Shown piece after piece: positions 1-64,000 of a stretch of 64,000 nucleotides of DNA (positions are counted from its first letter, which is position 1; every line of letters begins with the position of its first letter). Source of the DNA: Marinobacterium arenosum. Its GTDB lineage: Bacteria > Pseudomonadota > Gammaproteobacteria > Pseudomonadales > Balneatricaceae. The position numbers and the translations under genes were made by a program. Location: positions 1 to 64,000 of the forward strand of contig NZ_JAILYN010000001.1 in NCBI RefSeq assembly GCF_019795155.1. The letters are read 5' to 3'. The notes under the pieces are model-generated. The model saw nothing but the letters and a program-made list of their open reading frames with translations, searched no databases and was not told the origin of the DNA.

Positions 1-224
1 GTTCGAAGAGAATAGGAGCCGGGGCCTCATCTACAGGGCAGTCTTTTCGACTTCGCAGCCCGCCTGGCTCACCGGCTCCTTGCGATGGGCGGTAGCTAAT
101 CACCCATCAACGAGAGATACAAGCAGCCCGCTCCGAGGGCGACATCCGCGAACGGTGCCAGTCTCATCACGGTCGGCAGCCGAAGGTGATACCAAGCCCG
201 CAGCCGCGGGCACCCGTTACGCTT
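1..224. other. No gene seen; hairpin near the end
   Basis: I see no convincing coding region here. An inverted repeat with arms GCCCGC and GCGGGC (196-201 and 206-211, 4-base loop) lies just past the stop of the minus-strand ferritin-like gene. It could be its terminator, but the minus strand has no clear T-run after it. Confidence 0.4.
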
Positions 225-689
225 TTACTCCTCAACCACGCTGGAGACCTCGCCCGGCCGGCGCAGCATCTTGTCGATATCGCCGATATGCTGCTCCTCC
301 TCGGCAATCATCCGGCGGGAATATTCCTCCAGGAACACGCTACGTCCCTCGGTCAATGCCAGCAGCCGGTGGTATTTCTCGACGCCGGTGCGTTCGAACG
401 CCAGCGACTCCAGCAGGATGTCGCGAATATCGTGCTTGTGGGTTTCCAGCAGGGTGCCGATCCCCAGCGAAGGGTGCTCGCCCAGATGGGTGACCAGTTC
501 GCCGGCCTGGATTGCGTGCAGCATGGTTTCATCGGCAGCGGACCTGAACCAGCTGACAATCGGAATCCGGCCGAAGCCGAATACCATGAATGAATAGTGG
601 GTATAGCGGACCACGCCGGACAGTTCGTGCTCCAGAATCTCGTTCAGCTGGGCGACAACTTCAGCTTTGTTATCCAGTGGTTCCAACAT
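225..689 (-). CDS. Bacterioferritin-like ferritin-family protein
   Basis: 154-aa four-helix ferritin-like protein, presumably cytoplasmic and binding a di-iron centre. Seen: an E-(x)6-Y pair in helix 1 (E22, Y29), a DETMLH segment near residue 54 and an EEEQH segment near residue 128, which fit the carboxylate/His ligand pattern of bacterioferritins. The length matches bacterioferritin (about 155 aa). Start ATG at 689 follows GGAGGT. Iron storage or oxidant protection is inferred from the family. The nearby hemerythrin and second di-iron protein suggest an oxygen/iron-handling neighbourhood. Whether it binds haem cannot be judged. Confidence 0.8.
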   Translation of the reverse strand: MLEPLDNKAEVVAQLNEILEHELSGVVRYTHYSFMVFGFGRIPIVSWFRSAADETMLHAIQAGELVTHLGEHPSLGIGTLLETHKHDIRDILLESLAFERTGVEKYHRLLALTEGRSVFLEEYSRRMIAEEEQHIGDIDKMLRRPGEVSSVVEE

Positions 690-836
690 CGGGGACCTCC
701 TCGACCACCCGGTTGCGGGGTCCCGCCGGCCTCCGACCGCTGCGGGCGGGACGGTGAACGAAGCCTGTTCTCACTATAGCAGCGCGAGCCGGCAGGGAGA
801 CGCCCCGGCGGCGATCCTAACATTGTCCGTGGCAAG

Positions 837-1769
837 TCAGCCGGTCGATTTCGAACCGGCAGGCACCAGCCGGTCCGCCAGCTGCGCCGCCACTCTGCCC
901 AGCCGCTGACGCTGCTCCAACCGTTCGAGATATTCCTCCGGCAACGCGTTCAGGCCGCGCGCCGCGCCCCAGATCGCACCGGCCATCGCGCCGATGGTAT
1001 CGACGTCGCCACCGCAGCGGACGATGAATTGCTGCATCTCCAGAAAGGGTTTATCGATAAACCTGAAGCCGAGATAGATCGCCGTCACGACCGATTCGCT
1101 GGCGGCGATGCCATGGCCCAACCGGGTGACCACCTCAGCCGGCTCAGGTGCCGCCTCGCTCTGCAGCCAGCCCTCGGCCAGCGCCAGCCTCGCCTGGAAC
1201 AGCTCGGTCTGACAATGCTCCGCCAGGCGATTGCAGATCGCTTCGGGCTCGACCGATGCCAACGCCAGCGAGGTGGCCAGGGCGATCAGCACCGCCCCGT
1301 CGATCGCCAACGGGTGAGCATGGGTGATCTGTGCCGACAGCCTGGCCGCCTCGATCAACGCCTCGGTTTGCCCGACATAGTAGAGGCCGATCACCGGCGC
1401 CCGCATCGCGGCACCGTTGCCGTAGGAACCGTCCGGATAGATCGCCCGGTTGGCCTGGCGCCAATCCTCACCACGTTTGATCCGCTTCAACAACCGCGCC
1501 GCACCGGGGCCGTAGCCGCGATGCCAGCGGTAGCTGGCGGCGAAGCGCCGGGCCAGCGCATCCGGCTGCAGGCCCTGTTCGGCCAGCAGCGATTCCGCCA
1601 GGTCCAGTGCCATCTGGGTGTCGTCGGTCCAGCACAGCTGGCCCGGCCGCGTCTTGCCGATCAGCCACCAGAGCCCCTGCTCCAGCGGCCCGCCCTCATA
1701 TGGGGCGCCCAGGGCATCGCCCAGCGCCAAGCCAAGCAGGCTGCCCGTCACGCCGTTTCGATCCATCAT
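837..1769 (-). CDS. ADP-ribosylglycohydrolase family protein
   Basis: 310-aa protein of the ADP-ribosyl-glycohydrolase (DraG/ARH) family. These enzymes remove ADP-ribose from arginine or related acceptors using two Mg2+ ions. Seen: an N-terminal GxxxGLALGDALGAPYE segment, the metal-binding WTDDTQMAL motif near residue 47, and the C-terminal GGDVDTIGAMAGAIWGA motif carrying the second set of Asp/Thr ligands, so the active site looks intact. Start ATG 1769 has GGAGG six bases upstream; a second ATG follows at once. No nitrogenase or DraT gene is nearby, so a nitrogenase-reactivating role is not indicated. Substrate unknown. Confidence 0.9.
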   Translation of the reverse strand: MMDRNGVTGSLLGLALGDALGAPYEGGPLEQGLWWLIGKTRPGQLCWTDDTQMALDLAESLLAEQGLQPDALARRFAASYRWHRGYGPGAARLLKRIKRGEDWRQANRAIYPDGSYGNGAAMRAPVIGLYYVGQTEALIEAARLSAQITHAHPLAIDGAVLIALATSLALASVEPEAICNRLAEHCQTELFQARLALAEGWLQSEAAPEPAEVVTRLGHGIAASESVVTAIYLGFRFIDKPFLEMQQFIVRCGGDVDTIGAMAGAIWGAARGLNALPEEYLERLEQRQRLGRVAAQLADRLVPAGSKSTG

Positions 1770-1929
1770 CGTCCGCCTCCGAACCCCACCGGTCTCCTAA
1801 GCTTAACGCCCCTTGCGTCATGTGCACTTCTTGATATCGATCATTCTCGGGCCGCCAGTGCTTCGCATAAGCTGGAATCTACCGCCAATTGGCAGCGCAA
1901 GCCGTAAGCTCAAGCTGGAGAATCCGCAG

Positions 1930-2487
1930 ATGACCACCAAACCCGACAACTCCGCTGCAGGATGCCCGGACAATCCATTGACGGACTTTTCCAACTGCCA
2001 CAGCGGCATCATCGACAACTTCGAACGACTCAGGGAGCTGGCCGGATCGGTTATCGAAGATCCGGTACAAGCCGAGATCCGCCAACTGGCCGACAAGCTT
2101 TACAACTTCTTCCATCGGGTGGTGTTGGAACACCATGCCGAGGAGGAGCAGGAGCTGTTCACCGAGGTGGCCGACAGCGCCCGCAACGGTGCCGACGGCA
2201 AGGCCGCCAAGGCGATGATCAAGCAACTGACCAACGAGCACCGCCAGCTGGAGACCCTGTGGCGGCTGATCGAACCGGATATCAGGCAACTCGCGAAAGG
2301 CAAACGGGTGGAGCTGGATCGGGTGACCGCAATGAAGTTGGCCAACGAGTACCTGGCCCACGCCCGCTTCGAGGAGGAGCAGTTCCTGCCGCTGTCAGCC
2401 AAACTGCTCGGCGAGCGCGGCCTCGCCTCACTCGGCCTGTCGCTGCATATGCGCCATGCCGAGGTCAGCATTCCCAACTACATCTGA
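1930..2487 (+). CDS. Hemerythrin HHE domain protein
   Basis: 185-aa protein with a hemerythrin-like four-helix bundle. Ligand-type residues are visible in order: an N-terminal CHSGI (His), EHHAEEEQELF (HxxxE), NEHRQLE (His) and YLAHARFEEEQFLPL (HxxxE). This set normally holds an O2/NO-binding di-iron site. I chose ATG 1930 because GGAG lies ten bases upstream and the domain begins soon after; an in-frame upstream extension has no ribosome site. Likely role is O2, NO or iron handling, which fits a denitrifier. A strong hairpin follows the stop. Confidence 0.85.
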   Translation: MTTKPDNSAAGCPDNPLTDFSNCHSGIIDNFERLRELAGSVIEDPVQAEIRQLADKLYNFFHRVVLEHHAEEEQELFTEVADSARNGADGKAAKAMIKQLTNEHRQLETLWRLIEPDIRQLAKGKRVELDRVTAMKLANEYLAHARFEEEQFLPLSAKLLGERGLASLGLSLHMRHAEVSIPNYI

Positions 2488-2504
2488 TCGCATTTCCCCC
2501 TGCG

Positions 2505-2540
2505 GGCGGGCCGCCATGGCCGGCCCGCCTCCTCATTTTC
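2505..2540 (+). terminator. Hairpin terminator after the hemerythrin gene
   Basis: Nine-base perfect arms GGCGGGCCG (2505-2513) and CGGCCCGCC (2521-2529) enclose a 7-base loop, followed by a moderately T-rich tail (TCCTCATTTTC). It sits 18 bases past the hemerythrin stop codon. Confidence 0.6.
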
Positions 2541-2648
2541 AATAGCTCCTACACTGAACAGGAGGCCGTTGGCATTTGCGGCGGCCCGGCGTAAACCTGT
2601 TTCCCCCTGACATAAACAGAATATACAGACCGCACGGGAGAACCGGCC

Positions 2649-3731
2649 ATGGCCAAAGATCCCGAACAGCTATTGCAACAGAGCGAGCCGCCGCCCGATC
2701 TGCCTGAGACCGCAGCCGATCTGGAACAGCTGCTGGCCCGTTGCAGCGAGCCGCCAGCGATACCGGCCGGCAATATCTTCCCGATCGAGTGGCATACCGA
2801 CACCGAAGCGCTGCTGAAGATCTACGAATCGGCCCGCCGGCAATCCTGGACGCCGGCCGAGCTGCCCTGGCAACGCCTCCAGCCGGCCGATTTCACCCCT
2901 GACCAGCGCTACGCGATCGCCTACTGGTTCGCCTGCCTGGCGGTGTTCGACAGCTCCGGGCCGGCGGTGTTCGCCCGCGCGCTGATCCACACCTACGAAC
3001 AGCATGAGGAGGACCCGGTACGCAAATGCTTCTTCCTGATCGAACGGGACGAGGTCAACCACGAGGAGGTCTGTCAGCGCGCCATCCAGACCCTGACCCC
3101 CAACGGACCGCTCGGCTACACTCCGGAAACGACGCTGGGCAAGCTGGCGCAGCACAATATCCGCTGGTACTTCCATAACGGCGCCCGCTACTGGCAGGGC
3201 TTCAAGCAGGGAGTCGAACGCTACCCGCTGGCAATCCTGTTCGCCTCCTTCCTGATGGGCGAAGTGGCCGCCGCCACGCTGTTCCAGCAGATGCATCAGC
3301 GCTGCCGTATTGCGGCGCTGAAAGAGGCGTTCGGCAAGGTGGGCCAGGATGAAACCCGCCACCTGCGGATTTGCCTGACGCTGCTGCAGCAGCTGCTGCC
3401 GCGGCTCGGCGACGACGAGAAACAGCAGATCAGCAAACAGCTGCGCGCCGGCTACGTATTTCTCAGCGGTATCCTGTACGAACCGCCCGAGCAGTTCTGG
3501 CAGCTACCGGACAGCTGGCGGCCGGCCCACCAGCTGCTGGAGCGGCAGGCCGCCGACGCCGGCCTGGGCATCCTGTCGCTGGATGAGCGCCGCGAGAACT
3601 GGCGCCAGGCACTGCTGCGCATGAAGGGGCTGGTCGAACCGCACGGTATCGCCTTCCCGGCGATTCCGGAGATCGGCATCGACGGCAAGACGGTCGCCTT
3701 CGACCCGGCGGAGATCATCCCGGTTTTTTAA
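2649..3731 (+). CDS. Ferritin-like di-iron protein (unrecognised subfamily)
   Basis: 360-aa, mostly helical protein with two ExxH metal-ligand motifs: DEVNHEE near residue 137 and DETRHL near residue 238. Other glutamates (YEQHEED near residue 115, LMGEV near residue 200) are placed as in ferritin-like or ribonucleotide-reductase-like di-iron oxygenases. I infer a di-iron carboxylate protein; the reaction is unknown. No signal peptide or membrane helix is seen. Start ATG 2649 has GGAG nine bases upstream. It is followed after 30 bases by a MOSC-domain gene in the same direction, so the two may be co-transcribed. Confidence 0.7.
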   Translation: MAKDPEQLLQQSEPPPDLPETAADLEQLLARCSEPPAIPAGNIFPIEWHTDTEALLKIYESARRQSWTPAELPWQRLQPADFTPDQRYAIAYWFACLAVFDSSGPAVFARALIHTYEQHEEDPVRKCFFLIERDEVNHEEVCQRAIQTLTPNGPLGYTPETTLGKLAQHNIRWYFHNGARYWQGFKQGVERYPLAILFASFLMGEVAAATLFQQMHQRCRIAALKEAFGKVGQDETRHLRICLTLLQQLLPRLGDDEKQQISKQLRAGYVFLSGILYEPPEQFWQLPDSWRPAHQLLERQAADAGLGILSLDERRENWRQALLRMKGLVEPHGIAFPAIPEIGIDGKTVAFDPAEIIPVF

Positions 3732-3761
3732 TTACCTGTTCACCGGTCTCGGGAAGTAACG

Positions 3762-4253
3762 ATGAAATCAGCAGCTCGGCTGCTCAGCCGTTATACGGAA
3801 AAACTGCCGCCGGGCCGGCTGGAGTGGATCGGGCTGCGCCCGCAGCGGCGCGGCGAGATGCAGATCGTCGAGCAGGCCGAAGCAATCGCAGAGCAGGGGC
3901 TGGCCGGCGATCACCGCAGCCGCGGCACGGCCGGCTCAAGCCGCCAGGTCACCCTGATCGCGCTGGAGGAGATCGAACTGATCGCCCGTTATCTGGGCCT
4001 TGAGCGGATCGCGCCGGAGCTGTTGCGACGCAACCTGGTGGTGTCCGGTATCAACCTGCACGCGCTGCGCCACCAGCGCTTTCGCATCGGCGATGCCGAG
4101 TTCGAAGCGACCGCCTACTGTCACCCCTGCTCGCGGATGGAACAGGCGCTCGGCAAGGGTGCCGTGGCGGCGATGATCGGCCACGGCGGCATCTGCGCCA
4201 AGGTGGTCCGCAGCGGCCGAATCACACTGGGTGACCGGCTCGAAAAGCTGTAA
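3762..4253 (+). CDS. MOSC domain-containing protein
   Basis: 163-aa protein made almost wholly of a MOSC domain, the fold of the C-terminus of molybdenum-cofactor sulfurase and of YiiM/YuaD-type proteins. Seen: an N-terminal segment around GLRPQRRGEMQ, the central GLAGDH motif, the conserved cysteine in AYCHPCSRMEQ (near residue 125) and a C-terminal GHGGICAKVVRSG. The cysteine is the residue expected to carry sulfur or contact a molybdopterin. Role in sulfur transfer or N-hydroxylated compound reduction is inferred from the family. Start ATG 3762 follows GGAAGTAA. Confidence 0.85.
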   Translation: MKSAARLLSRYTEKLPPGRLEWIGLRPQRRGEMQIVEQAEAIAEQGLAGDHRSRGTAGSSRQVTLIALEEIELIARYLGLERIAPELLRRNLVVSGINLHALRHQRFRIGDAEFEATAYCHPCSRMEQALGKGAVAAMIGHGGICAKVVRSGRITLGDRLEKL

Positions 4254-4306
4254 AAAAGCAGCAATCGCCGCAAGGGCGCGCTTCCTACACTGGAGAGAAC
4301 CGGTGG

Positions 4307-4340
4307 AAGGCGCGCCCGCGTGGTCCGACAATCCGGCGAT
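4307..4340. repeat. Dispersed repeat, copy 1
   Basis: This stretch, containing GCGTGGTCCGACAATCCGGC, matches 54414-54447 with only a few differences, although the flanks are unrelated. Read on the minus strand both copies could encode IAGLxDHA. It lies between the MOSC and EF-G-like genes and is probably a short dispersed intergenic repeat. Confidence 0.6.
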
Positions 4341-4392
4341 CACCCGGCATCCCCGACACTCCATTAGCAGCGTGCCCGGAAATATTAAAAAC

Positions 4393-6444
4393 TCAATCGG
4401 TGTCTGCACCGGGCCGGTAGGCGGCCATCAGCTCCTGCTGCACCTTGGTCGGCACCGCCTCGTAATGGCTGAACTCCATCGTGAAGCTGCCCTCGCCACC
4501 GGTCAGCGATTTTAGTTTCGACTGATAGCCATCCATCTCCGACAACGGCAGCTGGGCGGAGATCTGTACCCGGTTCTGCGGCAGCACCGAGGTACCGTTG
4601 ATCAGGCCTCGCTTAGAGGAGATATCGCCGGTTATATCGCCGACGCTGTCGGCCGGGGTGAGGATCACCGCATCGACGATCGGCTCCAGCAGGATCGGTT
4701 TGGCCTGGTTGATCGCATCCAGGAACGCCTTCTTGCCGGCAGCGACGAAGGCCACTTCCTTGGAATCGACCGAGTGGTGCTTGCCGTCGTAGACCGTCAC
4801 TTCGATATCCTGCAACGGATAGCCAGCGATGGCGCCGGATTCCAGCACCTGGTGCACACCCTTCTCGACGGCGGGGATGAACTGCGACGGGATCGCGCCG
4901 CCGACCACCCGGTTGACGAAGCGGAACCCCTCGCCCCGCTCCAGCGGCAATATACGTAGAAACACTTCGCCGAACTGGCCTGCGCCGCCGGTCTGTTTTT
5001 TGTGACGGTAGTGCCCCTCGGCCGGCATGGTGACGGTTTCTCGATAGGCGATGCTGGGCGGCTGGGTATCGACATCGACGTTGTACTGCTCGCGCATCCG
5101 TTCCAGCACCACCCGCAGGTGCAGATCGCCGGCACCGTAAAGCACGGTCTCATTCAGCGATGCACGGTGCTCTATGCGCAGGCTGGGGTCTTCCGCCACC
5201 AGCTTATGCAGCGCATCGGACAGTTTCTGCTCGTCGCCGCGCCGGGTCGGCTTGATCGCTACACCGCACATCGGCGGATGCAGCTCCAGCGTTTTCAGAT
5301 GGAAATGATCCTCATCGTGGGAATCGTGCAGCACCGCGTCGAAGTGGATATCGTCGACCTTGGCCACCGCGCAGATATCGCCGGGGCAGGCCTCGGCGAC
5401 CTCCTCATGCTGCTTGCCCTGCAGTTTCAGCAGGTGGGCAACCTTGAACGGCTTGCGGCCATCGCCGATAAACAGCTGGCTGTTGGGGGTGACCGTGCCC
5501 TGGTGGATGCGGAACAGGCCGAGCCGCCCCATGTAGGGGTCGACCATCACCTTGAACACATGGGCGACCACATGCTGATCCGGGTCCGCAGTCACATCAA
5601 CCGGCTGAGCCTCCTCACCCTCGCCCTTCAGGAAAGGCGGCGGATTGGCCTCCAGCGGATTGGGCATCAGCCGGGCGAAGATCTGCAACAGCTCGTCGAT
5701 ACCGGCACCGGTGCGGGCCGACACGAAACAGACCGGGATCAGGTGCCCCTCGCGCAACGCCTGCTCGAACGGCGCGTGTAGCTGCTCGGGACTGAGCTCC
5801 TCGCCCTGCTCCAGATAGAGCTGCATCAGCTCCTCGTCGACTTCGACCACCTGGTCGACGATCGCATCATGCGCCTTGGCCACCGAGGAAAACAGGGTCG
5901 GCGTGTCACCGTGCTCGAAAAAGCAGTCGACCACCGCGTCGCCCGAGGCAGCCGGCAGGTTCAGCGGCAGACATTCGGCGCCGAACTGCTGCTGAATCTG
6001 CTCCAGTAGAGCGGCCAGCTCGCTGTCCGCGGCATCGATCTTGTTGATCACGATCATCCGGCAGAGTCCGCGCCGAGCGCTGATTTCCAGCATCCGCTGG
6101 GTCACCTGTTCGATGCCCAACTGGGCGTTGACCACCACCGCCACGCTGTCAGCAGCCGGCAGCACACTGATCGAGCGGCCGATAAAATCCGGGTAGCCCG
6201 GCGTATCAAGCAGATTCACATGACCGCCACCGTGGTCGAAACTGCACAGCGCCACCTCCAGCGAATGCTGCAACAGCTTCTCCTGTTCCGTGAAATCGCA
6301 CACCGTGTTGCCACGCTCGATCGTGCCGGGCGTGTTGATCGCACCGGCGCGATGCAACAGGCTCTCGGCCAACGTGGTCTTGCCCGCCCCCGCATGGCCC
6401 ACCAGCGCGATATTGCGGATATTTTCCGTTTGAAACCTTGGCAT
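4393..6444 (-). CDS. EF-G-like translation factor GTPase (not canonical FusA)
   Basis: 683-aa GTPase of the elongation factor G superfamily. Seen: P-loop GHAGAGKT near residue 15, DTPG (G3) near residue 79, NKID (G4) near residue 133, then EF-Tu-like domain II, and domains III-V with the GHYRHKKQTGGAGQFGEV region typical of EF-G. Start ATG 6444 is fixed by GGAGGT six bases upstream; an in-frame extension to 6603 has no such site. It stands alone, not beside rpsL/rpsG/tufA, and is shorter than standard EF-G (about 700 aa). It is therefore most likely the EF-G paralogue class found in many bacteria, whose exact role at the ribosome is unsettled. Confidence 0.85.
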   Translation of the reverse strand: MPRFQTENIRNIALVGHAGAGKTTLAESLLHRAGAINTPGTIERGNTVCDFTEQEKLLQHSLEVALCSFDHGGGHVNLLDTPGYPDFIGRSISVLPAADSVAVVVNAQLGIEQVTQRMLEISARRGLCRMIVINKIDAADSELAALLEQIQQQFGAECLPLNLPAASGDAVVDCFFEHGDTPTLFSSVAKAHDAIVDQVVEVDEELMQLYLEQGEELSPEQLHAPFEQALREGHLIPVCFVSARTGAGIDELLQIFARLMPNPLEANPPPFLKGEGEEAQPVDVTADPDQHVVAHVFKVMVDPYMGRLGLFRIHQGTVTPNSQLFIGDGRKPFKVAHLLKLQGKQHEEVAEACPGDICAVAKVDDIHFDAVLHDSHDEDHFHLKTLELHPPMCGVAIKPTRRGDEQKLSDALHKLVAEDPSLRIEHRASLNETVLYGAGDLHLRVVLERMREQYNVDVDTQPPSIAYRETVTMPAEGHYRHKKQTGGAGQFGEVFLRILPLERGEGFRFVNRVVGGAIPSQFIPAVEKGVHQVLESGAIAGYPLQDIEVTVYDGKHHSVDSKEVAFVAAGKKAFLDAINQAKPILLEPIVDAVILTPADSVGDITGDISSKRGLINGTSVLPQNRVQISAQLPLSEMDGYQSKLKSLTGGEGSFTMEFSHYEAVPTKVQQELMAAYRPGADTD

Positions 6445-6611
6445 GCTGCACCTCCCAGCACCAACCATCCCGTGTTTCACCGGCGACGCCAGACGCCGCA
6501 AGCAACCGATATCTTTTTTGAGAGTAGTCCACTGTGCCCGGCTTGGCGGGAACAGCCGGCTAAACGAAAACCAAAGGCCACACAGGCACCCAGCCCAGTC
6601 CAACCCTGACC

Positions 6612-7005
6612 ATGACCAGCATCTTCAGCAATCCGCTCTCCAGACAGATCTGGGACTCCCGCTATCGTGACCGCCACGATGGCATGGCTGAAAAATCGAT
6701 CGTCGACAGCTGGCTTCGGGTTGCCCGGGCTGCCGCTGCCGCCAAGCCAAGAATCGCGACGACTGGGCCGCGCAGTTCCTCGCCATCCTGAAGGGATTCA
6801 AATTCCTGCCCGGCGGGCGGATCCTGGCCGGTGCCGGCACCGAGCGGCGAGTGTCGCTGATAAACTGTTTCGTGATGGGCAATACCGAGGACCAACAGGT
6901 AAATCAGCTGTTTGAGAAGGCCTATAGATTGGGCTTAAAGGCTGTACTCTGTTCCGCCCGGGAGCCGTGCGCGGCGAAGTGCTGTCCAAGCGTGCCGATA
7001 TCTGA
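6612..7005 (+). pseudogene. Class II ribonucleotide reductase remnant (nrdJ-like), internally deleted
   Basis: An ATG at 6612 opens a reading NPLSRQIWDSRYRD...SIVDSWLRVARA. After a frameshift near 6750 it continues FKFLPGGRILAGAGTERR and LINCFVMGNTED, which is the N-terminus of adenosylcobalamin-dependent ribonucleotide reductase. Directly after 6900 the text changes to FEKAYRLGLKG and, in another frame, TLFRPGAVRGEVLSKRADI and stop, the C-terminal end expected of the same family. The catalytic middle (several hundred residues) is missing. So the gene was collapsed by an internal deletion and carries at least two frameshifts. It cannot make an active enzyme. Confidence 0.8.
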
Positions 7006-7071
7006 TCAGCTTTGCCATCTCCCCCACCTGCGCAAGCTACGCTTAGGATAAAGCGCAGAAGGAGGGTCAGA

Positions 7072-7443
7072 ATGTACGACTGCCTGCTCGAGTATTCGGA
7101 TAATATTCAGGAGCGCTTCACCAACCAGGAGCTGTTCTATTCCCTCCACAGTCTGCTGTGCCAGACGCTGGGGATTCGCCAAGAGGAGATCCAGGGCCGC
7201 GCGCAGGTGTTCAACCGGTACCTCATCGGCAACGGAGACGAAGAAAACGCCTTTATTCAACTGACTGTCCGTACTCCCAGCCCGCTCGATCAACGCAACA
7301 AGATAGAGCTGGCCGACAAACTGGCGGCGCTGTTACAAGCCGAGTTTTTCTATTCCTTTCAGCAGCTGCATTGTGCCATCAGCGTCCGCATCGTCGGACA
7401 GGACCCTACGGACCATATCAAAACCCTGACGTCCGACGGTTGA
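7072..7443 (+). CDS. 5-carboxymethyl-2-hydroxymuconate isomerase-like (tautomerase superfamily) protein
   Basis: 123-aa protein resembling HpcD/CHMI, small trimeric tautomerases of homoprotocatechuate breakdown. Seen: N-terminal LLEYSDNI as in the family, then a helix with LHSLLCQTLG and the RTPSPLDQRNKIELADKLAALL segment. The family's catalytic N-terminal proline is not present (the protein begins MYDCLLEY), so the usual isomerase activity is doubtful. Start ATG 7072 has GGAGGG at 7061. No other aromatic-catabolism gene is nearby, so function remains open. Confidence 0.65.
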   Translation: MYDCLLEYSDNIQERFTNQELFYSLHSLLCQTLGIRQEEIQGRAQVFNRYLIGNGDEENAFIQLTVRTPSPLDQRNKIELADKLAALLQAEFFYSFQQLHCAISVRIVGQDPTDHIKTLTSDG

Positions 7444-7562
7444 ACAATTAGCCCTTTGAAACAGGCGGTTCTTTGTACTATCAGGAAAGTAGGCACCGAG
7501 CGTATAGGCCTGCAGCCTGGCTGCATCCGACGGTCGCCACCCATAACCATAGGGGTAGCACC

Positions 7563-7982
7563 ATGTTGAACCTGAATTCCGAAACGGTCTGCCTGCTGAT
7601 CGAGAAAGCGCGCGAGTTTCACGCCAAGGAAGAGGTGGTCATTCCGGAGGAACCGGACAGCCCGGCCGAAGACTGGGCACGCCAGACACTGGCCGACCAT
7701 AGCAGCGACCTGACCTACCAGGAAGTTAAAAGTCTGATTGACGACCTTGAACCGGACCAGCAGCTCGAACTGGTGGCCCTGATGTGGCTGGGGCGCGGCG
7801 ACTATGAACTCAGCGACTGGCAGAGCATTCTCAAGGATGCGGAGGACTCCCATAGCGAATACATCGCCGAATACCTGCTGGCCAAACCGCTGCTGGCAAG
7901 CTATCTGGATGAAGCACTGAACCAGATGGGCATCAGCTGCCAGCAGGAGATCGAGTTCGACAACTTCGGCATGCGGCTTTGA
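7563..7982 (+). CDS. DUF3775 family protein
   Basis: 139-aa acidic cytoplasmic protein. The start MLNLNSETVCLLIEKAREFHAKEE, the central YQEVKSLIDDLEPDQQLELVALMWLGRGDY and the C-terminal AEYLLAKPLLASYLDEALNQ match the pattern I know for DUF3775, whose biochemical role is unknown. ATG 7563 is preferred to an upstream in-frame extension because homology begins there. It follows the tautomerase-like gene by 119 bases in the same direction. Confidence 0.7.
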   Translation: MLNLNSETVCLLIEKAREFHAKEEVVIPEEPDSPAEDWARQTLADHSSDLTYQEVKSLIDDLEPDQQLELVALMWLGRGDYELSDWQSILKDAEDSHSEYIAEYLLAKPLLASYLDEALNQMGISCQQEIEFDNFGMRL

Positions 7983-8002
7983 GTCCGCCGGCGCAGCATC
8001 GC

Positions 8003-8968
8003 TTAGCGCCAGATATCGTGGAAGATCCGGTAACGGGGCCGTCCCTGGTGATCAAAACCGGTTGGCCTTACCCAGAACGGATTTGACTGTTCGTTCAGGG
8101 CCGACGTCAGGGTCCCGGGGGTCTTCAAGGCGTGCAACCGGCGCACCCGCTCTTCGGTATCCGGATGGCTACGTAACAGCGAGGGGTTGGGGTTGCGGTA
8201 TCCCGAGTCAAGCAACCTTCGCCAATAGCTCATCTCCTGACGGTCCAGCTTGTAGAGTGCGGACATCAGACCATCAGGATCACCGGTCAAGCGGACCGCT
8301 TCCAGATCGGCGGAAAACTCCCGGGTGCGAGACAATGCCATCTGTAAAAGTGCGCTGAGCATCGGTGCTACGAACAACAAGCCGATCAGCAGTGGCGATA
8401 TGAAGCCTTCTCCTAACAGCAATAGCGGCAAAGACACCAACACCAACAGCAATCCGATCAGCGACATGAAGTGGGTCAGTCGACTGACGGTATCGGCCAG
8501 CGCCATGATCCGCATATCGTTGCCGGCGATATGGCTGGTTTCATGGGCCAATACGCCTGCCACCTCGCGTAGATTCAACCGTTCCAGCAGTCCGCTGGTG
8601 ACGGCGATAGCCGCCCTGCCCGGGCTGCCAACGGCAAAGGAGTTCAAGGCAGTGCTCGGTATCCAATAGAGCTCCGGCACGGCACTCAGCCCGGCCCGCT
8701 GGGCCAACTGCGAGGTAACCGCGTACAGTTGGCCCGCATCGGTCGGCGTCAGCCGGCGGGCCCGATAGGCATGTAGCACCCAGCGGGGCGAAACCGCCGG
8801 AAGTAGCAGAAGCGACAGGGCTACCCCGACGAACACCGCCAGCCAGACCCCGCCGCCGAATATCAGCTCTGCGCAGATCGCCAGAATCAACGCCATCGCA
8901 CCGATCAGCAGGATGGTCTGCAGCAGGTTTATCCGTTTGCGCTTGGCAACGAGCTTGGGATTCAGCAT
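8003..8968 (-). CDS. M48 family zinc metalloprotease, HtpX-like
   Basis: 321-aa integral membrane protease. Two N-terminal hydrophobic segments (about residues 15-60) precede the zinc motif HETSH near residue 143. A second hydrophobic pair (about residues 165-210) is followed by the third ligand region TREFSADLEA. This is the order found in HtpX, which degrades damaged inner-membrane proteins with its active site facing the cytoplasm. The start is ATG 8968; the ribosome site is weak. It converges on the plus-strand DUF3775 gene and lies just downstream of the nos operon, apparently a separate unit. Confidence 0.85.
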   Translation of the reverse strand: MLNPKLVAKRKRINLLQTILLIGAMALILAICAELIFGGGVWLAVFVGVALSLLLLPAVSPRWVLHAYRARRLTPTDAGQLYAVTSQLAQRAGLSAVPELYWIPSTALNSFAVGSPGRAAIAVTSGLLERLNLREVAGVLAHETSHIAGNDMRIMALADTVSRLTHFMSLIGLLLVLVSLPLLLLGEGFISPLLIGLLFVAPMLSALLQMALSRTREFSADLEAVRLTGDPDGLMSALYKLDRQEMSYWRRLLDSGYRNPNPSLLRSHPDTEERVRRLHALKTPGTLTSALNEQSNPFWVRPTGFDHQGRPRYRIFHDIWR

Positions 8969-9098
8969 GGCCAGGAAATTCCGCGTTAGCGCCGGCTCTC
9001 AATGGGGTGAGAGCCTGTTGCACTCTAACGGAAGTATACCCGACTACACAGCGCCCAAGATGCAAGACGCCCGCAGACTGAGCCAACCTTCTCGCGGT

Positions 9099-9137
9099 CG
9101 GAGCCCGCTGCTACAGGGCTCCGTGCTTCGTAGCAGC
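9099..9137. other. Nested inverted repeats between nosL and the M48 protease gene
   Basis: CGGAGCCC (9099-9106) pairs with GGGCTCCG (9116-9123), and GCTGCTA (9107-9113) can instead pair with TAGCAGC (9131-9137). It lies about 35-70 bases past the nosL stop, where a minus-strand terminator is expected, but no T-run follows on that strand. Confidence 0.4.
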
Positions 9138-9169
9138 CCCGTAACAATTCGAGAGGTTGCCAACCACCC

Positions 9170-9682
9170 TCAATGCCCATGCGACAACCGTTCCAAGGTC
9201 ACCTCGGAGAAACTGGCCAGCTTACCGCCGTACTGGCTGGCAAAGGCTTCGGCGTCCGTCTTGTGCTTGAAGCTGGCGAGGGTCGGTCCCATCGCCCCCT
9301 TGCGGGAGGAACCGAGCACATACCAGGCCTGGCGGCCATCGATGAAGGTTTCGTCGTCCGGGTGATCCCAGGGCGTCACCGCCATATCGTGCACGAACAC
9401 CGATTGAACATTGTGGGTGTGCTCCGGGTCCAGCAGGTAGGCGAACAGGTCACGGGTTGAACAGAATTTCTTGCTGCCCTGGTGGCCCCGCTCATACAAC
9501 TGCCCCTTGGGCCCGGGGAAGTTGCCGATAAGCATGCCGCACAGGTGGCACTCCTCACCACTCTCGATCGCCATCGCTCGCTGCACCGTCTGCTGCTCAG
9601 CAGATTGCTCATTGCATCCGCTTAGCAGCGCCGCCAGCGATAGAAAAAGTGCGCCCACCAGTCCTTTGTTTAACACACGCAT
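9170..9682 (-). CDS. nosL: NosL, copper chaperone of nitrous oxide reductase
   Basis: 170-aa lipoprotein. A signal peptide ends in the lipobox LLSGC near residue 23. A conserved CHLCGMLI motif near residue 46 provides Cu(I)-binding Cys and Met. NosL carries copper to NosZ on the outer face of the inner membrane. Its ATG at 9682 overlaps the nosY stop (TGATG), so the two are translationally coupled; it is the last gene of nosRZDFYL. Confidence 0.93.
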   Translation of the reverse strand: MRVLNKGLVGALFLSLAALLSGCNEQSAEQQTVQRAMAIESGEECHLCGMLIGNFPGPKGQLYERGHQGSKKFCSTRDLFAYLLDPEHTHNVQSVFVHDMAVTPWDHPDDETFIDGRQAWYVLGSSRKGAMGPTLASFKHKTDAEAFASQYGGKLASFSEVTLERLSHGH

Positions 9683-10509
9683 CACAGTGATCTCCGGTTA
9701 AAGATTGCCAGGGTTGCCGTCACCGGCAGCAGCAGCCACACCAGCAGACTGCCCAGCAACGCGGCGGTGGACAGCCGTACATGCTCGGCAATAGCCATCA
9801 GGCCACTGAGCTGCTGGTCGGCGAAATAGCTGATATTGACCAGACGGAATATATCGGTCGGGTTCAGCAGCAGCAGGTAGGGGAACAGTTGGGCATCGAC
9901 ATCGCCCTGGGTCGCAACCAGCAGCCCCAGCAAGCCGAGGTCGAACACCAGCACGAACAGGAACCAGACGATCAACGCCAGCCCCGCCGCCTTGGACTTT
10001 TCGCCGACCAGTGCGCTGATCAGATAGGCGAAGGCCACGAAGATCCAGCCCAGCAGCACCGCCGACAGGATGAACAGGCCATAGGGAACTAACATCTCCG
10101 CCCAACTGACGGTGTCGGCAAACAGCCCCATGATGATCGCCGCCGAACCGAAACCGACCAGCGTCGAGAAGGCCATGATGGCGCCATGGCCGCACAGCTT
10201 GCCGAGCAGCAGTTGCCAGCGCGCCAGCGGATAGGTCAGCAACAGCAGCAGGGTGCCGCTCTCCTCCTCGCCCACCAGCCCGTCATAGGCCAGCATCAGC
10301 GCAATCAGCGGAATGATGAACACCGCCAGGCTGGCCAGGCTGACGATGGTGGTCGACAGTGAGGTAAATCCGACCTGGCCGGCGGCGGCGGAGCCGAAAT
10401 AGGCCAGCCCGGTCGCCAGGATGGCAAAGATCGCCGCGATCGACACCACCCAGCGGTTGCGCAGGCCATCGCGGAACTCTTTGCGGGCAACGGTGACAAT
10501 GGCGTTCAT
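9682..10509 (-). CDS. nosY: NosY, membrane subunit of the NosDFY transporter
   Basis: 275-aa ABC-2-type permease with about six hydrophobic segments spread over the whole length and an N-terminal MNAIVTVARKEFRDGLRNRW cytoplasmic start. In the NosDFY complex it spans the inner membrane between the NosF ATPase and periplasmic NosD, and serves CuZ-centre maturation. ATG 10509 overlaps the nosF stop by an ATGA junction, and its own stop overlaps nosL. Confidence 0.92.
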   Translation of the reverse strand: MNAIVTVARKEFRDGLRNRWVVSIAAIFAILATGLAYFGSAAAGQVGFTSLSTTIVSLASLAVFIIPLIALMLAYDGLVGEEESGTLLLLLTYPLARWQLLLGKLCGHGAIMAFSTLVGFGSAAIIMGLFADTVSWAEMLVPYGLFILSAVLLGWIFVAFAYLISALVGEKSKAAGLALIVWFLFVLVFDLGLLGLLVATQGDVDAQLFPYLLLLNPTDIFRLVNISYFADQQLSGLMAIAEHVRLSTAALLGSLLVWLLLPVTATLAIFNRRSL

Positions 10510-11417
10510 TGCGACTCCTCCTGCAGTTGATGGTTGCCGATAAAGTGGCTGTAAAGGTCCTCCAGCGACGGCAGGTGCAGTTCCAGATCACTGACGCCGG
10601 ACACAGCCAGCAGCTGGCGCATCACCGGCATCTTGTCAGCCAGCGCTACCTGCAGACGCAACCCGTCGCCGTGACGGGTTGCCTGCCGCTGCAGGGATTC
10701 CGGCAGGCGGATATCGCTACCCTGCAGATTCAGCGTGACCGGCAACCGGGCCTGCTGGCGCAGCTGCTCCAGGCTGCCTTCGGCCAGTAGCTGGCCCTGG
10801 CCGAGAATCAGCGCCCGATCGATATATTTCTCAACGCCGGGCAGTACATGAGAGCAGAGCACCACGGTACAGCCCTGCTCCTTGAGCTGGGCGATCCGAT
10901 GGTAAAAATCTTGGGTGGCGATCGGGTCCAGACCGACGGTCGGTTCATCCAGTAGCAACAGCTTGGGTTCGCCGAGCAGCGCCTGGGCCAGACCGAGCCG
11001 CTGGCGCATCCCCTTGGAGTAGGTTTTCACCCGCCGACGGGCGGCGTCGGCCAGGCCGACCTGCGCCAGCAACCGATCGCACTCGCTACGCGTCACCCCC
11101 TTGAGGTTGGCGAAATAGCGCAGTACCTCCAAGCCGGTCAGCTGCTCGTAGAAACTGACGTTCTCCTGCAAAAAACCCAGCTGGCGACGCTGACGGCGGG
11201 CCGATGCCAGGGTCGGGTCCTCGCCGAATACCCGCACCTCACCACCGCTGGCCTTGATCAGGCCGAGAATCAACTTGATAGTGGTAGTCTTGCCGGCGCC
11301 GTTATGGCCGAACAACCCCAGCAGTTCACCCTGCTTCAGTTCCAGATCCAGGCCCTTCAGCGCATCGACGCCCTGATAGCGTTTCTGGGCGTTGTTCAAT
11401 TCAACTATGTTTGTCAT
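10506..11417 (-). CDS. nosF: NosF, ATPase of the NosDFY transporter
   Basis: 303-aa ABC ATPase. Walker A GHNGAGKTT near residue 38, Q-loop region LGFLQENVSFYEQ, signature YSKGMRQRLGLAQ and Walker B LLLLDEPTVGLD are intact. A C-terminal extension follows, as in other NosF proteins. I set the start at ATG 11417 (MTNIVELNN), which lies inside the end of nosD, giving a 17-base overlap. A longer in-frame start at 11462 would add a tail not expected in the family. Confidence 0.93.
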   Translation of the reverse strand: MTNIVELNNAQKRYQGVDALKGLDLELKQGELLGLFGHNGAGKTTTIKLILGLIKASGGEVRVFGEDPTLASARRQRRQLGFLQENVSFYEQLTGLEVLRYFANLKGVTRSECDRLLAQVGLADAARRRVKTYSKGMRQRLGLAQALLGEPKLLLLDEPTVGLDPIATQDFYHRIAQLKEQGCTVVLCSHVLPGVEKYIDRALILGQGQLLAEGSLEQLRQQARLPVTLNLQGSDIRLPESLQRQATRHGDGLRLQVALADKMPVMRQLLAVSGVSDLELHLPSLEDLYSHFIGNHQLQEESQ

Positions 11418-12759
11418 GTTCAGACTCCGCATCGTTGCCGTCCCCCTCGCCGCCTTCGGCATGGGCTTCGTCGGGGACCAGCGCGGGAATACTCATCAAC
11501 GGATGGCTGTCCACCACCCCTTGCGATTTCAGTACCGGGAACTGCCGTTGTACCCAGCGTAGTGTTTCCACCGCCGGGCTGTTCAACAGCACCTTGGCGG
11601 CGGGAAATTTCCACAGCAACCGGTCGACGCCATCGGTGGGCTCATAATGGGTATCGCCGATACCATCGGCGTTCATATCCCAGCCCAGATAATCACTCCA
11701 GTAATTGCCGGCCCCCTCGTGGGACCAGTCCTGATGGCGGGTAGCGACATATTTGACCTGCTCGCGGTTGTCGATAAAGGCGTTGCCGCTGAGAATATTG
11801 TTTTCGGACCCGGCGGTCAGGTGCACTCCCATATCGCTATGGCTGAAGTGGTTGCCGATAATCTTGTTGTACAGCGAGTTGTAGATGAACAGCGCCTTGC
11901 CTTCCGGCCGGGTCGATACCTGCTGCATCATCGGATTGCGGCTGTTCTGCACACCGCTGATCAGGTTGTTGCGAATCGTCGAATTGGTGATGTAGTTCAT
12001 CAGGATGCCGTAGTTGGCATCGTTCTCCGACCGGTTATTGGTCACAGTCAGAAACTTGGATTGCATCAAGGCATAACCGGTGCGGGTATTGCGGGTGTGA
12101 TTGCCGCTGACCCGGTTATGGTAGGAATACATGTAGTGCACGCCGTAACGCAGGTCGTGCAGGTAATTGCCAATCAATTCGTTTTTGTTGCTGGTATCGA
12201 TATAGATACCGTCCCGGGTGTGCCAGACCTCGTTGTGCTCGATCCGCGCACCGGTCACGTTGAACAGATGAATGCCGTTGCCACGGTCCGCCGAACGCAC
12301 GGCGGTATTACCCTTCACCCGGTTATGGCTGATCCGCACATCGGCGGTCGCGTCCACCCAGATGCCAAAGGTATCGCCATGCAGATAGTTGCGTGCAATA
12401 CGCGCACCGGTCGCCTGTCTTGCGACAAAGATACCGGAATCCAGAGTGGTCAGATCATCGCCCCAGTTGCGGATCTCCAGCTGCTCCACCGTCACATCGG
12501 GGGCCTGAATCTCGAGGGCGTGCTTGCGTCCCATGCCATCAAGCACCACGCCGGCTTCACCACGCAGGGTCAACGGTCGGGTAATGACAAAATTGCCAAG
12601 GTAGGCACCGGGCTTGAGCAACAGCAGATCGCCTGCATCCGCCTGGTCCAGTTGCTGCTGCAGATTCTGATCCGGCGTGACCGTCCAGGTCGCCGCCTGC
12701 GCCGAATCCAACATCAGCCAGCCAGTCAACGCAACGATGGAGTAACCCAGTAACTTCAT
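11401..12759 (-). CDS. nosD: NosD, periplasmic copper-maturation protein
   Basis: 452-aa exported protein: a signal peptide ending SAQA (about residue 22) is followed by a right-handed parallel beta-helix of many short repeats rich in N-x-I/V and G-N-H turns (carbohydrate-binding/CASH domain). It partners NosFY and NosL in building the copper centres of NosZ. Start ATG 12759 has GGAG six bases upstream; ATG 12765 is possible. The C-terminal tail is acidic and His-rich (EHDKHS). It is separated from nosZ by about 100 bases. Confidence 0.93.
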   Translation of the reverse strand: MKLLGYSIVALTGWLMLDSAQAATWTVTPDQNLQQQLDQADAGDLLLLKPGAYLGNFVITRPLTLRGEAGVVLDGMGRKHALEIQAPDVTVEQLEIRNWGDDLTTLDSGIFVARQATGARIARNYLHGDTFGIWVDATADVRISHNRVKGNTAVRSADRGNGIHLFNVTGARIEHNEVWHTRDGIYIDTSNKNELIGNYLHDLRYGVHYMYSYHNRVSGNHTRNTRTGYALMQSKFLTVTNNRSENDANYGILMNYITNSTIRNNLISGVQNSRNPMMQQVSTRPEGKALFIYNSLYNKIIGNHFSHSDMGVHLTAGSENNILSGNAFIDNREQVKYVATRHQDWSHEGAGNYWSDYLGWDMNADGIGDTHYEPTDGVDRLLWKFPAAKVLLNSPAVETLRWVQRQFPVLKSQGVVDSHPLMSIPALVPDEAHAEGGEGDGNDAESEHDKHS

Positions 12760-12861
12760 CGACATCTCCAAAGAGCAGAAGGCCCGGCACCCAAGGATGC
12801 CGGGCTCGGAGGCTGCCAGGCTGAACAGAGGTTCAGCCCGGCTGACTCACTATCCGGCCGA

Positions 12862-14769
12862 TCAGGCCTTTTCAACCAGCATACGTCCGCGCATCTCCAT
12901 ATGCAGTGCGTGACAGAACCAGTTGCAGTAGTACCAGTGAACCCCCGGCTGGTCGGCCACGAAGGTCACCGAGGCGGTCTGCTGCGGGCTGATCTCCATC
13001 TGCACGCCATGGTTGACCATACAGAAGCCGTGGGTCACGTCCTCGATCTGGTCGAGGTTGGTCACCACCACGGTGACCTCATCGCCCTGCTTGACGGTGA
13101 ACTTGTCCATGCCGTAGCTCGGCGCCACCGAGGTCATGTAGACCCGTACCTTGTTGCCGTCGCGGATCACCTTGTTGTCGGTTTCCAGATTGACGCCGTC
13201 GGCCTTGGCCATCGCCACGGTGGAGGCGAAGGTCGGGTCCTTACGGTCATACAGCTTGCGGGTTTTCACCTTGCTGCGGTGCACGATCATGCAGTCATGC
13301 GGCTCGGCATAGGTCGGGCCATCGTGGATCAACACCATCTCGTCGCCGGAGATATCGATCAGCTGGTCGTTCTCGGCATGCAACGGACCACACTGCAGGA
13401 ACCGGTCTTTTGAGAACTTCTGCAGCGAGATCAGGTACTTGCCATCGGCGTCGCGGGTCTCGCCCATGGTGGTGTGGTTGTGGCCCGGCTGGTAGTGCAC
13501 ATCCAGCTTCTGGACGATGTAGTTAACCTTCTCGCCGTTGTATGCCTTGATCGCCTTCTCGACATCCCACTTGCAGACCTGGCTGTCGATAAACAATGTA
13601 GTGTAGGCGTTGCCGCGGCCATCGAAGGCAGTGTGCAACGGCCCCAGGCCCAGCTCCACTTCGGCCACCACGGTATCGCGCGGCTTGATCTTGCCTTCGA
13701 ACAGCGCGTCAAACTTATCCAGTTGGAATACAGTCACGGTCGGCGACAGCTTACCGTTGGCCACCGCGTATTTGCCACCCGGCGCGGTGTTGATGCCGTG
13801 CGGGTTCTTCGGCACCGGCACGTAGGCGGTCAGCTCGGAGCCCTTGCGACCGTCCAGCACCGGCACCTTGGAATCACCCAGGGTAGTAAACTTGCCGGCT
13901 TTGACCGCCGCTTCGATCCGCTCGATATTGAAAATCACCAGGTGGTCGCGCTCGGCACGCATCGAGCCGGCCAGATCGACCGCCCCTTCGGAGTTGTAGC
14001 AGGTGGAGAAGGCGTACTTGCCGGTGTAGTCGGCATCGGTGTTGTCCAGGTTGCCGTCCACGATCACCTGCCAATCCACCTCCATGGTTTCGGCATTGAC
14101 CGCCGAGAACATGGTGAAGTACTTGTCGATCGCATCCATTTCACTGCCGTCATTCGGATGCGGCATGCGGAATTCCGCGTTGGCGAACACATACTTGGTA
14201 TGCGGCACCTTCTGCACTCGCAGACCATGGATCGCCTGGACGTTCGGGATGGTGGTGATCTTGTCGGTCTTCATGATGTCGCCGCGGATACGGGCAACAC
14301 GACTGTTGGCCTTGTCGTTGATGAAGATGTACTTACCGTCGTAATGCCCGTCCGTCATGCTCATATGCGGGTGATGGCAGTCACCGTTCAGGTGCCCGGT
14401 GTTACCCAGTACTTCCTTACTCTCGTTGGTAATACCCCAGCCGGTGGCGCTATCGGTATTGAATACCGGGATGCGCATCAGCTCGCGCATCGACGGCAGA
14501 CCGAGGACGCGCACCTCGCCGGAGTGGCCGCCGCTCCAGAAACCGTAGTATTCATCCAGCTCACCCGGCCCGACATGTGCCGATGCGGGCCCCCCCTTAG
14601 CCGCCTGCGCCGTGGCCGGCAACAGCGACGCGCCGACACCGGCTCCCGCCGCACCCATCAGGGCTGCCGAACCGCCCAGGAACAGACGCCGGCTCATCTT
14701 CACATGTTCACTGGCCTGAGCGTCTTCGGTGTCGATCTTGGGAAGATGCTTGTCCTTCGGATTAATCAT
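12862..14769 (-). CDS. nosZ: Nitrous oxide reductase NosZ (clade I, Tat-exported)
   Basis: 635-aa periplasmic enzyme reducing N2O to N2, the last step of denitrification. Seen: a twin-arginine signal [14 protein letters not shown] followed by a hydrophobic stretch ending in ATAQA; a seven-bladed propeller domain with conserved His residues for CuZ (for example [23 protein letters not shown]); and a C-terminal cupredoxin domain with the CuA ligands in [16 protein letters not shown]. All expected ligand motifs appear intact. Start ATG 14769 has GGAG upstream. The Tat signal and the nosR neighbour place it in clade I. Confidence 0.97.
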
Positions 14770-14815
14770 GGTAGGTCTCCAGTTTTGATTGCGATCCCAG
14801 TACGTCGGTCGGCAT

Positions 14816-16969
14816 TCAGCTGACCGGCTCGCTGACATCCACGGTGGGAATTCGTTTCGCCTCCGCCTGCTTCAGCGCCTTGCGCTTCTTCTGCACCAGC
14901 GGCGGGCATTTGTCGTGGTTGTAGTAGGTCATCTGGCAATCCAGGCAGTAGTGGCACTCGTTGGCGTTGATCTTGCCATCCGGGTGGATCGCCTGGATTT
15001 CACACTCGTTGGCGCAGATACGGCAGGGTTGGCCGCACTCCTTGCGCCGTTTCAGCCAGTCGAACAGCCGGATCTTGGCGGGAATCGCCAACGCGGCACC
15101 CAACGGACAGAAGTAACGGCAGTAGACTTTGCGGGTGAAGATCGATACGAACAGCAGGCCGCCGGCGTACAGCACATAGCCCCATTCACGCTGGAACTTC
15201 AGCATGATGGCGGTCTTGAACGGCTCCACCTCGGCATAACGCTCGGCTTCACTAAGCGACTCCAGCGAGATCGCGAACAGCACCAGCAGAATGATGTACT
15301 TCACCGCCCAGAGCCGTTCATGAAGCCCGAACGGCGGTTCGAACTGCTTGATCTTCAGCTTGCGGGCCAGTTCGTTGATCAGCTCCTGCAGTGCGCCGAA
15401 CGGGCACAACCAGCCGCAGAAGATGCCGCGTCCCCAGAGCAACAGGGTCATGGCGACGAAACCCCACAGGATGAACAGCATCGGATCGAGCAGGAACACT
15501 TCCCACTGGAACCTGCCCATCAGCGCATGCACGAAGGTGAACACATTGACGATCGACAGCTGGCCGAGGGTATACCAACCGATGAACACCACGGTGTAGA
15601 CCAGGAACAGCCGCCGGAACAGATGCAGGTACTTCGGATAGCGCACCGCCCAGTCCTGCAGGAAGATCACCGCGGTCAGCAGCACCAGACTGACGCTGAG
15701 CACGCCGATCTGGAATGCCCGGTCACGCCAAACCGAGACCCACAGCGGCTCCGGCTCGGCTTCCGGCTCCGCCACCACCGGCTGTGGCCGCTCGATATAC
15801 TGCTCCGGGGTGCTGTAATCGCCGAAGAAGCTGGTGAACACGCTATCCAATGCGCCGACCTGACGCCGTACCAGCAGCTCCAGTTGCCAGGGCTTGCCGA
15901 GGTCGAACTCATACTGGTTGCGGACAATGAACAACGCCATCTCCATGAAGCCCGGAAAACCGTCGATGAAGACATCGTCCAGCCGGTAGTAATCGGTGTC
16001 GTGGAAGCTGATCACCTTACCGTCCTGGCGCAGCTGGGTACGGTCGAAGATACCGCCACGGACATAGCCGTTACCCTTGAACGAGTAACGCCCCTCGCCC
16101 ATCACCGCGATCACCTGATCGCCCGGCTTGATTTCGCCCATCAACCAGTTGTACTGGCTGTCGCCCAGCAGGTTGCGGCCGATGGTCGGAATGTTCACCG
16201 GCGCGTAGTACAGCTCGATAAACGGCTGCTGGCGCTTCTGTTCGCCATGCCCGGGTCCTTCGGCCGCTGTGCCCTTGAACGCTTCGTCGATATCGCCGCG
16301 GGTCAGGTACAACCGGCGAATAGAGCCATCGCCGGTCAGCTCCGACCAGCTCGCCTGGCGGTGGAGATCGGTTTTGACGGTAGCAGGCGGGGTTTTGGCA
16401 GTCTTGGACAGCCCGGCGATGCCGAGCTCCATCGCCACTTTGCGGGCGGCACGCATGATGGTCTCGTTGACCACCATCACGGTGACGGTGGCGCCGGATA
16501 CCGCATCGACGCTGATCACGTCTTCGCTGTTGGCGGCACCGACCCGCACCTTATCGGTGATCTTCAACTGCCGGTACTGATCGGCGAAGTCGAACAGCTT
16601 CTGTTCGGGAATACCCACCAGCAGAATCGGCTCATGGTGCTCGAGCACCTGGCTGTGACGGAAGTTACCCTCGGTATCGAAGGCCACCAGCATATTGATC
16701 GGTTTGCCGGAATAGGCGGCGATATCGACCACATCGTCGCTTTCGAAGGCGTAACCGATCAGTTCCTCGCCATCGAACAGCTGGCGGACCAGCATTTCGC
16801 TATCGCCAACCGGCGCTTTCTCGCCGATTCGGTCCGCATCGGGAAACGCCTGACGCAGCGCCTCCAGCTGGGAGGATTCAGGCACCGGCACCATGGCAAA
16901 GGAGTTGGACAACCCCAAAAGAAGCAGCAATACGACCGTAAGCAAACGGCCGACAACAAAGGAGATCAT
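14816..16969 (-). CDS. nosR: NosR, membrane flavoprotein/ferredoxin for N2O reduction
   Basis: About 717 aa. A signal peptide (residues 1-25) leads into a periplasmic FMN-binding domain with the covalent-flavin motif SGATVTV near residue 149. Several membrane helices follow, with the CGWLCP and CRYFCP motifs, and a C-terminal cytoplasmic pair of 4Fe-4S clusters ([12 protein letters not shown] and [18 protein letters not shown]). NosR feeds electrons to NosZ and is needed for its expression or maturation. The start is uncertain: ATG 16969 gives a clean signal peptide, but in-frame ATGs at 17020 and 17050 exist. It is the first gene of the operon. Confidence 0.95.
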
Positions 16970-17049
16970 GCTGGGCCCCACAAAAATGTAATCTAAGTAC
17001 AACTTTATATTGGCCAGCATAGGCTCCCTGCCCTTAAAGAGTAATGACA

Positions 17050-17066
17050 TGCGTCAAATTGTCGCA
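17050..17066. promoter_or_regulatory. Palindrome upstream of nosR
   Basis: TGCGTCAAATTGTCGCA is a 17-base near-palindrome of the form TGCG-N-CAA-N-TTG-N-CGCA. It lies 80 bases ahead of the chosen nosR start and overlaps the most upstream alternative start. It could be the site for a Crp/Fnr-type nitrogen-oxide regulator, but it is not the classical TTGAT-N4-ATCAA box. Confidence 0.4.
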
Positions 17067-17839
17067 GGTAAAGAGCCACCTCTTCAGAGGTAGCAGGCCC
17101 TGAAGGCCAATGAGAAAGGATAGAAACCGATCTGGATATACCGGTCATCTGGTTCACCTCCCTGTGTTTGATACTGCCTGGTCTGCTGACGCCATGGTCC
17201 GTCACTCAAGACCGACCGACAGTCCGTTTTGCTTCCTATCAAGCCGTTCAGCTTAGACAACAATGCACGTTTAACCAACAACGACTGCTGAGACCAAGGT
17301 CGATGAAGCCTCAACCGGGCCCATACTGAACGACCCATGCGTCGATCTGATGACAACCCGACCGGAGACAGTTGCCGGAAGCCACGTGCTGACGATTTTA
17401 GGCCACGGCAGGGTGTATCAATGTCGAGTTAAGCAGCGAAGAACGTCGGCATCGACGTGACGCTTTCGATGTGTCTTATCGACGCCCTACAGGAGCAGAC
17501 CGATGTAGACTCATGTCCAGTGCTCGAAACGGTTGCCGATAAATTCCGTTAATACCTGAACACCAAGTTCGAGGGGCACGACGATTTTTTGTGGAGCTGG
17601 CTGACACACTTTGTCGCGCTCGCTGCTGCGACTGTCTGTATCAATGCAACGGACTGCTGTCACCGCTCCTCCCTCAGACCGACTGAATCGCCTCTATGAA
17701 AACCGCATGGTCAGCGGCTTTCCGCCGACGACCAACTCTGTTTTATGCCGTTGCGAAACTCTGGCATCCCTTTTGCTGAATTCCGCCGGTAGTTCAACTA
17801 CTCCGAAAAGCTAGTAAAAAAACAAAAAGGATGTCTTAG
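17067..17839. other. Gene-poor intergenic stretch with possible decayed coding text
   Basis: No intact gene is visible in these 770 bases. A short hairpin (ACCTCT/AGAGGT, 17078-17091) lies near nosR. Around 17480-17580 the plus strand reads PVLETVADKFR, stop, YLNTKFEGHD, which recalls the start of Mrr-type restriction endonucleases, but nothing further supports it. The nosR promoter must lie in the left part of this stretch. Confidence 0.4.
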
Positions 17840-18427
17840 ATGATGCAACAACTACCCAATAGGCTTTGCATACTGCTGCTCGCCATTCTATGCCCCCTGG
17901 CCAACGCAGCCACGCCCGGTATGCGAGGCACCGACCATTTCGGCTTTACCGTGCCGGATGCCGATCAGGCCGTGGATTTCTTTGTCGAGGTGATGGGCTG
18001 CCAAGCCTTCTTCACTATCGGTCCGTTTGGTCCCTTTGAAGACGATTGGATGAAGGAAAACCTTGATGTGAATCCACGCGCCGAGATCCCGGTAGCGCAC
18101 TTGGTACGTTGCGGCAACGGCACCAATTTTGAGGTTTTCGAATACAAGTCACCCGACCAGCGCCGGGCTCAGCCAAAAAACAGTGACATCGGCGGCCACC
18201 ATATCGCCTTCTACGTCGACGATCTGAATGCCTCCATCGCCTATATGAAACAGCGTGGCGTACGCTTCCTCGGCAAACCGCATCCGTTTACCGATGGTCC
18301 GCTGGAAGGGCTGACCTGGATCTATTTCATGTCACCCTGGGGGATGCAGATGGAGCTGGTTTCTGCACCAAACGGAAAGGGTTATGAGAAAACCACCGCC
18401 TCCCGCCTGTGGGATCCGCGCGACTAA
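17840..18427 (+). CDS. Exported VOC (glyoxalase/dioxygenase-fold) protein
   Basis: 195-aa protein with a cleavable signal peptide (about residues 1-23, ending ANA) and one vicinal-oxygen-chelate domain. Seen: GTDHFGFTVPDADQAVDFFVEVMG at the N-terminal half and GGHHIAFYVDDLNASIAYMKQRG plus WIYFMSPWGMQMELV in the second. These match the paired beta-alpha-beta-beta-beta modules, with His and Glu candidates for metal binding. The substrate is unknown and a periplasmic location is unusual for the family. It precedes the HupE-like gene in the same direction by 53 bases and may share its transcript. Confidence 0.75.
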   Translation: MMQQLPNRLCILLLAILCPLANAATPGMRGTDHFGFTVPDADQAVDFFVEVMGCQAFFTIGPFGPFEDDWMKENLDVNPRAEIPVAHLVRCGNGTNFEVFEYKSPDQRRAQPKNSDIGGHHIAFYVDDLNASIAYMKQRGVRFLGKPHPFTDGPLEGLTWIYFMSPWGMQMELVSAPNGKGYEKTTASRLWDPRD

Positions 18428-18480
18428 CCTTCCCTTCATCCGAACGACAGCGGCGGTCCGCCGCCGCTGCAGGTACCGCC

Positions 18481-19752
18481 ATGCACAGCAAACCGTACCG
18501 CTGGCTGTGCTGGTTGCTGGTCGCCATTGCCCTGGCGACCAGCGGCACCGCCAGCGCCCATTTTCAGAACCACCTCGCCCGGATTGTCCATATCGAACCC
18601 GCCGACAGCGGCAGCTGGCTCTATGCCCGCCTGCCATTGGCCGCCGTGTTACTACCGGAAAACTGGCAACCTGGCGATCCGGTACCCTACAGCATCCTCA
18701 ACGTAGACACTGATCAGACCGGGCGTCCTGACACCTTGCTGCTCGATAGACGGGCACTGGTCAGAGACCCAATACTACTGCGTGAGCGCTTAGGCCAGGC
18801 ATTACTGCTGGAATCAGATCTGGAGCTTGCCTCCCCAGCCCCGCAGATTAAAGCTATTCGTATCGAACCGATCAGCGAGCGTAGCCCTTTCAGTCATCTA
18901 CCACAGATCCGCGCACAACTGACCGAACCGCTATCCCTCCCGGTACAACCGCTGCTAGTGGCCGATGCCGTGATCGATTACCGCGCTTTTTACCCGGGGC
19001 TGACATTCGACAATATCAAGTCCGTTACCAGCAGCCGACATGAGTGGCCGGATATCGCCGCCCGCTCGATCAATATCCTGACGCTACACCGCCCCGAAGG
19101 TCGCCAACGCCAGAGTTCGCAGGGGCCGCTGTACGCCGAGTTGCAAACCGTATCCACACGGGTATCGCTACTCAGTCAGATTCGCGTAGGCTTTCACCAC
19201 GTGTTGATCGGCCTGGATCATGTCTTGTTCATGCTGACCCTGATGCTGGCGGCACAGCACTGGCGCAGCTTCCTGCGCAGTTCGCTCGCCTTTACCCTGG
19301 GCCACTCGCTGACCCTGGCGCTAGGCACTGCAGGCTGGATTGCGGCATCTGGCTGGTTTGTTTCAATGATCGAAACCGCCATCGCACTGACTATCCTTTA
19401 CAGCGGTGTCCTCCTGCTGCTCGGCAAAGGCGATCGCCTGCTGGCGGGCCGGGTATTCCTGATCGGCCTGCTGCACGGGTGCGGTTTCGCCTTCGTGCTG
19501 CAACAGGCCAGCGGCAGCGCACCCGGCGACCTGTTAATGGTTTGGTTCTGCTTCAATCTGGGAATAGAGCTGGGTCAGCTGTCCATCTATCTCGCCGCCA
19601 CCCCGCTACTGTTTTTGATAAGGCAATATTGGCCGCTGGAACGATTTGGCCCGCAACCAGCGTTGGCGCTGCCTTGCTTGTTGATAGCCACGTTCTGGAC
19701 CCTGGAGCGTGGTTTCGATTTGGCCGGGGCTTTGGGCTGGATATCGACCTGA
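18481..19752 (+). CDS. HupE/UreJ_2-type membrane protein
   Basis: 423 aa. A signal peptide (residues 1-27, ending ASA), then a periplasmic domain of about 200 residues, then a C-terminal half with about six membrane helices. The membrane half opens with GFHHVLIGLDHVLFMLTL, and later has TLGHSLTLAL and LLHGCGFAF, the His-rich signature of the HupE/UreJ family. Relatives are thought to move nickel or other metals, but for the long two-domain form this is not established. Start ATG 18481 lies 53 bases past the VOC gene. No hydrogenase or urease genes are in the window. Confidence 0.75.
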   Translation: MHSKPYRWLCWLLVAIALATSGTASAHFQNHLARIVHIEPADSGSWLYARLPLAAVLLPENWQPGDPVPYSILNVDTDQTGRPDTLLLDRRALVRDPILLRERLGQALLLESDLELASPAPQIKAIRIEPISERSPFSHLPQIRAQLTEPLSLPVQPLLVADAVIDYRAFYPGLTFDNIKSVTSSRHEWPDIAARSINILTLHRPEGRQRQSSQGPLYAELQTVSTRVSLLSQIRVGFHHVLIGLDHVLFMLTLMLAAQHWRSFLRSSLAFTLGHSLTLALGTAGWIAASGWFVSMIETAIALTILYSGVLLLLGKGDRLLAGRVFLIGLLHGCGFAFVLQQASGSAPGDLLMVWFCFNLGIELGQLSIYLAATPLLFLIRQYWPLERFGPQPALALPCLLIATFWTLERGFDLAGALGWIST

Positions 19753-19891
19753 CGATCACTGACACCTCAATGCAGGACTACGGTTGGTTGGGCTATTGAC
19801 TATAAGTTATACCCAACCAACTGTATCGGCCTCTCCTGCTTCGTTGACCAGCGATGGTCCGCCACCGCTGGCCATGCGGGGATCAATAGAA

Positions 19892-21481
19892 TCAGGCGGC
19901 TTCCTGGCTGCGCAGGTAGTCTTCGTAGGTACCGTGGAAGTCGACGATACCGGTCGGTGTCAGCTCGATGATACGGGTCGCCAGCGACGACACGAACTCG
20001 CGGTCATGGCTGACGAACAGCAGCGTGCCCTCGTAGTTTTCCAGCGCCAGGTTGAGCGACTCGATCGACTCCATATCCATATGGTTGGTCGGCTCGTCCA
20101 TCACCAGGATATTGGGGCGCTGCAACATCAACTTGCCGAACAGCATGCGGCCCTGCTCGCCACCGGAGATCACCTTCACCGACTTGTCGATCTCCTTCTG
20201 CGAGAACAGCAGGCGGCCGAGGGTACCGCGGATCACCTGCTCGTCATCGCCCTCCTGGCCCCACTGCGACATCCAGTCGTAGAGGTTCGACTCCTGTTCG
20301 AACTCGTGGGCATGGTCCTGGGCGTAGTAGCCGATATTGCTGTTCTCGGACCATTTAATCGTGCCGTCACTGGGCTCGAGATCGCCGACCAGGCACTTCA
20401 GTAGCGTCGACTTGCCGATACCGTTGGGGCCAATAATGGCAATGCGCTCACCGACACCGATGTGCAGGTTGAAGCCGGAGAACAGTTGTTCGTCGAAGCG
20501 CTTAGCCAGGCCTTCGACCTCCAGCGCGGTACGGTGCAGTTTCTTGTCCTGCTCAAAGCGGATAAACGGGCTCTGGCGGCTTGACGGCTTGATCTCGTCG
20601 AGCTTGATCTTATCGATCTGCTTGGCGCGGGAGGTGGCCTGCTTCGATTTCGAGGCGTTGGCCGAGAAGCGGCTGACGAAGGTGCGCAGTTCGGCGATCT
20701 GTGCCTTCTTCTTGGCATTGTCGGCCTGCATGCGCTCGCGCGCCTGGGTTGCGGCGGTCATGTACTCATCGTAGTTGCCGTGGTAGATGCGAACTTCGCC
20801 GTAATCCACATCCGCCATATGAGTGCAGACACTGTTCAGGAAGTGGCGATCGTGGGAGATGATGATCATGGTGCAGTTGCGCTCGTTGAGCACGCCTTCG
20901 AGCCAACGGATAGTGTGGATATCCAGGTTGTTGGTCGGCTCGTCGAGCAACATGATGTCTGGGTCCGAAAACAGCACCTGCGCCAGCAACACACGCAGCT
21001 TCCAGCCCGGTGCCACTTCACTCATCGGACCGAAGTGCTGCTCCACCGGAATGCCAACGCCCAACAGCAGCTCGCCGGCACGGGACTCGGCGGTGTAGCC
21101 GTCCATCTCAGCAAACTCCGCTTCCAGCTCGGCGGCACGGATGCCATCCTCCTCGGTCATGTCCGGTTTTGCGTAGATCGCGTCGCGTTCGGCCTTCACC
21201 TTCCACAGTTCGTCGTGGCCCATGATCACGGTATCGACCACGCTGTACTGCTCGTAGGCGAACTGGTCCTGGCGCAACTTGCCGATACGTTCGTTCGGAT
21301 CCTTGGAAACGTTGCCTGCGGACGGCTCGAGATCGCCGCCGAGGATTTTCATGAAGGTCGACTTGCCACAGCCGTTGGCGCCGATCAGGCCGTAGCGGTT
21401 GCCGTCGCCGAACTTGACGGAGACGTTTTCAAACAGCGGCTTGGCGCCGAACTGCATGGTGATGTTCGCAGTGGTCAGCAA
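19892..21481 (-). CDS. ybiT: ABC-F ATPase YbiT
   Basis: 529-aa soluble twin ATPase of the ABC-F family. Domain 1 has Walker [10 protein letters not shown] and [11 protein letters not shown] linker rich in charged residues (about 245-300) carries the [19 protein letters not shown] coiled region. Domain 2 has GPNGIGKST, signature SGGEQGRM and [10 protein letters not shown]. The sequence closely follows E. coli YbiT from its first residues, which supports the TTG start at 21481. ABC-F proteins bind the ribosomal E site and ease stalled or early elongation complexes. No membrane partner is expected. Confidence 0.93.
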
Positions 21482-21757
21482 TGATTTTTACCGAATAGAT
21501 TGAGCGTGAAATGATGACAGATCGGACTGGAGAACGATCTGCAAAGTGCGGAAAAACGGCCGGCATTATGCCATAGCAGGGCCATTGTACCAATGCGGCA
21601 CCGGTTAAAAATGACCGTGGCTTGCGTATTCGAAACAGCATCGCTCTTGCTACCACCTATGCTTTATTCAACTGCCAAACGGCGCCCCCCTTTTTAGGTG
21701 CTGCTTCGGGGTGAGCGCATAGCTCGAACGTTCAAATTAATCGAGGAGGACAAACCC

Positions 21758-22117
21758 ATGCGATTAGCAGATATCGTACAGAGAGGCTGGCAGGCAGTCG
21801 GCAGCGGAGATTTCGATACCCTGGTAGCCGACTACGTGGAGGAGATGACATTCATTATGCCGGGGCAGACCGACATCCTTGAGGGTAAACAGGCATTTCG
21901 TGCGGCGTTGGATGGCCTCGGAGAGATTCTCCCGCCAGGTTTTGAGATCACAGAGCTGCGTCAGATCGAAGGGGACGATGAGGTCGTATCTATCGTTGCG
22001 TGGAGATCCGAAAAGGTGGCAGGCTCCCAACTGGCCGTGCTGTTCAAGTTCACCGGTGACAAGATCTACCAGGAGCGCTGGTTCGTCGATACCGAGCAAT
22101 GGAAGAGCGCTTTCTGA
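21758..22117 (+). CDS. SnoaL-like (NTF2-fold) protein
   Basis: 119-aa single-domain protein of the NTF2/SnoaL fold. N-terminal helices QRGWQAVGSGDFDTLVADYVEEMTFIMPG lead to the strands FEITELRQIEGDDEVVSIVAWRSE and a final FKFTGDKIYQERWFVDTEQW. Such proteins are small enzymes or ligand binders, and the substrate cannot be told. ATG 21758 has an excellent GAGGAGGA site eight bases ahead. It stands alone between ybiT and the TetR gene. Confidence 0.65.
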   Translation: MRLADIVQRGWQAVGSGDFDTLVADYVEEMTFIMPGQTDILEGKQAFRAALDGLGEILPPGFEITELRQIEGDDEVVSIVAWRSEKVAGSQLAVLFKFTGDKIYQERWFVDTEQWKSAF

Positions 22118-22282
22118 ACTCGCCATTCTCATATGCATATCGGGTTTGAAATACGGCAGCGGCACGATGCGGAGTAAGACCATCCATCACGGGGCGCGGA
22201 TGATCAACACACTCGCCTATCAGGACGCTGGCCCGAGATGCTAGACGTTTTACTGTCGGGCAGCCGAATACACAAAGCAACT

Positions 22283-22930
22283 TTACTCCCTTAAACGCTG
22301 CAGATAGCCGCAGAGCATCTCCGCCACAGACTCAGCCAGATTGTCCACCTCGGTCTGGGAACGTCCCTCCTCGGAAACCTGTTTACCTACAGCGGCCAGG
22401 GTTGTCCGGACAACATCGGCGGCCATCTCACGTTCAGTCAATGAGGCATCCGGTAATACCTCTGCCATAAACCGCATTACGAGGCGCGCGGTGGACGCGC
22501 GTTGTTCAATTGTCTCGACAGCGTCACGGTAAAGCGGCGCAGCATCACTCAACGCGACCCGAAAAGCCGCCTCTTCGCATTCGGAACGAAAGAAGGCGCG
22601 GGTCACCAGCCGCAGTCGCTCGAAAGGCTCGATAGTTGAATCGACAAGAATACCTTCGAGCAGCTCGCCGGTCTGTTGCCATTCGTCCGTTTGCAGGCGG
22701 AACAGGATCGCTTCCTTGTTTGGAAAGTACTGATAAAGCGATCCCACACTGACGCCGGCAACTTCGGCGACACGCGCGGTGGTAAAACATTGCGCACCTT
22801 CATGGGTTAAAACGCGAGTTGCCGCCTGCAGGATATCGGCGACCAGGCGCTCCGAGCGCTTCTGTTGTGGCTGCTTCCTGGCTGCAATGTCGGGGCTTTT
22901 AGCGGGGTTCACAAACGTACGGCGGCTCAC
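22283..22930 (-). CDS. TetR family transcriptional regulator
   Basis: 215-aa repressor-type protein. The N-terminal DNA-binding helices read VADILQAATRVLTHEGAQCFTTARVAEVAGVSVGSLYQYFPNKEAIL (about residues 30-75), the standard TetR pattern. The rest is a helical ligand-binding domain with no recognised specificity. I prefer GTG 22930 because GGGAG lies nine bases upstream; a TTG at 22951 would start inside the operator-like repeat. It is divergent from an O-methyltransferase gene and probably represses itself and that gene. Confidence 0.85.
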   Translation of the reverse strand: MSRRTFVNPAKSPDIAARKQPQQKRSERLVADILQAATRVLTHEGAQCFTTARVAEVAGVSVGSLYQYFPNKEAILFRLQTDEWQQTGELLEGILVDSTIEPFERLRLVTRAFFRSECEEAAFRVALSDAAPLYRDAVETIEQRASTARLVMRFMAEVLPDASLTEREMAADVVRTTLAAVGKQVSEEGRSQTEVDNLAESVAEMLCGYLQRLRE

Positions 22931-22950
22931 AAAGGGCGTCTCCCAATGCA

Positions 22951-22999
22951 AATAGAGAATGCGAATAGAGAATGCGACGAACCATTCGTATTCTATTCG
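22951..22999. promoter_or_regulatory. Operator-like repeats between tetR-type gene and methyltransferase
   Basis: AATAGAGAATGCG occurs twice in tandem (22951-22963 and 22964-22976). ATTCGTATTCTATTCG (22984-22999) forms an inverted partner to CGAATAGA of the second copy. The repeats sit in the 107-base gap between the divergent genes, the usual place for a TetR operator. Confidence 0.6.
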
Positions 23000-23037
23000 G
23001 GTGCTTAACGAGGCGCTATTAGCCCCAGGAGATTTCT

Positions 23038-23715
23038 ATGACCACCCCGCAATTGCCGACACTGACGAGTCCCCCACTATCCACCCTGTTGGCGCGGCTT
23101 TTTACCGACGCCGATGCCTCCCGACAGGCGATGGAGAGGGAAATGAATCAGCTCTCGCCAGAGCAGAAAAGCTCGCTGATGAGCAGTGACTATCTGACCT
23201 TGTACACCCGCGCCAAAGCTTTCCATATGGCGATCTCACGCCAGACCGGCACGCTGTTGTACATGCTCGGCCGTGCCTGCCGGGCCCGCACGATCATCGA
23301 GTTTGGCACCTCGTTCGGTATCTCGACGCTGCACCTGGCCGCCGCGCTCAGGGACAACGGCGGCGGGCATCTGATCAGTACCGAATTCGAACCTTCGAAA
23401 GTCGCCCGGGCACAGCAGAATATCGCCGCCGCAGGCCTGTCCGACCTGGTCGAGATTCGCGCCGGCGATGCCATGGAAACGCTGGCGCGGGATCTGCCGG
23501 ATACCATCGATCTTGTGTTTCTGGATGGCGCCAAGAGCCTCTATCCGAAGATCCTGGCTCTGCTGGCAGACCGCTTGCGGCCCGGTGCGCTGATCGTGGC
23601 GGACAACGCAGACGCCAGTCCGGAGTACCTGGCGCAGGTCCGTTCATCCAGTGGACGGTACCTGTCCGTACCCTTCGTTCAGGATGTGGAGCTGTCGATG
23701 AGGCTCGCCGTCTAG
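23038..23715 (+). CDS. SAM-dependent O-methyltransferase
   Basis: 225-aa class I methyltransferase of the caffeoyl-CoA/catechol O-methyltransferase type. Seen: motif I IIEFGTSFGISTLHLAAAL (about residues 85-103), the acidic residue in STEFEPSKVARAQQN, and LVFLDGAKSLYPKIL with the Asp typical of metal-assisted members, then ADNADASPEYL. The N-terminal 60 residues are helical, as expected for a dimer cap. The substrate is probably a small diol or phenolic compound (inference). Control by the divergent TetR protein is likely. Confidence 0.85.
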   Translation: MTTPQLPTLTSPPLSTLLARLFTDADASRQAMEREMNQLSPEQKSSLMSSDYLTLYTRAKAFHMAISRQTGTLLYMLGRACRARTIIEFGTSFGISTLHLAAALRDNGGGHLISTEFEPSKVARAQQNIAAAGLSDLVEIRAGDAMETLARDLPDTIDLVFLDGAKSLYPKILALLADRLRPGALIVADNADASPEYLAQVRSSSGRYLSVPFVQDVELSMRLAV

Positions 23716-23842
23716 CCTGAGGGACCGTTAAATCGCGTGATCAGCGATAATTTTTAATAAAACGCAGGAGACGTTGCGAGGTGCTGTCGATATACACACA
23801 GCATCGCCTGCGCCAACGTCCCCTGCCCTTTGCCTTACTCCT

Positions 23843-24601
23843 CTATATCACTGCCGACTGGCAACCCATTGCGGCTCTCTCTGCATAGTCGGCAGCAGCC
23901 TCGATCAGTGCCCGAAAGACCCGTCCCTCCCCTTCATTGATCTGGTACTCCGGATGCCACTGGAAGCCGAGGCAGAAGCTTTGGCCGGGAATCTCGATCG
24001 CCTCTATGACCCGGTCGGCGGAGACCGCACTGACCAGGATCTCCGGCGGGATATCCTTCACCGACTGGTGGTGAACGCTGTTAACCTCGACACGGCCTGC
24101 ACCGAACAACCGGGAGATACAGGTGCCCGGCGTAAAACTGACGCTGTGGCTGGCGACATCGTGGGGTTCCGGCTGCATATGCTCCAGCGGCGCTTTGACG
24201 CCGGTCGGGATGTCCTGAATCAGCTTGGCGCCATGGGCGACCGCGATCAGCTGCATACCGCCGCAGATGCCGATCATCGGCAGATCCCGCTGCAACGCCC
24301 CGAGCACCAAGCGGCGTTCGAACTCGGTTCGGCCCTCCTTGGTGACCAGCCCGCCCTTGATATCCGTCTCGCCGTAAAGCTCGGGCTTGATATCGTACAT
24401 GCCGCCGCTGATCACCAATCCGTCAACCAGGTCCAGGTAGGCATCTATCTGATCGACGTCATGGGGCAGGCACACCGGCGTACCGCCGGCATTCTGGATT
24501 GCGGTGCAGTAGTTTTCCCGCAACGCATACCAGGGCTCTCTGGCATAGGTGGACTGATATTCGATATCCAGCGTAATACCAATGTAAATTGAGCGACTCA
24601 T
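23843..24601 (-). CDS. Class I glutamine amidotransferase-like hydrolase (gamma-glutamyl-GABA hydrolase, PuuD family)
   Basis: 252-aa peptidase C26 enzyme. The nucleophile cysteine lies in GICGGMQLIAVAHG near residue 119. The catalytic His-x-Glu is in FQWHPEYQ near residue 218, and the upstream GLVISGG loop forms the oxyanion region. PuuD cleaves gamma-glutamyl-gamma-aminobutyrate in putrescine breakdown, but other putrescine genes are absent. Here it sits 75 bases downstream of, and in line with, a TRAP transporter, so it may hydrolyse the imported gamma-glutamyl or amide compound (inference). Confidence 0.85.
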   Translation of the reverse strand: MSRSIYIGITLDIEYQSTYAREPWYALRENYCTAIQNAGGTPVCLPHDVDQIDAYLDLVDGLVISGGMYDIKPELYGETDIKGGLVTKEGRTEFERRLVLGALQRDLPMIGICGGMQLIAVAHGAKLIQDIPTGVKAPLEHMQPEPHDVASHSVSFTPGTCISRLFGAGRVEVNSVHHQSVKDIPPEILVSAVSADRVIEAIEIPGQSFCLGFQWHPEYQINEGEGRVFRALIEAAADYAERAAMGCQSAVI

Positions 24602-24676
24602 GTGTGGTTCCTAAAAACAAAATATATTGAATGAACGCGCCAGTAGCAGCGTATTAACGTAAAGATGCAGCAAGCA

Positions 24677-25996
24677 TTAATTTGACAGCGACTGATAATC
24701 CAAAATGAGTTCCGGCAATAGCAGCGACAGTTCTGGAATAAACGTAGTGGCAACCAGCACCGGAAAGTAACCGAATAAAATAAAGGCCAGTGAATAGCCG
24801 ATCATACGAGGCAATGAGGAATTACCGATCAAGCCCGCAAAATAGAGAATCGGCGCGGTAGGCGGCGTGATAAGCCCCATACCGAGATTTACACCGACAA
24901 TCGCGCCAAAGTGAACCGGATCGACGCCCAGGCTCTGGGCGACGGGCAGCAGCATCGGCGATGCCAGCAGCACGCCGCTGATGTCATCCAGAAACATCCC
25001 CACCAGCAGCAGGAACAGATTGATCAGCATCAGCAACACCAGCTTGTTGTCGCTGATGCCGAGCATGAACTCCAGCACCGCCTGAGGGACGTTTTCCAGC
25101 GTCCAGATACGGGCCAGCATCGACGAGAAGAACACCAGTATCATCAGCACCGCCGCGATCTGGCCGGTCTTCCAGGCCACATCGGAAAACGAGCGGAACG
25201 ACAGTCCGCGGTAGATGTACAGGGCCACCGGTATCGAATAGACCACGGCAATGGCGGCCGCTTCCGTCGGCGTGGTGATGCCGCCGTAAATGCAGCCCAG
25301 GATGATCACCGGCATGGCCAGTCCGAACGCCGCCCGCTTGGTCTTGCACCAGACATCCAGCCGGCTTTCCCGAAACGACTGCGCCGGCGGTTCGATAACC
25401 GGCATCTTGCGGGTCAGCAGATAGTTGATCACCGACAGGCAGCTGATCAGCAGCAGCGCCGGAATGATCGGTGCCAGGAACATGGCGGTAATCGAAGTAT
25501 TGGTGACCCAGCCGTACAGGATCATCGATGAACTCGGCGGTATCAGCAGCGCCAGCACCGAGGATGCCGCGACCAGCGCCGTGGCGTAGCCCCGGTCGTA
25601 CCCGCGCTCCACCATCTTCGGGATCATGATGGAGCCGATGGCGGCCACCGCGGCGGTCGACATACCGGAAATGGCACCGAAGATCGCGGTCGAAAAAACC
25701 ACCACCACGCCCAACCCGCCTTTGACCCGCGCCATCAGGCTTTCCGCCAGGTCGATCAGACGATGGGCAATCCCTCCGCTGGTCATCAGGCCGCCGGCGA
25801 AGATATACAGTGGGATCGCCAGCAGAATCAGCGACGACAGTTTGCTGAATCCCGACGACACCAGGAAATTGCTGTTGGAAAAATCTCCCATAAAGAACAT
25901 GAACAGGGCCGCCGCCGCGAAGCACAACGGGGCCGGGACGCCCAGGAACAGCAACCCGATCAATATAATGGCGTCAACAATCACTTCGATGCTCAT
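24677..25996 (-). CDS. TRAP transporter large permease (DctM family)
   Basis: 439-aa inner-membrane protein with about 12 hydrophobic segments along its length. Typical DctM features: the N-terminal IGLLFLGVPAPLCFAAAAL, AISGMSTAAVAAIGSIMIPKMVERGYDRGYATALVAASS, LIPPSSSMILYG and the C-terminal GLITPPTAPILYFA. It forms the ion-coupled channel with the small permease, whose stop overlaps its ATG (ATGA at 25993-25996). Substrate is unknown, probably an organic acid or amino-acid derivative. Confidence 0.93.
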   Translation of the reverse strand: MSIEVIVDAIILIGLLFLGVPAPLCFAAAALFMFFMGDFSNSNFLVSSGFSKLSSLILLAIPLYIFAGGLMTSGGIAHRLIDLAESLMARVKGGLGVVVVFSTAIFGAISGMSTAAVAAIGSIMIPKMVERGYDRGYATALVAASSVLALLIPPSSSMILYGWVTNTSITAMFLAPIIPALLLISCLSVINYLLTRKMPVIEPPAQSFRESRLDVWCKTKRAAFGLAMPVIILGCIYGGITTPTEAAAIAVVYSIPVALYIYRGLSFRSFSDVAWKTGQIAAVLMILVFFSSMLARIWTLENVPQAVLEFMLGISDNKLVLLMLINLFLLLVGMFLDDISGVLLASPMLLPVAQSLGVDPVHFGAIVGVNLGMGLITPPTAPILYFAGLIGNSSLPRMIGYSLAFILFGYFPVLVATTFIPELSLLLPELILDYQSLSN

Positions 25997-26562
25997 AAGG
26001 GGGCCGTCTCTTCTGTCGTGTAATTTTTCTTTTTGTCATCCAGCTCGGCGAGAGACTGGTAGCGTTCCTGTTTTACAAAGCAGATCACCCGCCCGACAAA
26101 CTCCAAAGTTGAATAGAGCTGCATCAACAGCAGGCCGAACACCATCGCAAAGTGGACGTAATAGAGCGGAAAACGAAGCTCCGGCGATTTAGGCGCGCGC
26201 CGCACGCTCCACTGAAAATAATCGACACATATCCAGAGAATACAGGCCACGATAACCAGCGAGATCAGGCTGACCAGGATATGGTAAAAATCTTTTTTGC
26301 GTGGAGATTCCAGCATTAGATCGATCACGCCGGCGCAAATGTGGTTGCCACGATAGGTGCCATAACCCGCACCGGTAAAATACAGCCATACGGCAAGATA
26401 TACGGCAATCTCCTCCACGCCAAAGAGCGGCAGATCAAACAGGTAGCGGATAACCACCTGAACAAAAACCAGGGAGGAAAAGGCAACCATTGCCGCCCCC
26501 ATAATGATTTTCTGAGACAGCAACAGGCCGTGGTGCAGTCTGGTCCAGATACCTGCGTTCAT
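25993..26562 (-). CDS. TRAP transporter small permease (DctQ family)
   Basis: 189-aa membrane protein with four hydrophobic segments, in the usual order for DctQ. The second carries FGVEEIAVYLAVWLYFTGAGYG, and the conserved arginine and glutamate around YRGNHICAGVIDLM follow. It pairs with DctM, whose ATG overlaps its stop, and lies 82 bases downstream of the binding-protein gene. All four genes of the cluster share one strand. Confidence 0.9.
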   Translation of the reverse strand: MNAGIWTRLHHGLLLSQKIIMGAAMVAFSSLVFVQVVIRYLFDLPLFGVEEIAVYLAVWLYFTGAGYGTYRGNHICAGVIDLMLESPRKKDFYHILVSLISLVIVACILWICVDYFQWSVRRAPKSPELRFPLYYVHFAMVFGLLLMQLYSTLEFVGRVICFVKQERYQSLAELDDKKKNYTTEETAPL

Positions 26563-26644
26563 TCATTCACCTGTGTCTGGTAGTTTTGCGTTGGAAAGGC
26601 AGGATGTTGCGGTTCCGACACGGCGGAACCGCCGGGACGGGCGG

Positions 26645-27661
26645 TTACCGAATGCCCAGTGCAACCTTCAGACGGGCCAGGTTTTCCGCACCGATTTCGC
26701 CCTCGATCTGCGGCCAGACATCGCTGCGGACAGCGGCGGCGGTCCGTTCAAGCTCCTCTTTGCTGAGCTCGACAACCTCGATACCCTTGTCGCGCATCTG
26801 CTGCAGAAACTTCTGGTGCTCCTGTTCGGCGACGTTGAAACGCTCGGCCGAGAGTTCGGCGGCGGCTTTTTTCAGGGCGTTACGCTGCGCCGCCGGCAGC
26901 TCATCGAAACGGGGTTTGTTGACGGCGATGAACGACACTTCGAAGTGATCGTTGTTCTGCACCCACATCTTGGCGATATCGGCGAAGTTGTTCATGGTCA
27001 GCTCAGGCGTGGCGCCGATCGCTCCGTCGACCACTCCGGTCTGCATCGCCGTGTAAAGGTCCGACCAGGGGATCGGCGCGGTCTTGTAACCCAGCCGGTC
27101 CAGCAGCGCCTGATGGGTGGTGCCGCCCGGCCAGACCCGGATCTTCAGGCCCTGCTCGGCATCGGGGTCACGTGGATGCGGTGCCGGCTTGGTATAGACG
27201 ATGCCGCCCATGCCGGAGACGAATGCGCCGAGGATCTGGATATCCTGGTCGGCCAGCGCCTGGTTGATGATGTCGAACACCACCCCGCCCTCGGAGAACG
27301 CTTTACGGCCGGACTCGAAATCGAGCGCCGCATAGGGGAACCATTGCAGGGCGAGTACCTCGTTAAAGGTATTCGACAGCGGCTGGATGGCCAGATCGAT
27401 GGTGCCTTCCATCACCTGCTCATGCACCTCGACCCAATCGCCCAACTGGCTGGCGGGAAAGACCTTAACCTCCAGTTGCTTATCGCTGTAACGGCCCACC
27501 CGGGCGGCGAACTCGTTGGCAAACTCCACCACCGTGGACTGCGGCGGCTCGATGGCGGACAAGCGTAGCGTTTCGCCGGCAACAGCCGGTACGGCGGTGG
27601 AGAGAATGGACGCGGCCAGCGCCAGCGAGGTCATGGTTTTAAAACGGTTTAACAGTTTCAT
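26645..27661 (-). CDS. TRAP transporter substrate-binding protein (DctP family)
   Basis: 338-aa periplasmic protein. A signal peptide (residues 1-28, ending VAG) precedes a DctP fold. The ligand-clamping arginine lies in GLKIRVWPGG near residue 173. The following region SDLYTAMQTGVVDGAIG and a long hinge helix near the C-terminus fit the family. It captures the substrate for DctQM. The ligand cannot be deduced; the adjacent PuuD-like hydrolase hints at a gamma-glutamyl or amide compound. ATG 27661 has AGGAAG upstream. The divergent HTH regulator probably controls it. Confidence 0.92.
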   Translation of the reverse strand: MKLLNRFKTMTSLALAASILSTAVPAVAGETLRLSAIEPPQSTVVEFANEFAARVGRYSDKQLEVKVFPASQLGDWVEVHEQVMEGTIDLAIQPLSNTFNEVLALQWFPYAALDFESGRKAFSEGGVVFDIINQALADQDIQILGAFVSGMGGIVYTKPAPHPRDPDAEQGLKIRVWPGGTTHQALLDRLGYKTAPIPWSDLYTAMQTGVVDGAIGATPELTMNNFADIAKMWVQNNDHFEVSFIAVNKPRFDELPAAQRNALKKAAAELSAERFNVAEQEHQKFLQQMRDKGIEVVELSKEELERTAAAVRSDVWPQIEGEIGAENLARLKVALGIR

Positions 27662-27813
27662 GGCGTGCTTCCTAATTATTCTTGTTTTGGATCAGCGGTG
27701 TTCCGCTACACGCCGAATGTAGAGAGTCGCGAGGGGCTCGCCAATTTTGCATATGGCACACCGGGATGCTTCAAGTGCATCAGGCCTGACGCACCCGGTG
27801 CATCCCAGCAACG

Positions 27814-27861
27814 GGCCGGCAAGCGCAGCCGGCCGGATTGATTGGCTTGCCCCGGCAAGCC
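27814..27861. promoter_or_regulatory. Two inverted repeats in the divergent TRAP/regulator gap
   Basis: GGCCGGC (27814-27820) pairs with GCCGGCC (27828-27834). GGCTTGCC (27844-27851) pairs with GGCAAGCC (27854-27861). Both lie in the 262-base gap between dctP (leftward) and the HTH regulator (rightward); the second, a near-perfect dyad 63 bases ahead of the regulator ATG, is a plausible operator. Confidence 0.45.
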
Positions 27862-27923
27862 CGCTAAGCTTGTGCTTTCCAGTTAGAGCCAGACGCCCCG
27901 TCGCAAATTAGGAAGTCATTTCG

Positions 27924-28733
27924 ATGGATTTCGTTCAGAACCTGAAGTTGCTGTGCAGTTTTTACGATTCCACTGCCGAGGTATGCCGCAAGATGGGCGT
28001 CAACCGAACGCAGTTCAACAAATACCTCAGCGGCCAGGTTCAGCCATCCAAAGCCAATTTGAAGATCATCTGCGATTTTTTCGGCGTCGAAGAGTTTGAA
28101 ATACTGATGCCCCATGACAAGTTCAGGCAGGAGGTGATGCCTGAACATACACTGGCCCAGCAGCATCCCGCCCTGCCCGCCTATTTCAGCAAGATGATGG
28201 AGCTCTACGACCAGTCCAAGATCGGCCTGGGCCGCTACGTCGGCTGGTACTACGAATACTATTACTCGCTCGGCTTCCCCGGACGGATCTTCTGCTCGCT
28301 GATCGAGATCGCGCCCCGGCAGGACGGAATCGGCTTTTCCCGTTACGAGCGGCTGATCCCGGTGGCATCGAAGGGACGGAAGGTGACCCACTGCCACTAC
28401 CAGGGCATCGCGATCAACCTCTGTGATCGAATCTTCCTGATGGATTATGAAACCCTGACTGTCAACGAGATCACCCAGACGGTGCTGTTCCCATCCTACA
28501 AGAGCCAACTGACCCGCCTGTTTGGCGTCAAAATCGGCGTATCCTCGAAAAGCCACCGTGAACCCGCGTGTACCCGGGTGATGTACCAGTTCCTGGGGGA
28601 AACCATCGACTTCAGGAAGCAGTTCCGGCACTGCGGTCTCTACCAACCGGATGAACTGGATGCCGATATCAAAGACTGTATCGATAATCAGCAGGAGCGT
28701 GACAATCCGCTGTTTATCGCGATCGGCGAGTAA
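27924..28733 (+). CDS. XRE-like helix-turn-helix transcriptional regulator
   Basis: 269-aa protein. Residues 1-60 form a Cro/CI-type domain: FYDSTAEVCRKMGVNRTQFNKYLSGQVQPSKANLKIICDFFGVEEFEIL, with clear recognition-helix residues. The remaining 200 residues form an unrecognised, aromatic-rich domain (for example GRYVGWYYEYYYSLGFPGRIF and DRIFLMDYETL) that may sense a ligand. It is divergent from the TRAP/hydrolase cluster and likely regulates it. ATG 27924 has AGGAAG upstream. Confidence 0.75.
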   Translation: MDFVQNLKLLCSFYDSTAEVCRKMGVNRTQFNKYLSGQVQPSKANLKIICDFFGVEEFEILMPHDKFRQEVMPEHTLAQQHPALPAYFSKMMELYDQSKIGLGRYVGWYYEYYYSLGFPGRIFCSLIEIAPRQDGIGFSRYERLIPVASKGRKVTHCHYQGIAINLCDRIFLMDYETLTVNEITQTVLFPSYKSQLTRLFGVKIGVSSKSHREPACTRVMYQFLGETIDFRKQFRHCGLYQPDELDADIKDCIDNQQERDNPLFIAIGE

Positions 28734-29150
28734 TTTCCCGAACTCAGAATCCAGCGATCACGGCATCCAGCGGCATAATTGGCGGCGATCGTATGGTGTA
28801 GATTACACACGGCGGTCTGGGCCTTCCGGGTGATCAGAGATGGACTTTTTTCATCCCTGAACGTCGCTCGAAAGTCATCGTCCCAAAAGCGAAACCACGT
28901 ATTTATGCAGCACTGTTCCTTGACGTTCATCGGAAGTCCATTAAACACGCCCGCAAAAACAGAACGCAGCGTACAGACGCGTTCAGGCGCAGCGCATAGT
29001 CTGAGCCTGTCACAGCGCAGACTCGTCATCCTACAAAGACGATAAGACGACTTTCATGTCACCCTGTAGTGATTAATCAAGGGTAGGTAAAAGGCGGCGT
29101 TCCCGTCTCTGCTATTCTAAAGTCATCCCGTATCAGGAGCGGTATGTGCT
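28734..29150. other. Intergenic stretch without a clear gene
   Basis: No gene is confidently supported. A minus-strand open stretch (28688-29029) reads FRFWDDDFRATFRDEKSPSLITRKAQTAVCNLHHTI, but it overlaps the end of the regulator gene, lacks a ribosome site and was not accepted. The hflK promoter presumably lies at the right end. Confidence 0.4.
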
Positions 29151-30215
29151 ATGTCTACCCAAAGCAGCGACAGTGATCAGAAAGATCCCTGGAATGGCAG
29201 GAATAATCCCGATTTCAACCTAAATCGACTGCTAGGCAAATGGCTGGGGGGCTACCGCCGTGCCCCACCGGGCGGCGGCCTCACCGGTATCGTCGTACTG
29301 GTGGTGTTGGTGTTATCCGGCCTGGGTTTATGGACGGCCTACTATACCGTGCCGAGCGATTCGGTGGCGGTGGTACAACGCTTCGGAAAATACCTGTATG
29401 AGGTGCCACCAGGGCTACATTTCAAACTACCGCTGGGTATGGATATCGCCACCATCGTCCCGGTTAAGCGTCAGTTAAAGCAGGAGTTTGGTTTTGCAAC
29501 GCCCGGCGCCACCGATCCCTACCAGAGTCCCCGGCCCCGTGACCAAAAGCGTGAAACGCAGATGGTCACCGGCGACCTCAACGCCGCGCTGGTGGAATGG
29601 GTCGTTCAATACCGCATCGCCGATCCTTTTAAGTTTCTGTTCGAGGTGCGCGAACCCGCAGAGACCCTGCGCTACGTGTCCGAATCGGTAATGCGCGAAG
29701 TGGTGGGCGATCGTACGGTCGACGAGGTGATCACGGTAGGGCGCCAAGATATCGAGATCGAAGCCTTGGCCAAGATGCAGAAGCTCTCCAGCAAATACGT
29801 GATGGGAATCAGCATTGATCAGGTGCAGTTGAAAAACATTAACCCTCCGCGGCCGGTGCAAGACTCGTTTAATGAGGTCAACCAGGCTCAACAGGAGAAG
29901 GAAAAACTGATTAACGAGGCGCGACGAGACTACAACAAGGTGATCCCTCTGGCCGAAGGTGAAAAAGATCAGCGGATTCGCGAAGCCGACGGCTACCGTC
30001 TCAAACGTATTAATGAAGCCGAAGGCGATGTGGCACGATTCAGCGCATTGCTGGAGGAGTACCGCAAGGCACCGGAGGTTACCCGGCGGCGTATCTATAT
30101 AGAGACCCTGCAGGAGGTACTGCCCGGCATAGAAATCAAGGTAATCGTCGATAATCAGGTAGGCAGTATTTTACCCCTGCTTAATCTGGGACCCCCCAGT
30201 GGAGAGCGGCCATGA
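29151..30215 (+). CDS. hflK: HflK, SPFH-family subunit of the HflKC complex
   Basis: 354-aa protein: a glycine-rich, polar N-terminal tail, one membrane helix (about residues 42-64), then a periplasmic SPFH/prohibitin domain and a long coiled region with repeats of Glu/Arg/Ala (NEVNQAQQEKEKLINEARRDYNK). HflK and HflC form a large cage around the FtsH protease and tune its membrane-protein substrates. ATG 29151 follows AGGAG. Its stop overlaps the hflC start. In many relatives this pair is beside hfq-hflX; here it is separate, so it may be a second copy in the genome. Confidence 0.9.
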   Translation: MSTQSSDSDQKDPWNGRNNPDFNLNRLLGKWLGGYRRAPPGGGLTGIVVLVVLVLSGLGLWTAYYTVPSDSVAVVQRFGKYLYEVPPGLHFKLPLGMDIATIVPVKRQLKQEFGFATPGATDPYQSPRPRDQKRETQMVTGDLNAALVEWVVQYRIADPFKFLFEVREPAETLRYVSESVMREVVGDRTVDEVITVGRQDIEIEALAKMQKLSSKYVMGISIDQVQLKNINPPRPVQDSFNEVNQAQQEKEKLINEARRDYNKVIPLAEGEKDQRIREADGYRLKRINEAEGDVARFSALLEEYRKAPEVTRRRIYIETLQEVLPGIEIKVIVDNQVGSILPLLNLGPPSGERP

Positions 30216-31234
30216 ACCGCAAAAAATGGACCAGTATATTGGTACTGGTGATACTGGCCGTGTACCTGTTGTTCAGTTCGATCTATACCGTCAGCGAAGT
30301 CGAGCAGGTAATCATCACCCAATTCGGCAAACCGGTGGGGGAGCCGGTGACGGAGGCCGGTCTGAAGCTAAAACTGCCCTTTATCCAAGAGGTCAATGCC
30401 ATCGACAAGCGGGTGCTCGAATGGGACGGCAATCCGTCGGACATGCCCACCAAGGACAAGCTCTATATCTCCGTTGATCTGTTTGCCCGTTGGCGCATCA
30501 CCGATCCCCTGCAATATTTTCTGCGACTGCGCGACGAGCGCAGCGCCCAATCCCGGTTGGACGACATCCTGGGCAGCGAGACCCGCAACGCGGTGGCCAA
30601 GCACGAGCTGATCGAAATTATCCGCACCACCAAGGATCGGGTGCCGCTGCGCGATGCGTTACTGAGTGGGGCTGAGCGGGCGTTGGATATGGGCGCCTGG
30701 GTACCGATCCAGAAAGGGCGCAAGCAGGTAGAGCGCGAAATTTTCATGGCAGCGGCCGAAAAAGTACGGGTGTTCGGCATCGAGTTGCTCGATATTCGCT
30801 TCAAGCGCATTAACTACAACGAAAGCGTGCGCCCCAAGATTTACGACCGGATGATCAGCGAACGGCGCCAGATCGCCGAGCGTTTCCTCTCGGAAGGTAA
30901 CGGCGAGGCGGCACGCATCCGGGGTGACCGGGTGCGTGACCTTAACAAGATCCAGTCTGAAGCCTACCGGCAGGTGGAAGAGATACGCGGCCTGGCCGAC
31001 GCTAAGGCCGCCGAAATTTACGCACGCGCCTACAACCGAAGTCCTGAGTCCGTGGCATTCTACGAGTTCACCCGTAGCCTGCAGGCTTATAAATCCATCA
31101 TCTCGCAAAATACCACTCTGGTGCTGTCTACCGACAGCGAGCTGTTCAAATACCTGAACAGCATTTCGCCGGATGAGCCCGACTCAGCTGCGAATGCTAT
31201 TGAAGCTCCCTCAGCGAGCAAAGATGATAGATAG
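30212..31234 (+). CDS. hflC: HflC, SPFH-family subunit of the HflKC complex
   Basis: 340-aa partner of HflK. A single N-terminal membrane helix (residues 5-25) is followed by an SPFH domain starting VSEVEQVIITQFGKPVGEPV, and by a coiled segment with ISERRQIAERFLSEGNGEAARI and ADAKAAEIYARAYNRSPE, as in HflC proteins. It is translationally coupled to hflK (ATG 30212 inside the hflK end). The last 20 residues are polar and not conserved in the family. Confidence 0.9.
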   Translation: MNRKKWTSILVLVILAVYLLFSSIYTVSEVEQVIITQFGKPVGEPVTEAGLKLKLPFIQEVNAIDKRVLEWDGNPSDMPTKDKLYISVDLFARWRITDPLQYFLRLRDERSAQSRLDDILGSETRNAVAKHELIEIIRTTKDRVPLRDALLSGAERALDMGAWVPIQKGRKQVEREIFMAAAEKVRVFGIELLDIRFKRINYNESVRPKIYDRMISERRQIAERFLSEGNGEAARIRGDRVRDLNKIQSEAYRQVEEIRGLADAKAAEIYARAYNRSPESVAFYEFTRSLQAYKSIISQNTTLVLSTDSELFKYLNSISPDEPDSAANAIEAPSASKDDR

Positions 31235-31271
31235 TAGCGAGCGTACCTCCTGATTCCTCCCGGGGTAATTG

Positions 31272-31440
31272 ATGACCAATGCACAGAACCGCCACGGCCA
31301 GTTCCAGCGAACCTTGCAGGTTGGAGCGCGGGCCTGTCGTTACGGCAGGGTACCCGCTGGCTACACCTCAGTGGGTGACCTGCCCTTCGCCATAAAGATC
31401 GTGCTGGAAAACCGGTTGGGCTACGAGGACGGCGTACGAC
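31272..31440 (+). pseudogene. Aconitase N-terminal stub
   Basis: From ATG 31272 the reading is MTNAQNRHGQFQRTLQVGA..., then YGRVPAGYTSVGDLPFAIK and IVLENRLGYEDGV. This fits the first 60 residues of aconitase A (a TLxVxGKxYxYYSLPAA..LGDxxxLPxSLKVLLENLLRxEDG pattern). The similarity stops at about 31440, where the frame runs into the antisense of the CsbD gene. So this is a truncated, functionless 5' end left by a deletion or insertion. Confidence 0.6.
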
Positions 31441-31643
31441 TAATCCTTGGCTTGATCTTCAAACTGCTTGATCTGCTCTTCGGCTTCGTCTTTCGATACG
31501 CCGTAAGCCTCCTGGATCTTACCCGCCAGCTCGTCACGCTTGCCGTCAATCTCATCGAGATGATCGTCGGTGAGCTTGCCCCACTGCGCTTTTACCTTGC
31601 CTTTGAACTGCTTCCAGCTGCCTTCAATGATATCCCAGTTCAT
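31440..31643 (-). CDS. CsbD family stress-response protein
   Basis: 67-aa, highly charged protein matching CsbD nearly end to end: MNWDIIEGSWKQFKGKVKAQWGKLTDD followed by IDGKRDELAGKIQEAYGVSKDEAEEQIKQF. CsbD proteins are strongly induced in general stress; their molecular role is unknown. One copy of the shared 19-bp palindromic motif lies 94 bases upstream in the same orientation. Confidence 0.92.
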   Translation of the reverse strand: MNWDIIEGSWKQFKGKVKAQWGKLTDDHLDEIDGKRDELAGKIQEAYGVSKDEAEEQIKQFEDQAKD

Positions 31644-31736
31644 ATCGAACGCCTCCTGTTCCAGATTTCAGGGGAGAAATCGCCAATCGATGTCTCCATT
31701 TGTAGCTATACAAGTCTAATCGAATGACTGGCCCCC

Positions 31737-31755
31737 GTCGGTACGCTGACGCACA
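31737..31755 (-). promoter_or_regulatory. 19-bp palindromic motif, copy 1 (upstream of CsbD gene)
   Basis: Minus strand TGTGCGTCAGCGTACCGAC matches the consensus TGTRCGCTRGCGTACAGAC at 16 of 19 positions. It is 94 bases upstream of the CsbD start and points toward it. Confidence 0.6.
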
Positions 31756-31851
31756 CAAAGGCACCGACACTCCGGCGTCGCCGGGTCAGGATCCGATATC
31801 AGGGTTCGCTCGCCGGTACACTCTCCTCGGTGAGCCCCATTTACGGCACTG

Positions 31852-31870
31852 TGTGCGCTGGCGTACAGAC
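31852..31870 (+). promoter_or_regulatory. 19-bp palindromic motif, copy 2 (upstream of SYLF gene)
   Basis: Plus strand TGTGCGCTGGCGTACAGAC fits the consensus at all 19 positions and lies 177 bases ahead of the SYLF gene. It shares the CsbD-SYLF divergent gap with copy 1, which points the other way. Confidence 0.65.
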
Positions 31871-32046
31871 TAGGCCCCATCAGACGATTAGCCTTATATT
31901 GACATCCGGAGTTCCATCAAATGACTCCAGACTGTCGCTGCACAGGATACCCTGCAGCGGAAGATCGGTTGCGACATGAAGGCGTATGATGAACTCTTCC
32001 ATCAGCCGGCGTATGAACAAGATCCCAACACGGGAGGAGTTTTGCC

Positions 32047-32607
32047 ATGCACAGCATACAACGCCATTTCCTCGCACTCATACTCGCGACGGTCGCCATC
32101 GTCGCAATGGGGGGGATGAATCAAGCCCAGGCGGCAACCGCCGAGAATTTGGACAGGGATTCGCAGCAGGCCCTGCAGACCCTTTATCAAGTACAACCTG
32201 TTGCCCAAACCCTGTCCAAGACCGCCAAGGCAATACTCGTTTTTCCGAATATGATCAAGGCCGGTCTGGTATTCGGCGGCAGCTATGGTGAAGGCGCGCT
32301 GATAAAGGGCTCGACGGTCGTCGACTATTACAACTCGGTTACCGGATCCTGGGGTCTGCAGATCGGTGCCCAGTCCTACGGCTATGCCGTTTTTCTGATG
32401 AGCGATAAAGCCGTTAACTATCTCGAAACATCGAAGGGCTGGGAAATCGGCGTTGGACCAACCGTCGTCGTGGTGGACGAAGGCGTTGCCAAGAATCTTT
32501 CGACTTCGTCACTAAAGGATGACGCCTATGCGTTCATCTTCAGTCAGCAAGGATTGATGGCGGGTATCAGCATCGAGGGTACCAAGATTTCCCGAATCAA
32601 CCGCTGA
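32047..32607 (+). CDS. SYLF-domain (YSC84-like) exported protein
   Basis: 186 aa. A signal peptide (residues 1-28, ending AQA) precedes a SYLF domain: SQQALQTLYQVQPVAQTLSKTAKAILVFPNMIKAGLVFGGSYGEGAL, then WGLQIGAQSYGYAVFLMSDKAVNYLETSKGWEIGVGPTVVVVDEG and the final FSQQGLMAGISIEGTKISRI. SYLF domains bind phosphoinositides or lipids in eukaryotes; bacterial exported forms have no proven role. ATG 32047 follows GGGAGGAG. A hairpin follows the stop. A decayed second copy lies at 36478-36575. Confidence 0.9.
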   Translation: MHSIQRHFLALILATVAIVAMGGMNQAQAATAENLDRDSQQALQTLYQVQPVAQTLSKTAKAILVFPNMIKAGLVFGGSYGEGALIKGSTVVDYYNSVTGSWGLQIGAQSYGYAVFLMSDKAVNYLETSKGWEIGVGPTVVVVDEGVAKNLSTSSLKDDAYAFIFSQQGLMAGISIEGTKISRINR

Positions 32608-32615
32608 ACCCGAAA

Positions 32616-32642
32616 GGGACAGACGCGACCGGCGTCTGTCCC
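32616..32642 (+). terminator. Hairpin after the SYLF gene
   Basis: Eleven-base perfect arms GGGACAGACGC and GCGTCTGTCCC with a 5-base loop, nine bases past the SYLF stop. The stem is strong but no T-run follows, so its efficiency is uncertain. Confidence 0.6.
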
Positions 32643-32762
32643 GATTCGCCAACAGCCCTCGGACATTGAGTGTGTGCAACGGCAGCGACGATGAATCATC
32701 GAGCCATACCCGAAGATCCGGTCGCTCTGCCGGAGACCCCATGATGCTAAAGGAGAATCCAC

Positions 32763-32954
32763 GTGCCCCTAATTAATCTGGTCATCGTCCTGATCGTGGT
32801 TGGCGTGCTGCTCTGGCTCATCAACGCCTACATACCCATGGATCGAAAAATCAAGAATATCCTGAATATCGTCGTCGTTATCGTCGTGGTGCTATGGCTG
32901 CTGCAGGTTTTCGGCGTGCTGGGATCGCTTGACAGCATACGTATAGGCAACTGA
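32763..32954 (+). CDS. Small membrane protein, Thivi_2564 family
   Basis: 63-aa protein with two membrane helices (residues 4-24 and 34-54) around a short polar hinge YIPMDRKIKN. The pattern IPMDRKIKNILNIVVVIVVVLWLL is that of the uncharacterised Thivi_2564 family, common in purple sulfur and related bacteria. The start is GTG 32763 after AAAGGAGAA. It follows the SYLF gene but a hairpin lies between them. Function unknown, probably envelope stress. Confidence 0.8.
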   Translation: MPLINLVIVLIVVGVLLWLINAYIPMDRKIKNILNIVVVIVVVLWLLQVFGVLGSLDSIRIGN

Positions 32955-32962
32955 CGGGCGGG

Positions 32963-33001
32963 TGTCGCACTTATTATTATCCGTAGACCTTAAGTGCGAC
33001 A
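32963..33001. other. Long hairpin after the small membrane protein gene
   Basis: Perfect 11-base arms TGTCGCACTTA (32963-32973) and TAAGTGCGACA (32991-33001) enclose a 17-base AT-rich loop. It begins nine bases past the stop codon. It could be a terminator without a T-run or a protein-binding site for the next gene. Confidence 0.5.
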
Positions 33002-33092
33002 ACGCACCGACACGGTATATTGAATCTGCGACTTTATACACCTCGCAGGTTTGCAATCTCGCAAGCACGAGCATCCTCAGAGGATAGTTATT

Positions 33093-33323
33093 ATGGACAC
33101 GAACCGTAAAGAACAAGGCGGCATGGCTCCAGAAAAACGCGAAGACCAACCGCGCCCACAGGAAAAACAACAGGCGGGCACTCAACAGCAACAGCACCGC
33201 AAAGAAGCACCGGGGACCAAAGAAAGGGCACAGGAGCCCCCCAAAGGAGTTGAGACCGAGCCCAATACAACGGAACAGCAAACACCCCGCAGTCAGGATT
33301 CAAAACCCAGCAAGGGGAAATAA
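33093..33323 (+). CDS. Small hydrophilic low-complexity protein
   Basis: 76-aa protein made almost only of Gln, Glu, Lys, Arg, Pro and Thr (for example EKREDQPRPQEKQQAGTQQQQHRK). It has no hydrophobic segment and is probably disordered. I do not recognise a family. ATG 33093 is preferred because coding text upstream is weak; AGAGGA lies 13 bases upstream. A T-rich hairpin terminator lies about 105 bases downstream. The setting among stress genes suggests a stress-induced protein, but this is only context. Confidence 0.5.
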   Translation: MDTNRKEQGGMAPEKREDQPRPQEKQQAGTQQQQHRKEAPGTKERAQEPPKGVETEPNTTEQQTPRSQDSKPSKGK

Positions 33324-33427
33324 AAACCAGGCCGGTATGACACAATGCGCCAGATGCGCCCCCTTCAATAAATAGAACCGATGAAGCGACTGAGTGAACG
33401 GGGGTTGACGAGAACAGACCCGTTTTC

Positions 33428-33673
33428 TTAACCCGGCAGGGACGCCGGGTTTTTGCTGTTTACAGCAAACGTCACCTTCTCACGGCCAAGCTGGATCATG
33501 GAAGCGTTGCCATTGAATATTTCAAACTCTGCCAGCGACAGCCCCTCAGTGAAACCATCGCGCCGACCCAGGTTGTAAAGCCTCTCGAGACAATCAGGCA
33601 CCGCGGCGTCATCCAGGGTCGACGGAACAAATACACACCCTTTGTTCGTCAACGTACAGAACCTGCTGGTCAT
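33428..33673 (-). CDS. Hypothetical small protein
   Basis: 81-aa reading from ATG 33673: MTSRFCTLTNKGCVF, then PDCLERLYNLGRRDGFTEGLSLAEFEIFNGNASMIQLGREKVTF. It has balanced composition and plausible secondary structure, but no family I know, and its stop lies inside a hairpin terminator of the opposite strand. An upstream in-frame start at 33718 is possible. No clear ribosome site was seen, so it may not be expressed. Confidence 0.35.
   Translation of the reverse strand: MTSRFCTLTNKGCVFVPSTLDDAAVPDCLERLYNLGRRDGFTEGLSLAEFEIFNGNASMIQLGREKVTFAVNSKNPASLPG
33430..33454 (+). terminator. Rho-independent terminator
   Basis: Arms ACCCGGC (33431-33437) and GCCGGGT (33444-33450), loop AGGGAC, followed by TTTT, extended by an A-T pair. 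This is a good plus-strand terminator, most likely for the small hydrophilic protein gene ending at 33323. Confidence 0.75.
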
Positions 33674-33784
33674 GCGCTGTAGATTTGGTCCATTGGGGGG
33701 CAAAAAACTGTGCGCCAATGACAGAGGATGAGTAACGTCCCACCTCTTCGGAGATCATCAGCGCCGATACCTATTACCCTGGCG

Positions 33785-33836
33785 TGCAAATAGGTTTCCT
33801 ACCTATTTGCACATTATTAACCCGGCGGGTTAATAA
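33785..33836. other. Two adjacent long hairpins
   Basis: TGCAAATAGGT (33785-33795) pairs perfectly with ACCTATTTGCA (33801-33811). Two bases later TTATTAACCC (33814-33823) pairs perfectly with GGGTTAATAA (33827-33836). They stand 38 bases ahead of the broken DUF6600 gene. They may be terminators, operators or the foot of a small mobile element; I cannot tell which. Confidence 0.55.
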
Positions 33837-33874
33837 CCTGTGGTCATTCGGGCATTAGCCAGGAGGAATACATT

Positions 33875-35917
33875 ATGTCGAATCCATCTCGGTTGCCTGC
33901 CCTGGTCGGCTTGCTGCTGTTTGCCCTGTACGCCGCACTGTTCGCCGGCGGCGCCAATGCCGATCCTTCCGGGCGCGTGGGCTACCTGAGCGACAGCCAT
34001 GGCCAGGTGAGTTATTCGCCGTCCGGCGAGGACCAGTGGCTCAGTGTCGGGCGCAACCGCCCGTTGATTCGCGGCGATCGGCTATGGACCGATCGCGATG
34101 CCCGCGCCGAATTTCAGGTCGGCAGCTCTGCCGTGCGGATCGACGCAAACAGCAGCCTCGAGATTCTCGACCTGAACGATCGCATTGTGCAGCTCCAGTT
34201 GACCCAGGGCGCGCTTAGCCTAAGCGTGCGGCGCCAGTACCGGGATCAGCAAGTCGAGATAGACAGCCCCCTGCTGGCATTCGTCATCGACGGCAGCGGT
34301 CGCTATCGGATCGACGTCGATCCGCGACACGGAGACACCACCATTGTGGTGTGGGAAGGCAGGGGCGAAGTCTACGGCGAAAACGCCCACTTCAGCCTGC
34401 GCGCGGGCGATACGGTGCGTTTCTACGATACGGATTTGCACGACTACCAGCTGTACGGCCTGCCCCGTGAGGACGATTTTGACCGCTACAGTCTGGACCG
34501 AGACCAGCGTTTCCAGCGCTCCGAGTCTCTGCGCTATGTCGACGACGATCTGGCCGGCTACAGCGATCTGGATGAATACGGCAGTTGGCGCCCCGTGAGC
34601 GGTCAGGGGCACGTATAGTTCCCAACCAGAATATCCACCGACTGGGCGCCTTACCGCGACGGTCATTGGGTCTGGCAGGAGCCCTGGGGCTGGACCTGGG
34701 TGGATAACGCGCGCCATCGCACTACGGCCGATGGATCCACGTCGACAATCGATGGGGTTGGGTGCCGGGTCCACGCCAGGTACGTCCGGTCTATGCGCCG
34801 GCGCTGGTTGCCTTCATCGGTGGCAGCGGCTGGAGCCTGTCGCTGTCGCTGGGCGGCGACGTATCCCCCATCGGCTGGTTTCCGCTTGGACCAAGAGAAG
34901 TCTATGTGCCCTCGTATCATGTCAGTCGCGATTATTTCAAGCGGGTCAACGTGAACAACACGGTGATCCAGAACACGACCATCACCAACGTCTACAACAA
35001 CTATTACTCCAGTGGCGCAATCAATATCGACACAATCGACTACGCCAACCGCCACAGGGAACAGGCCGTCACCGTGGTGCCCCGCACTGTATTTGAGAAT
35101 GCACATCCGGTGCGTTCGGCAGCGATGCGTATTGACCGCCAGGCAATCTCAACCGGCGAAACCCTGCGTATCGCCCCTATTGCCCCCAGCACGCGCAGCG
35201 TGATCGGCAGTGGCGAGGTCGCCAAGGCGCAGCCGACACCGGAGGTGTTCGACCGTCGGGTCGTCGCACGCAATCCGCCACCGCCTGCCGAGCCGCCGTT
35301 TTCCCAGCGCGAAAATCTCTTGCGGAAACAGCCTGGACGGACGCTGGAACCTGCCGTTGTCGAAACCGTGCAAGACAGCACCAGCAAACGTCGGAAGAAT
35401 ATTCGGGTGCTGGAGGAGCCAAAGGACGCCGTGGACATCCGCGCCTCGGGCTCTGGCCCCGCCGGCGACTCCGCTCAGCCGCAGCCGCTGGATCGCTCGG
35501 TCGAGCCGAAGAGAAGACCCGAGCCCGGCAAGACCAGGAATGATAGACAGGCGGTTCAACAGCAGGAGCAGCAGCAGGCACAGGAGCGACGCAAAGCCGA
35601 CAGTGAACGGCGTTCAACAGCAGGAACGGCAGCAACGCAAGGCCGACAGTGACCGGCAGGCGGCTCAGCAGCTGCAGGAGCAAAAGCAGCAGCGACGCAA
35701 GGCCGACAGCGACTGGCCGGTGGATCAACAGCAGGAGCCACTGGAGCGCAAGGCAAACAGTGCTCAGCAAAAGGGGCAGGCACGCCAACCACCGACATCT
35801 GGGCCCGCCGGTCGAAGCGAGAACGTGCAGCTGCCCCTGAGCGAGCGTCAGCGGGAATGCGAGAGGGAGGCACGCAGGCTGCACCAGGATGCAAGCCAGT
35901 GCAGGGATCTGCAATGA
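33875..35917 (+). pseudogene. FecR/DUF6600-type exported protein gene, broken three times
   Basis: ATG 33875 opens a signal peptide and a FecR-like domain (GRVGYLSDSHGQVSYSPSGED to SLRYVDDDLAGYSDLDEYGSW). A TAG at 34616-34618 stands where relatives have Trp; the same frame then continues FPTRISTDWAPYRDGHWVW and QEPWGWTWVD. A small deletion near 34710 shifts the frame into GRWIHVDNRWGWVPGP and VRPVYAPALVAFIGGSGW, and so on. A third lesion near 35610, inside Gln/Lys-rich RKADS repeats, shifts again to the final NVQLPLSERQRECEREARRL. All parts are recognisable in order, so decay is recent. Fragments could still be translated. Confidence 0.8.
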
Positions 35918-35958
35918 GCCTCATAAAGTGATGTTCGACCCGGAGAGTTCTGGCGTTA

Positions 35959-35977
35959 TGTACGCCAGAGTACAGAC
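35959..35977 (+). promoter_or_regulatory. 19-bp palindromic motif, copy 3 (upstream of DUF3309 gene)
   Basis: TGTACGCCAGAGTACAGAC matches the consensus at 17 of 19 positions. It lies 209 bases ahead of the DUF3309 start and reads toward it. Confidence 0.55.
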
Positions 35978-36185
35978 CGCGACTGCTCCGGCGACTAACC
36001 TGGTACTTGCATCCGGTGTGCGAACCCAACATCCCGATGAGTGAGGAAATGATTCATACAAGGCAGGCCGGATCGTCGCACTCAGTCGTACGATTTCGTA
36101 CAAAGAGGCGCTTTCATTTGGAATCTGACGGGCCAGGAACGGCCATCGGATTGGTATCAAGGCTTACGTTCGGAGATATAACGAG

Positions 36186-36338
36186 ATGGGAACCATTCTG
36201 CTGATAATTCTGATTCTATTGCTGATCGGCGCCATTCCAACATGGCCCCATAGCCGTTCATGGGGATATGCCCCGAGCGGGGGGATTGGCCTGATATTGT
36301 TGGTGGTCTTGATTCTGCTGCTGCTGGGCAAGCTGTAG
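36186..36338 (+). CDS. DUF3309 family small membrane protein
   Basis: 50-aa protein: a first hydrophobic helix MGTILLIILILLLIGAIPTW, a conserved polar centre PHSRSWGYAPSGG, and a second helix of mainly Leu/Ile/Val. This is the complete, typical DUF3309 pattern, a tiny inner-membrane protein of unknown role found near stress genes. ATG 36186 has GGAG eight bases upstream. Confidence 0.88.
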   Translation: MGTILLIILILLLIGAIPTWPHSRSWGYAPSGGIGLILLVVLILLLLGKL

Positions 36339-36477
36339 TCGCGGACGATCTGCCGATGTAGCCGTCCGGCGCCGTCTCAAGGAAGTCGATATTCGACTTG
36401 TTGCGTTGTCAACAACGGTATTCGGGAAGGAAAGCCCTGAAGGTTGTTTTTGCAGGTTGTGCAGCTATCGGATAGGA

Positions 36478-36575
36478 GTGAGCGACAACGCCGTGATGAT
36501 CTCGAAACATCGAACGGCTGGGAGGTCGGGGTCGGTTCGACGGTTGTCGTGGTGGACGACGGCGTCGCCAGGAAC
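36478..36575 (+). pseudogene. SYLF-domain gene remnant
   Basis: The plus strand reads SDNAV, then (after a small deletion near 36495) DLETSNGWEVGVGSTVVVVDDGVARNL. It is almost the same as the LETSKGWEIGVGPTVVVVDEGVAKNL segment of the intact SYLF gene 4 kb away. Neither end of the gene is present. It is a decayed duplicate or a homologue left by transfer. Confidence 0.75.
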
Positions 36576-36620
36576 CTTAGGGCAACTGACGGCGCCTGAG
36601 TCTGTCGGGCTTAGCCGCTC

Positions 36621-37262
36621 TCACCCGGCCTGCCCCTTCACCGGCGATTTCACCAGCACATACTCGCCCGGCGCATCACGCAGGATGGGGTAACCCTTGC
36701 GGGGGGCGCCGGTTGCTGGCGGTTTCGATTTCCCGTCTGAATGTTTGGTCAGCCACGCATTCCATTCCGGCCACCAGGCCCCCTCCCGGGACGGTGTGCG
36801 GGCACGCCACTCTTCGGGCGAAACGAATGTGTCCATGCTGTTCAGGGTCGCGACCTGATAGGTTCGGCTCGCTGATAATCCCGGCATTATGGCCGCCGCT
36901 GGTCAGCAGGAAAGTCACATCCGTGTCGGTCAGCAGGTTGATCTTGTATACGGAACGCCAGGGCGCGACGTGATCCCGTTGCGTGCCGACGGCAAAGATG
37001 GGCACGCGGATATCGGTCAGCGCGACAGGCTTGCCGCCAACCAGAAAATGCCCTTCCGCGAGGTCGTTATTCAGGAACAGCTCACGCAGATACTCGCTGT
37101 GCATTTTAAAGGGCATGCGCGTCGCGTCGGCATTCCATGCCATCAAATCGTTTGGCGGCGTGCGCTTTCCCAGCAGGTAATTGTCGATCATGCGCGACCA
37201 GATGAGATCGCGGAAGCGCAACAACTGAAAGGTGCTCGTCATTTTCTGACGATCGAACTCGC
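36621..37262 (-). pseudogene. PHA synthase C-terminal remnant (phaC-like)
   Basis: Minus strand text FQLLRFRDLIWSRMIDNYLLG, MAWNADATRMPFKMHSEYL, LFLNNDLAEG, IRVPIFAVGTQRDHVAPW and FLLTSGGHNAGIISEP is the last third of class I polyhydroxyalkanoate synthase, with the catalytic Asp (VGTQRDHVAPW) and His (SGGHNAG) regions. Near 36860 the frame shifts and continues YQVATLNSMDTFVSPEEWRART to the natural C-terminus at 36621. The N-terminal part with the catalytic cysteine is absent; its 5' end abuts an ATP synthase remnant. Not functional. Confidence 0.82.
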
Positions 37263-38079
37263 CCATTTGCGCGACAGTACGATGGAGGAGGACAGGTGGG
37301 AAAATGTATTTACGGCAGCCGGATCGGTGAAATCGTCCGCCGGCACATACACCGCCTGGATCGAGGTGATCGCACCGGAGTCGGTATTGGCGATACGCTC
37401 CTCCAGTTGCGAAAGTTTGGTGCCCATGGTCGGCTGATACCCCAGGCGCGAGGGCATCTGTCCCATCAAGCCGGGCACCTCCATGCCCGCCTGGATGAAA
37501 CGAAAGATGTTATCGATGAGCAGCAACACGTCGCGGTGTTCGTCATCGCGGAAATACTCGGCCATGGTCAGTGCAGCATGGCCCACGCGAAAACGGCTAC
37601 CCGGAGGCTCGTTCATCTGGCCGAAGATCATCACCATATTCTTCAGCCCCCCGCCTACTTCATCTCTCGGTAGAGTTCCTCACCTTCGCGACAGCGTTCG
37701 CCAATATCACAGAAGATGCTGATGCCCTCCTGGTGCCCGATCATGTTGTGGATCAATCAGACAAAGCCCCTTCGTAGTCGATGGTATTGCAAAACACATC
37801 GAAACAATGCCTTTGCCCACCGGCGCTTGCAGCGGCCTGCCGGTGTCATGTACGGTCATCCCGCGGGCAAGCCCCTGGGTCAGCGTCAAGGCGATGCCGC
37901 GAACATGACAGGCATCGCACTACGCCAACACTTCGATCACGACCTGCTGCTCATCGCCGGCACGCAGCAGCGAGTAGATCGGCGGCAGATGCCGGTAGAA
38001 GCGTATATCCACGCACCGAAACCAACACGCCGGCATTCGATACGCGACTGCTCTGTTCCGGATCCCGACTCTCTGCCAC
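37255..38079 (-). pseudogene. ATP synthase beta subunit remnant (N-ATPase type)
   Basis: From a GTG near 38079 the minus strand reads, with frameshifts, LPPIYSLLRAGDEQQVVIEVL, GIALTLTQGLARGMTVHDTG, PLQAPVGKGIVS and DVFCNTIDYEGALSD. It then jumps to [30 protein letters not shown] and [22 protein letters not shown], ending SIVLSRK near 37255. This matches the beta subunit of the second, Na+-type (N-ATPase) F1Fo enzyme. About 70 residues including the P-loop are missing at the jump and the last third is gone. It fuses directly to the phaC remnant. Confidence 0.8.
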
Positions 38080-38093
38080 CTGACTACTCCTTT

Positions 38094-39377
38094 TCATCCC
38101 TCAGTCAGACTCGGCTGATCCGAAAGGGCCAATGCAGCCAGCCGGCGTATCATCTCCAGATCGTCCGGAAGTGCCAGCGCCAATTCCGACCGGGCCAAGG
38201 CCAGGCCGGCATGCCGTGTCGCGGCCTCCCGCATCGCGACATCCCCCAAGGAGGCCAGGGATGCAAACGCCTTCTGTAGTTTACATGCGACTTCGATGGT
38301 GCCCGCCCCGTCACGCGCGATCGCGATGAACGCATCGTCGAACATGTCATGCAACGAGAGTTCGGGTACCGTCACGCGATCACATTCGACTATGCACCTT
38401 TCGTCGCTTTCGACCGGTGTAATCCAGAGTGCAAGCAGTCGCACGAAGGACCCGATAATGCCGATTGCCGTGCCGGGATCGTTGACAGCGGGCGATAGCG
38501 CCCGACTTGCAATTTCCGAGAGAACAATGAGACCGAAGCGGGGATCCTCATCGAACTCACGGTGTACTCCGATCACAAACGCCTGCACGATTGGGGTCGG
38601 GTCGAAGTCCAACGGCGCCCCCGGGTCCAAGGTAATATAGGCCAGAGCCCGGTCCGGCGCAGAAAACGTACCGGGCAACGCCGCCACCTGTATATGCAAC
38701 CCCGCTTTTTCGGCGTGGGCCTGCAACGCAGTGATCTCTATACGCTGAACATAGCCTATCGATCCGCTGTAAATGGCCAGCCCCCGATGCGGCTGCCGCC
38801 CCATCGGGACGCCTCCCAGAGTCGGTATGCGCCGCCGTCGCCGCAGCGCCGCGGCCGTTACGGCTTCGAGCTTCTCTAGGGTGCTCCCTAGCCGCCCCAG
38901 GCGCGCGATGCAGTCGACCCAGCGCACGAACGTAATAATCACCATGGCAAGAATCAGCACGGTGATGACGAACAGGATGAACCGCCCCGCCCTGTCATAA
39001 AAGTTATTCTGCAAGGCCACCAGCGCAACAATACTGAAGATAAAGGCGCCGATGAAGGTCGACAGTGCGTTCTGGGAAATGTCGTCGGCGATGACCAGCG
39101 AAAAGGCGCGCGGAGTGGCAACACTGCTGGCCGACGTATAGGCGGCGACCATCGACGCGACTGCAAAGATGGCAATCACCAGCATGCTGGCCGATATGAT
39201 GGCCAACAACGTCTCGGTCGAGGCCTGGGTGATCGCCGGGACCAGCCAACCGATGTCATGATCGTCCGCCGTCTTTACAAGAAACACGAGGGCGACGGAC
39301 AGCAGACCGGTGATCAATGGCCGGACCCACAGCCGCTCCCGGGTACGATGAAGAAGGAACTTCAGTCGATCAACCAT
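38094..39377 (-). CDS. DUF2254 family membrane protein
   Basis: 427-aa protein. Four membrane helices in the first 170 residues (for example LITGLLSVALVFLVKTAD, LLAIISASMLVIAIFAVASMVAAYTS and ILFVITVLILAMVIITFV) are followed by a 250-residue soluble domain with RGLAIYSGSIGYVQRI, RALSPAVNDPGTAI and a helical C-terminus. This is the standard DUF2254 layout; its function is unknown. I start at ATG 39377 (GGGGGGTG upstream) rather than at the longer start, where the extra N-terminus has no homology. Confidence 0.85.
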   Translation of the reverse strand: MVDRLKFLLHRTRERLWVRPLITGLLSVALVFLVKTADDHDIGWLVPAITQASTETLLAIISASMLVIAIFAVASMVAAYTSASSVATPRAFSLVIADDISQNALSTFIGAFIFSIVALVALQNNFYDRAGRFILFVITVLILAMVIITFVRWVDCIARLGRLGSTLEKLEAVTAAALRRRRRIPTLGGVPMGRQPHRGLAIYSGSIGYVQRIEITALQAHAEKAGLHIQVAALPGTFSAPDRALAYITLDPGAPLDFDPTPIVQAFVIGVHREFDEDPRFGLIVLSEIASRALSPAVNDPGTAIGIIGSFVRLLALWITPVESDERCIVECDRVTVPELSLHDMFDDAFIAIARDGAGTIEVACKLQKAFASLASLGDVAMREAATRHAGLALARSELALALPDDLEMIRRLAALALSDQPSLTEG

Positions 39378-39411
39378 GACACCCCCCATGGCCTGGCACC
39401 CGTCAATCATT

Positions 39412-39639
39412 TTATCTGTCGTCGTCCTCGGCCGCTTCCTTGATATCTTCGCCGGTCTGTTCGATCTGCTCACCTATCTTGTCCAGTGTGTTGTCGGCTT
39501 GCTCGCCGGCCTCCTGCATCTCCTTGTCGATCTCCTTGCCAGCATGTTCTGCCGGTCCTTCCTGTTTCTCACAGCCAGGCAATGCTGCCAGCAACACTCC
39601 CGTGACCAGTAAAGTGCCGACATTCTTGACCCATTTCAT
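39412..39639 (-). CDS. Small lipoprotein with amphipathic helix
   Basis: 75 aa. A signal peptide with lipobox ALPGC (cysteine near residue 23) is followed by a very acidic helix, GKEIDKEMQEAGEQADNTLDKIGEQIEQTGEDIKEAAEDDD, with heptad-like spacing. Probably an outer- or inner-membrane-anchored periplasmic protein; no family is named with confidence. It lies between the DUF2254 gene and the glycine-zipper gene, all on the minus strand. Confidence 0.75.
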   Translation of the reverse strand: MKWVKNVGTLLVTGVLLAALPGCEKQEGPAEHAGKEIDKEMQEAGEQADNTLDKIGEQIEQTGEDIKEAAEDDDR

Positions 39640-39735
39640 GATCCATACCTCCGGTTGATTCGATCTCCGTCAGCGAACCTGCGAACCCTTCCCGGTCGCC
39701 CCTGCCGGGCAACCGGGATCGAACCTTGATACCGA

Positions 39736-39753
39736 CCGGCAGAGTCCTGCCGG
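39736..39753 (-). terminator. Hairpin after the glycine-zipper gene
   Basis: CCGGCAG (39736-39742) and CTGCCGG (39747-39753) form a perfect 7-base stem 21 bases past the minus-strand stop. There is no T-run. Confidence 0.45.
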
Positions 39754-39774
39754 ATTGGACAGTTACCCGCCCGG

Positions 39775-40275
39775 TCAGTACCGTTCCATGACGCCATCGC
39801 TGATTCTGACCCGGTCGCCCACTCGGAAACCGGGGTTGTTGTTGCTAAGCAGCAGCGTCTGTGTATGACCGTTCTCCATACGCACCCGGACTCTGTATAT
39901 ATCGGCGGTCTGCGTCTGTTGCCGGTTTTCCAGCTCATGGCCAAGATAGGCGCCGCCAGCCGCACCGATGATCGCCGCCGCCGTACTGCCCCTGCCTGAG
40001 CCCACCTGGCTGCCGACCACACCCCCGACAACGGCACCGGCGATGGTGCCCACCCCCACACCGCTGCCACTGCTCTCCTGTCGCACCAGTTCGATGGATT
40101 GCACGACACCGTAACCCGAGTAGATGGTCTGATTACCGGAGCCGTAATCGGATGACCTGTAGTCGGATGTGCCGTAATCGGATCTGTTGGACGGGTTGTG
40201 CATAGTTTCACAACCACCCAGTATTAGAACCGTCATTAGACCCAGCACTGAACCGAGTCCGTACATCAATTTCAT
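39775..40275 (-). CDS. Glycine-zipper 2TM-type lipoprotein (SlyB-like)
   Basis: 166-aa outer-membrane-type lipoprotein. Signal peptide with lipobox ILGGC (cysteine at residue 22). A polar Ser/Tyr-rich stretch follows, then VGTIAGAVVGGVVGSQVG and AAAIIGAAGGAYLGHELE, the small-residue GxxxG pattern of the glycine-zipper 2TM domain. A C-terminal beta region ends in FRVGDRVRISDGVMERY. Relatives such as SlyB are envelope-stress proteins. ATG 40275 is chosen because it gives the signal peptide. A copy of the 19-bp motif lies 193 bases upstream in matching orientation. Confidence 0.85.
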   Translation of the reverse strand: MKLMYGLGSVLGLMTVLILGGCETMHNPSNRSDYGTSDYRSSDYGSGNQTIYSGYGVVQSIELVRQESSGSGVGVGTIAGAVVGGVVGSQVGSGRGSTAAAIIGAAGGAYLGHELENRQQTQTADIYRVRVRMENGHTQTLLLSNNNPGFRVGDRVRISDGVMERY

Positions 40276-40467
40276 GACAAGTCTCCTTCGTAACGTGAAG
40301 AGGATACGAGCCCTGGACGTCGGCATTGCAGTCGTTCAGACGAGCCGTTTCGCCTACGTAACGATGATGGCACCGCCAGGGATTCCATACCCCGGTACCG
40401 CATGACCGGTCAAACCGGGAGCCTGGGTCGATCGTCATGACTATATTCGCCCACTTTCGGGAGGGGC

Positions 40468-40486
40468 TTCTGTACGCTAGCGCTCA
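40468..40486 (-). promoter_or_regulatory. 19-bp palindromic motif, copy 4 (upstream of glycine-zipper gene)
   Basis: Minus strand TGAGCGCTAGCGTACAGAA matches the consensus at 17 of 19 positions and points to the glycine-zipper gene, 193 bases away. Confidence 0.6.
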
Positions 40487-40610
40487 TAGCGGCAAAATGT
40501 GGACTCGCTGCCACCATTGCGGCGACCGGTTGAGGTAAGCCAGGCCGATTGGCAGCGGCCTTACCATTTATGAAAGCAAATTTTCACATCGGCTGAACTA
40601 CTGGGCCATA

Positions 40611-40629
40611 TGTGCGCTAGCGTCCAGAC
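40611..40629 (+). promoter_or_regulatory. 19-bp palindromic motif, copy 5 (upstream of Crp/Fnr gene)
   Basis: TGTGCGCTAGCGTCCAGAC matches the consensus at 18 of 19 positions and lies 118 bases ahead of the first Crp/Fnr gene, which might autoregulate through it. Confidence 0.6.
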
Positions 40630-40746
40630 AACCTCCCGCCTTCACGTCAAGCTTAGGCAGATACATCAACGTCATGGGCGCTATCGGCGTGACGTTTCGA
40701 CCGCAACCGGTACCGCTTGCTGTATTTTCCACACTAGGAAATTATT

Positions 40747-41463
40747 GTGCCGACTACGAAATCTGCCCCTGCCGTCAATCGACTGATCACGGCCTTGCCC
40801 AGCGCGGAACGGCAACGCTTTCTGGCCGGTTGCGAGCGGGTGACGCTGACCTTCGGCGAGGTACTGGCTGAACCTGGCAGCCCCCTACTTCATGTCTACT
40901 TCCCCACGGAAAGCTTCATTTGCCTGACGACAACGATAAACGGGCACACCCGCCTGGGGGTGATGCTGGTCGGGGATGAAGGAATGCTGGGCATCTCACT
41001 GATACTCGGCCTGAATCTGTCTCTTCTGCACGCCAGCGTACTGGGTCCGGGCCAGGCGCTGCGCATGGAGAGCGCGCAGTTTTGCCGCGAACTCGAACTC
41101 AGCTCCGCATGGCAAAGACTGCTGAAACGCTATCTCTACGTGATGATGGGCCAGCTGGCACAGACCTCGGCCTGCAACCGCTTCCATCCGTTGGAGGCAC
41201 GTCTTGCCCGCTGGTTCTTGATGGCGCAGGATCGGGCGCACTCGGACTACTTTCATGTCACCCACGAATGCCTGGCCCAGATTCTGGGCGTACGTCGTGT
41301 CGGCATCACCAAGGCGGCCAGCATGCTGCAAAAGCGCAAACTGATCCGCTACCACCGCGGGGATATCAGGATCCTCGACCGTGGCGGTCTGGAGGCATCG
41401 GCCTGCAGCTGTCTGCGTCTCGACCAGTCGCTCTACGCTCAGTTCCTGGAGTCGACGCGTTAG
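40747..41463 (+). CDS. Crp/Fnr family transcriptional regulator (first of two)
   Basis: 238 aa, start GTG 40747. A cyclic-nucleotide-binding-type beta-barrel (about residues 15-120, LTFGEVLAEPGSPLLHVYFPTESFICL and VGDEGMLGISLILG) is joined by a long helix to a C-terminal HTH: FHVTHECLAQILGVRRVGITKAASMLQKRKLIRYHRGDIRILDRGGLE. No N-terminal cysteine cluster is present, so it is not an Fnr-type iron-sulfur sensor. The ligand is unknown. It resembles the second copy at 42026-42793 in layout and HTH. The palindromic motif upstream is a candidate target. Confidence 0.85.
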   Translation: MPTTKSAPAVNRLITALPSAERQRFLAGCERVTLTFGEVLAEPGSPLLHVYFPTESFICLTTTINGHTRLGVMLVGDEGMLGISLILGLNLSLLHASVLGPGQALRMESAQFCRELELSSAWQRLLKRYLYVMMGQLAQTSACNRFHPLEARLARWFLMAQDRAHSDYFHVTHECLAQILGVRRVGITKAASMLQKRKLIRYHRGDIRILDRGGLEASACSCLRLDQSLYAQFLESTR

Positions 41464-41506
41464 AGCCTGCCCTACCGATATCGGCATTGGCAGCAGCACG
41501 GCGGAA

Positions 41507-41525
41507 TGTGCGTTTGCGCACAGAC
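41507..41525 (+). promoter_or_regulatory. 19-bp palindromic motif, copy 6 (upstream of DUF1328 gene)
   Basis: TGTGCGTTTGCGCACAGAC matches the consensus at 16 of 19 positions; its arms TGTGCG and CGCACA remain fully complementary. It lies 96 bases ahead of the DUF1328 gene. Confidence 0.6.
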
Positions 41526-41620
41526 GCGGTCCCCGGATTGAACAATCCTAGCAGTGATGATGCGTGGCGGCACTGGCTCGCGTGCTGCTCCGTTGTCCAC
41601 CCCAGGCAGGAGGAAACGCC

Positions 41621-41785
41621 ATGCTGTATTACGCCGTTGTATTTTTCATTGTCGCGCTGGTCGCCGGGTTACTGGGCTTTACCGGTATCGCAGCCGGTGC
41701 CGTGGAGATCGCCAGGATCCTGTTCCTCGTTTTCCTCGCGCTCTTTGTCGTGTCACTGATCGTGGGGCTGAAACGTCGCCGATAA
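41621..41785 (+). CDS. DUF1328 family (YtjA-like) small membrane protein
   Basis: 54-aa protein with two membrane helices: [20 protein letters not shown] and a second around [21 protein letters not shown], ending [21 protein letters not shown] is the DUF1328 signature. ATG 41621 has AGGAGG ten bases upstream. Small inner-membrane protein of unknown role, common in stress gene sets. Confidence 0.92.
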
Positions 41786-42025
41786 CCTCAGACTCGCCGC
41801 AATAACCCGCGATGGCGTGCCATCCGGCGCCTGGGGCTTGGCACCTGCGGCCGGAGACAAGCGCCTGATAATTTTAAATAATTCGGGGGCTTTTTGCCGG
41901 GCAAGCGGATGCTCCCTCGTTGATACAATAATATGGGGCGCGCGAGACTGCTTGCCTTGGAAATTTGTCTATATTGGTAGGACATCACTCTTTGAAGACG
42001 CCGCGTCAGCCAGGAGGCTCCGAGC
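41786..42025. other. Intergenic stretch ahead of the second Crp/Fnr gene
   Basis: No gene and no copy of the 19-bp motif are visible in this 240-base gap. Confidence 0.5.
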
Positions 42026-42793
42026 GTGGCGAGCGAGCGAAACAGGAGATCGACCGTGCCGCCCCTTCATAATGCCCCGCCCCCTCATGACCCGCGACAG
42101 AATCACCTGATCGCCGCCCTGCCGGCGGATGAATATGCACGGCTCAGTCCGCATCTGGAACGGGTGCCGCTGCCACTCGGCCACGTGCTCTACGAGTCCG
42201 GACGCGTGTTGCGCCACGTGTATTTCCCGACCGACGCCATCGTCTCGCTGCTGTACGTCATGTGCGATGGCGATTCAGCCGAAGTCGCCGTGGTCGGCAG
42301 TGAGGGCATCATCGGCATTGCCCTGTTCATGGGCGGCGAAACCATGACCAATCGCGCCGTGGTACAGAGCGCCGGCCACGCCTACCGGCTACCGGGGCAA
42401 CTGGTGAAGCGGGAGTTCCAGGCTTCAATCGCGCTGCAACATCTACTGCTGCGCTACACCCAGGCACTGCTGACCCAGATGGCGCAGACCGCAGTGTGCA
42501 ACAGGCATCACACGCTTGACCAGCAGCTCTGCCGCTGGCTGCTGATGAGCCGCGACCGGGTAGCATCGGACGAGCTGCTGATGACTCAGGAACTGATCGC
42601 CAACATGCTCGGCGTGCGCCGCGAGGGTGTCACCGCAGCCGCCGGAAAACTGCAGGCGGCCGGCCTGATCCACTACCACCGCGGTCACATCACCATCCTG
42701 GACCGGGCCGGACTAGAGGCTAGGGCCTGCGAATGCTATGCGGTGGTCAAGCATGAGTACGACCGACTACTGGGGGAGAGCAGCGTTGCATAA
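42026..42793 (+). CDS. Crp/Fnr family transcriptional regulator (second of two)
   Basis: 255 aa. Start GTG 42026 has AGGAGG eight bases upstream. N-terminal beta-barrel (VPLPLGHVLYESGRVLRHVYFPTDAIVSLLYVM, then VVGSEGIIGIALFMGG), dimer helix, and HTH LLMTQELIANMLGVRREGVTAAAGKLQAAGLIHYHRGHITILDRAGLE. The HTH is very like that of the first copy (LGVRRxGxTxAAxxLQxxxLIxYHRGxIxILDRxGLE), so the two are paralogues that may share DNA targets. No 19-bp motif copy was seen ahead of this one. Confidence 0.88.
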   Translation: MASERNRRSTVPPLHNAPPPHDPRQNHLIAALPADEYARLSPHLERVPLPLGHVLYESGRVLRHVYFPTDAIVSLLYVMCDGDSAEVAVVGSEGIIGIALFMGGETMTNRAVVQSAGHAYRLPGQLVKREFQASIALQHLLLRYTQALLTQMAQTAVCNRHHTLDQQLCRWLLMSRDRVASDELLMTQELIANMLGVRREGVTAAAGKLQAAGLIHYHRGHITILDRAGLEARACECYAVVKHEYDRLLGESSVA

Positions 42794-42891
42794 TTCCGCC
42801 GCGCGGACGCGGCTTCCTCCCGCGCGCCAGCGCAGCAGGCCACACACAAGCCCGCTGGCAGCTGCGTTAACATACTGTTTGAGAGCGCCCC

Positions 42892-44241
42892 ATGACGGAT
42901 GATCCTCAAGTTGAGCCGCCGTTTACCCCACTGCCGTCGGCCTACGTCGATAGGCTGACCAAACCTTTGGCCCGCTTCCTACGCATCGAGGCCGCCGGCG
43001 GCGCCGTACTGCTGCTGTTCACGGCAGCGGCGCTGGTTCTGTCCAACTCCCCCTGGGCCCATCCTTTTCTGGATTTATGGGAGACCACGGTCGGGCTTCA
43101 GGTCGGCGCGTTCGAGTTCACTCGCCCATTGAAGGAGTGGATCAACGACGGCCTGATGACGCTGTTTTTTTTTATTGTCGCACTGGAACTCAAGCGGGAA
43201 CTGATACTGGGCGAGCTGAGCCAGCCGCGCATGGCGGCGCTGTCCATCGCCGCCGCGGCAGGTGGCATGCTGGTGCCGGCAGCGCTCTACCTGGCTCTGC
43301 AATGGGGTCAGCCCGGGGTGACAGGCTGGGGCACGGTGATGGCGACGGATACTGCCTTTGTCATCGGTTGCCTGGCGCTGCTGGGATCGCGCATTCCTCC
43401 AAGCCTGCGCCTGTTCATGCTTTCGCTGGCGATCATCGACGACATCGGCGCCATTGTTGTCGTCGCGATCGGCTACAGCGGTGATCTCTCCTGGGGTGCA
43501 CTGGCACTGGCGGCGGTCGGCATTGCGGCCATTCGGGCAATGGCGGTCATGGGCATCCGTGGTTTTCCGCTTTATTTTCTGGGCGGTGCCTTGGTCTGGC
43601 TGTTTGTGGATGCGTCCGGTATTCACCCCACCATCACCGGCGTCGTTCTCGGGCTGATGACACCGGCCCGCCGCTGGGTCAGCGACGAGCGTTTGTATGC
43701 CATATTGAATCAGGTCGTCGCGCACCCGGCCGATGAGTTGGGCAGCGGGGATACCCGGCACCGGCAAACATTGCTGGCGGCGGAAATCGCCGCGCGCGAA
43801 ACGCTGTCCCCGGTCGAAAGACTGGAGATGACGCTGCACCCCTGGGTCGGTTTTGTCATCATGCCGCTGTTCGCTTTCGCCAACGCCGGCCTGCGGCTGT
43901 CGTTCGACGAACTGGACGGCTCCGTCAGCGCGGCCGTGTTCTTCGGCTTCATGCTCGGCAAACCCGTCGGCGTTTTGACCTTCAGCTGGCTGGCGGTGCG
44001 CACCGGTATCGCGACCCGGCCGCCGGACATCAGCTGGAGGCTGCTGGCCGGCGGTGCGTTGCTCGCCGGGATCGGTTTCACGATGGCGCTGTTCATTGCC
44101 AACCTGGCCTTCAGCCCAAGTCTGATCGACAGCGCCAAGCTGGGCATCCTGCTGGCATCGGTTGGTTCCGCGATTGCGGGTATCGCGCTGCTACTACCGC
44201 GGCCGGCGCAGACCCGGCACTCTCCGGCCGATCACGGCTGA
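42892..44241 (+). CDS. nhaA: Na+/H+ antiporter NhaA
   Basis: 449-aa inner-membrane antiporter with about 12 hydrophobic segments. Key motifs are intact: WGTVMATDTAFVIGCLALLG, the paired aspartates in SLAIIDDIGAIVVVAIGY, and the C-terminal GFVIMPLFAFANAG with a helix-10/11 region WRLLAGGALLAGIGFTMALFI. NhaA exports Na+ or Li+ in exchange for two protons at alkaline pH. The N-terminus is about 40 residues longer than in E. coli. ATG 42892. Family assignment is secure. Confidence 0.95.
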   Translation: MTDDPQVEPPFTPLPSAYVDRLTKPLARFLRIEAAGGAVLLLFTAAALVLSNSPWAHPFLDLWETTVGLQVGAFEFTRPLKEWINDGLMTLFFFIVALELKRELILGELSQPRMAALSIAAAAGGMLVPAALYLALQWGQPGVTGWGTVMATDTAFVIGCLALLGSRIPPSLRLFMLSLAIIDDIGAIVVVAIGYSGDLSWGALALAAVGIAAIRAMAVMGIRGFPLYFLGGALVWLFVDASGIHPTITGVVLGLMTPARRWVSDERLYAILNQVVAHPADELGSGDTRHRQTLLAAEIAARETLSPVERLEMTLHPWVGFVIMPLFAFANAGLRLSFDELDGSVSAAVFFGFMLGKPVGVLTFSWLAVRTGIATRPPDISWRLLAGGALLAGIGFTMALFIANLAFSPSLIDSAKLGILLASVGSAIAGIALLLPRPAQTRHSPADHG

Positions 44242-44248
44242 GACGCAA

Positions 44249-44296
44249 CGGCGTAACGGCGTAACGGCGTAACGGCGTAACGGCGTAACGGCGTAA
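44249..44296 (+). repeat. Tandem repeat of an 8-base unit, six copies
   Basis: CGGCGTAA is repeated six times without error (48 bases), starting seven bases after the nhaA stop. It is a simple repeat of the kind that varies in copy number by strand slippage. No gene reads through it. Confidence 0.95.
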
Positions 44297-44800
44297 GGGA
44301 ACTTTCACCGAAGTATTCGCCTATCATTTCATCATCTCATCATCTCCCTACTCTCCCACCGATGAGGGCATCAGGCTACGACCTTGAATCGGCATCACCT
44401 AATCCAGCGGGCTCCCTTGGTTGGCCATTTCCACGAAAGCCGGCTGCAGGTCCATGGTGAAGATGGACAGCAATATTTGACGGGGGAGCAGCGATCTTGG
44501 GCGTGGGAAATCATCGGCGCCGTCCTTCCGATGTGACTACCGCCTTTCAGTTGCGCATATACGCGCTCAGCCTGAAAGGCTGAAAATTGAGACATAGGCT
44601 GTATGGCCACTTCCACCACAGGTCTTGCCGGCAAAAGCCAGCTTGCGTACGGTTCGATATCTAAAAGAAGTTCGCAAAGTACCCTACGTTAATCGAAGAT
44701 GCGCTCCAGCCAAGCATTCACCGGACAAAACATCGTTAAACTGATCGCTTTTAACAGGATAGATAAATCAAACTTACACCAGCGCCCACAAGCATGTCCG
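44297..44800. other. Intergenic stretch with possible gene debris
   Basis: No intact gene is supported. On the minus strand, 44395-44680 reads LLDIEPYASWLLPARPVVEV, QPMSQFSAFQAERVYAQLKG, IGRTAPMISHAQD and, in another frame, DLQPAFVEMANQGSPLD. This looks like decayed protein-coding text, but I do not recognise the parent gene. The 12-mer TTAACAGGATAG occurs here (44751-44762) and again just before the SulP gene. Confidence 0.4.
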
Positions 44801-44847
44801 GGTGCAACGCATGATGATGCTCAAAACGGTCGTCCGGAGGGCCGGTG

Positions 44848-44964
44848 ATGAATCTCAGCCACCTCATCGTGCCATTTCAGACAGCCATCGCCGATCCGGG
44901 CTACGGACTCGGCCTGGGCTATTTCGTTGTGCGGCAAAAGAAGGTGAGACAACCGAAGCGGTGA
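44848..44964 (+). CDS. Possible small protein upstream of SulP gene
   Basis: 38-aa reading MNLSHLIVPFQTAIADPGY, LGLGYFVVRQKKVRQPKR, with GGAGG at the right distance (seven bases) from ATG 44848. A second frame over its end reads EGETTEAVIAFIDRLTG and stops just before the SulP start. It might be one small gene carrying a frameshift or two overlapping accidents. No family is recognised. Confidence 0.25.
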   Translation: MNLSHLIVPFQTAIADPGYGLGLGYFVVRQKKVRQPKR

Positions 44965-45007
44965 TCGCCTTTATCGATCGGTTAACAGGATAGGCAGAGC
45001 AACTGTA

Positions 45008-46792
45008 ATGAAGTCACTTTTACTCGGTTATTTACCCTGGCTGTCACAGGTTAACGGCAGCAGCTTGCGGGCGGATATGCTTGCCGCGCTGACCGGTGCC
45101 TCGCTGGCGATTCCGCAGGGGGTGGCGTTTGCCGCCATTGCCGGCCTGCCACCGCAATACGGCTTTTACTGCGCCCTGGTGGCACCGGTCATCGCAATCC
45201 TGTTCGGCTCCTCCTGGCATATGGTCTGCGGCCCGACCACCGCGATCTCCGCGCTGCTGTTCGCCACCTTGCAAGGGCATTTCGAACCCGGTTCGGCGGC
45301 ATTTATCGAGGCGGCGATCACCTTGACCCTGCTGGCCGGTGTGGTGCAGATCGTGCTGGGCGCGGTCCGCCTGGGCAATCTGAGCAACTTTGTCTCCCAT
45401 GCGGTAATGGTGGGCTTTATCACCGGCGCCGCATTACTGATCGTGCTGAGCCAGATCGGCCATGCGCTGCAGGTCGCCATGCCCAGGCCCGAGCAGATTC
45501 TGGAATATGTCCTGCAACTGCCAAATGCCCTGGTTGAAGCCAACCCCTATGCGCTGGCAATCAGTGGACTAACCTTGCTGGTGGCGCTGTCCCTGAAGCG
45601 ATGGCTGCCCGGCGCCCCCCATTATCTGATCGCGATGGTGGCCGGCGCCCTGCTGGGTTACGGCCTGGATGCGGGTAACAAAGGCGTGGCCCTGGTCGGC
45701 GAGCTGCCAAGCGTGATCCCGCCGCTGGCCATGCCCTCGTTGTCTTTCGGCCTGGTCCGCGAACTGGCGCCGGGCACCGTAGCGCTGGCGCTGGTCGGGG
45801 TACTGGAGGCGATCTCCATCGCCCAGGCGATCAGCTTGAAAACCGGTCAGAAAATCGACGTTAACCGGGAATTTATCGGCCAGGGGCTGTCCAATCTCGG
45901 CGGCGCCTTCTTTTCCTCCTACATGAGCTCGGGTTCCTTCACCCGCAGCGGCCTCAATGTGGAGTCCGGTGCGCAGACGCCACTGGCCGTGGTGTTCGCC
46001 TCGGCGTTTCTGTTCCTGATTCTGTGGTTCATCGCACCGCTGTTTGCCCATCTGCCGATTCCGGCCATGGCCAGCGTGATTATCCTGGTGGGCTGGCGCT
46101 TGATCGCCGTACAGGAGCTGCTCCACTACGCCCGAACCAGCCGCAGTGAGCTGGCCATCGCCGCAACAACATTACTGGGCACCTTGTTGATCAGCCTGGA
46201 GTTCGGCCTCTATGCCGGGGTGATTCTGTCGCTGGCGCTGTTTCTGAACAAAACCGCCAAACCCAATGTGCGCGTGCTGGCGCCGCTGCACACCGAAAAG
46301 GGCTGCTACTTCCACAATGTCGAACGTTTCAACATCAAGACCTGCCCGCAGATCAACTTTATCCGACTGGACGGCCCGGTCTACTTCGGCTCGGTGGAGT
46401 ACCTGAACCGCCAGTTCCAGGCGCTGATCAACAGTGACGTCAACGCGCCCCATTGGGTGCTGCTGTGCCGGGGTATCTCACTGCTGGATATGCAGGGCGC
46501 CCATATGCTGCAGCAATTGATTCGCAAGAAACGCGCAGCCGGTGGCGACGTCCACCTGGTGATTCGCTACTTCTGGCAGCTGGACCGCTTCCGCCAGTTC
46601 GGCCTGCTGGATGAGATCGGCGAAAACAATATCTATCCGGGCAAAGGGATCGCCATCAAGGAGCTGGTGCCCAAACTGGATCAGCAGATCTGCGCCAACT
46701 GCGACAAGCGGATCTTTGCCGAATGCCCGCCCGCCGTCGTCGAGCCGCAACCGCTGAAGATCATTTCCAACCCTGCCAGTACTTCTAACTGA
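45008..46792 (+). CDS. SulP family anion transporter with STAS domain
   Basis: 594-aa protein. About 12-14 membrane segments occupy residues 1-420; the first is preceded by LRADMLAALTGASLAIPQGVAFAAIAGLPPQYGFY, the SulP signature, and SSYMSSGSFTRSGLNVESGAQTPLA lies in the core. The cytoplasmic STAS domain (about 440-560) has IRLDGPVYFGSVEYL and WVLLCRGISLLDMQGAHML; a short Cys-containing tail (CANCDKRIFAEC) ends it. SulP carriers import sulfate, bicarbonate or dicarboxylates; the substrate here is open, though C4 or bicarbonate forms are plausible. Start ATG 45008. Confidence 0.92.
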   Translation: MKSLLLGYLPWLSQVNGSSLRADMLAALTGASLAIPQGVAFAAIAGLPPQYGFYCALVAPVIAILFGSSWHMVCGPTTAISALLFATLQGHFEPGSAAFIEAAITLTLLAGVVQIVLGAVRLGNLSNFVSHAVMVGFITGAALLIVLSQIGHALQVAMPRPEQILEYVLQLPNALVEANPYALAISGLTLLVALSLKRWLPGAPHYLIAMVAGALLGYGLDAGNKGVALVGELPSVIPPLAMPSLSFGLVRELAPGTVALALVGVLEAISIAQAISLKTGQKIDVNREFIGQGLSNLGGAFFSSYMSSGSFTRSGLNVESGAQTPLAVVFASAFLFLILWFIAPLFAHLPIPAMASVIILVGWRLIAVQELLHYARTSRSELAIAATTLLGTLLISLEFGLYAGVILSLALFLNKTAKPNVRVLAPLHTEKGCYFHNVERFNIKTCPQINFIRLDGPVYFGSVEYLNRQFQALINSDVNAPHWVLLCRGISLLDMQGAHMLQQLIRKKRAAGGDVHLVIRYFWQLDRFRQFGLLDEIGENNIYPGKGIAIKELVPKLDQQICANCDKRIFAECPPAVVEPQPLKIISNPASTSN

Positions 46793-46921
46793 CAACCAAG
46801 GTCACGAGAGCGGTTAAGCGTAGACCTGACGCACGGTGGCGAGCGGTCTGCAAGAAAACAAAAAAGAGCGGACCCGTCCGGCCCGCCCAAGGACAACCGC
46901 CATGATCAGCGGGGGGTTGTG

Positions 46922-48502
46922 TCAGATCTGGCGGCGCTTCATCTGCTCGGCGATATAGTCCGCCTGGCGGATCGCCAGCGCGACGATGGTCAGGGTCGGG
47001 TTTTCGGTGCCGCTGGTGGTGAACTGGCTGCCGTCGGAGACGAACAGGTTCTTGATGTCGTGGCTCTGGCCCCACTTGTTGACCACCCCGTCGCGCGGCT
47101 TTTCACTCATCCGGTTGGTGCCCATGTTGTGGCTGGCCGGGTACGGCGGCAGGTAGTTCACCTTGCGGGCGCCGAGCGACTCGAACAGCTCGGTGGAACG
47201 GTCGTAGGCGTGGTTACGCATCCGGGTATCGTTGATATGGTCGGTCTTGTAGACCACCGGTACCGGCAAACCGTACTGGTCTTTCTCGGTCGGATGCAGG
47301 CTGATGTTGTTGGATTCCACCGGCATATCCTCACCGCAGATCCAGAAACCGGCCATCTTGTCGTAGTTCTCCAGCGACTCGGCCAGTTCGCGGCCCCAGC
47401 CGCTGCTGCCCGGATTCAGGAAGGCGGACATGAACGGCAGCCCCAGGTGGAGAATCTCCAGCTCGTAGCCGGCATAGTGGCCCCGCTCGGGGTCATTGTC
47501 CTGCCACTGCTTGACCACCCCCGGCACCACGGTGCTCTTGTACATATGTACCGGCTTGTCGAACTCGGCGTAGACGCCGCCGGTCACGTGGGTCATGTAG
47601 TTCTGGCCGACCTGGCCGGAGGAGTTGGCCAGCCCGTCCGGGAACATCGACGAAGCGGAGTTCAGCAGCATACGCGGCGACTCGATCGAGTTGCCGGCCA
47701 CCGCCACGACCCGTGCTTTCTGCAACTGCTGGTTGCCGTCCCTGTCGGCGTAGAGCACGCCGGTCACCCGGCCCTTGTCGTCGTGCTCGATACGCAACAC
47801 CATCGACTGCGGCCGCAGTTCCATGTTGCCGGTGGCTTCCGCCTTCGGGATCTCGGTGTACATGGTCGACCACTTCGCGCCGATCTTGCAGCCCTGCATG
47901 CAGAAACCGTTGACCTGGCAGGCCGGGCGGCCGTCACGAATCTCGGTATTGATCGCCAGCGTCGCCTGTTCGCACTTGGCACCGATCCGGCGGGCACCCT
48001 CGGCAATGACCTTGTAGTGGCTGCTCTTGCCGTGAAACGGCATGCCGGTGGCCTCGGTGCCGCACACCCCCATCTTTTTCTCGGCCTTGAGGTAATAGGG
48101 CTCCAGCTCTTGCAGCGTGATCGGCCAGTCCAGCACATTGGCGCCGGGTACCACGCCATTGGTGCTCTTCATCTTGAACTCGTGCTGCTGAAAGCGCATC
48201 GCCACACCGGCCCAGTGCATGGTGGCACCGCCGACACCCTTGACGATCCAGGCCGGCAGGTTCGGGAAATCCTTCGCCAGCCGGGCCGGCCCCTCGACGT
48301 AGCGCTTGTCCAGCCAGGAGATCTTGCCGAACATCTTCCACTCGTCGTTTTCGATATCGTCCAGCGTAAAGCGCTTGCCCGCTTCCAGCACCACCGAGCG
48401 AATCCCCTTCTGCGCCAGCTCGTTGGCCAGGGTGCCGCCGCCGGCCCCGGAACCGATAATCACCACCAGGCTGTCATCGTTAAGATCGAATTTTGTTGTC
48501 AT
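46922..48502 (-). CDS. GMC family oxidoreductase (FAD-dependent alcohol/sugar dehydrogenase large subunit)
   Basis: 526-aa flavoprotein. The N-terminal dinucleotide site SLVVIIGSGAGGGTLANELA (residue 12 on) and PARLAKDFPNLPAWIVKGVGGATMHWAGVAMR bind FAD. A short cysteine cluster CQVNGFCMQGCKIGAK is in the middle. The C-terminus HNMGTNRMSEKPRDGVVNKWGQSHDIKNLFVSDGSQF has the GMC His/Asn region. It resembles gluconate-2-dehydrogenase/sorbitol-dehydrogenase large subunits. No signal peptide is seen; it is probably exported with the adjacent Tat-bearing small subunit. ATG 48502 follows GGAGAG. No cytochrome c subunit is beside it. Confidence 0.88.
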   Translation of the reverse strand: MTTKFDLNDDSLVVIIGSGAGGGTLANELAQKGIRSVVLEAGKRFTLDDIENDEWKMFGKISWLDKRYVEGPARLAKDFPNLPAWIVKGVGGATMHWAGVAMRFQQHEFKMKSTNGVVPGANVLDWPITLQELEPYYLKAEKKMGVCGTEATGMPFHGKSSHYKVIAEGARRIGAKCEQATLAINTEIRDGRPACQVNGFCMQGCKIGAKWSTMYTEIPKAEATGNMELRPQSMVLRIEHDDKGRVTGVLYADRDGNQQLQKARVVAVAGNSIESPRMLLNSASSMFPDGLANSSGQVGQNYMTHVTGGVYAEFDKPVHMYKSTVVPGVVKQWQDNDPERGHYAGYELEILHLGLPFMSAFLNPGSSGWGRELAESLENYDKMAGFWICGEDMPVESNNISLHPTEKDQYGLPVPVVYKTDHINDTRMRNHAYDRSTELFESLGARKVNYLPPYPASHNMGTNRMSEKPRDGVVNKWGQSHDIKNLFVSDGSQFTTSGTENPTLTIVALAIRQADYIAEQMKRRQI

Positions 48503-48630
48503 TATTTTTCTCTCCAAATCAGTGGACAGTAGACAGCTAACAGATATCGCCGCTCGAACCTGGCTAACGGTAAGCGCAAGGCGTACGGCTACTGTCAACT
48601 CAACACTGTCGACTCAGTGCTCGCTTTTAC

Positions 48631-49170
48631 TCACACCCAATCAATCTGGTCATAGCCGCGGTTGATATAACCGCCGTGCTGCCAGGCGGAACCGCCGTAG
48701 CCGAAGCGGGGCCAAAGTTCCGGGTTGTTGTAGATGCCCATCATCAGGTCGCCCTTCAGGCGCTGGAAGAAGGCGCCATCCTCGATGGCGCGCAGGATCT
48801 GTACCCGGTCGCTTTCGACCGCAACCTCCAGGTAGGGCTTGCCAAAGCGCTGATGGCTACGCTTGTCGAGCTCGGCGACGCCCTCTTTCAGCAGTGTCTG
48901 CAAGGCGGCGTCCTGCTCGGCCTTTTTCGCCAGCGGGGTCAACACCTGGGAATAGTATTTGTCTTCCAAGGTGTCGTGGGGGTAGATATCGCGGGCCATG
49001 CGCAGCAGCGTGGCGCTGGCCTGCTCGCCAACCGCCTTGGCGGCCCACGCGGTGGCACTGAGCAGGCCGGCACTGAGCGCGCCGGCGCAGACCGCAGCCG
49101 CGCCACTGCGAGCCAGGAAGCGGCGTCGACTCGGATTGGGGATGGATTCAGCAGTGTTATTTTTATTCAT
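48631..49170 (-). CDS. Gluconate 2-dehydrogenase subunit 3-like protein (Tat-exported)
   Basis: 179 aa. A twin-arginine signal, PSRRRFLARSGAAAVCAGALSAG, ends near residue 43. The mature part has the small-subunit pattern MARDIYPHDTLEDKYY and GAFFQRLKGDLMMGIYNNPELWPRFGYGGSAW. Such subunits carry the GMC flavoprotein through the Tat system and stabilise it. It lies 128 bases upstream of the GMC gene, same strand. Together they form a periplasmic dehydrogenase whose substrate (alcohol, sugar acid or perhaps butanediol) is unknown. Confidence 0.88.
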   Translation of the reverse strand: MNKNNTAESIPNPSRRRFLARSGAAAVCAGALSAGLLSATAWAAKAVGEQASATLLRMARDIYPHDTLEDKYYSQVLTPLAKKAEQDAALQTLLKEGVAELDKRSHQRFGKPYLEVAVESDRVQILRAIEDGAFFQRLKGDLMMGIYNNPELWPRFGYGGSAWQHGGYINRGYDQIDWV

Positions 49171-49214
49171 ATTGCCTCCTCAACGGTTGCCTGTTTGTCA
49201 GGTCCGTTTGTGGT

Positions 49215-49988
49215 TTATTGGTCAGTCCTGTCGGTTGTCTCGGGTAAGTTCTGCTGCGCCAGCCAGCTCCGCAGCGATTGTTCCAGCCGCCAGCGGACCA
49301 GCTCGATCAGCCGCTCGCCGGCAACCGGCAGCAGTTCGGCCAGCGAGGTATGCCGGCCCGCATCGATCCGCTGCGGCATCTCGCACAGCCGGTAGAACTG
49401 GTTGCCGACCTGCCAGAGCCGCGCCAGCGACTCGTCGGCCAGGATCACCGCCTGGGCCAGCACCGCGTGCTCATCCGCACCGCTGGCCGTTCTCAGCCGG
49501 CGCCAGCGCTGGGCGGTGCCGGCCAGCTTGCGTCCGTCAACCACCAGGTTGTAATCGCCATCGCAGAACGCGCCCTGCACCGAGGCGCAGTAGGCTTGGA
49601 CGCCCAGCGACTGCAGCGCGTCGATCAATGGCTGGCAGAGCCGCAGGTAGCTGTCGCGGATCGCCCCTTCGCAACGGCGCTGGCGGAACACCAGCGCCAC
49701 GTTGATCAGCCCCGGTGCCTGCGGTGTCAGGTCGCCGCCGGTCTGGCGCAACACCAGCGGCCAGCCCTGCGCCGCCAGCCGCTCGCCGACCGCCGCAAAG
49801 TTCGGTTTACGGGCCAGGCTGCGCGGCACCACCAGCGCCTGCCGGCAGCGCCAGATCAGGAAGCCGGCCGGTTGCTCGCCGTTGGCGACCGCATCCAGCA
49901 GGGCGATCTCCCGGCGCAACCCCTCCTCCGCGTTCAGCAGCGGCAGCTCTGTCACGGTAGTCGGCGGTTCTATCGTCAGGGCATGCAT
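49215..49988 (-). CDS. Lipoate-protein ligase A-like protein
   Basis: 257-aa protein of the biotin/lipoate ligase fold. Seen: FLIWRCRQALVVPRSLARKPNF at the substrate-binding start, RQTGGDLTPQAPGLINVALVF (RxTGG motif), DGDYNLVVDGRKLAGTAQRWRR with the catalytic lysine, and a helix-rich C-terminus. It attaches or transfers lipoyl groups. Its position four bases after the E2 stop and downstream of the free lipoyl-domain protein implies that it lipoylates that protein. It has no separate C-terminal accessory domain. Confidence 0.85.
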   Translation of the reverse strand: MHALTIEPPTTVTELPLLNAEEGLRREIALLDAVANGEQPAGFLIWRCRQALVVPRSLARKPNFAAVGERLAAQGWPLVLRQTGGDLTPQAPGLINVALVFRQRRCEGAIRDSYLRLCQPLIDALQSLGVQAYCASVQGAFCDGDYNLVVDGRKLAGTAQRWRRLRTASGADEHAVLAQAVILADESLARLWQVGNQFYRLCEMPQRIDAGRHTSLAELLPVAGERLIELVRWRLEQSLRSWLAQQNLPETTDRTDQ

Positions 49989-49991
49989 GGC

Positions 49992-50687
49992 TCAGCCCTG
50001 CTCGATCTGTTCGCAGAGGTCGCTCAGGAAAGCGGCCGCCGGCGCGCCGTCCACCGCGCGGTGGTCGAAACTCAACGACAGCCCCATGATGCGGCGCACC
50101 GCGATGCGGCCATCCTTCATCACCCAGGGCTTACGGCGGGTCTCGCCGATGCCGAGGATGGCGATCTGCGGCAGGTTGACGATCGGCGTGAAGTGACGCA
50201 CCCGCGACAGCCCCAGGTTGCTGATCGTGAAGGTGCCGCCGGTCATCTCGGTCACGCTCAGCTTGCCGCTGCGGGCGCGCTGCAGCAGATCGCGGCGGGC
50301 GGCACTGCGCTCCATCAGCGGCAGTTCGCAGGCGTCGAAGATCGCCGGCGCCACCAGCAGGTTGCCCGGCAGTGCCATCGCCATGCTCAGGTGCACCCGC
50401 GAGCTGAGCCGGATCTCGCCCTGCTCGACCCGGCCGTTCAGCTCGGGGTGGCGACCGAGTGCGGCGACCACCGCCTGGGCGATCAGGTCTTCGATCGACA
50501 CCTTCACCCCCTGTTCCGCCAGCCGGTCCTTGGTTTCGAACAGCGCCGTGGCGTCGCAGTCGGCGTGGTGGGTCAGCTGGGCGGCCTCGTCGAGGCTCTT
50601 GCGCATATTGTCGGCGATCATGCCGCGCACCCCGCGCAGCGGAATCACCCGTTCGGCGGCGCCGATCTCGGTATTCAACGTATTCAT
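49992..50687 (-). CDS. Dihydrolipoamide acetyltransferase catalytic domain protein (E2, no lipoyl domain)
   Basis: 231-aa protein that begins directly with the 2-oxoacid dehydrogenase acyltransferase catalytic domain: VIPLRGVRGMIADNMRKSL, then FTISNLGLSRVRHFTPIVNLPQIAILGIG and the active-site LSFDHRAVDGAPAAAFL (HxxxDG). Usual AcoC proteins carry a lipoyl domain and a peripheral-subunit-binding domain ahead of this; here both are missing. The lipoyl domain is a separate gene directly upstream. Start ATG 50687 has CGGAG upstream. It transfers the acetyl group from the lipoyl arm to CoA. Confidence 0.9.
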   Translation of the reverse strand: MNTLNTEIGAAERVIPLRGVRGMIADNMRKSLDEAAQLTHHADCDATALFETKDRLAEQGVKVSIEDLIAQAVVAALGRHPELNGRVEQGEIRLSSRVHLSMAMALPGNLLVAPAIFDACELPLMERSAARRDLLQRARSGKLSVTEMTGGTFTISNLGLSRVRHFTPIVNLPQIAILGIGETRRKPWVMKDGRIAVRRIMGLSLSFDHRAVDGAPAAAFLSDLCEQIEQG

Positions 50688-50748
50688 GGTTAGACTCCGT
50701 ACCGGCACCGCCTGGCAGTGCCGGTTTGACTGATCCGTAACAGATTGA

Positions 50749-50982
50749 TCAGCCGATCTGGCCGACCAGATCCCCCTTGGCAACCACCTCGTCGACATCC
50801 TTGCCGATCTGCAGGGTGCCGCTGGCCGGCGCTTCCAGTTCGTACTGGATCTTCTCGACCATCAGCTCGGCGATCACCTCGCCCTGCTCCACCTGGCCGC
50901 CATCGCTGGCCAGCCAGGCGGTGATCACCGCTTCGTTGTCTTCATCCCAGAGGTTTTCCGGTACCCGTACTTCAGTGCTCAT
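50749..50982 (-). CDS. Free-standing lipoyl carrier domain protein
   Basis: 77-aa protein that is a lipoyl/biotinyl domain and nothing else: MSTEVRVPENLWDEDNEAVI, then GQVEQGEVIAELMVEKIQYELEAPASG with the modifiable lysine in VEKI, and VDEVVAKGDLVGQIG. It would be lipoylated by the nearby ligase and carry acyl groups between E1 and the separate E2 catalytic protein. ATG 50982 lies one base after the acoB stop (TGAGATG), so translation is coupled. Confidence 0.92.
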   Translation of the reverse strand: MSTEVRVPENLWDEDNEAVITAWLASDGGQVEQGEVIAELMVEKIQYELEAPASGTLQIGKDVDEVVAKGDLVGQIG

Positions 50983-50983
50983 C

Positions 50984-52003
50984 TCAGTGGTTCTCCATGG
51001 TTTCAAAGGCGGCGATAATCTTGTCGGCACTGGGCAATGCCCACTGCTCCATCGGACGGCTGAACGGGATCGGGATATCCGGGTACGCCACCCGTTGCGG
51101 CGGCGCTTTCAGCATCACCCCCTGCTCGACCACCGAGCTGATGATCTCGCCGGTCATGCCGTAGCTCTGGTAATCCTCGTCGACCACGATCAGCCGGCCG
51201 GTCTTGCGCACCGAGTCGATCACCGTCTGCCGGTCCAGCGGCACCAGCGAACGCAGGTCGACCACCTCGGCACTGACGCCGCGCTCGGCCAGCGCCCGCG
51301 CGGCCTTCAAACCGTGGTGCACGCCGGAGGTGATGCCGACGATGGTGACGTCTGCGCCCTCGCGCACCACCGCCGCCTTGCCGATCGGCAGCTGGTAGGC
51401 CTCCTCGGGCACATGGACGATGGCGTCCCGCTCGGTGCCGAGCCAGCCCATCCCCTGCAAAGCCTTGTGGAACATGAAGATCACCGGGTTGTCGTCGCGG
51501 ATCGCGGCGGTCATCAACCCCTTGGCGTCGTAGGCGTTGGACGGCGCCACCACCTTCATGCCGGGCAGGTGGGCGAAGGTGCCGTGCAGGCACTGGGAGT
51601 GCTGGCCGGCGTCGCTGTAGCCGCCACCGGTGGAGGTCATCAGCACCACCGGCACCTTAACCTCGCCGCCGGAGAAGTAGGTGTTCTTGGCCATCAGGTT
51701 GTAGATGGCGTCGAAACAGACGCCGAAGAAATCGACGAACATCAGCTCGACAATCGGCCGCATGCCGTCGGAGGCAGCGCCGACCGCCGCGCCCATGAAG
51801 GCGGTTTCCGAGATCGGCGTATCGCGCACCCGCTCGGCCCCGAACTCGTCGAACAGGCCGCGGGTATTGCCGAACACGCCGCCGAGCGGCCCGATATCCT
51901 CGCCCATCACGAACACCCGTTGGTCGATACGCATCTGCTGGGCGATCGCCTCGGCCATGGCGCGGGCGATGGTCAGTTTTCTCTCTTTACTGGCAACAGT
52001 CAT
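50984..52003 (-). CDS. acoB: Acetoin dehydrogenase E1 beta subunit
   Basis: 339-aa transketolase-fold beta subunit of a 2-oxoacid/acetoin dehydrogenase. Seen: VFVMGEDIGPLGGVFGNTRGL, RVRDTPISETAFMGAAVGAA, STGGGYSDAGQHSQC and GMKVVAPSNAYDAKGLM, all typical of E1 beta, plus a C-terminal GRLIVVDEDYQSYG. With acoA it forms the alpha2-beta2 thiamine diphosphate enzyme that cleaves acetoin to acetyl-lipoyl and acetaldehyde. The gene lies 37 bases downstream of the butanediol dehydrogenase. Confidence 0.92.
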   Translation of the reverse strand: MTVASKERKLTIARAMAEAIAQQMRIDQRVFVMGEDIGPLGGVFGNTRGLFDEFGAERVRDTPISETAFMGAAVGAASDGMRPIVELMFVDFFGVCFDAIYNLMAKNTYFSGGEVKVPVVLMTSTGGGYSDAGQHSQCLHGTFAHLPGMKVVAPSNAYDAKGLMTAAIRDDNPVIFMFHKALQGMGWLGTERDAIVHVPEEAYQLPIGKAAVVREGADVTIVGITSGVHHGLKAARALAERGVSAEVVDLRSLVPLDRQTVIDSVRKTGRLIVVDEDYQSYGMTGEIISSVVEQGVMLKAPPQRVAYPDIPIPFSRPMEQWALPSADKIIAAFETMENH

Positions 52004-52040
52004 GGCGTTGCTCCTTCAGTTCTTGTTGTTTTCATTGGGC

Positions 52041-53120
52041 TCAGGACGCCGGCCGTACGATGATCTTGACGTTCTGGTCCTTGTTGTTGACCAGCTCCTC
52101 GAAGCCGCGCTCGAGGATGTCGTCCAGCTCGATCCGTCCGGTAATCAGCGGCGTCACATCCAGCCGGCCGTCGGCGATGAAAGCGATCACGTCGGCGAAC
52201 TCGCCGTTGTAGGCCAGCGCACCGATCACCTGCTTCTCGGTGGCGACGATGTCGAAGAAATTGAACTCGCTGGGCTCTTCGAAGATGCCGACCATCACGC
52301 AACGACCGGCCTTGCGGATCAGATCCAGCGCCAGCTGGGCGGTACTCTTGTGGCCGATGCATTCGAACGACAGATCGGCGCCGTAACCGCCGGTAAGCTG
52401 TTTGATCGCCTCGACGGCATCGACTTCGCTCGGATCGATCACCTCGGTCGCCCCTACCTCCAGCGCCTTCTGCTTACGGGCCGACGACATTTCCAGCGCG
52501 ATCACCCGCGCCGCCCCCGCCGCCCGGGCACACATGATGGTGCACAGACCGATGGTGCCGGCACCGACCACCACCACGGTTTCGCCGACCAGGCTGCCGG
52601 CCTTCTTCACCGCATGCATACCGACTGCCAGCGGCTCGATCAGCGCGCCGGCTTCGGTCGGAAAACCGGCCGGCAAGCTATAGAGCAAGTTGGCCGGCAC
52701 GTTGACGTACTCGGCGAAAGCGCCGTTGTTCATCAACCCGGTGAAAGCCAGGTTTTCGCAGATGTTGTACATCCCGTCGCGACAGTAACGGCACTCGCCG
52801 CAGTGCTGGCAGGCGTCGGCGGCGACCCGCTCACCGATCTCGAAGCCACTGACGCCTTCGCCCAGGGCGACGATCTCGCCGCTGAACTCGTGGCCGAGGA
52901 TGCACTGGCCCTTCAGGCCGGTCAGCGGATGGGGCTGGTCGACTGGAATGAACACCGGGCCGGCCAGGTACTCGTGCAGGTCGGAGCCGCAGATACCGCA
53001 CCAGTGCACCTTGATCTGCACCCAGCCCGCCGCCGGCTCATCCGGCAGCGCCACCTGTTCCAGTCGAATATCGCGCCGGCCGTGCCAGACGGCGGCTTTC
53101 ATCGTTATCGCTTGGTTCAT
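52041..53120 (-). CDS. Zinc-dependent 2,3-butanediol dehydrogenase
   Basis: 359-aa medium-chain alcohol dehydrogenase. Seen: the catalytic-zinc motif CGICGSDLHEY, LGHEFSGEIVALGEGV, four structural-zinc cysteines in CQHCGECRYCRDGMYNIC, and the NAD site VVVVGAGTIGLCTI. It is most like (R,R)-butanediol dehydrogenases, which interconvert 2,3-butanediol and acetoin with NAD(H). Its position between acoA and acoB links butanediol to acetoin cleavage. ATG 53120 follows GAGGG. Confidence 0.9.
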   Translation of the reverse strand: MNQAITMKAAVWHGRRDIRLEQVALPDEPAAGWVQIKVHWCGICGSDLHEYLAGPVFIPVDQPHPLTGLKGQCILGHEFSGEIVALGEGVSGFEIGERVAADACQHCGECRYCRDGMYNICENLAFTGLMNNGAFAEYVNVPANLLYSLPAGFPTEAGALIEPLAVGMHAVKKAGSLVGETVVVVGAGTIGLCTIMCARAAGAARVIALEMSSARKQKALEVGATEVIDPSEVDAVEAIKQLTGGYGADLSFECIGHKSTAQLALDLIRKAGRCVMVGIFEEPSEFNFFDIVATEKQVIGALAYNGEFADVIAFIADGRLDVTPLITGRIELDDILERGFEELVNNKDQNVKIIVRPAS

Positions 53121-53178
53121 CACATATCCCTCTTATCCCTGTTAAGCCCCATCAATAAGGGGGCGCACAGCCATGCGG

Positions 53179-54165
53179 TTATACGAAGACCTTCTCCAGC
53201 GCCTCTTCGGGCTCGGGATATGCACTGTCGCGGGCGAAGGCGATGGCACCATCGACCAGGCCGTGGGCGCGCGCGACCAGTTCGGCGTCGTCCGCATCGG
53301 TCCAGCCGATGCTGGCTTTCAGGTGGTTACGGAATTTGGGGATCGGGTCCTTGGCGAACAGCGCATCCTTTTCGCCTTCGGGCCGGTAGCCCTCGGCGTC
53401 GCCCATGAAGTGGCCGGCCAGGCGGTAGGTTTCGATCTCGATCAGGGTCGGGCCTTCACCCCGGCGGGCCCGGGCGATCGCTTCACCGGCCACCTCGAAG
53501 ATCGCCAGCGGGTCGTTGCCTGGAATGAAATGACCCGGCATACCGTAGGCGGCGGCACGCTGGTCATTGCGCTCGATGGCGGTGGAGGCACTCTTGGCGA
53601 CCGAGATCCCCCAGGCGTTGTCCTCGATAACGAACACCACCGGCAGCTTCCAGACCGCCGCCAGGTTCAGCGACTCGTGAAAGGCGCCCTGGTTGGCGGC
53701 CCCCTCACCAAGGAACGCCACCGCCACACCGCCCTTGCGCTGCAGCTGGCGCGACAGCGCGGCACCCACCGCCGGGCCCATCCCCTGGGCGATGATGCCG
53801 GAGCAGGAGAAGTTCACGTCAGCATCGAAAATATGCATATGGCCGCCGCGGCCACCGGACAGGCCGGTCTTCTTGCCGAAGATCTCGGCGGTCATCCGGT
53901 CCAGGTCGACGCCCTTGGCGATCGCCACATGGTGCGGGCGGTGGGTGGAGGTCACCACATCGTCGGCATCGAGGTGGGCACAGACGCCGACCGCACAGGG
54001 TTCCTGGCCGTTGGACAGGTGCATCTCGCCGGGAATCGGGCCATTGGCCATGTTGAAGGCCGGCGACTTGCCCTCCATGTAGATCTTCTCGATGGATTCC
54101 TCGAAGTAGCGGCTGACGAGCATCTGCTCATACATCCACAGCTGTTGTTCTCTACTTGGCTTCAT
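53179..54165 (-). CDS. acoA: Acetoin dehydrogenase E1 alpha subunit
   Basis: 328-aa alpha subunit. The thiamine diphosphate motif GEGAANQGAFHESLNLAAVWKLPVVFVIEDNAWGIS lies near residue 155. HLSNGQEPCAVGVCAHLDADD and GRGGHMHIFD belong to the same family. It is the first gene of the aco operon; ATG 54165 has GGAG eight bases ahead. A sigma-54 promoter and AcoR-type sites lie in the upstream gap. acoX is not seen and no E3 (lpd) gene is present, so E3 must come from elsewhere. Confidence 0.93.
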   Translation of the reverse strand: MKPSREQQLWMYEQMLVSRYFEESIEKIYMEGKSPAFNMANGPIPGEMHLSNGQEPCAVGVCAHLDADDVVTSTHRPHHVAIAKGVDLDRMTAEIFGKKTGLSGGRGGHMHIFDADVNFSCSGIIAQGMGPAVGAALSRQLQRKGGVAVAFLGEGAANQGAFHESLNLAAVWKLPVVFVIEDNAWGISVAKSASTAIERNDQRAAAYGMPGHFIPGNDPLAIFEVAGEAIARARRGEGPTLIEIETYRLAGHFMGDAEGYRPEGEKDALFAKDPIPKFRNHLKASIGWTDADDAELVARAHGLVDGAIAFARDSAYPEPEEALEKVFV

Positions 54166-54241
54166 GGAAACCACTCCTTTGTTATTTTTGCTGTTTCAGG
54201 TCACCACTGACGGGCCGGCGCCGGTGGCTCTCAGCGGATAG

Positions 54242-54258
54242 AGCAAGGCCCGTACCAA
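54242..54258 (-). promoter_or_regulatory. Sigma-54 promoter of the aco operon
   Basis: Minus strand TTGGTACGGGCCTTGCT matches the sigma-54 consensus YTGGCACGRNNNTTGCW at all but one position. GG and GC are separated by exactly 10 bases. It lies 77 bases ahead of acoA, giving an expected start site near 54231, and it is read toward acoA. Confidence 0.85.
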
Positions 54259-54320
54259 AAATATATCTATTTGTTTTTTATAGGTTTATTTTGAGAACAG
54301 GGATGACGGACAGGAGCAGC

Positions 54321-54359
54321 CCTGACAGAGTGTCGCAGCCGTTGCGACAGAGTGTCGCA
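54321..54359. promoter_or_regulatory. Tandem enhancer-type sites for AcoR
   Basis: TGCGACAGAGTGTCGCA (54343-54359) is a perfect 7-3-7 palindrome. CCTGACAGAGTGTCGCA (54321-54337) is a second, weaker copy 22 bases away, about two helical turns. Both lie 60-100 bases upstream of the sigma-54 promoter, the normal distance for an activator of the acoR class. Confidence 0.75.
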
Positions 54360-54413
54360 GGGCTGCGCCAGATATCGATGCCGCCCCTTTTCCAACATTC
54401 ACCTTGGAGTAGG

Positions 54414-54447
54414 AGGCGCACCTCGCGTGGTCCGGCAATCCGGCGAT
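54414..54447. repeat. Dispersed repeat, copy 2
   Basis: Matches 4307-4340 (core GCGTGGTCCGGCAATCCGGC). It lies in the acoA-acoR gap. Confidence 0.6.
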
Positions 54448-54587
54448 TGGCAGGCCGTAATCGCGCCGGAAAACAGGTGTTAATCGGCGCGCAAGACCAC
54501 CGTATTCAACGAAAGGCCAAAGGGAACCCCGGTGGACAGCCCCAACGGCCGGGGCATAAGATGACAGGACAATAACAACAACATTGC

Positions 54588-56573
54588 GTGAATTTCGAAG
54601 CTGCCATGGCTGTTCGCAACCCATCCCACAACCGTCCGCCGGCAAGCGGACGGACAGAACGCATCGTCACGCCCGAGATCGAGGGCTCCTGGCGGCGCTG
54701 TATCGAGCAATACCATCTGGAGCCGGGTCGGGACCTGCGTGCCCCACGCCTCGGCGAAGCGGAGATCCGCAATGCCCGCGAACAGCTCGACAACCTGCTC
54801 TATTCCGCCGATCCAGTATTCGAACGGCTGCGCCAGCTGGGCGGCAACTCCGGCTACTGCGTGCTGGTGACCGATGCCAATGGCATCGTGCTGCGCCAGT
54901 ACATCGATACCCAGCGCGGCCAGGAACTGGCCGACAAGGGGCTGACGGTCGGCACCGTCTGGAACGAAGAACTGGTCGGCACCAACGGCCTGGGTACCTG
55001 CCTGGCCAGCGGCGAGGCGCTGACCGTCTATGCCGACGAGCATTTCGGCCGCGAACTGCAGCGCTTCAGCTGCTCTACCGCGCCGCTAATTGCGCCGGAT
55101 GGCGAGATGATCGGCGCGCTCGATATCTCCACCTACGCCCAGGGCGACAAGATCGGCCAAGGCTTGGCATTGAATCTGGTGTGCGATACCGCCGACCAGA
55201 TCGAAGCGGCGATGTTCCGTCATGCCTATGCCCGCCACCACCTACTGGCGCTGGTCGGCTCGCCGATGGCCGATGCCGGCCAGGCCAACGCGCTGCTGGC
55301 GGTCAACGACTCCGGCTGGATTCTGGGCGCCACGTCGCCGGCACTGCTGCAACTGGGGGTCAGCGAGCGTAATCTGATCGTCGGTCAGGGGCTGGCGGCG
55401 TTGACCGGCGCCACCGTCGAGGAGCTGCACCGCGGCCCCGTTGCGTTGACCGATGCCGGCAGCCCCGGTTGCTGGCTGGTACGCCTGAGCGGACAGCTCA
55501 CCACAACCGATAAACCGACAACCACAAACGCCCCTTCACCCGCTCCGCGCCGGCTGGACTCGCCGCTCTACCGGGCCGCTGGCCGGGACCCGCAGCTATT
55601 GCGCAACGCCGATATCTGCCACCGGGTACTGGAACGTGATATCAGCATCCTGCTGCAGGGCGAGACCGGCACCGGCAAGGAGGTGTGGGCTCAGGCGCTG
55701 CACGACAGCAGCAGCCGTCGCGAAAAACCGTTCGTGACATTGAACTGTGCCGCGATCCCCGAGTCGTTGATCGAGAGCGAGCTGTTCGGCTACAGCGCCG
55801 GCACCTTTACCGGCGGCCTCAAGGGCGGCAAGGCCGGCAAGATCGAAGCCAGTAACGGCGGTACCCTGTTCCTGGACGAGATCGGCGATATGCCGCTGGC
55901 GCTGCAGGCACGGTTGCTGCGGGTACTGGCCGAGCGCGAGATCACGCCGCTGGGCCAGGTACAGCCGGTCAAGGTCGATCTGCACGTAATCTGCGCCACC
56001 CACCGCGACCTGACCGAGCGGGTCGAACGCGGCGAGTTCCGTGAAGACCTCTACTACCGGATCAGCGGCGTGCGGGTGGCACTGCCGGCCTTGCGCGAGC
56101 GCCAGGACCGCAACGAGCTGATCGACAAACTGCTGCTGCAGCTGAGCGAGCTGAATGACCAGTTGAATGAAAAGGAACATCCGGTCAGCATCGACCCGCA
56201 GGCGCTGCAGGTGCTCAACCAATACCACTGGCCGGGCAATATCCGTCAGCTGAAAAATGCCCTGCAGTTCGCGCTCTGCATGTGCGATAGCCAGCGTATC
56301 CGCATCACCGACCTGCCGGACGAGGTATTCCCACCCGCGCCGGGAGAAATGACCGCACCAACCGAACCGGTCAGCAACGAAGCGCCACCGCAAAGACTGG
56401 TTTCATTAGCTCAGCCGCATGGCTCGGGGCCGCTGGCGCCGGATGAAAGGGCCCGGATACTGGCCGCCTTGCAACAGCACCGCTGGGTGGTGTTGCGGGC
56501 CGCCGAAGCGCTCGGTATCAGCCGCTCCACCCTGCACCGCAAGATCAAGAAATACGGCCTTCATGAGTGCTGA
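54588..56573 (+). CDS. acoR: AcoR, sigma-54-dependent activator of acetoin catabolism
   Basis: About 661 aa. An N-terminal GAF-type sensor (residues 25-215, GYCVLVTDANGIVLRQY and VGTNGLGTCLASGEALTVYADEHF), a PAS-like segment (about 230-300), and a AAA+ domain follow: Walker A GETGTGKE, LFLDEIGDMPL, then RQLKNAL. The sigma-54-contact loop reads GTFTGG, where GAFTGA is usual and GTFTGA common. A Fis-type HTH ends the protein (RAAEALGISRSTLHRKI). Start is GTG 54588 or ATG 54606. It is divergent from acoA and probably binds the tandem sites in the gap. Confidence 0.9.
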   Translation: MNFEAAMAVRNPSHNRPPASGRTERIVTPEIEGSWRRCIEQYHLEPGRDLRAPRLGEAEIRNAREQLDNLLYSADPVFERLRQLGGNSGYCVLVTDANGIVLRQYIDTQRGQELADKGLTVGTVWNEELVGTNGLGTCLASGEALTVYADEHFGRELQRFSCSTAPLIAPDGEMIGALDISTYAQGDKIGQGLALNLVCDTADQIEAAMFRHAYARHHLLALVGSPMADAGQANALLAVNDSGWILGATSPALLQLGVSERNLIVGQGLAALTGATVEELHRGPVALTDAGSPGCWLVRLSGQLTTTDKPTTTNAPSPAPRRLDSPLYRAAGRDPQLLRNADICHRVLERDISILLQGETGTGKEVWAQALHDSSSRREKPFVTLNCAAIPESLIESELFGYSAGTFTGGLKGGKAGKIEASNGGTLFLDEIGDMPLALQARLLRVLAEREITPLGQVQPVKVDLHVICATHRDLTERVERGEFREDLYYRISGVRVALPALRERQDRNELIDKLLLQLSELNDQLNEKEHPVSIDPQALQVLNQYHWPGNIRQLKNALQFALCMCDSQRIRITDLPDEVFPPAPGEMTAPTEPVSNEAPPQRLVSLAQPHGSGPLAPDERARILAALQQHRWVVLRAAEALGISRSTLHRKIKKYGLHEC

Positions 56574-56656
56574 GCAAACAGCGTCCAGTTGACAGTTTTG
56601 GGCTAACGGTGCGAGGCCCGCTGGCGGGCACAGCGAACCTCATCAGGTTCCGACAC

Positions 56657-57538
56657 TCAAGTTTCTGCCAGCTCGCGCATTAGCCAGTCGCGGAACCTGG
56701 TTACTTTTGCTGGTACAGTCCGCCCTTCCCCGCTACGAATGAGCAAATAGTAACCGAAGCCCGGTAACTGCCACTCCGGGCGGTAGGGCTCCAACCAGTG
56801 GCGTCTGACAGCGCCCTCCGCCAGCAGGTCGCTTACGAACGCCAGCCCATCCCCGGCGATCGCCGCCTGGATGACATGCAGCTCCTGGTCGAAGCTATGG
56901 CTCTGGACAGCCGCTGTTCGAGGCGCAAACTCCGCCAACCATTGCTGTGCTGCAATCTGCCGCAGATGTGGGTTCTTCCACTCCGTTTCATAAACGGTCA
57001 CCGGTCGTCCTTCGCTAAAATCCCGCAATACGCTTTGGGTGCCGAACAGGCCGAATTTTTCCGTCATCAGTAGCTCGGCATTCTGATCTTCAGGCTGAAA
57101 CCCATAACGAATGGCGACATCCACCGCGGATTGCCGCTTGAGGCTGATCGGCTGCTCATCGCTCTGCAGGCGTATCCGGATATCCGGGTGCAGACGATGG
57201 AAAGCCGCCAGCCGCGGTACCAGCCAGATTGCGGCAAAGGACGAGGTGGTATTCACGGTTAACAGACTCTGACTGGCGGCAATCTCCTCAACGGCGCTGT
57301 CCAGTGTCCGCAACGCCAGCCGGGCGGCATCCGCCAATTGCCGGCCGCTGTCCGTTAACGCCACCGCCCGGACCCGGCGTTCAAACAACGCTACGCCCAA
57401 CTCTGTTTCCAGCTTACGGATCTGGTGGGATACCGCCGTGGGGGTAAGGTGCAACTGCTCGGCGGCCAACTTGAAGCTGCCAAGTCGTGCTGCAGTCTCG
57501 AATACCCGCATGCTGTTAAGGTTGGCAGGGATCTTCAT
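56657..57538 (-). CDS. LysR family regulator (GcvA-like)
   Basis: 293 aa. N-terminal winged HTH: LNSMRVFETAARLGSFKLAAEQLHLTPTAVSHQIRKLETELGVALFERR, as in GcvA-type LysR proteins. The C-terminal two-lobed ligand domain is complete (LLTVNTTSSFAAIWLVPRLAAF). ATG 57538 has GGGAGAGG upstream; an extended start at 57568 overlaps the palindrome. It is divergent from the azoreductase gene and probably regulates it. Confidence 0.88.
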   Translation of the reverse strand: MKIPANLNSMRVFETAARLGSFKLAAEQLHLTPTAVSHQIRKLETELGVALFERRVRAVALTDSGRQLADAARLALRTLDSAVEEIAASQSLLTVNTTSSFAAIWLVPRLAAFHRLHPDIRIRLQSDEQPISLKRQSAVDVAIRYGFQPEDQNAELLMTEKFGLFGTQSVLRDFSEGRPVTVYETEWKNPHLRQIAAQQWLAEFAPRTAAVQSHSFDQELHVIQAAIAGDGLAFVSDLLAEGAVRRHWLEPYRPEWQLPGFGYYLLIRSGEGRTVPAKVTRFRDWLMRELAET

Positions 57539-57551
57539 ACCTCTCCCACAT

Positions 57552-57570
57552 AGATGATTTAAATTCATCT
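57552..57570. promoter_or_regulatory. LysR-type operator candidate
   Basis: AGATGA (57552-57557) and TCATCT (57565-57570) flank a T/A-rich centre TTTAAAT. The dyad lies in the 114-base gap between the divergent LysR and azoreductase genes, 14 bases from the LysR start. Confidence 0.5.
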
Positions 57571-57652
57571 TTAAGTTTAAAAAGACCTTTTGTCAACGGC
57601 CGTTATCGAGCGGATGCTTAGCCCACCCCCACCCATACCTATGGAGGCAAGC

Positions 57653-58336
57653 ATGAAAACAGTCCTGAAAATAGACGCAAGCGCGCGCACCTTGGATCTT
57701 CCCGAAGCCAGGCACCGCTCTTTGTCCCGCTCTCTGGCCCGGCACTTTTGCGACCGGTTGGCCACAGATCATAATAAAGTAAATTTCATCCATCGCGATG
57801 TCGGCCTGATGCCGCCGGCATTCATCAGCGAGGATTGGATTGCGGCGGTCTTCCGGCCGGAGGAGCAACGCAGTGACGCCCAGAAAGCCTTGCTGGCGTT
57901 GTCCGACCAGTTGATCGACGAAGTGGCGCAGGCCGACCTGATACTGATCTCCAGCCCGATGTACAACTATGGCATGCCCGCTTGCCTGAAAGCCTGGTTC
58001 GACCAGGTTGTGCGGATCAACAAGACCTTCGATTTTGATCTGGCGCGGGGCGACTTTCCGCTGGCCCCCACGCTATCGGGAAAAACACTGGTCTTGCTGA
58101 CCTCCTGCGGTGAGTTCGGCTTTACGCCCGGCGGCATTCGGGCGGAGATGAACCACCTCGGGCCACATATCCGCACCCTGAGCAAATATCTGGGGGTGGA
58201 ACGGTTTCACGAGATAGGGATCGAGTACCAGGAGTTCGGCGATCAGCGACACCGGCACTCCATCGAGCAGGCCTATCGATCCGTGGACAGATTGGTAGCG
58301 CAATTGACGGGGCTGCGGCGCGAAACGGTTTGCTGA
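57653..58336 (+). CDS. FMN-dependent NADH-azoreductase-like protein
   Basis: 227-aa flavodoxin-like NAD(P)H quinone/azo reductase. Seen: KIDASAR near the start, ISSPMYNYGMPACLKAWFDQVVRINKTFDF (the FMN-binding AzoR motif) and LTSCGEFGFTPGG. The protein reduces quinones and azo compounds by two electrons, protecting against quinone stress. ATG 57653 has GGAGG upstream. Longer than most AzoR (about 200 aa) owing to a 20-residue C-terminal tail and insert. Divergent from, and likely controlled by, the LysR protein. Confidence 0.85.
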   Translation: MKTVLKIDASARTLDLPEARHRSLSRSLARHFCDRLATDHNKVNFIHRDVGLMPPAFISEDWIAAVFRPEEQRSDAQKALLALSDQLIDEVAQADLILISSPMYNYGMPACLKAWFDQVVRINKTFDFDLARGDFPLAPTLSGKTLVLLTSCGEFGFTPGGIRAEMNHLGPHIRTLSKYLGVERFHEIGIEYQEFGDQRHRHSIEQAYRSVDRLVAQLTGLRRETVC

Positions 58337-58492
58337 TCAGCCCCCTGACCGGAACCGGTAACAGCCCTGGAGCGACGGCAGCCGATTGGCGGTGGACTCG
58401 GCGATCCCCCAGCGGAAACATACAGCTTTGCTGATATCGGGCTGCGCCGAACGCCCCCATCCTACCGCCAGCAGCAATGTTACTGCACAACC

Positions 58493-59641
58493 TCAGGGCT
58501 CCACCCAGGCGCGGAACTGGAAGCTGCCGTCGCGCACTTCCTGCACCACGGCACTGCGCACCGGGTCGCCGGAGTCCAGGTAGTCGATCCGGCCGGTCAC
58601 CCCCTCGTACGGCGGCATCGCCAGCAGGGCGTCGCGGATGCCCTGGGGTTCGACGCCGCCCAGTTGCATCGCCCGGAACAGCAGGCCGAAGGCATCGTAA
58701 CTCAGCGCCGCCACGCCATCGGCGTCACGTCCGTAGAGCTGGCGAAAGTGATCGGCGAACGCCCTGATCGCCGGCTCGACACTGTCCACCGCGTAGTGGC
58801 CGCTGAAGAATGCCCCCTCCACCTGCACCCGGTCCACCGGTCGAATCTGGGCCCAGCTGTCGCCCCCCATCAACTGGGCATCGATCCCCATCTCACGGGC
58901 CTGGCGAGCCTGATCCGGTACTTCGCTGTAGTAGTTGGGCAGGAACAGCAGCTCGGCGCCGCTATTTTTAATTCGCTGTAGCTGTTCGCTGATATCCGCT
59001 ACATCACGGGTATAAGCCTCGTAGGCGACCACCTCGCCGCCGAGTTCCTCGAAGGTCGCGCGAAAATACTCGGCTAGCCCCCGGTTGTACTCGCTGGCAA
59101 CGTCGAACAGTACCGCCGCCCGGCTCAAGCCCAATTGCTGGCGGGCAAAACGGGCCATCAACCGCCCCTGGAAGGTATCGATGAAGGCGGCCCGGAACAC
59201 CCACTGCTTGCCTCGCGTGGTCTCGGGATTGGTCGACGAGGGGCTGATCATCGGAATTCCCGCCTGCTCGGCGATGCGCGCTGCCGGAATCGCATTGCGG
59301 CTGGCCAGCGGGCCGACGATCGCAACAACGTTGTCCTGGTTGATCAGCCGCAATGCGGCGCTGGTCGCCTGTTCCGCGCTGTCCTGGTTGTCCTCGACAT
59401 GCAGCACCAGCCGGTAACGCCGACCGTCAATCTCCAGGCCGCCGGCACTGTTGACCTCGCCAACCGCCAGTTCGGCCGCCGCCAGGCAAGCCTCGCCCAT
59501 GCCGGCGATCGGCCCGCTGAGCGCCGCCACCAGACCGATATGCAACTCCGCCGGTTCCGCCTGGCGGTCGCTGCAACCGCCGGTCACCAGCAGCAAGAAA
59601 GCCAGTACCAGGCCGACAGCCTTGACAATGGGTTGCGCCAT
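58493..59641 (-). CDS. Type-1 periplasmic binding protein, lipoprotein (LivJ-like)
   Basis: 382 aa. Signal peptide with lipobox VTGGC (cysteine about residue 23), then a full type-1 periplasmic binding fold: IGLVAALSGPIAGMGEACLAAAELAVGEVNSAGG, VAIVGPLASRNAIPAARIAEQAGIPMISPSSTNP and YDAFGLLFRAMQ. It resembles branched-chain amino acid/amide binding proteins. No ABC permease or ATPase gene is present. It lies 35 bases after the nucleotide-cyclase gene on the same strand, so it may be its periplasmic sensor (inference). Confidence 0.85.
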   Translation of the reverse strand: MAQPIVKAVGLVLAFLLLVTGGCSDRQAEPAELHIGLVAALSGPIAGMGEACLAAAELAVGEVNSAGGLEIDGRRYRLVLHVEDNQDSAEQATSAALRLINQDNVVAIVGPLASRNAIPAARIAEQAGIPMISPSSTNPETTRGKQWVFRAAFIDTFQGRLMARFARQQLGLSRAAVLFDVASEYNRGLAEYFRATFEELGGEVVAYEAYTRDVADISEQLQRIKNSGAELLFLPNYYSEVPDQARQAREMGIDAQLMGGDSWAQIRPVDRVQVEGAFFSGHYAVDSVEPAIRAFADHFRQLYGRDADGVAALSYDAFGLLFRAMQLGGVEPQGIRDALLAMPPYEGVTGRIDYLDSGDPVRSAVVQEVRDGSFQFRAWVEP

Positions 59642-59676
59642 TCGACCTCCCATGGATGCCGATTATTCCGAGATGC

Positions 59677-61470
59677 TCAGCAATGGTGACCGACGGCGGC
59701 GGTCTTGCGCCCCTTCAGCATATAGGTGTGCATCTTGCCCTTGCCTTTGACATCGATGAACCCGCGATCACCGAATTCGTACTGGTCGCGCAGGTAGTTA
59801 TAGGTCGCCTCGGTCACCTGGATGCCGCCTTTGAGCCCCTGCGACTCCATCCGGGCCGCCGTGTTGACCGCATCTCCCCAGATATCATAAATAAACTTCT
59901 TGGTGCCGATGACACCGGCCACCACCGGCCCGCTGTTGATACCGATCCGCATACTGAGGTCGGTCTGATGGTGGTGGTTGAAGCGCTTGATCACCGCCAG
60001 CATGTCCAGTGCCATCTCGGCGACCACCTGGGCGTGGTCGTCGCACTTGGTCGGCAAGCCGGCACCGACCATATAGGCGTCACCGATGGTTTTGATCTTC
60101 TCCAGGCCGCGTTTCTCGCAGAGGCTATCAAACTCGGAGAAGATCTCATTGAGCAGGCTGACCAGTTCCGCCGGCGGCAGGCCGGCCGACATCGGTGTGA
60201 AATTGACGATATCGGCGAACAGGATGGTCACTTCGGCAAAGCTGTCGGCGATGGTCTCCTCGCCGCGCTTGAGACGCTCGGCGATTGGCGCCGGCAGAAT
60301 ATTGAGCAACAGCTGCTCCGATTTCTGCTGCTCGGCGGCCAGCTCCTCCAGGGTGAATTTCAGCTGCCCGATCATATTGTTGAAGTTGGTCGCCAGCACG
60401 CCGGTTTCATCTTCGGTCAGTACCGGCGCGGTCTGCTCCAGGTCGCCGGCGGCGATTTTGCAGGTGGTATCGCTGACCGCCACGATCGGCCGGGCAATCC
60501 GACCGGCAATCAGGTAGATGCCGATACTCAGCAGCGCCACCGCCAGCAGCCCCACCGCGAACAGCATCCAGCCCAACCGATAGGCCGGCGCCAGTGCCTC
60601 ACTGGCGGGAATCTCGATGATCAGCGCCAGCCCCAACTGCTCCAGCCAGCGGTAACTTCCGATCACCGGTACGCCGGCGTAATCGTCATAGTAGCCCGAG
60701 CCATTGATGCCCTGGATCGACTGATCGATCCCCTGACTATGCACGCCGCGCGGATAGCCCTCAAGACCAAAGCTTTCCAGCGACAGGTAGCGGTTATGGG
60801 CATCAACCAGGTAGGACAGGCCACTCTCCCCCAGCCCGGTCCGCCGACTGACGATCTCCACCAACACCGACAGCCGCAGGTGAGCCGCCAGCACGCCGAG
60901 CGGTTGACCATCGGGACTGATCAGCGGCGTGGCCACGGTGAGCATCGGGGCACCGGTTTCCGGCGAGGGGTAAACCGACTGCAGGAAGGTGCCCTTGCGC
61001 CCCTCGATGAAGTAACGATCGCTGAGCCGGTACTCGCCTTCATGGCGGGTATCGGTTGAAAAGAACACGCCGCCACCGGCATCGGTCAGCAGCAGGATTT
61101 CGGTCAGCTCGGTGGCCTGCGTGGTGCCCTGCTCAAGGAAGGTGGCGTAGAACAGTACTTCGGCCAAATGCTCGTAGGCTGCCTGCCGCTGGACGGTGCC
61201 GGGTTGTTCGGCCAGCAGGATAGCCGCCGCCTTGCGCAGGTCGTCGAGGCCGGCAATGTTCTGTACGATCTTGCGCTGATCGGCGACGAAACGGTTGATC
61301 TCAAACTCCTTGTGATCGGCCACCAGGTCGAAGCGGGAGATCGCCATCTGCTTCTGACTGGCCGCCGCCAGCACATAGGTGACCCCAGCCAGCGCAACCA
61401 CCACCAACATCGAAACCAGCAGAAAATACAACGTCATTCTGGCTTTCAGGCTTTTCTTGAACAGCCCCAT
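59677..61470 (-). CDS. Membrane adenylate/guanylate cyclase with sensor and HAMP domains
   Basis: 597-aa receptor. First membrane helix residues 14-36; periplasmic dCache-like sensor about 37-300 (LLTDAGGGVFFSTDTRHEGEYRLSDRYFIEGRKG, GQPLGVLAAHLRLSVL); second helix near 310; HAMP (AGRIARPIVAVSDTTCKIAAGDLEQTAP); class III cyclase domain with metal Asp in FADIVNFT, KIKTIGDAYMV, and DIWGDAVNTAARMES. Lys in KTIGD and Asp in DIWGD fit ATP specificity, so cAMP is the likely product. ATG 61470. Two type-1 binding-protein genes flank it. Confidence 0.9.
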   Translation of the reverse strand: MGLFKKSLKARMTLYFLLVSMLVVVALAGVTYVLAAASQKQMAISRFDLVADHKEFEINRFVADQRKIVQNIAGLDDLRKAAAILLAEQPGTVQRQAAYEHLAEVLFYATFLEQGTTQATELTEILLLTDAGGGVFFSTDTRHEGEYRLSDRYFIEGRKGTFLQSVYPSPETGAPMLTVATPLISPDGQPLGVLAAHLRLSVLVEIVSRRTGLGESGLSYLVDAHNRYLSLESFGLEGYPRGVHSQGIDQSIQGINGSGYYDDYAGVPVIGSYRWLEQLGLALIIEIPASEALAPAYRLGWMLFAVGLLAVALLSIGIYLIAGRIARPIVAVSDTTCKIAAGDLEQTAPVLTEDETGVLATNFNNMIGQLKFTLEELAAEQQKSEQLLLNILPAPIAERLKRGEETIADSFAEVTILFADIVNFTPMSAGLPPAELVSLLNEIFSEFDSLCEKRGLEKIKTIGDAYMVGAGLPTKCDDHAQVVAEMALDMLAVIKRFNHHHQTDLSMRIGINSGPVVAGVIGTKKFIYDIWGDAVNTAARMESQGLKGGIQVTEATYNYLRDQYEFGDRGFIDVKGKGKMHTYMLKGRKTAAVGHHC

Positions 61471-61582
61471 GCAACCACCTGCTGTGACCGTGTCCAACGC
61501 TGACGAACATCAACGCCAAACAGGCCCTAAACTTATCTAAGTATATAGCGGCAATCCCAGCCGCCCGTCAGGGAGCATAGCG

Positions 61583-62920
61583 ATGACCCGCCCGTTCAGG
61601 GAGCAAAGCCCCCTGATTTCAACCGCCCGATTGCACCGGCGACAGCTACTGCAGGCCGGCATGGCCTTCGGCGCGCTCGGTGCCCTTTCGCTTCCGCTGC
61701 TGGCGCTTGCAGATACACCGACCGGCCAGGTCGCCGGGGTACTGAAGATCGGCGCCATCGGGCCGTTCAGCGGCCCGGCCGCCCAGACCGGCCGGGCGAT
61801 GCAGCAAGGTATCCAGATGGCATTGGACGACGCCCGCGCCGACGGCGAACTGCCGGTCACCCTCGATGGTCAGCCGGTCGAAATCGAGATCGTCTGGATC
61901 GACAGCCGTTCCGACCCGCAAGTGGCGGTGGCGGGCCTGACCCGGGCAATCCAGCAACAGGGGGTGCAGATGATGTTCGGCGGCTGGCACTCGGAAGTCG
62001 GCCTGGCGCTGATGGAGGCGGAGGTGCCTTGGCAGATCCTGCACTTTGGCCATCTGGCGGAAACCCCACAGATTGCCAACCGGCTCAATCAGCAGCCGGA
62101 GCGTTACCGGGGCTGGTTCAAATGCTGGCCGTCGCCGACACATATCTCGGCACTCTATGGCGAACCACTGCAGTACTTCCGGCAGCAGGGCCTCTGGCGA
62201 CCGGCCAACAACCGGGCGGCGGTGATGACAGAGGACACCGCCTTCGGCCGCGATTGGGGCGAAGCGCTGCAAGCCAGCTTGTCGGAAGCGGGCCTCGAAA
62301 CCTTCCCTTACGACCTGACCGAATTGACGCAAACCAACTTCAGCCAGTTATTGGACAAGTACCAGGCGATGGAGGTTTCGCTGGTGGCCTTCACCAACAC
62401 CGGCAACCTGGCGACAGCGGAATTCGTCAAGCAGTTTCGCCAGCGGGGCATCAAGGCGCTGCTGATCGCCCATGGTATTCGCTGGTTCAAGGACTGGTAC
62501 AAATTGACCGGGCCTGCCTCCGATTACCTGATATCGCTGGATTCGGTACCCATCGCACTCTGGCAGCAGTGGTGGGTGCGTCGCTTCAAGCGCCGTTTCC
62601 GCGAGGACCCCACCATCGCCGCTGCCGGCCTGCAGTACGACTATGCCAGGATGATGGTACGGCTACTGAACGCGGCCGGCACGCTGGAGCTGGATACGTT
62701 GATACGCACCCTGCGGCGGATGTCGTACAAGGGTGTCTGGAACCATTACAAGTTCGCCAGCGAGCCCGGTCCGCGTGCCCGTTCGGCCAACGAAGTCATG
62801 ACCGGGCCGTTCATGGAGGGATTCAGTTTTCCGCTGGTACAGCTGTTCCAGGGCAAGGCCCGGGTTATCTGGCCACGCAAATATGCCGAGCAGGCATTTC
62901 GACAGCCGCCCTGGCTGTAA
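61583..62920 (+). CDS. Type-1 periplasmic binding protein (UrtA/AmiC-like)
   Basis: 445 aa. A Tat-like signal LHRRQLLQAGMAFGALGALSLPLL ends near ALA (about residue 43). The mature part is a type-1 binding fold of the urea/short-amide class: KIGAIGPFSGPAAQTGRAMQQGIQMALDDARADG, MMFGGWHSEVGLALMEAE, AVMTEDTAFGRDWGEALQASL. No transporter partner genes are present. It is divergent from the cyclase gene, and 21 bases ahead of the antiporter in line with it. A sensor or chaperone-type role with the cyclase is possible. Confidence 0.82.
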   Translation: MTRPFREQSPLISTARLHRRQLLQAGMAFGALGALSLPLLALADTPTGQVAGVLKIGAIGPFSGPAAQTGRAMQQGIQMALDDARADGELPVTLDGQPVEIEIVWIDSRSDPQVAVAGLTRAIQQQGVQMMFGGWHSEVGLALMEAEVPWQILHFGHLAETPQIANRLNQQPERYRGWFKCWPSPTHISALYGEPLQYFRQQGLWRPANNRAAVMTEDTAFGRDWGEALQASLSEAGLETFPYDLTELTQTNFSQLLDKYQAMEVSLVAFTNTGNLATAEFVKQFRQRGIKALLIAHGIRWFKDWYKLTGPASDYLISLDSVPIALWQQWWVRRFKRRFREDPTIAAAGLQYDYARMMVRLLNAAGTLELDTLIRTLRRMSYKGVWNHYKFASEPGPRARSANEVMTGPFMEGFSFPLVQLFQGKARVIWPRKYAEQAFRQPPWL

Positions 62921-62941
62921 AGGTCGCACGGAGGCTAGCTC

Positions 62942-64000
62942 ATGCATGAGACGCTGCTACTGGTACTCGGATTGATCGGTCTGCTGACCATCGCCAGCCT
63001 GCTGTTGCCGATCGCCAACCGGATCAACTTCCCCTACACGGTGTTGCTGGCACTGGCCGGCAGCCTGCTCGGCGCGCTGGTGATGGCCCGTGGCGAGATG
63101 CCGGCCGGCGGTCTGCTGGGCGACTTCCTGCATGCCCTGGACGCGCTGGATATCACCTCCGAGGTGGTGTTCTTCGTGTTCCTGCCGGCGCTGATCTTCG
63201 AGTCGGCACTGAACATCAACGCCCGCCATCTGATGGCCGATATCGGCCCGATCCTGCTGCTGGCGGTCCTCGGCCTGTTGATCTCGACGCTGTTGGTCGG
63301 CCTGACGATCTGGCCGCTGACCGGCGTCGGCCTGGTCGCCTGCCTGCTGATCGGCGCCATCGTCTCGGCCACCGACCCGATCGCGGTGATCGCCATCTTC
63401 AAGAACCTGGGTGCGCCGAAGCGGTTGACCATCCTGGTCGAGGGCGAAAGCCTGTTCAACGACGCCACCGCCATCGTCACCTTCACCATTTTGGCGGCGA
63501 TCCTGCTCGGGAGTGGCGAAGCTGATCCACTGTCGGCAACCGGCCGGTTCCTGCTGGTGTTCTGCGGCGGCATTCTGGTCGGCCTGGTCAGTGCCTGGCT
63601 GACCGCCGCGCTGATCGGCCGATTGCGCAACCTGCCCTTGGTGGAGATCACACTAACCATCTGCCTGGCCTACCTGAGCTTCCTGCTGGCCGAGCACTAC
63701 CTGCACGTTTCCGGCGTCATGGCGGTGGTCACCGCCGGCCTGGTGATCAACTCCTTCGGCCGCACCCAGGTGTCACCGCAAACCTGGCATGCACTGACTG
63801 AAACCTGGGAGGAGCTGGTGTTCTGGGCCAACTCGCTGATCTTCTTCCTGGTCGGCCTGCTGGTACCCCGGGTAATGGCCGACTTCACCGCCGGCCATGC
63901 GCTGGCATTGGTGGCACTGACGCTGGCGGCCTTCATTGCGCGGGCGCTGGTACTCTACCTGCTGTTGCCGGCATTGAACCGGATCGGGCTGGGTCAGCAG
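62942..64000 (+). CDS. CPA1-type Na+/H+ antiporter, truncated by window end
   Basis: 353 residues of a longer protein are present from ATG 62942 to the last base. About ten membrane segments: LLLVLGLIGLLTIASLLLPIANRI, FVFLPALIFESALNI, and the hallmark IVSATDPIAVIAIFKNLGAPKRL and VEGESLFNDATAIVTFTIL with the ion-binding Asp, then HVSGVMAVVTAGLVIN and WEELVFWANSLIFFLVG. These are the features of NhaP/CPA1 antiporters. It follows the binding-protein gene by 21 bases. Confidence 0.9.
   Translation, partial: MHETLLLVLGLIGLLTIASLLLPIANRINFPYTVLLALAGSLLGALVMARGEMPAGGLLGDFLHALDALDITSEVVFFVFLPALIFESALNINARHLMADIGPILLLAVLGLLISTLLVGLTIWPLTGVGLVACLLIGAIVSATDPIAVIAIFKNLGAPKRLTILVEGESLFNDATAIVTFTILAAILLGSGEADPLSATGRFLLVFCGGILVGLVSAWLTAALIGRLRNLPLVEITLTICLAYLSFLLAEHYLHVSGVMAVVTAGLVINSFGRTQVSPQTWHALTETWEELVFWANSLIFFLVGLLVPRVMADFTAGHALALVALTLAAFIARALVLYLLLPALNRIGLGQQ

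Follow-up and report, generated by a model that had tools for sequence, protein, structure and literature searches.

What do two periplasmic binding proteins serve when their genes flank that of a membrane nucleotide cyclase, and on what would the product of this cyclase act? The question was raised by the end of the window, i.e., the whole 64,000-base stretch analysed, which represents bases 1-64,000 of a 223-kb contig and is cut within an antiporter gene. According to the original prediction, the binding proteins, accompanied by no permease genes, present ligands to the periplasmic sensor of the cyclase, which would make cAMP, with two Crp/Fnr proteins encoded in the same window as implied receivers. 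The cAMP-type residues, the lack of a linked branched-chain-type permease and the conservation of the gene set were upheld by the present analysis, while the Crp/Fnr output was not.

The cyclase and the two binding-protein genes were all located where they had been predicted, with Pfam domains in agreement. The cyclase gene (59677-61470, minus strand) encodes a 597-aa protein with a first membrane helix (TM1), a periplasmic dCache domain, a second helix (TM2), a HAMP domain and a class III catalytic domain, as displayed by Pfam matches (dCache_1, E 1.8e-14; HAMP, 4.1e-10; Guanylate_cyc, 2.3e-67) and two hydrophobic stretches. The sensor domain occupies 60616-61191 (residues 103-294 of the longest open reading frame) and the catalytic domain 59710-60246, both on the minus strand. 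The longest frame (606 aa) begins with a TTG at 61497; full-length homologues align from its residues 6-13, which is consistent with the predicted ATG at 61470 (residue 10). The AF2 model of the cyclase had a mean pLDDT of 77.4 and a pTM of 0.51, and part of the dCache domain used as a sequence query returned two weak chemoreceptor matches (E 0.03-0.05).

Residues D420, D464, K460, D529, N536 and R540 were invariant in all 19 cyclases compared. By the roles known from mammalian cyclases, D420 and D464 would be the metal aspartates, K460 and D529 the purine residues and N536 and R540 the transition-state residues. K460 and D529 are the Lys and Asp on which an adenylate type had been proposed, and the protein, carrying the residues expected of a class III adenylate cyclase, is predicted to synthesize cAMP from ATP. 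The best Foldseek matches of the catalytic domain were 5o5l and 5o5k (48% identity), and Rv1625c structures matched at 33-46%. Rv1625c/Cya is a mycobacterial class IIIa cyclase and 5o5k its relative, a bacterial adenylyl cyclase; the likeness covers the catalytic domain and its adenylate-type residues, whereas the window cyclase has a periplasmic dCache domain and HAMP in place of the six-helix membrane anchor of Rv1625c/Cya.

Downstream of the cyclase on the same strand (58493-59653, minus) lies the gene of a LivJ-like binding lipoprotein, hereafter BPB (Peripla_BP_6, 3.7e-56; PDB match 3td9, E 7.3e-52). The 35 bases formerly given for the gap between both genes hold for an internal ATG at 59641, and the gap shrinks to 23 bases with the ATG at 59653. 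Divergent from the cyclase, 61583-62920 (plus strand) encodes BPA, an AmiC/UrtA-like binding protein (Peripla_BP_6, 1.9e-44) with a twin-arginine signal, of which R19R20 was invariant in 15/15 proteins. The lipobox Cys27 of BPB was likewise invariant (10/10); it is followed by Ser in the BPB of the window and by Asp in five of the ten proteins, all from Photobacterium. In E. coli, an Asp after the lipoprotein Cys leads to inner-membrane retention, and by this rule the Asp-bearing Photobacterium proteins would stay anchored close to the cyclase. BPB residues S118, T141 and D265, kept in 10/10 proteins, align by eye with amino-acid-binding positions of the leucine-binding protein, and their conservation makes an amino acid a plausible ligand of BPB. 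The pocket signature of BPA differs from that of BPB (W135 and H136 in 15/15), its AF2 model (mean pLDDT 80.9) had 3h5l as top Foldseek match (E 1.9e-24), and the ligands given for the structures nearest to it are diverse. BPA and BPB are thus no equivalents of each other, and either may be missing from the module: BPA was found beside 11/13 full-length cyclases of the window's family and 4/6 in Photobacterium, BPB beside 4/13 and 6/6, respectively.

The original prediction had staked itself on relatives sharing the gene set, and the set proved conserved. Among 116 genomes of the family (cyclase E<=1e-60, BPA 1e-50, BPB 1e-50), nine harbored the cyclase, with 16 matches (13 full-length and three reduced to the C-terminal catalytic part), and the identical nine harbored BPA, with 12 matches, of which 11 adjoined a full-length cyclase and one (L063) had no cyclase beside it; BPB was present in four genomes. 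Together with six Photobacterium loci from the genome collection, the 13 family loci gave 19 distinct full-length cyclase loci, a Marinobacterium rhizophilum locus being dropped from the counts as a duplicate of G031:C8. BPA adjoined 15 of the 19, BPB ten, and at least one binding protein 17, always oriented as in the window; two (L058, and L056, whose contig reaches just 1.8 kb further upstream) had a cyclase without an adjacent binding protein. Two Photobacterium loci (L024 and L030) had BPB and the antiporter beside the cyclase without BPA, and no BPA was found elsewhere in these genomes at 1e-30. The independent lineages are few, since seven of the nine cyclase-bearing family genomes belong to one genus (g6, Marinobacterium by inference). 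They comprise the window's own lineage, G004, g6 and Photobacterium, to which G054 is added for the antiporter. In wider searches, the cyclase was found in 1/293 genomes of the order (E<=1e-120) and 1/369 of the class (E<=1e-100), in both cases its own, figures that understate its spread because three to four candidates were scored per genome and cyclase-bearing Photobacterium was missed; the antiporter (E<=1e-130) was likewise found in 1/293 order genomes, its own.

BPA and the cyclase have also been inherited together. Their distances were correlated over 14 adjacent pairs (r 0.931), a value reached by none of 20,000 label shuffles, which ignore kinship. Swapping the two cyclase copies within a genome (L050/L057 or L048/L059) lowered r to 0.74 or 0.67; this swap is a stronger test of co-inheritance than the label shuffles. 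Both trees set apart the same second group (support 100/100), and BPB and cyclase distances were correlated as well (r 0.968, ten pairs). Linkage and co-duplication thereby lend support to the putative coupling between the cyclase and its binding proteins. A binding-protein gene adjoining 17 of the 19 receptors is what is found with receptors activated by solute-binding proteins (SBPs), on which these proteins would dock. We consider it likely that the cyclase works as a single signalling unit with the binding proteins.

The relay suggested by these genes would begin in the periplasm, where BPA (Tat-exported), BPB (lipoprotein) or both would bind a small solute. The closed binding protein would dock on the cyclase through its dCache domain, HAMP and a signalling helix would relay this signal to the catalytic class III part, and cAMP would be made near the membrane. 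It may then bind the two C-terminal domains of the antiporter and alter, in one direction or the other, the exchange of cations and protons. That the whole chain, from ligand through BPA or BPB, dCache and cAMP to CNBD-gated exchange, is a one-locus relay is a proposition to which we give even weight. As a counterpoint, the dCache domain of the cyclase may itself bind ligand, dCache domains being known as a family to bind small ligands directly.

The antiporter gene, overlooked by the original prediction because it runs past the window edge, encodes the probable output. It starts 21 bases past the end of BPA, on the plus strand, and spans 62942-64000 in the window, continuing to contig base 65818 (L047:5942-8818); the 958-aa product is a CPA1-type cation/proton antiporter with two C-terminal cNMP-binding domains (CNBDs), as displayed by Pfam (Na_H_Exchanger, 1e-62; cNMP_binding, 7.4e-38, in two stretches). 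The best PDB matches of its membrane part were sperm-specific Na+/H+ exchangers (E 1.2e-57), and those of its C-terminal part included nucleotide domains of protein kinases A and G and the MloK1 channel. N173, D174, R368 and, in the CNBD1 cassette, E772 and R781 were invariant in 8/8 antiporters, and both the Glu and Arg of the CNBD2 cassette were kept in the 7/7 having this domain; the ND motif and the phosphate-cassette Glu and Arg presumably play their usual roles. With an Na_H_Exchanger domain bearing the ND motif and a CNBD bearing Glu and Arg, the protein is, by its sequence, a CNBD-containing CPA1 exchanger. In one genome (G004, L049), the second CNBD is replaced by about 260 residues, and the last 286 residues had no match in Pfam (E<=0.1), NCBIfam or PDB (E<=0.01). 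Only one of the 12 inner branches of the CNBD tree was well supported, too few to date the doubling of the domain.

An antiporter adjoined seven of the 18 testable cyclase loci (that of the window, G004 and five Photobacterium), the contig of L027 ending inside BPA, and the order antiporter-BPA-cyclase-BPB recurred in G004 and three Photobacterium. A survey of antiporter relatives (23/116 family genomes at 1e-60; 28/369 class genomes) served as control, with 44 non-module loci made up of 15 family and 29 class matches, after leaving out G029, G032, G033, G034 and G040 of the family and G683:C79 of the class. An HMM scan of the stretches fetched, with neither flank shorter than 4 kb in 37/44, found a class III cyclase beside none of the 44. 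These more distant antiporters had one CNBD (37, a minimum for L129, whose contig ends at its CNBD) or none (seven), while all seven two-CNBD antiporters adjoined a cyclase. For five of these the adjacency follows from selection, since they were reached through the cyclase, and that of the window was the seed. The sole unselected tandem-CNBD case was G054, from another genus, of which the antiporter (63% identity along almost its entire sequence) begins 261 bp behind the gene, in the same orientation, of a class III cyclase of 431 aa. This cyclase is soluble and of a different kind, having no dCache match and no clear membrane helix, so that the antiporter-cyclase link exists with two different cyclases. 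The two-CNBD rule has an exception in the G004 antiporter, which has one CNBD and adjoins the cyclase as well. Of 87 plasmid records with an antiporter relative, the two examined showed no cyclase within 6 kb in an incomplete gene table.

It was also considered whether the signalling unit consists of the cyclase and its binding proteins, next to a separately regulated antiporter, with cAMP acting via Crp-type or other CNBD proteins. Consistent with this, the seven g6 genomes retain BPA and the cyclase with no CNBD antiporter beside the latter (RND and HlyD-type genes follow the cyclase and BPB in L048 and L050), and distant antiporter relatives (33-35% identity) lie elsewhere in all seven, the three examined having one CNBD and no cyclase nearby. 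The two Crp/Fnr proteins of the window are real, as confirmed by a Pfam scan of ten window ORFs: one (40747-41463) matched HTH_Crp_2 only and the other (42026-42793) cNMP_binding and HTH_Crp_2; a narrow CNBD model derived from the antiporter picked neither. They are encoded at a distance of some 16 kb or farther, with no link to the module, and their proposed role as cAMP output was dropped in favour of the linked candidate, the tandem-CNBD antiporter. Against a separately regulated antiporter stands the recurrence of its linkage in the own genome, G004 and Photobacterium, and in G054 with another cyclase. We hold this alternative to be unlikely, though still worth weighing, and the antiporter to be, where present, somewhat probably the linked receiver. 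In the divergent intergenic region between the cyclase and BPA (61471-61582, 112 bp), a CRP-like operator mediating cAMP feedback was sought and rejected, the best match (7/10) being reached by 26% of shuffles; over 11 divergent regions, best scores were 6-7 of 10, reached by 26% to more than 99% of shuffles.

The binding proteins could instead deliver or scavenge, for ABC transporters encoded elsewhere, the same ligand that the cyclase senses directly by its dCache domain. Besides the presence of this domain, the genome offers four places with a total of seven PF02653 permease matches, of which the one closest to BPA lies some 30 kb away at contig base 93415; however, all four places have their own adjacent binding-protein gene (three Peripla_BP_6, one ABC_sub_bind). 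The claim that the module binding proteins have no linked permease was sustained, since no branched-chain-type permease was found (blast E<=1e-4) at any of 25 loci, i.e., the 19 module loci, the duplicate L029, L060-L063 and L084; the same blast picked up 6/7 known permeases with queries other than themselves (27-38% identity). In G004, genes of an ABC transporter of an unrelated kind (ABC_tran, BPD_transp_1) lie downstream of the module. BPA and BPB are alike in fold and export signals to LivJ/LivK and AmiC/UrtA of branched-chain-type (HAAT) ABC transporters, but differ from these SBPs in having no linked BPD_transp_2 permease. Together with the co-duplication of BPA and the cyclase, this makes direct sensing beside a distant transporter a doubtful reading.

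The cassette was probably transferred horizontally, as the window cyclase clustered with the six Photobacterium cyclases (support 100/99) and three genomes of its own genus (G035, 71% complete, G036 and G037) lack it. The BPA tree leaves the place of the window's protein unresolved and brings no confirmation. That unrelated genes were merely kept adjacent through the transfer of one segment would fit the patchy distribution (cyclase in 1/4 genomes of the own genus and 1/17 of g2) and the grouping with Photobacterium, but is very improbable, as the set persists despite cyclase identities of 53-73% between the window and related modules and flanking genes that differ among the own genome, G004 and Photobacterium, and an antiporter of this type is also found paired with a cyclase that is no orthologue of the window's.

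The proposed unit of SBPs, cyclase and antiporter has partial counterparts in known systems. Receptors activated by SBPs include, in passages of one paper (PMC9602780), chemoreceptors, sensor kinases, diguanylate cyclases and phosphodiesterases, and Ser/Thr kinases; adenylate cyclases are named there as signal receptors, but outside this list. The module resembles them in that a binding-protein gene adjoins the gene of a receptor bearing an extracytosolic domain, and differs by its predicted class III, cAMP-type output. No SBP-driven adenylate cyclase was described in the open-licence PMC literature searched, including sections of PMC8846402, PMC11394779 and PMC11113362. Receptor-type class III cyclases are known from Sinorhizobium meliloti, where the text consulted (PMC13001267, PMC10463352) mentions CHASE2 or quinone-responsive cyclases and Crp-type regulators, and neither antiporters nor SBPs. 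The best-ranked plasmid relatives of the window cyclase had 37-39% identity over about 70% of it.

For the antiporter, the nearest counterpart is sperm SLC9C1 (sNHE), an exchanger with a voltage sensor and a CNBD (PMC6052114), functionally coupled with soluble adenylyl cyclase and restricted to Metazoa under a definition requiring both features, according to portions of PMC6660944. Both are exchangers with C-terminal cNMP binding paired with a cyclase, and sperm exchangers gave the best PDB match; the window protein, in contrast, is bacterial and has two CNBDs instead of one, and its module adds a gene-linked membrane cyclase and binding proteins. A voltage-sensing domain was not found, Na_H_Exchanger and cNMP_binding being the only Pfam matches (E<=0.001), so the antiporter is not SLC9C1 proper, and we infer its cyclic-nucleotide gating from domains and residues. 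No bacterial antiporter with a CNBD and a linked cyclase was described in the open-licence PMC literature searched, and 'cyclic nucleotide', 'CNBD', 'cNMP' and 'cAMP' were absent from the text available of a review of prokaryotic Na+/H+ exchangers (PMC9408914). A self-contained SBP-driven adenylate cyclase with a cAMP-gated tandem-CNBD antiporter, as a separate-gene bacterial counterpart of the animal pair of cyclase and cNMP-regulated Na+/H+ exchanger, is a tentative reading, to which we give slightly less than even weight.

Each step of the relay is testable, since each of the four proteins can be produced on its own. In textbook bacteria, cAMP acts mainly via Crp-type transcription factors; if true, the relay would be a direct, non-transcriptional cAMP pathway by which a chemical outside the cell would affect its ion and pH balance. 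Class III cyclases would join the receptors driven by SBPs, and cyclic-nucleotide-gated Na+/H+ exchangers, which are best known from sperm, would gain a genetically simple model.

Genomes of the Marinobacterium-type genus, so assigned by inference, carried further genes around the cyclase and its two binding proteins (BPA and BPB). At one locus (L051:4670-16010) and similar loci of this genus, the neighbours of BPA and the cyclase encoded a C26 peptidase and an HTH-cupin regulator, along with glutamine synthetase-type, aldehyde dehydrogenase and histone-deacetylase-family proteins. This gene set, which we take to be polyamine-breakdown-like, may give a hint to the ligand. Two genomes of the genus had an RND pump gene of the AcrB type, together with one for an HlyD-type protein, after the cyclase and BPB on the same strand (L050:8742-16048, by Pfam; L048:2466-9776, by clustering).

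Relatives of the cyclase catalytic part (55-60% identity) were found in three genomes of the same genus (L060, L061 and L062), preceded by an AraC-type gene in L060 and L061. At L058:6308-10181, the cyclase had no binding-protein gene next to it and was convergent with a Na_H_Exchanger+TrkA_N antiporter, which is of another type than the CNBD antiporter. A PilZ-domain protein (L084:7307-7780) was encoded upstream of the soluble cyclase and antiporter of genome G054.

Within the window, two Crp/Fnr-type regulators were encoded near each other (40747-42793); since the first matched in its HTH part only, its nucleotide domain may be degenerate. The GAF, sigma-54-interaction, Fis-type activator (54588-56573) adjoined ORFs that by eye are dehydrogenase-E1-like, an ordinary acetoin-type arrangement.

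The antiporter of genome G004 displayed about 260 C-terminal residues in the position of the second CNBD (L049:3480-4340). Searches of this stretch against Pfam, NCBIfam and PDB returned no matches, and an HD-phosphohydrolase-like H..HD pattern was seen in it by eye. If this stretch were a phosphodiesterase, an enzyme would take the place of a sensor domain, which would be of interest.
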